A stretch of 12,299 nt of DNA, taken from Ignavibacteriaceae bacterium (GTDB lineage Bacteria; Bacteroidota; Ignavibacteria; Ignavibacteriales; Ignavibacteriaceae). The stretch lies in NCBI GenBank assembly GCA_022865965.1, contig JALHTS010000673.1, positions 1-12,299 on the forward strand, written 5' to 3'. Positions 1 to 12,299 of this stretch are shown piece after piece (the stretch's first letter is position 1; the number at the start of each line of letters is the position of its first letter). The notes beneath the pieces are model-generated. The model ran no database searches and had not been told where the DNA came from. It worked only from the letters and a program-made list of their open reading frames with translations. The position numbers and the translations under genes are program-made.

Positions 1-517
1 TACCCATAAAGGAATTATAGAAAATCAATTCGTCTGTGTTACGAATTTTGTTTACACCGGAAATACTTTTTATACTGTCGCCCGTTATTATAGAACCTGA
101 AAAGCTTTGCATTCCAATCAATGGATTTTTATCAATATCGAATGCTACGTTTAACCAATCACTTGTTACTTTTAACAGTTCGCCGGTTGCGACTTGAGTT
201 CCGACCTGTTCACCTGTACTGGTGTTATAAAAATCTCCGTTAATAGCTGCAACCACCCGGTGCTCCTCATAATTATTGCGGGCCGCCATTGAAGATGTCT
301 TTTCAAAAGCCATTAGTTTATCACCGGCTTTAACTGACTTAAATTTTAACCACGAGTTTTGTATATCAATTTTTATAATATTGATATTCCAGGGACCTGA
401 ATCAATTATATGATGATAGTGAATTACGCCTGGTCCAACCAAGACACTATCTAGAGAACCGGCATAAATAAATGCTGTAAAAAGAAGGGTTGAGAAAAGA
501 AAAATCCTGATTTTCAT
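1..517 (-). CDS. Secreted phosphodiester glycosidase (NAGPA-like) domain protein, 5' part only
   Basis: The frame is open from an ATG at 515-517 to the window edge (172 codons) and continues outside. The first 20 or so residues (MKIRIFLFSTLLFTAFIYAG) form a typical signal peptide, so the protein is probably exported. Around residues 95-120 the stretch VVAAINGDFYNTSTGEQVG matches the conserved 'AINGxFF...G.P.G' region of the phosphodiester glycosidase family (NAGPA / DUF2233). That family cleaves sugar phosphodiesters, such as the GlcNAc cap in the mammalian enzyme; bacterial substrates are mostly unknown. A GGAG Shine-Dalgarno (523-526, minus strand) sits 5 nt before the ATG and supports this start. 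It is separated from the upstream radical SAM gene by about 580 bp containing terminators, so it has its own promoter. The C-terminal catalytic part is not visible, so the substrate cannot be guessed. Confidence 0.75.
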   Translation of the reverse strand, partial: MKIRIFLFSTLLFTAFIYAGSLDSVLVGPGVIHYHHIIDSGPWNINIIKIDIQNSWLKFKSVKAGDKLMAFEKTSSMAARNNYEEHRVVAAINGDFYNTSTGEQVGTQVATGELLKVTSDWLNVAFDIDKNPLIGMQSFSGSIITGDSIKSISGVNKIRNTDELIFYNSFMG

Positions 518-682
518 ATTAGCTCCACAATATTTCAAAATGAAAAATAACCGGAGAGTGTATATGCAAAAATAATAAATTGATGTGTTTTATAAAGGAA
601 TAAGTGAAAAAAAGAAAAAAATATCTCTTGGCAGTTAATAGTCTGTCGTTCCATTAAGGATGCAGTAAGTTAAAAAAAATAA
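518..682. other. AT-rich intergenic leader of the glycosidase gene
   Basis: No ORF, RNA gene or clear hairpin is visible here. On the minus strand it must hold the promoter of the secreted glycosidase gene, but I cannot pick out a convincing -35/-10 pair. The TGACA half-sites found upstream of the lipid cluster are absent. Confidence 0.4.
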
Positions 683-890
683 GAGTACTTAATATGTATT
701 TAATAAACAATGATAAATTCAAAGATTGATAGGATAAGATTTAATAAAATAGAATCAATTATGTAAAAAGAATAAGTAATTTCTGGTATAAGAAATTTAA
801 TGGCAAAAAATATTTATTATACATAAAATTCATTCAGAAATTTAGTCAGAAGTGAGAGCTAAGTAATTGGTAGGCATAGTTAAAATAAAA

Positions 891-933
891 GCTCATAACC
901 CGAAGGTTGTAGGTTCAAGTCCTGCCCCCGCTA
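891..933 (+). pseudogene. 3' half of an initiator tRNA-Met (CAT), 5' half missing
   Basis: The anticodon loop CTCATAA (892-898), anticodon-stem 3' strand CCCGA (899-903), T-stem GTAGG (909-913), T-loop TTCAAGT (914-920), T-stem CCTGC (921-925), acceptor 3' strand CCCCGCT (926-932) and discriminator A933 match a bacterial tRNA(fMet). The T-stem pairs fully, with one G-U. Upstream, where TTGGG or TCGGG should complete the anticodon stem, the sequence is AAAAG, and no AGCGGGG acceptor strand exists. D-arm-like traces (GAGC, TTGGTAG) are present but at the wrong spacing. This is therefore a tRNA remnant or integration-site sequence, not a working tRNA. Confidence 0.75.
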
Positions 934-935
934 CT

Positions 936-976
936 AAAGCAAAAAAATCCAGCCATCAGGCTGGTTTTTTTGCTTT
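936..976 (+). terminator. Intrinsic terminator after tRNA remnant, copy 1
   Basis: The stem CCAGCC (949-954), loop ATCA and stem GGCTGG (959-964) are extended by AAAGCAAAAAAA (936-947) pairing with TTTTTTTGCTTT (965-976), with one bulged T. The A-tract and T-tract on either side make it potentially bidirectional. It follows the tRNA CTACTA end directly, as a tRNA terminator would. Confidence 0.8.
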
Positions 977-1015
977 AAAGAGTAACCGGAACAGAATCTT
1001 GTCTCCTGCTTGCCT

Positions 1016-1050
1016 CGCCGTAATGGAATGAAGGCGGGCCCCCGCTACTA
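1016..1050 (+). repeat. Second tRNA 3'-tail module with small palindrome (copy 1 side)
   Basis: The 12-mer CCCCCGCTACTA seen at 925-936 recurs at 1039-1050. It is preceded by a short palindrome (CGCC at 1016-1019 and GGCG at 1033-1036, loop containing AATGGAATG). The matching module near copy 2 (7957-7993) has a longer perfect stem, CCCGCC/GGCGGG. It looks like a tRNA acceptor tail joined to a palindromic repeat. Confidence 0.55.
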
Positions 1051-1052
1051 AG

Positions 1053-1086
1053 AAAGCCTGAAGATGAAAAGTATTCGGGCTATTTT
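1053..1086 (-). terminator. Probable terminator of the alpha-oxoamine synthase/radical SAM unit
   Basis: AGCCTGAA (1055-1062) pairs with TTCGGGCT (1074-1081), eight pairs with one G-U and an 11-nt loop. On the minus strand it lies just after the radical SAM stop codon and is followed by TTTCTT, a short U-rich run. It is flanked by T/A tracts on both sides and may act in both directions. Confidence 0.55.
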
Positions 1087-1093
1087 ATATCCA

Positions 1094-2530
1094 TCAAGCT
1101 GCTTTAATCTTTAACTCGGTTTGATGATTAGTGTTGATATCCAATTTTGTAACTATTCTTTTATCAAAAACTCTCTCCTGTGCGTGATGTCTCTGAAATA
1201 TTGATAGCTTGAAGTATATAATTGATCCTAAAACAGTTTTCAGCAAATATTCTTTAACAGAACCATCAAATGATTGAAGCGAAACAAATCTCCACCATCT
1301 CTTTAAAATCTTTCTCCAGGAATAGAATATCTTGATTACTTTTTCATAGTAATAATAAATCTGTTCTTCAGTTAAATGCTTATGTCGGAATAAAACGTGA
1401 TCACCTTCGTAATGAGAAATATCCTTATCCCCAATTCGATTTTCATCAAGCATTTTTTTGTGTAAAGGAGTTCCATAAATCGGAATTGAAATTGATGGAA
1501 GAATTACATTCACTCCGACTTCTTCCAGCTTTTGCGGAAGTGTTTCGTAATACTCGGGTGTATCTTCATCGAGAGCGAACATAAATCCCGCAAACGTTAA
1601 AATGCCTTTTTTATTTAGTTTGTAAAAAAACTCCTTATACTCCTCAACTTTGTTTTGTTTTTTCTCAACATCTCTAAGGCTTTCTTCATTTAAAGATTCC
1701 ATTCCAAGAAAAGACATTCTGCAATTTGCTTTAGCAAGCAACTCTACATATTCATCATCTCTCAAGCATTCTATACTGTACTGAGCTCCTATTGCCCAGA
1801 ACTTTAGTTTAGCTATTTCCTTTAACAGATTTTTTGCATTTATTAAACTTCCGCCAAGGTTATTATCGAGTATCATTGCAGTTTTTCTTTTAAACCAAGA
1901 CAAACCTTTTGTGTTCGTTAAATCTCTAATAACATCTTGAATAGGACGCGTTCTGTAGGGCGCGCGCTTAATATTAAGCTGGCAATAAGTACAAGGATGT
2001 GGGCAGCCACGTGAGGCTTCTGTAACTATTGGTGTAAAATAGTTTGATTCAACAAGGTCATACCTCGGTGCAGGAATGTTATCTAAATCAGGAGCTAAAC
2101 CGGCATCATATTTATTTTTAAGCTTACCTGTTAGCAGATCATTAACCATTTGCGCCCAAACTTTATGAGCCTCACCAACGCAGATAGAATCAAAATATGG
2201 TTCAACTTCATCAGGAAGTGTGGATGCAAACTTACCGCCGCCAATAACCACTTTTCCCATTGCTCTAAATTTGGATGCAACTTCGTAGGCGTGTGGAGAT
2301 AAGTAATCCATAAAGCTTATTGCAATAAAATCTGCGTCAGTGTTGTAATCAATCGGGCGAACCATTTCGTGAAGAACTTCAACTTCTACTTCAGGTGGAG
2401 TTAAAGCAGCAAGTAAAATTCCCGGCAATGGTGGTGCTGGATTTTTTGCATAGTATGGTTTTTCATCTAAAAGATTCTGAAATAAAACTATAATTAAAAG
2501 TTTTGGCCTGGATTTAATTTGCATTTTCAT
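1094..2530 (-). CDS. B12-binding-domain radical SAM enzyme
   Basis: This 478-residue protein has an N-terminal cobalamin-binding-like Rossmann domain (about residues 10-135, with VVIGGGKFASTLPDEVE at 94-110 and the ICVGEA loop) and the usual IPAPRYDL linker. A radical SAM core follows, with the cluster motif CPHPCTYC (Cys176, Cys180, Cys183; C-x3-C-x2-C). The C-terminal region of about 150 residues resembles the DUF4070-type tail of HpnP/HpnJ-like class B enzymes. Such proteins use SAM and often cobalamin to methylate or rearrange unreactive carbons, for example hopanoid C-2 methylation by HpnP. It is last in its transcription unit, 27 nt after the alpha-oxoamine synthase gene, so it probably acts on the lipid-like product of the cluster. 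AAGGA lies upstream of ATG 2530; the second ATG, two codons on, is an alternative start. The substrate is unknown. Confidence 0.85.
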   Translation of the reverse strand: MKMQIKSRPKLLIIVLFQNLLDEKPYYAKNPAPPLPGILLAALTPPEVEVEVLHEMVRPIDYNTDADFIAISFMDYLSPHAYEVASKFRAMGKVVIGGGKFASTLPDEVEPYFDSICVGEAHKVWAQMVNDLLTGKLKNKYDAGLAPDLDNIPAPRYDLVESNYFTPIVTEASRGCPHPCTYCQLNIKRAPYRTRPIQDVIRDLTNTKGLSWFKRKTAMILDNNLGGSLINAKNLLKEIAKLKFWAIGAQYSIECLRDDEYVELLAKANCRMSFLGMESLNEESLRDVEKKQNKVEEYKEFFYKLNKKGILTFAGFMFALDEDTPEYYETLPQKLEEVGVNVILPSISIPIYGTPLHKKMLDENRIGDKDISHYEGDHVLFRHKHLTEEQIYYYYEKVIKIFYSWRKILKRWWRFVSLQSFDGSVKEYLLKTVLGSIIYFKLSIFQRHHAQERVFDKRIVTKLDINTNHQTELKIKAA

Positions 2531-2557
2531 TTTCTTATCATCCTTTCTTCGCTTTGC

Positions 2558-3865
2558 TCACATTGCCTTTAAGATTGATGATTCGGGTCTATTAGTTTCG
2601 TATTCAGTCCAAATTTCTTCAACTACTTCAACAAGTTTATCTATGTCTTCTTTTGTATGGTTTGCTGTAATACTGATACGAAATCTCTGTTGTGAAACTG
2701 GTACTGCAGGATATTCAATTGAGTTTATAAAAATTCCTCTTTCGTGAAATTTGTAAGCAGCATTTCTTATGTTCATTTCCATCGGCACTCTTAATGGAAT
2801 GATTGGTGTTTCACTTGAAACATTAAAACCAATGTTATTTAAAAGCTTTGCTGCATATCTTACATTGGATCTAAGTGAGTTTAATATTGATGGATCATTT
2901 TCAAGTAAATCCAATCCTGCAAGAACTGATGCAATTGTAAGAGGAGAGATTGAAGCGGAGAACATATATGATCTTGCGAAGAATCTTAAGTAATCAACTA
3001 TCGGTTTTGAAGCAGTAACAAATCCACCGGTAACTGCAAAAGATTTACTGAATGTTCCCATCGTAATATCAATTTCATTTTCTAAATCAAAATAATCACC
3101 TGACCCGCCACCGTGGTTTCCAATCGTCCCTGTTCCGTGTGCGTCATCAACTAATAAAATTGCATCGTATTGTTTGCAAACGGCTACTATCTCATCAAGT
3201 GGAGCGATATCTCCATCCATTGAATAAACACCTTCAACTCCCACATAAATATTTTTTGGATTTATTTTTCTTGCGTCTTCTAATTTTGCTTTTAAGTTTT
3301 CAACATTATTATGAAGAAAATGAATTCCGCGTGCGTTACACATTTTTAATCCGTCATAAAAAGATGCGTGGCTGTATTGATCATACACAACATAATCATC
3401 GGGACCAACCAAAGCGGAAACCAATCCAACGTTTGCACCATATCCGCTTGAAAAGATTAAAGCATCTTCTGCACCTTTTAATGATGCTAATCTTTCTTCT
3501 AACTCTTTGTGGATTTTTGTGTAGCCGTTAAGTAATGGAGGTCCGCCAATACCAATACCATATTTTTCAATTGCTGTTTTTACATACTCTTTTATGTAAG
3601 GATGATTAGCGAATCCCAAATAGTTATTTGATCCGAACATCAACATTTTTCTTGTGATGCCTAAATATTCATCGTAAACATCCACTTCACGATCAGATGG
3701 ACTTGATATACATCTTAGGTGCAGCATTTGCTTATTGCTTGATAAACTTTCAAGGAATTCTCCAAAGAAGTTTACTCTATCCGTTAGAGGCATTCTTCTT
3801 CCTCTCAAAAGAATATCTCTAAGATCAAAATTTTCACCACCTAAATATTCTTGCTTTGCTGACAT
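2558..3865 (-). CDS. Alpha-oxoamine synthase (BioF/KBL/serine palmitoyltransferase family)
   Basis: This 435-residue PLP enzyme belongs to the fold-type I family that condenses an acyl thioester with an amino acid, releasing CO2. Visible hallmarks are FGSNNYLGFANHP (78-89), GYGAN (141-145), the PLP-stacking His166 in YSHAS, the DDAHGTG motif with Asp240 and His243, and the PLP lysine Lys274 in GTFSKSFA. An N-terminal extension of about 70 residues makes it longer than typical BioF or KBL (about 385-400) and closer to bacterial serine palmitoyltransferase or cysteate acyltransferase. Biotin-pathway neighbours are absent and lipid-type genes are present, so a role in making a long-chain amino-ketone is favoured over biotin or threonine metabolism. 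The ribosome binding site is weak (GTGAG). It heads its own unit with a promoter at 3919-3979. The amino acid substrate cannot be read from the sequence. Confidence 0.85.
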   Translation of the reverse strand: MSAKQEYLGGENFDLRDILLRGRRMPLTDRVNFFGEFLESLSSNKQMLHLRCISSPSDREVDVYDEYLGITRKMLMFGSNNYLGFANHPYIKEYVKTAIEKYGIGIGGPPLLNGYTKIHKELEERLASLKGAEDALIFSSGYGANVGLVSALVGPDDYVVYDQYSHASFYDGLKMCNARGIHFLHNNVENLKAKLEDARKINPKNIYVGVEGVYSMDGDIAPLDEIVAVCKQYDAILLVDDAHGTGTIGNHGGGSGDYFDLENEIDITMGTFSKSFAVTGGFVTASKPIVDYLRFFARSYMFSASISPLTIASVLAGLDLLENDPSILNSLRSNVRYAAKLLNNIGFNVSSETPIIPLRVPMEMNIRNAAYKFHERGIFINSIEYPAVPVSQQRFRISITANHTKEDIDKLVEVVEEIWTEYETNRPESSILKAM

Positions 3866-3918
3866 TTTATTTGCTCACTTTCTTGTCTTGTGTTACATCT
3901 TTGATTTCTGGTAGAAAA

Positions 3919-3979
3919 CTAATATGATTTTGAAAGAAAGGTGTCAGTAAGTTCTAATAGAATTGTCAAAAATTTGTCA
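3919..3979 (-). promoter_or_regulatory. Promoter and tandem TGACA activator sites of the alpha-oxoamine synthase unit
   Basis: In the minus-strand sense there are TGACA half-sites at 3975-3979, 3964-3968 and 3942-3946, spaced 11 and 22 bp. The last forms a -35 box CTGACA (3942-3947), followed by a 17-bp spacer and a -10 box TATTAG (3919-3924). The predicted transcript starts about 45 nt before ATG 3865. The same geometry recurs upstream of the UbiA gene, including the identical 14-mer AATTGTCAAAAATT (plus strand, 3961-3974). Phased 11-bp direct repeats are typical of OmpR/PhoB-family response regulators. The regulator identity is inferred. Confidence 0.65.
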
Positions 3980-4011
3980 TGAACGATTTAATTAATGGGA
4001 TTTCAACAATA

Positions 4012-4084
4012 ATGTCATTCCCACGAAAGTGGGAATCTATTTGTCTCTTATTTTAGTGGATTCCCGTTTTCACGGGAATGACAT
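4012..4084. repeat. 73-bp MITE-like palindromic element with two dRS3-like hairpins
   Basis: Terminal inverted repeats ATGTCATTCCC (4012-4022) and GGGAATGACAT (4074-4084) match perfectly over 11 bp. Inside are two 20-bp units of the form ATTCCC-N8-GGGAAT (4017-4036 and 4060-4079). Each can form a hairpin with a GAAA loop: CCCAC/GTGGG in one and CCCGT/ACGGG in the other (the latter on the minus strand). The stem differences are compensatory, so hairpin shape is kept. The unit shape equals the dRS3 repeat described in Neisseria and similar 'GTCATTCCCGCGAAAGCGGGAAT' repeats common in other bacteria. It sits between the two halves of the lipid cluster. Confidence 0.8.
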
Positions 4085-4119
4085 CTGGAAAGAGAAAAAT
4101 TATCAAGCTTTACGTTTAT

Positions 4120-5160
4120 TTAGTTTTTTAGCTCTTGATCAATCTCCAGCAATTTTTGTAGATATTTGAATGGACTAAAGTCTTTTTCAAAAGTTAAGTT
4201 TCTAATTTTCTCTGTATCCAAACTTTGCTCTTGGTTGTAAAGATTAAGAGAAATTTTTTGATCTTCAGTTGCCTCACCCAAATAAATTGGTTTTAGATAT
4301 AAATGACAAGCTTCTTTTAGAAAACCTAATTTCTTTTCAGCTGGGATAGTAAACAGCAATTCAAATTCGCCATGTTCTCCGGCAAGCAGCAACCATATGG
4401 GTAAATGATTGTTGCCGAATAATTGCTCTGATGAGCGATCAATAACTTTATCCCAATCGTTGCGGAACTTAAACCCAACATTATTTAGTCTCATCAATTG
4501 ATCTAGTGAAGAAAGTATTCCATCACTGGTGTCAATACAACTTGATGAATATTTTTTCAGAATGTTTCCCCACTCTAGTTTTGCCGCCGGATGATAAACA
4601 AATTGAGAATCATTCTTACTGAATAATTTTTGAAATGCATACGCATTTCCAGTCCCAACTGTACCACTAGTATAAATTTTATCACCAGCTTTGCAGCCAA
4701 CTCTCTTTAAGTATTTTCCTTTTTCGATTGTACCGATTGCACAACCCGATATAATTAACTCATCACCAAAGTTTGTATCCCCGCCAAGAACAAATGTTCC
4801 ACATTTATTGCAAGCATCATTTATTCCACTCTGAATTTTGTCTAAATACTCTTCAGAAAGTTCATTTGGAAGAATTTGTGAAATAACAAGCCCAATAGGA
4901 GCAGCACTAACGGCAGCAAGATCGCTCATATTAACCATCACGCTCATCCAGCCGATTTGATAAGGATCGGAATACAAACCGGTTTTTATTTCTTCAGAAA
5001 TTGTGTCAATAGTAATAGCTAAATCGTAAGGAGAGTTATCAAGTTTAATAATCTCTGCATCAGTTTCGTGAACTTTGTTCAATTGTTTAGGTGAACGATG
5101 AAATGATTTAGTGAGATCATTTATTATCTTGTTTTCAATTATGTCTTTTAATTGGTGCAT
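4120..5160 (-). CDS. ThiL/AIR-synthase (PurM) superfamily protein, divergent kinase-like
   Basis: This 346-residue protein has the order of motifs of thiamine-monophosphate kinase: an acidic loop (HETDAE, 31-36, where ThiL has GDDCA), TIDTISEEI (50-58), DPYQIGWMSVMVNMSDLAA (65-83), LGGDTN (125-130), DTSDGI (210-215) and GEHGEFELLFTI (261-272). The last segment replaces ThiL's GEDYEL with an insertion, and the first loop is altered too, so it is probably not the housekeeping ThiL. Superfamily members bind ATP at an intersubunit site and phosphorylate or activate small substrates. Its start overlaps the lipid kinase stop by 13 nt, which implies translational coupling in the UbiA operon. I infer an ATP-dependent step on a pathway intermediate; a moonlighting ThiL is the alternative. 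Confidence 0.75.
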   Translation of the reverse strand: MHQLKDIIENKIINDLTKSFHRSPKQLNKVHETDAEIIKLDNSPYDLAITIDTISEEIKTGLYSDPYQIGWMSVMVNMSDLAAVSAAPIGLVISQILPNELSEEYLDKIQSGINDACNKCGTFVLGGDTNFGDELIISGCAIGTIEKGKYLKRVGCKAGDKIYTSGTVGTGNAYAFQKLFSKNDSQFVYHPAAKLEWGNILKKYSSSCIDTSDGILSSLDQLMRLNNVGFKFRNDWDKVIDRSSEQLFGNNHLPIWLLLAGEHGEFELLFTIPAEKKLGFLKEACHLYLKPIYLGEATEDQKISLNLYNQEQSLDTEKIRNLTFEKDFSPFKYLQKLLEIDQELKN

Positions 5161-6080
5161 ATATTTAAATACCTATTTAGGATTGAAAACTCAGCGTAGT
5201 TGGTTTTAATAATCTCTCCATCAAACTCAACTAGGAAGTCATTCTTTGCCGTTACCTTTATTTTAGATGTTTTACAATACTTTGTTTTTTCGTTATTAGG
5301 AAAAACCTTCTTGCTTAAAGACTTTAAAAAATTTATCAGATCTAGCTTGTTCATAGAGTGAGTAAGATAAATATCGTATAATCCATTTTTATAATTTGCT
5401 TCACAGGGATAGGAAAGATCGCCTGAGATGTTAGGATTCTTAATGATTGACAAGTTTGAAATCGGGAAAGAATATGTTTCATAAGAATCAAAAATAATTT
5501 TTACATCAAAATTTTTATAGGAAAATATTGTCTTAATAGCTGCATAAATAATAGCAATGCTGGTGAAATGCTTTTTTAGAAAATTCAAAATTTTATCTGG
5601 CTTGTTAAACAGATCATTTGCCTCAGCAGTAACACCTATGCTTGCATTTAATAGAAAATATTTATGTAAAATCTGAGTTCCAGATTTGTACTTAATTACC
5701 CCAACATCTCTTAATTGTGAGTCATTAAAATTCAGTTTTATCGGAATTCTATTTACTAAGTTTACCTCTTTATTTGGTTTGTGAAAATCATTGCTTGAGC
5801 CAATGCCAATTGCGCCGATCTTAAATTTCTTTATCTCATGAGGGTTAGTTGCATTAATTAAATCATTAATGAATAAATTTAATGTTCCATCTCCGCCTGC
5901 GATTATAAAATCCTTTTCAGAATCCTGTATTGATTCGTTAATTATACTGTCTATAATATTATTGCTATGAATATCAACTACTTTAGCATCCTTAAACTTT
6001 TTAAAGATAGCAGTCTTAACTAGTTCCCATTTTCTACTAGCACTTCCACAGCCGGCGTATGTATTTAGTAAAAGATACAT
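5148..6080 (-). CDS. Lipid kinase with diacylglycerol/sphingosine kinase catalytic domain
   Basis: This 310-residue protein carries the DAGK catalytic signature GGDGT (62-66) after a beta-strand DFIIA, the GxGSxNDF loop (GSSNDF, 94-99; usually GTGNDFAR), a core FLLNASIG segment and the conserved C-terminal FDGE (286-289). The family, which includes DgkB, YegS and sphingosine/ceramide kinases, transfers the ATP gamma-phosphate to a lipid hydroxyl. The short N-terminus begins directly at strand 1 (MYLLLNTYAG; usual N-P-x-S/A-G here NTYAG). ATG 6080 lies 1 nt after the UbiA stop, so the two are co-translated. No membrane span is seen, so a peripheral membrane enzyme is expected. The phosphorylated lipid is unknown; with UbiA and an SPT-like enzyme nearby, a prenyl alcohol, diacylglycerol or sphingoid-like base are all possible. 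Confidence 0.85.
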   Translation of the reverse strand: MYLLLNTYAGCGSASRKWELVKTAIFKKFKDAKVVDIHSNNIIDSIINESIQDSEKDFIIAGGDGTLNLFINDLINATNPHEIKKFKIGAIGIGSSNDFHKPNKEVNLVNRIPIKLNFNDSQLRDVGVIKYKSGTQILHKYFLLNASIGVTAEANDLFNKPDKILNFLKKHFTSIAIIYAAIKTIFSYKNFDVKIIFDSYETYSFPISNLSIIKNPNISGDLSYPCEANYKNGLYDIYLTHSMNKLDLINFLKSLSKKVFPNNEKTKYCKTSKIKVTAKNDFLVEFDGEIIKTNYAEFSILNRYLNICTN

Positions 6081-6081
6081 T

Positions 6082-7071
6082 TTATATCTGATTTTTTGCT
6101 GGTCTGAATATCATTGTTAGGTTAAAAAACACATAGAAAATGATCATTGGAATAATCCACTCACCTTTGTTTGAGACAATTATTGAAGTAAGTAATAAAA
6201 TGTAAGCGTGTACAGATAGACTAATCGCTTTGCTCGATCCATCATCATTTTTTATTAAATGCACAAACGCCTGACATAAAAACATAGCTACAATTCCAAT
6301 GGCAAGAATTATTGTTGCATAGGGCAACTGCTCTAATAGTTTATCCAATGAATTTGAATAAGTAAAAACTGATATGGTTGATATTACTGTTAGCACCCCA
6401 AAAATATTAGAAGCAATTGATGACATTCTTCTTCCGAACACAACGAGAAAAGTATTGTAGCCTGTTTCTCTATCTGCTTCTACATCTTTAAAGTATCCAA
6501 CAAGAACAAAGTTTGCATATCCCCAATAGACAGCACTTAAACTGTAAACCAATTTATGATTTCCAGTAATCAGTTCTAATTCTGAACCGCAAAGAAAAGC
6601 CATAAGGAACAATACACCAACAATCCAGGCGTTATAAAACGGTCCTGCCCAAAATTTTCTTTTAAAGTAAGTATAAGTTGCTAATCCCAGTCCTGAAACG
6701 ATTCCCAGTAAAAGATTAATTGGATTGTAAATTGAAAAAATGCTAATACATAAAATCAAACCGATTATACTTATTGAAAAAACTTGTGATTTGGAAACTA
6801 TGCCTTGCGTTAAGGGCCGGTATGGAGAAGATATGGAATCGGTGTCAGTTTGAAAAACATCCGTGAGCGCTTGTCCAAATCCATACGATAAAAAAGAGGC
6901 AAGAAAAATTAAAATAGATTTTGAAATCGGTAACTCATCGACGAAAGACATTCCGCAAATTCCTGTTACTCCGGAAACAAAGAGAAGATATGGCCTCATT
7001 GTTATGAGATAATCTTTTACAAATTCTATTGAGAAAGTTTTATGATGTTTGCTTGTTATTACTGTTTTCAT
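6082..7071 (-). CDS. UbiA-family membrane prenyltransferase
   Basis: This 329-residue integral membrane protein has about eight or nine hydrophobic helices. The first Asp-rich motif region reads TDVFQTDTDSISSPYRPLTQG (starting at residue 70), aligning with canonical NDxxDxxxD...P.RP; Asp71 and Asp78 are kept, but the Asn is Thr70 and the middle Asp is Gln74. The second motif is intact: YFKDVEADRETG with Asp196 and Asp200. UbiA enzymes transfer a prenyl group from a prenyl diphosphate to aromatic or other acceptors in quinone, chlorophyll, heme and archaeal lipid synthesis. Quinone or chlorophyll pathway genes are absent here, and this gene starts an operon with a lipid kinase and a ThiL-like enzyme, so a lipid product is plausible. 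Its promoter with tandem half-sites is at 7120-7180. A weak AAAGAG precedes the ATG. Confidence 0.85.
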   Translation of the reverse strand: MKTVITSKHHKTFSIEFVKDYLITMRPYLLFVSGVTGICGMSFVDELPISKSILIFLASFLSYGFGQALTDVFQTDTDSISSPYRPLTQGIVSKSQVFSISIIGLILCISIFSIYNPINLLLGIVSGLGLATYTYFKRKFWAGPFYNAWIVGVLFLMAFLCGSELELITGNHKLVYSLSAVYWGYANFVLVGYFKDVEADRETGYNTFLVVFGRRMSSIASNIFGVLTVISTISVFTYSNSLDKLLEQLPYATIILAIGIVAMFLCQAFVHLIKNDDGSSKAISLSVHAYILLLTSIIVSNKGEWIIPMIIFYVFFNLTMIFRPAKNQI

Positions 7072-7119
7072 CTCTTTATTCTTTATTGATTAGACAATGT
7101 TGTCGTTTCTGGTCAGAAT

Positions 7120-7180
7120 CTAATCAAGCCTCAAGGTAAAGTTGTCAGCAATAAAACTCAGAGTTGTCACAAAATTGTCA
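7120..7180 (-). promoter_or_regulatory. Promoter and tandem TGACA activator sites of the UbiA operon
   Basis: In the minus-strand sense, TGACA half-sites lie at 7176-7180, 7165-7169 and 7143-7147 (11- and 22-bp steps). The proximal one makes the -35 box CTGACA (7143-7148), with a 17-bp spacer to the -10 box GATTAG (7120-7125). Spacing and distance to the start codon (about 72 bp versus 77 bp) match the promoter at 3919-3979. Both share the 14-mer AATTGTCAAAAATT (here 7173-7186). Two independent copies of one layout make this unlikely to be chance. Confidence 0.65.
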
Positions 7181-7194
7181 AAAATTACCAGCGC

Positions 7195-7209
7195 TTAACA
7201 ATTTGTTAA
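7195..7209. promoter_or_regulatory. Palindrome TTAACAATTTGTTAA in the divergent intergenic region
   Basis: This is a perfect 7-1-7 inverted repeat between the UbiA gene and the small plus-strand membrane protein gene. It could be an operator for the small gene, but it is AT-rich and occurs once, so support is thin. Confidence 0.3.
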
Positions 7210-7243
7210 TCTTATGCTAATTATAGCTTAACATTTGTCTGGG

Positions 7244-7462
7244 ATGAGGGTTTTATTTTTACATCACAAAATGATGTTAAAAATTTATGGGGCAGTTATA
7301 AGATCTTTAATCCTTTTCGCAGCTATTCAAGCAATGGCATTTTTCTTAGGTTCAAGTGATACCGCAACAATTAGCATGGTAGTTTTAGGAATGGCTGTTG
7401 CAGTATTTGTTTCCGCTTACTTATCAGCTTTTAGAAAGGACAAGCGACATAAAAAAACATAG
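7244..7462 (+). CDS. Small two-helix membrane protein, unknown function
   Basis: Starting at ATG 7244 gives 72 residues; TTG 7235 (75 residues) and ATG 7271 (63 residues) are alternatives, and no strong ribosome binding site decides. There are two hydrophobic segments, about residues 16-35 and 42-62, separated by a short polar turn (GSSDTAT). The tail RKDKRHKKT is strongly basic, which predicts both termini in the cytoplasm. I recognise no family. Support for being a real gene comes from a related remnant at 10013-10126 with a gap-free alignment of about 31 residues, including the position of the basic tail. It is divergent from the UbiA operon and could share its regulatory region. Repeat copy 2 begins about 140 bp downstream. 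Confidence 0.55.
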   Translation: MRVLFLHHKMMLKIYGAVIRSLILFAAIQAMAFFLGSSDTATISMVVLGMAVAVFVSAYLSAFRKDKRHKKT

Positions 7463-7465
7463 TAA

Positions 7466-7651
7466 AAGCAGTATTCGAAGTTTAGTAAAACTAAAACATT
7501 TCTATTATTTATAAATCTTAACGGGTACAAGCAAACACATCCCGATTATTTTATATGTACTGCTAATGAAGCTTTACGCAACATCAAAGAGTATAAGAAG
7601 ATGGGAATACTTAATATGTATTTAATAAACAATGATAAATTCAAAGATTGA
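7466..7651 (+). pseudogene. C-terminal fragment of an unidentified protein, no start codon
   Basis: The frame is open for 61 codons to TGA 7649-7651, with no start codon near its beginning and a stop just upstream. The translation includes FLLFINLNGYKQTHPDYFI and ends MGILNMYLINNDKFKD. The alternation of strand-like and charged segments looks like a genuine protein C-terminus, perhaps nuclease-related, but I do not recognise the family with confidence. The last 14 codons lie inside the long repeat. In copy 1 the same codons (about 685-729) are kept but the preceding part is unrelated. It is therefore a broken gene end carried by, or at the edge of, the repeated element. Confidence 0.4.
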
Positions 7652-7812
7652 CAGGATAAGATTAAATAAAATAGTATCAATTATGTAAAAAGAATAAGTA
7701 ATTTCTGGTATAAGAAATTTAATGTCAGAAAATATTTATTATACATAAAATTCATTCAGAAATTTAGTTAGAAGTGAGAGCTAAGTAATTGGTTGGCATA
7801 GTTAAAATAAAA

Positions 7813-7880
7813 GCTCATAACCCGAAGGTTGTAGGTTCTTCGCCTGAGGCGGACCACCGTGGCGGACTGCTCCCCTACTA
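7813..7880 (+). pseudogene. tRNA-fMet 3' half, copy 2, interrupted in the T-loop
   Basis: The anticodon loop CTCATAA (7814-7820), CCCGA, T-stem GTAGG (7831-7835) and first T-loop bases TTC match copy 1. After 7838 the T-loop is replaced by about 33 bp of GC-rich palindromic sequence before CCCCTACTA (7872-7880). It cannot fold as a tRNA. Confidence 0.65.
7839..7871. repeat. Small GC-rich palindromic insert in tRNA T-loop
   Basis: It contains CGCC-TGA-GGCG (7841-7851), the near-palindrome CCACCGTGG (7854-7862) and a direct repeat GGCGGAC (7848-7854 and 7861-7867). It is much richer in G and C than its surroundings and is absent from copy 1, so it looks like a small inserted palindromic repeat (REP-like). 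Confidence 0.5.
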
Positions 7881-7919
7881 AATAAAAAACCTCACGCAAA
7901 ACGCGTGGGTTTTTTATTT
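7880..7919 (+). terminator. Intrinsic terminator after tRNA remnant, copy 2
   Basis: CTCACGC (7891-7897) pairs with GCGTGGG (7903-7909, one G-U) around an AAAAC loop. It is extended by AAATAAAAAA (7880-7889) pairing with TTTTTTATTT (7910-7919). It has the same design and position as the terminator at 936-976 but a different sequence. Confidence 0.8.
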
Positions 7920-7956
7920 TTAAATAGTAATAGGACAGCGAGTTGTATCCTGTTTA

Positions 7957-7993
7957 CCCGCCGAAATGGAATGTAGGCGGGCCCCCGCTACTA
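7957..7993 (+). repeat. Palindrome plus tRNA 3'-tail module, copy 2 side
   Basis: A perfect 6-bp stem CCCGCC (7957-7962)/GGCGGG (7976-7981) is followed by CCCCCGCTACTA (7982-7993), the same acceptor-tail 12-mer as at 925-936 and 1039-1050. It corresponds to the module at 1016-1050. Confidence 0.55.
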
Positions 7994-7994
7994 G

Positions 7995-8300
7995 GAAAGC
8001 CTGAATATAAAAAGTGCAAGCGAGTATTTAGGATTAGCGGAAGCTACACTTTATCAAATGATACATAAAAGGAAGATACCGCACTTTAAACCGACTGGTA
8101 AAATGGTCTTTTTCTCACTACTTGAATTAAATAAATGGGCTTTTATGCATAAGATTATGACAAGTGAAGAGATTGATAGCAAAGTTAATAGTTATGTATT
8201 TTGGGGAAAAAGGGATTGGGAGGGGAAGGATTATGAGCTGATTTATAAAAGAAGAGAAAAACAGCTGGTAGCACTACAGTTAAAAAATACAAGAAATTAA
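7995..8300 (+). pseudogene. Excisionase-like HTH DNA-binding protein, 5' end missing
   Basis: The frame is open from 7995 (after TAG 7992-7994) to TAA 8298-8300. Codons before the first ATG (8058) read KSASEYLGLAEATLYQ, which is the first part of a MerR/excisionase-type HTH (HTH_17: 'xASEYLGxSxxTLYxxxxxxKIPxxKPxGKxxFxxxxL..W'). After the ATG come MIHKRKIPHFKPTGKMVFF and LELNKWAF, the wing and last helix. An 80-residue product from ATG 8058 would lack the recognition helices, and no ATG, GTG or TTG lies in the upstream part. The repeat boundary at about 8015 falls where the start should be, so the gene looks decapitated. Such proteins are usually excisionases or regulators of mobile elements and would fit a role in the neighbouring cassette. 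Confidence 0.6.
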
Positions 8301-8370
8301 TAAATTTAAAAAACATATTATACTAAAATTGAGTAAAAATGCACACCTTATATAAAAAAGAAAAATTTGG

Positions 8371-8408
8371 TGTTGACATTAGTGTAAAAAAGTATAAATT
8401 TGTCAACA
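8371..8408 (+). promoter_or_regulatory. Inverted repeat TGTTGACA...TGTCAACA upstream of the Xre-ImmA gene
   Basis: Perfect 8-bp arms (8371-8378 and 8401-8408) are separated by 22 bp and end 19 bp before the ATG. The left arm contains TTGACA, a likely -35 box; the -10 candidates (TATAAA 8393-8398 or TAAATT 8395-8400) lie within the spacer. Placement of a symmetric site over the promoter fits autorepression by the encoded Xre protein. This is inferred. Confidence 0.5.
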
Positions 8409-8427
8409 GAATTAAAAAGGTATTAAT

Positions 8428-9468
8428 ATGTTTGGTGAAAGATTAAAATCCGCCAGAAAAATGGCTGGTTACTCACTTGAGGAATTAGCAAATAAATTAG
8501 GTGACATAACTAAGCAAGCTCTGAGTAACTATGAAAATAATAAAAGAAATCCTGATAGTGCAATTATTATCAGGTTGGCAAAAATATTTGGCGTTAAGCC
8601 AGATTATTTTTTGAGGAATTCGAATGTCAAATTTGAAAACTTTGAGTACAGAAAAAGATCAAAAATATTAAAGAAAGAGATCAATAGGATTGAAGAAAAA
8701 ACTATAGACTATTTGGAGAGGTTTATAGAATTAGAACAAATAATGGGATTTGATGAGAAATTTGTGAATCCTTTGAAAAATATAGAGATCTCTGACGGAA
8801 GAGGTGCTGAGACTGCGGCAGAAAAGCTAAGGGAAGAATGGAGATTGGGTTTGAACCCTATCAAAAATTTGATTGAAACCCTTGAAGAAAAAGAAATCAG
8901 AATTTTTGAAATTGATGCGGATAAAGGTTTTGATGGATTAGCTGTTTATAGTGGAGCAATACCAATTATTATCGTTAATAAAGACATAGATGATATTGTA
9001 AGAAAACGAATGACCATAGCCCACGAACTTGGACACTTACTTTTAAAATTGAATAGTAAATTAAATTCAAAAGAAAAGGAAAGATTTTGTTACAGGTTTG
9101 CAGGAGCATTTTTAATTCCCAAACAAGTTATGACTAATGGACTTGGTGAAAACAGAACTAAGGTTATTCTAAGTGAATTAGAACACTTAAAATTGGAGTA
9201 TGGTATTTCTATACTGGCTTTGATGAGAAGAGCAAGAGACCTGGGGATAATTACTTCACAGAAATACAGAAACTTTTGCATTAGAGTAAAAAAAGAGGGA
9301 TGGGGAAAATTTGAGGTAGGGAAGTATGAAGCTGAAGAAAAACCGATTAGAGACAAACATCTATTATATAGAGCATTAGCTGAAGAAATTATCAGTGCAA
9401 GTAAGGCTGCCAGTATCGCTAATATAACTGTGAGTGAGCTAGAGAATGAAGTTGAATTGGTAGTATGA
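8428..9468 (+). CDS. Xre-family HTH regulator fused to ImmA/IrrE zinc protease domain
   Basis: Of 346 residues, 3-60 form a Xre/Cro HTH (FGERLKSARKMAGYSLEELA, then TKQALSNYENNKRNPD). Residues about 130-260 form an ImmA/IrrE (COG2856) metallopeptidase with HELGH (199-203) in RMTIAHELGHLL. The downstream segment KERFCYRFAGAFLIP places a third acidic ligand in the family's E..xC..FA position. Family members such as ImmA of ICEBs1 cleave a partner repressor or antitoxin. The stop overlaps the next ATG (ATGA, 9465-9468), so the PIN protein is translationally coupled. A C-terminal region of about 90 residues (about 255-346) is extra. The ribosome binding site is AAAAAGG. The gene is rich in AGA and ATA codons and AT, as is common in mobile cassettes. 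The likely role is antitoxin or autoregulator of the pair. Confidence 0.85.
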   Translation: MFGERLKSARKMAGYSLEELANKLGDITKQALSNYENNKRNPDSAIIIRLAKIFGVKPDYFLRNSNVKFENFEYRKRSKILKKEINRIEEKTIDYLERFIELEQIMGFDEKFVNPLKNIEISDGRGAETAAEKLREEWRLGLNPIKNLIETLEEKEIRIFEIDADKGFDGLAVYSGAIPIIIVNKDIDDIVRKRMTIAHELGHLLLKLNSKLNSKEKERFCYRFAGAFLIPKQVMTNGLGENRTKVILSELEHLKLEYGISILALMRRARDLGIITSQKYRNFCIRVKKEGWGKFEVGKYEAEEKPIRDKHLLYRALAEEIISASKAASIANITVSELENEVELVV

Positions 9469-9965
9469 AATTACTGATAAGCGATACTAATATATTTATA
9501 GATTTAATAAATATTGATTTATTAGATACATTTTTAAAACTTGAATATGAATTTCATACTACAGATTTTGTGATAAATGAACTTAGTGATGAACAGAATA
9601 AAATTTTAGCAGAAAAAATTAACAAAAATAAGATAATAATAGATAAAGCAGATGAAAATGATTTAAGTGAAATTATTGAACTTCAATCAGAAAAGAGATC
9701 ACTTTCAATCATTGATTTTAGTGTTTTCTACTTTGCTAAAAAACAAAATGCTATGATATTAACCGGAGATAAATCATTCAGAAATTATGCTACTGAACAG
9801 AAATTTGAAGTAAAGGGAGTACTTTGGATCCTAGATCAAATAATAGATACTGGTTTACTAGGTAGCGCAGATATGATTAGTAGATTAGAGACACTAATGA
9901 TAACAAATAAAAGATTACCTAAAGAAGAATGCGATAAAAGATTAAAAAAATGGGGAAAGGGTTGA
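9465..9965 (+). CDS. PIN-domain nuclease-like protein, partner of the Xre-ImmA gene
   Basis: This 166-residue protein has the PIN acidic residues in order: Asp7 in SDTNIFIDL, Glu39 in VINELSDE, Asp84 in SIIDFSVF and Asp102 in ILTGDKSFRNYA. PIN domains are Mg-dependent RNases and form the toxin in many type II toxin-antitoxin pairs. After the core (about residues 1-125) a C-terminal tail of about 40 residues is Lys-rich (KRLPKEECDKRLKKWGKG). It overlaps the protease gene by 4 nt and shares its transcription. Most PIN toxins pair with small DNA-binding antitoxins; pairing with a Xre-protease fusion suggests that the upstream protein serves as antitoxin, or as a switch that releases the nuclease. 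No clear terminator follows. Toxicity is inferred, not shown by sequence. Confidence 0.8.
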   Translation: MKLLISDTNIFIDLINIDLLDTFLKLEYEFHTTDFVINELSDEQNKILAEKINKNKIIIDKADENDLSEIIELQSEKRSLSIIDFSVFYFAKKQNAMILTGDKSFRNYATEQKFEVKGVLWILDQIIDTGLLGSADMISRLETLMITNKRLPKEECDKRLKKWGKG

Positions 9966-10012
9966 TAAATAAAAATCTTTTAAGTAACACCTAACATTTT
10001 ATAGGTATGTAA

Positions 10013-10126
10013 TACCCATCCCGAACAATTGCTTTACTTGTTTTCTTTGGTGCAGCAGTAATTTTTTCTGCGGCTTTTATATCCGCAGTGCTTAAGGATA
10101 GAGTTCAGAAAAGAAAGACTTCTTAG
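10013..10126 (+). pseudogene. Remnant of a second copy of the small membrane protein
   Basis: From just after TAA 10010-10012 to TAG 10124-10126 the frame encodes 37 residues with a hydrophobic helix (ALLVFFGAAVIFSAAFIS) and a basic tail (KDRVQKRKTS). It aligns without gaps to the second helix and tail of the protein at 7244-7462 (about 11 of 31 identical, many others similar). The first helix and start codon are missing. It is an old, diverged 5'-truncated paralog. Confidence 0.5.
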
Positions 10127-10311
10127 CGGACTGTTTTTGAGTCCTGAAGAATCATAACAATTCCATGATCAGTTTTCGGTCGGGTTATTTATATTCCCTT
10201 CCACTCAATAATTTTATTTTCCAAATGAAAAATATCCCTCTTTTTCTCGTCATTTATTGATAATTTTAACCCACAAATAGTTTTTATTTTGATTTATTTA
10301 CGGAGGTTAGG
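10127..10311 (+). other. Leader region of the M16 peptidase gene
   Basis: No gene is seen. A strong Shine-Dalgarno GGAGG (10302-10306) lies 5 nt before ATG 10312 and fixes the peptidase start. The promoter is presumably in the AT-rich 10190-10300 stretch, but I cannot place its boxes. A short GGACT/AGTCC hairpin (10128-10144) lacks a U-tract and is not called as a terminator. Confidence 0.45.
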
Positions 10312-12299
10312 ATGCACTTAAATAAAGCTTTAGCACTCTCATTAGTTATAAGTTTATTTACATCAGTTTATTCTGCTGATGAAAAAGATTTAAAGATTGA
10401 CTATGAAAAATACACTCTAAAAAACGGACTTCAGGTTGTTCTGCATGAAGATAAATCCGATCCGATTGTTTCTGTTGCAATTCAATATCATGTCGGTTCT
10501 AATCGTGAAGTAACAGGACGAACAGGATTTGCTCATTTGTTTGAGCATATGATGTTTCAGGAATCGCAGCATGTTGGGCAAGATCAATTCTTTAAAAAAA
10601 TTCAGGAAGCCGGCGGAACATTAAACGGTGGTACGTGGAAAGATGGAACAATTTATTTTCAGGTTGTTCCCAACAACGCCGTTGAAATGGTTTTATGGAT
10701 GGAAGCAGACAGGATGGGATTTTTGTTAAGCACTGTTACACAGGAAGCTTTTATAAATCAACAAGAAATTGTACAAAACGAAAAGCGTCAAAGAGTTGAC
10801 AACAGGCCATACGGACATACTGGTTATGTTATTGATAAATTACTTTATCCCGAAAATCATCCTTATAACTGGCAGGTTATTGGTTCATTAGATGATTTGC
10901 GCAATGCAACACTTGAAGACATTCGCGATTTTTATGAAAAATGGTATGGCCCTAACAATGCAACACTTGTTGTGGCAGGTGATTTTGATAAAGGACAAAT
11001 CAAAAAATGGATTGAAAAATATTTTGGCGAAATAAAATCTTCTGATCCTAGTGCTGATTTACCGCCAATGCCGGTTAAACTTAATGAAACAAAAAGAGCT
11101 TTTCACGAAGATAACTTTGCACAATCACCCGAATTGAATTTGGTTTTTCCTACAGTTGAACAATACAACAACGATTCTTATGCGCTTTCCTTATTTGGTG
11201 AACTTTTTGCTTATGGTAAGAAAGCTCCACTTTATAAGGTAATTGTTGAAGAGAAAAAATTAGCTCCTTCCGTATCGGCATATCAAAGAAGCGGCGAAAT
11301 TGCAGGTGTTTTTCAGACTAGAATAAGAACTTTTCCAAATGTTAATCTTACTGATGTTGAAAAGGCAATCTTTGATGCTTTCGAAAGATTTGAAACGGAA
11401 GGGTTTACCGAGGAAGACTTAGAAAGAGTAAAAGCAAGAACAGAAACAAATTTTTATAATGGAATTTCCAGTGTTCTTGGCAAGTCTTTTCAACTTGCTC
11501 AATACAATGAATTTGCAGATTCACCGGACTTTATAACTCAAGATCTAAAAAACAGACTTGCTGTCACTAAAGAAGATATTTTGAAAGTTTATGAAAAGTA
11601 TATTAAGAACGGGCACTATATTTTAACAAGTTTTGTTCCTAAGGAAAAAGCAGAACTTATTGCAGAAAATTCTGAGAGATTTCCTGTTGAGGAAGAAACA
11701 ATAGAGGAGCAGGAAGTTGCAAATCTAAAATTAAAATCTGTAAAAGTTGATTTTAATATTGAGAAAGTTCCTTCGTCTTTTGATCGAAGTATTCAACCGA
11801 CATTCGGTTCTGATCCTTTGATAAAGCTTCCTGAAATTTGGGATGCAAAACTTAGTAATGGAATTGAGATTCTGGGAATAAAACACAACGAACTTCCGCT
11901 CGTGGAGTTTTCTATAACTCTTAACGGAGGGAAACAATTTGACGACATAAATAAAGTTGGTGTTGCAGATCTTGTAAGTAGTCTAATGATGGAAGGAACA
12001 AAAAATAAAACTCCATTGGAATTGCAGGAAGCAATTGAAAAGCTTGGTGCAAGAATATCAATGTTCACAACAAATGAATCCATAATTATTCATGCTAATT
12101 GCTTGTCATCAAAACTGAACGAAACCTTCGATTTGGTTAAAGAAATTCTCTTTGAACCACGCTGGGATGAAATTGAATTTGAAAGAATTAAAAAACAAAC
12201 AATTGAAAGAATTAATCGCGAGAAGGCTAAACCTTCTTCAATTGCAAGTTCAGTATTTAATAAATTGATTTATGGTGAAAATCATATTCTTGCTTATGA
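10312..12299 (+). CDS. Secreted M16-family zinc peptidase (two-domain), 3' end outside window
   Basis: The frame is open for 662 codons with no stop before the window end. Residues 1-21 (MHLNKALALSLVISLFTSVYS) are a signal peptide, so it is exported to the periplasm or outer membrane. The inverted zinc motif HLFEH (His75, Glu78, His79) lies in GFAHLFEHMMF, and the distal acidic ligand is Glu157 in QEIVQNEKRQR, the usual distance away. The first M16 core is followed by an inactive-type domain. From about residue 505 a second M16 unit begins (LSNGIEILGIKHNELPLVE) in which the HxxEH position reads DLVSSLM, so it is the catalytically silent half that closes the chamber, as in PqqL-like and processing-peptidase-like proteins. 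M16 peptidases degrade peptides or process secreted proteins. It appears independent of the cassette upstream; its base use is less AT-skewed. Confidence 0.9.
   Translation, partial: MHLNKALALSLVISLFTSVYSADEKDLKIDYEKYTLKNGLQVVLHEDKSDPIVSVAIQYHVGSNREVTGRTGFAHLFEHMMFQESQHVGQDQFFKKIQEAGGTLNGGTWKDGTIYFQVVPNNAVEMVLWMEADRMGFLLSTVTQEAFINQQEIVQNEKRQRVDNRPYGHTGYVIDKLLYPENHPYNWQVIGSLDDLRNATLEDIRDFYEKWYGPNNATLVVAGDFDKGQIKKWIEKYFGEIKSSDPSADLPPMPVKLNETKRAFHEDNFAQSPELNLVFPTVEQYNNDSYALSLFGELFAYGKKAPLYKVIVEEKKLAPSVSAYQRSGEIAGVFQTRIRTFPNVNLTDVEKAIFDAFERFETEGFTEEDLERVKARTETNFYNGISSVLGKSFQLAQYNEFADSPDFITQDLKNRLAVTKEDILKVYEKYIKNGHYILTSFVPKEKAELIAENSERFPVEEETIEEQEVANLKLKSVKVDFNIEKVPSSFDRSIQPTFGSDPLIKLPEIWDAKLSNGIEILGIKHNELPLVEFSITLNGGKQFDDINKVGVADLVSSLMMEGTKNKTPLELQEAIEKLGARISMFTTNESIIIHANCLSSKLNETFDLVKEILFEPRWDEIEFERIKKQTIERINREKAKPSSIASSVFNKLIYGENHILAY

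Follow-up and report, generated by a model that had tools for sequence, protein, structure and literature searches.

The window, the whole stretch of 12,299 nucleotides analysed here, belongs to the 3.03 Mb genome (G000) of an Ignavibacteriaceae bacterium and carries a cluster of genes with lipid-related families. The following genes were assigned, with their Pfam families in parentheses:

6082..7071, minus strand: UbiA-family prenyltransferase gene (PF01040)
5148..6080, minus strand: DAGK/YegS-type lipid kinase gene (PF00781, PF19279)
4120..5160, minus strand: ThiL-like (AIR synthase-related) gene (PF00586; thiL model score of 162 bits against a cutoff of 184)
2558..3865, minus strand: alpha-oxoamine synthase (AONS; serine palmitoyltransferase/BioF-like) gene (PF00155)
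1094..2530, minus strand: radical SAM gene (PF04055)

The best NCBIfam match of AONS was SerpalmtaseCFB, at 375.7 against a cutoff of 640. UbiA-superfamily DGGGP synthases have been described in FCB-group bacteria (PMC7852524), and the UbiA protein of the window was similar to them in that its best NCBIfam match was DGGGP synthase, although its 67 bits were far under the cutoff of 296. Since none of the NCBIfam matches shown for the five genes reached its cutoff, the product of the cluster was left unnamed. The accessible text of PMC7852524 on the FCB UbiA proteins contains neither “operon” nor “gene cluster”, and literature searches on serine palmitoyltransferase of Ignavibacteria, or on a gene cluster of UbiA, diacylglycerol kinase and 8-amino-7-oxononanoate synthase, found nothing on this cluster.

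A UbiA match at E 1e-15 was present in 14 of 116 genomes, G000 included. Named relatives were MAGs of Ignavibacteria and other phyla. The order UbiA-DAGK-ThiL-AONS was kept in all 12 relatives with a long enough stretch. The radical SAM gene came next in nine of the 12; none was found in L041 or L044, and in L038 its place would be past the contig end. In addition, an SDR-like gene preceded UbiA in four relatives (L034, L037, L039 and L043, with Pfam run for L037).

Spaced repeats upstream of the UbiA and AONS genes

Both the UbiA gene (start 7071) and the AONS gene (start 3865) were preceded by three TGACA boxes on the minus strand, located at 7143, 7165 and 7176 and at 3942, 3964 and 3975, respectively. 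All six positions given in the initial annotation were found, with steps of 11 and 22 bp at each promoter and distances to the start codons of about 72 bp (UbiA) and 77 bp (AONS), as it had claimed. The word itself was not enriched in the window (26 observed, 23.9 expected). In the genome-wide scan proposed with that annotation, the exact pattern TGACA-N6-TGACA-N17-TGACA had two matches in G000, both in the window at these two promoters, and the reversed three-box pattern had none in the same 3.03 Mb. Across 116 genomes, including G000, the exact pattern was matched six times, in a total of five genomes; all but one of these matches fell in the UbiA-AONS gene cluster, the exception being in G082. 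The spacing of the TGACA boxes, rather than the word count, is the special feature, and the repeats in the window are real, with chance excluded.

The 22-bp step represents a four-unit array whose third unit has decayed. Both arrays consist of direct repeats at 11-bp steps, which is the form of OmpR/PhoB-type tandem operators, and their units were assigned as follows:

3942..3979, minus strand: AONS promoter array of four 11-bp units, with starts at 3979, 3968, 3957 and 3946
from 3957, minus strand: third unit of the AONS array, decayed (TTAGA)
7143..7180, minus strand: UbiA promoter array, units starting at 7180, 7169, 7158 and 7147
from 7158, minus strand: third unit of the UbiA array, decayed (AGTTT)
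from 7147, minus strand: unit of the UbiA array not conserved in the relatives L032 and L033

It is very improbable that the similar spacing arose by chance or by local copying of one promoter onto the other, although the lack of TGACA enrichment in the window and a 14-mer common to both promoters, AATTGTCAAAAATT at 3961 and 7173, would fit such an origin. The 14-mer had been noted before and does occur at both places, but it falls in the second repeat unit of one array and in the first of the other and is thus out of register. With the arrays aligned in register, 26 of 39 positions agreed, and the flanks were unlike, with 7 of 27 bp alike upstream and 33 of 69 bp downstream. Copying of the promoter was ruled out by the out-of-register 14-mer and the differing flanks, and the earlier view of conserved spacing without simple duplication was borne out by these same flanks.

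Proposed operator units and core promoter

In the relatives, tandem 11-bp T(G/T)ACA-N6 units were present upstream of AONS and of whichever gene came first, UbiA or SDR, and the general operator consisted of three to four such units. The corresponding pattern TKACA-N6-TKACA-N6-TGACA was matched 99 times, in 36 of the 116 genomes, versus 2 matches for the reversed pattern. The set used for the core promoter began as 79 site rows, part of these 99 matches. L048 (a duplicate) and L174 (a near-duplicate) were removed by hand, as were L164, L190 and L192, which looked like chance or simple-repeat sites and had no -7 element by eye; sites too close to a stretch end were excluded as well, together with identical sites and copies shifted within the same array, and both window sites were then included.

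The 73 sites, aligned at the proximal TGACA, showed a TAnnTTt element 20 bp downstream of it, with T in 60, A in 71, two free positions, T in 50, T in 71 and T in 45 sites from +25 to +31, and with a purine at +37 in 69 of the 73. The -7 columns played no part in site selection, and 71/76 is a fairer count than 71/73 for the A column because three element-less sites had been dropped beforehand. Judged against the Bacteroidota -7 type (TAnnTTTG, 4-5 nt to the start), the set displayed TAnnTTt and a purine at a fitting distance, with a weak final T (45/73) and a weak final G (21/73). The sigma-ABfr promoter of Bacteroidota is given in the accessible text of PMC6847099 as TTTG / TAnnTTTG, with about 4 nt from the -7 element to the start and virtually no G at the two middle positions of that element. 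The promoters described here were like it, as far as that text goes, in the -7 position and in the distance of about 4 nt to the predicted start; unlike it, they had a weak last T/G and G at the two middle positions (19/73 and 12/73), and their proximal operator unit covered -37 to -33, the site of the -33 element. Since the proximal unit takes the place of the -33 element, it would be the bound protein that holds RNA polymerase at -7.

The initial annotation had described a -35 and a -10 box at both sites. TATTAG and GATTAG do follow after a gap of 17 bp, but these hexamers lie 3 bp out of frame of the conserved TAnnTTt and their “-10” label was abandoned. A simple sigma-70 scan (-35 TTGACA, -10 TATAAT, 16-18 bp) listed neither window site, giving 13 matches versus 16.0 expected, and the sigma-70 reading was rejected in favour of a proposed element of the Bacteroidota -7 type. 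The elements proposed were:

3914..3921, minus strand: proposed AONS -7 element TAGTTTTC, 20 bp past the proximal unit; predicted start 3909
7115..7122, minus strand: proposed UbiA -7 element TAGATTCT, in the same register as the 73 sites; predicted start 7110
7137..7144, minus strand: alternative UbiA -7 element CAACTTTA, with the box at 7169 setting the register; predicted start 7132

L032 and L033 matched the UbiA register on box 7169, with CAACTTTA, and the 7143 box was not conserved there. When the strict array pattern was combined with the -7 element, 14 genomes in a sample of 198 from the phylum had a match, and none matched the reversed pattern; G000 was not among the 14.

Conservation of the arrays in Ignavibacteria and beyond

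In L033, the nearest relative with an AONS gene, 36 of 38 bases of the AONS array were identical, compared with 19 of 66 in the 66 bp upstream. The two distal boxes of the UbiA promoter were conserved in L032 and L033, and the proximal TGACA (7143) had become CGACA in L032 and was missing from L033. The “identical geometry” of the two promoters in the initial annotation therefore stood for AONS, whose four units were kept in L033, but not for the proximal box of UbiA.

Orthologous upstream regions were scored with a matrix built without the sites of the tested locus, and at least 8 bits were reached by 25 of 27 target promoters versus 2 of 144 other upstream regions of the same loci, as expected from the earlier prediction of conservation; this matrix dropped sites of the tested locus only and kept those from elsewhere in its genome, and the target start codons were chosen by the analyst. 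The two misses were L033 at its UbiA promoter and L041 at its AONS gene, whose start is only about 10 bp past ThiL, and the two control matches were in L035 (an array before a 5'-nucleotidase-like gene) and L037. A genome search of G000 was carried out with a model of 70 sites (alignment A3) that held neither the window sites nor other sites of G000. Of the 2912 first-look candidates, 150 were scored, and the five best were C438:16128, its copy C424:65, C438:13633 and both window arrays, the AONS array at 24.8 bits (E 8e-5) and the UbiA array at 19 bits over 7158-7185 (E 0.005). A gapless matrix gave 35.3 for the AONS promoter and 10.9 for the UbiA promoter, and its highest score in 3 Mb of simulated sequence, with one strand scanned, was 13.9.

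The evolutionary depth was surveyed in 70 loci (973 kb), all chosen through UbiA. At a threshold of at least 18 bits, the matrix gave 51 matches in 31 loci versus 0 when reversed; 11 of the 31 were contigs of relatives already used, and the other 20 held 30 of the matches. Thirty-eight of the 51 matches lay within 450 bp before a UbiA, AONS or radical SAM gene. No array of 18 bits was found in 39 of the 70 loci, many of them from Eisenbacteria, Gemmatimonadota and WOR-3. Beyond Ignavibacteria, arrays were present in, among others, Calditrichia (L100-L102, L124) and Aminicenantes (L133, L141, L146) MAGs and a Kapaibacterium (L098). Chance was ruled out as the source of the window arrays by the pattern found twice in the genome, by the 99 matches versus 2, and by the 51 versus 0 on reversal, even with loci selected through UbiA and partly used before; arrays at both promoters in most relatives spoke against copying as well. 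As far as sequence allows, an origin by chance or copying is refuted.

In addition to the cluster genes, arrays preceded genes for several kinds of enzyme (secreted 5'-nucleotidases, radical SAM proteins, a PLP-dependent decarboxylase and an AMP-binding enzyme), for a DUF3108 protein and a HEAT-repeat protein, and for various secreted-looking proteins to which no Pfam family was assigned. Many array-preceded genes had no Pfam or NCBIfam family, and some were named. In genomes without a UbiA match, arrays preceded a ThiL-like gene (G082, 31% identity), an SDR gene (G058, 40%) and distant lipid kinase genes (G006, 19%; G026, 23%), and in G002 an LCAT-like lipase gene lay three genes past an array.

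A candidate response regulator and its predicted regulon

An OmpR-family response regulator gene adjoined the cluster in nine of the 12 relatives; Pfam was run on four of these regulators (L034, L036, L037 and L041) and found Response_reg and Trans_reg_C domains in each. The regulator was not at the cluster in G000, L033, L043 and L044. In seven of the nine relatives, a kinase gene adjoined the linked regulator (Pfam was run on two of these kinases, and five were aligned). G000 contained one close homologue only, the gene C438:7338-8021, matched over 7347-8021 at 348 bits, and the other match was partial, at 143 bits. This regulator matched the family model over its length as well as OmpR-family NCBIfam models, and its gene adjoins a histidine kinase gene on the contig (C438) that holds two further top array matches, one before a secreted 5'-nucleotidase gene and one before the gene of a 203-residue protein. 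In the tree, it grouped with the cluster-linked regulators (95/90), apart from eight paralogue rows, one of which was a 75-residue piece; the regulator of G029 (306 bits) grouped with the paralogues.

Arrays were found in 30 of 38 genomes with the regulator (at least 300 bits) versus 6 of 78 without it (Fisher p 1e-14, relatedness ignored), where the 300-bit threshold was set after viewing the scores and 25 candidates were scored per genome; at 340 bits, the counts were 24 of 31 versus 12 of 85. Eight of the 38 regulator-bearing genomes had no exact array. In the regulator-bearing genomes, 46 of 83 arrays were within 25 kb of the regulator gene, and in single-contig genomes the arrays within 30 kb numbered 5 of 5 (G026), 4 of 6 (G061), 3 of 6 (G002) and 1 of 5 (G008; p 0.07, not significant), by tests that ignore genome relatedness.

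The arrays could instead serve another protein, such as a paralogous OmpR-family regulator, with the linked regulator acting on other targets. The recognition helix was nearly the same in both groups (RTVDNFI-[LV]KLR in six paralogues, RTVDN[FY]I in most linked regulators), it differed in three Aminicenantes regulators though their arrays looked alike, and six genomes carried arrays without a regulator at 300 bits. We consider this unlikely, given that related regulators of 200-296 bits were common in genomes without any array, that 46 of 83 arrays lay near the linked regulator gene, and that in four loci of other lineages (L124, L133, L141 and L146) the linked regulator gene directly preceded the array, ending 63-279 bp before the proximal box.

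The arrays are assigned to a known kind, the tandem operators of the OmpR/PhoB type; the lipid cluster at which they stand is uncharacterised, and their evolutionary depth is unusual. According to the accessible text of PMC4415409, the E. coli PHO box has two 11-nt direct repeat units on which PhoB is bound in tandem, head to tail, contacting the sigma subunit, and its CTGTCAT holds TGTCA, the complement of TGACA. PhoP of M. tuberculosis, of the same OmpR/PhoB family, binds as a tandem dimer to direct repeats of a 7-bp motif with 4-bp spacers, that is, at 11-bp steps, and three and four repeats were bound more tightly than two, as reported in the accessible part of PMC4832192; by that account it shares the 11-bp steps with the arrays here and differs from them in motif, host and targets. 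In comparison with the PHO box, TGACA here reads along the transcribed direction, the units number three or four, and the -7 element is of the Bacteroidota type. A literature search for TGACA direct repeats with a response regulator in Bacteroidetes found nothing.

The similarity to the PHO box, with its 11-bp repeats, raised the question of a Pho regulon, in which a PhoB ortholog and PHO boxes would direct lipid remodelling under phosphate shortage. PhoB was the best NCBIfam match of the G000 regulator (214 bits), this regulator was the sole G000 match to the PhoB family at E 1e-50, and arrays preceded secreted 5'-nucleotidase genes. Its score was below the PhoB cutoff of 296, as was every match in the nine genomes searched, an argument made weak by the fact that only 2 of 14 control genomes reached this cutoff. 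Stronger PhoB-family matches were present alongside the linked regulator in G002, G008, G010 and G019. Moreover, none of the five PstS genes found had an array within about 1.5 kb, and no PstS gene was found in G026 and G061, both of which have the regulator and arrays. A canonical Pho regulon was rejected on these PhoB-family scores and array-free PstS loci, and the Pho explanation as a whole appears slightly less probable still than that of another binding protein.

The reading that we prefer, with a probability of roughly 75%, is that both arrays are operators for one OmpR/PhoB-family regulator, likely C438:7338-8021, which would activate both units and further envelope genes. The initial proposal of one OmpR/PhoB-type activator for both units is supported, at the level of sequence, by the motif specificity, the conservation and the regulator adjacency in nine of 12 relatives. 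A single switch for the two units is likewise supported, but the predicted regulon extends beyond them, and the best reading is that envelope and lipid genes form one regulon under two-component control. A membrane kinase would phosphorylate the regulator, most likely C438:7338-8021, and the phosphorylated protein would bind head to tail on successive 11-bp units of T(G/T)ACA-N6. The bound regulator would then hold RNA polymerase on the weak TAnnTTt -7 element, by which both units of the cluster (UbiA-DAGK-ThiL and AONS-radical SAM) would be switched on together with further envelope genes.

In the kinase, a domain of about 80 residues separates the first helix from a multi-helix part. The PDZ cutoff was passed by two of four kinase examples, one match was below the cutoff, and the G000 kinase had none; with such mixed matches, sensing of the envelope state is something that we infer. 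The structure model of the kinase had a mean pLDDT of 74.6 and a pTM of 0.45, and its best 50 PDB matches were kinases and related signalling proteins, so the sensor was not named. No arrays were seen directly before the kinase genes at the five examined. A broader reading, tentative and at slightly less than even odds, is that an ancient two-component regulon governs an undescribed SDR-UbiA-lipid kinase-ThiL-like-oxoamine synthase-radical SAM pathway for an envelope lipid in three lineages (Ignavibacteria, Calditrichia and Aminicenantes), in which a kinase with a PDZ-like domain next to the membrane may sense the envelope state and the array, the 20-bp distance and TAnnTTt have remained at these genes in different phyla.

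It is unusual for an operator to be conserved at the same genes in several phyla. For a lipid cluster that is widespread, the analysis provides a candidate regulator together with an operator code and a list of genes predicted to be co-regulated, by which the signal and the product become testable, and it offers a sequence rule that may be used to find activated promoters in Ignavibacteria and their relatives.

Repeat and gene pair in the window

An imperfect inverted repeat, with arms of 26 nt that were 85% complementary, was located in the gap that separates the AONS promoter from the end of the preceding ThiL-like gene, and is presumably a terminator-like or REP/MITE-like element. An HTH-M78 gene and a PIN-domain gene that adjoin each other resembled a toxin-antitoxin pair, with the HTH-M78 gene showing an spr1629 antitoxin-like match below the cutoff.

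4012-4084: inverted repeat
4017-4036: terminator-like stem within the repeat
8428-9965: HTH-M78 and PIN-domain genes

Signalling genes of the relatives

In two relatives with the cluster, a receiver and guanylate-cyclase-domain protein was encoded between the kinase and the response regulator, which suggests that this signalling unit also involves a nucleotide second messenger.

L034:10935-11861
L041:7217-8140

In a third (L036:1860-3182), the response regulator was in frame, without a break, with ~210 residues of preceding sequence, in which no Pfam family was found; this extension is either a fusion or a chance open frame.

Arrays in genomes without a UbiA match

In these genomes, the arrays, predicted operators of tandem 11-bp units, preceded lone relatives of the cluster genes (ThiL-like, lipid kinases, and SDR).

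L285:15157-16173
L283:3170-4102
L195:12947-13870
L206:3744-4625

Owing to this arrangement, the regulatory link may persist beyond loss of the cluster.
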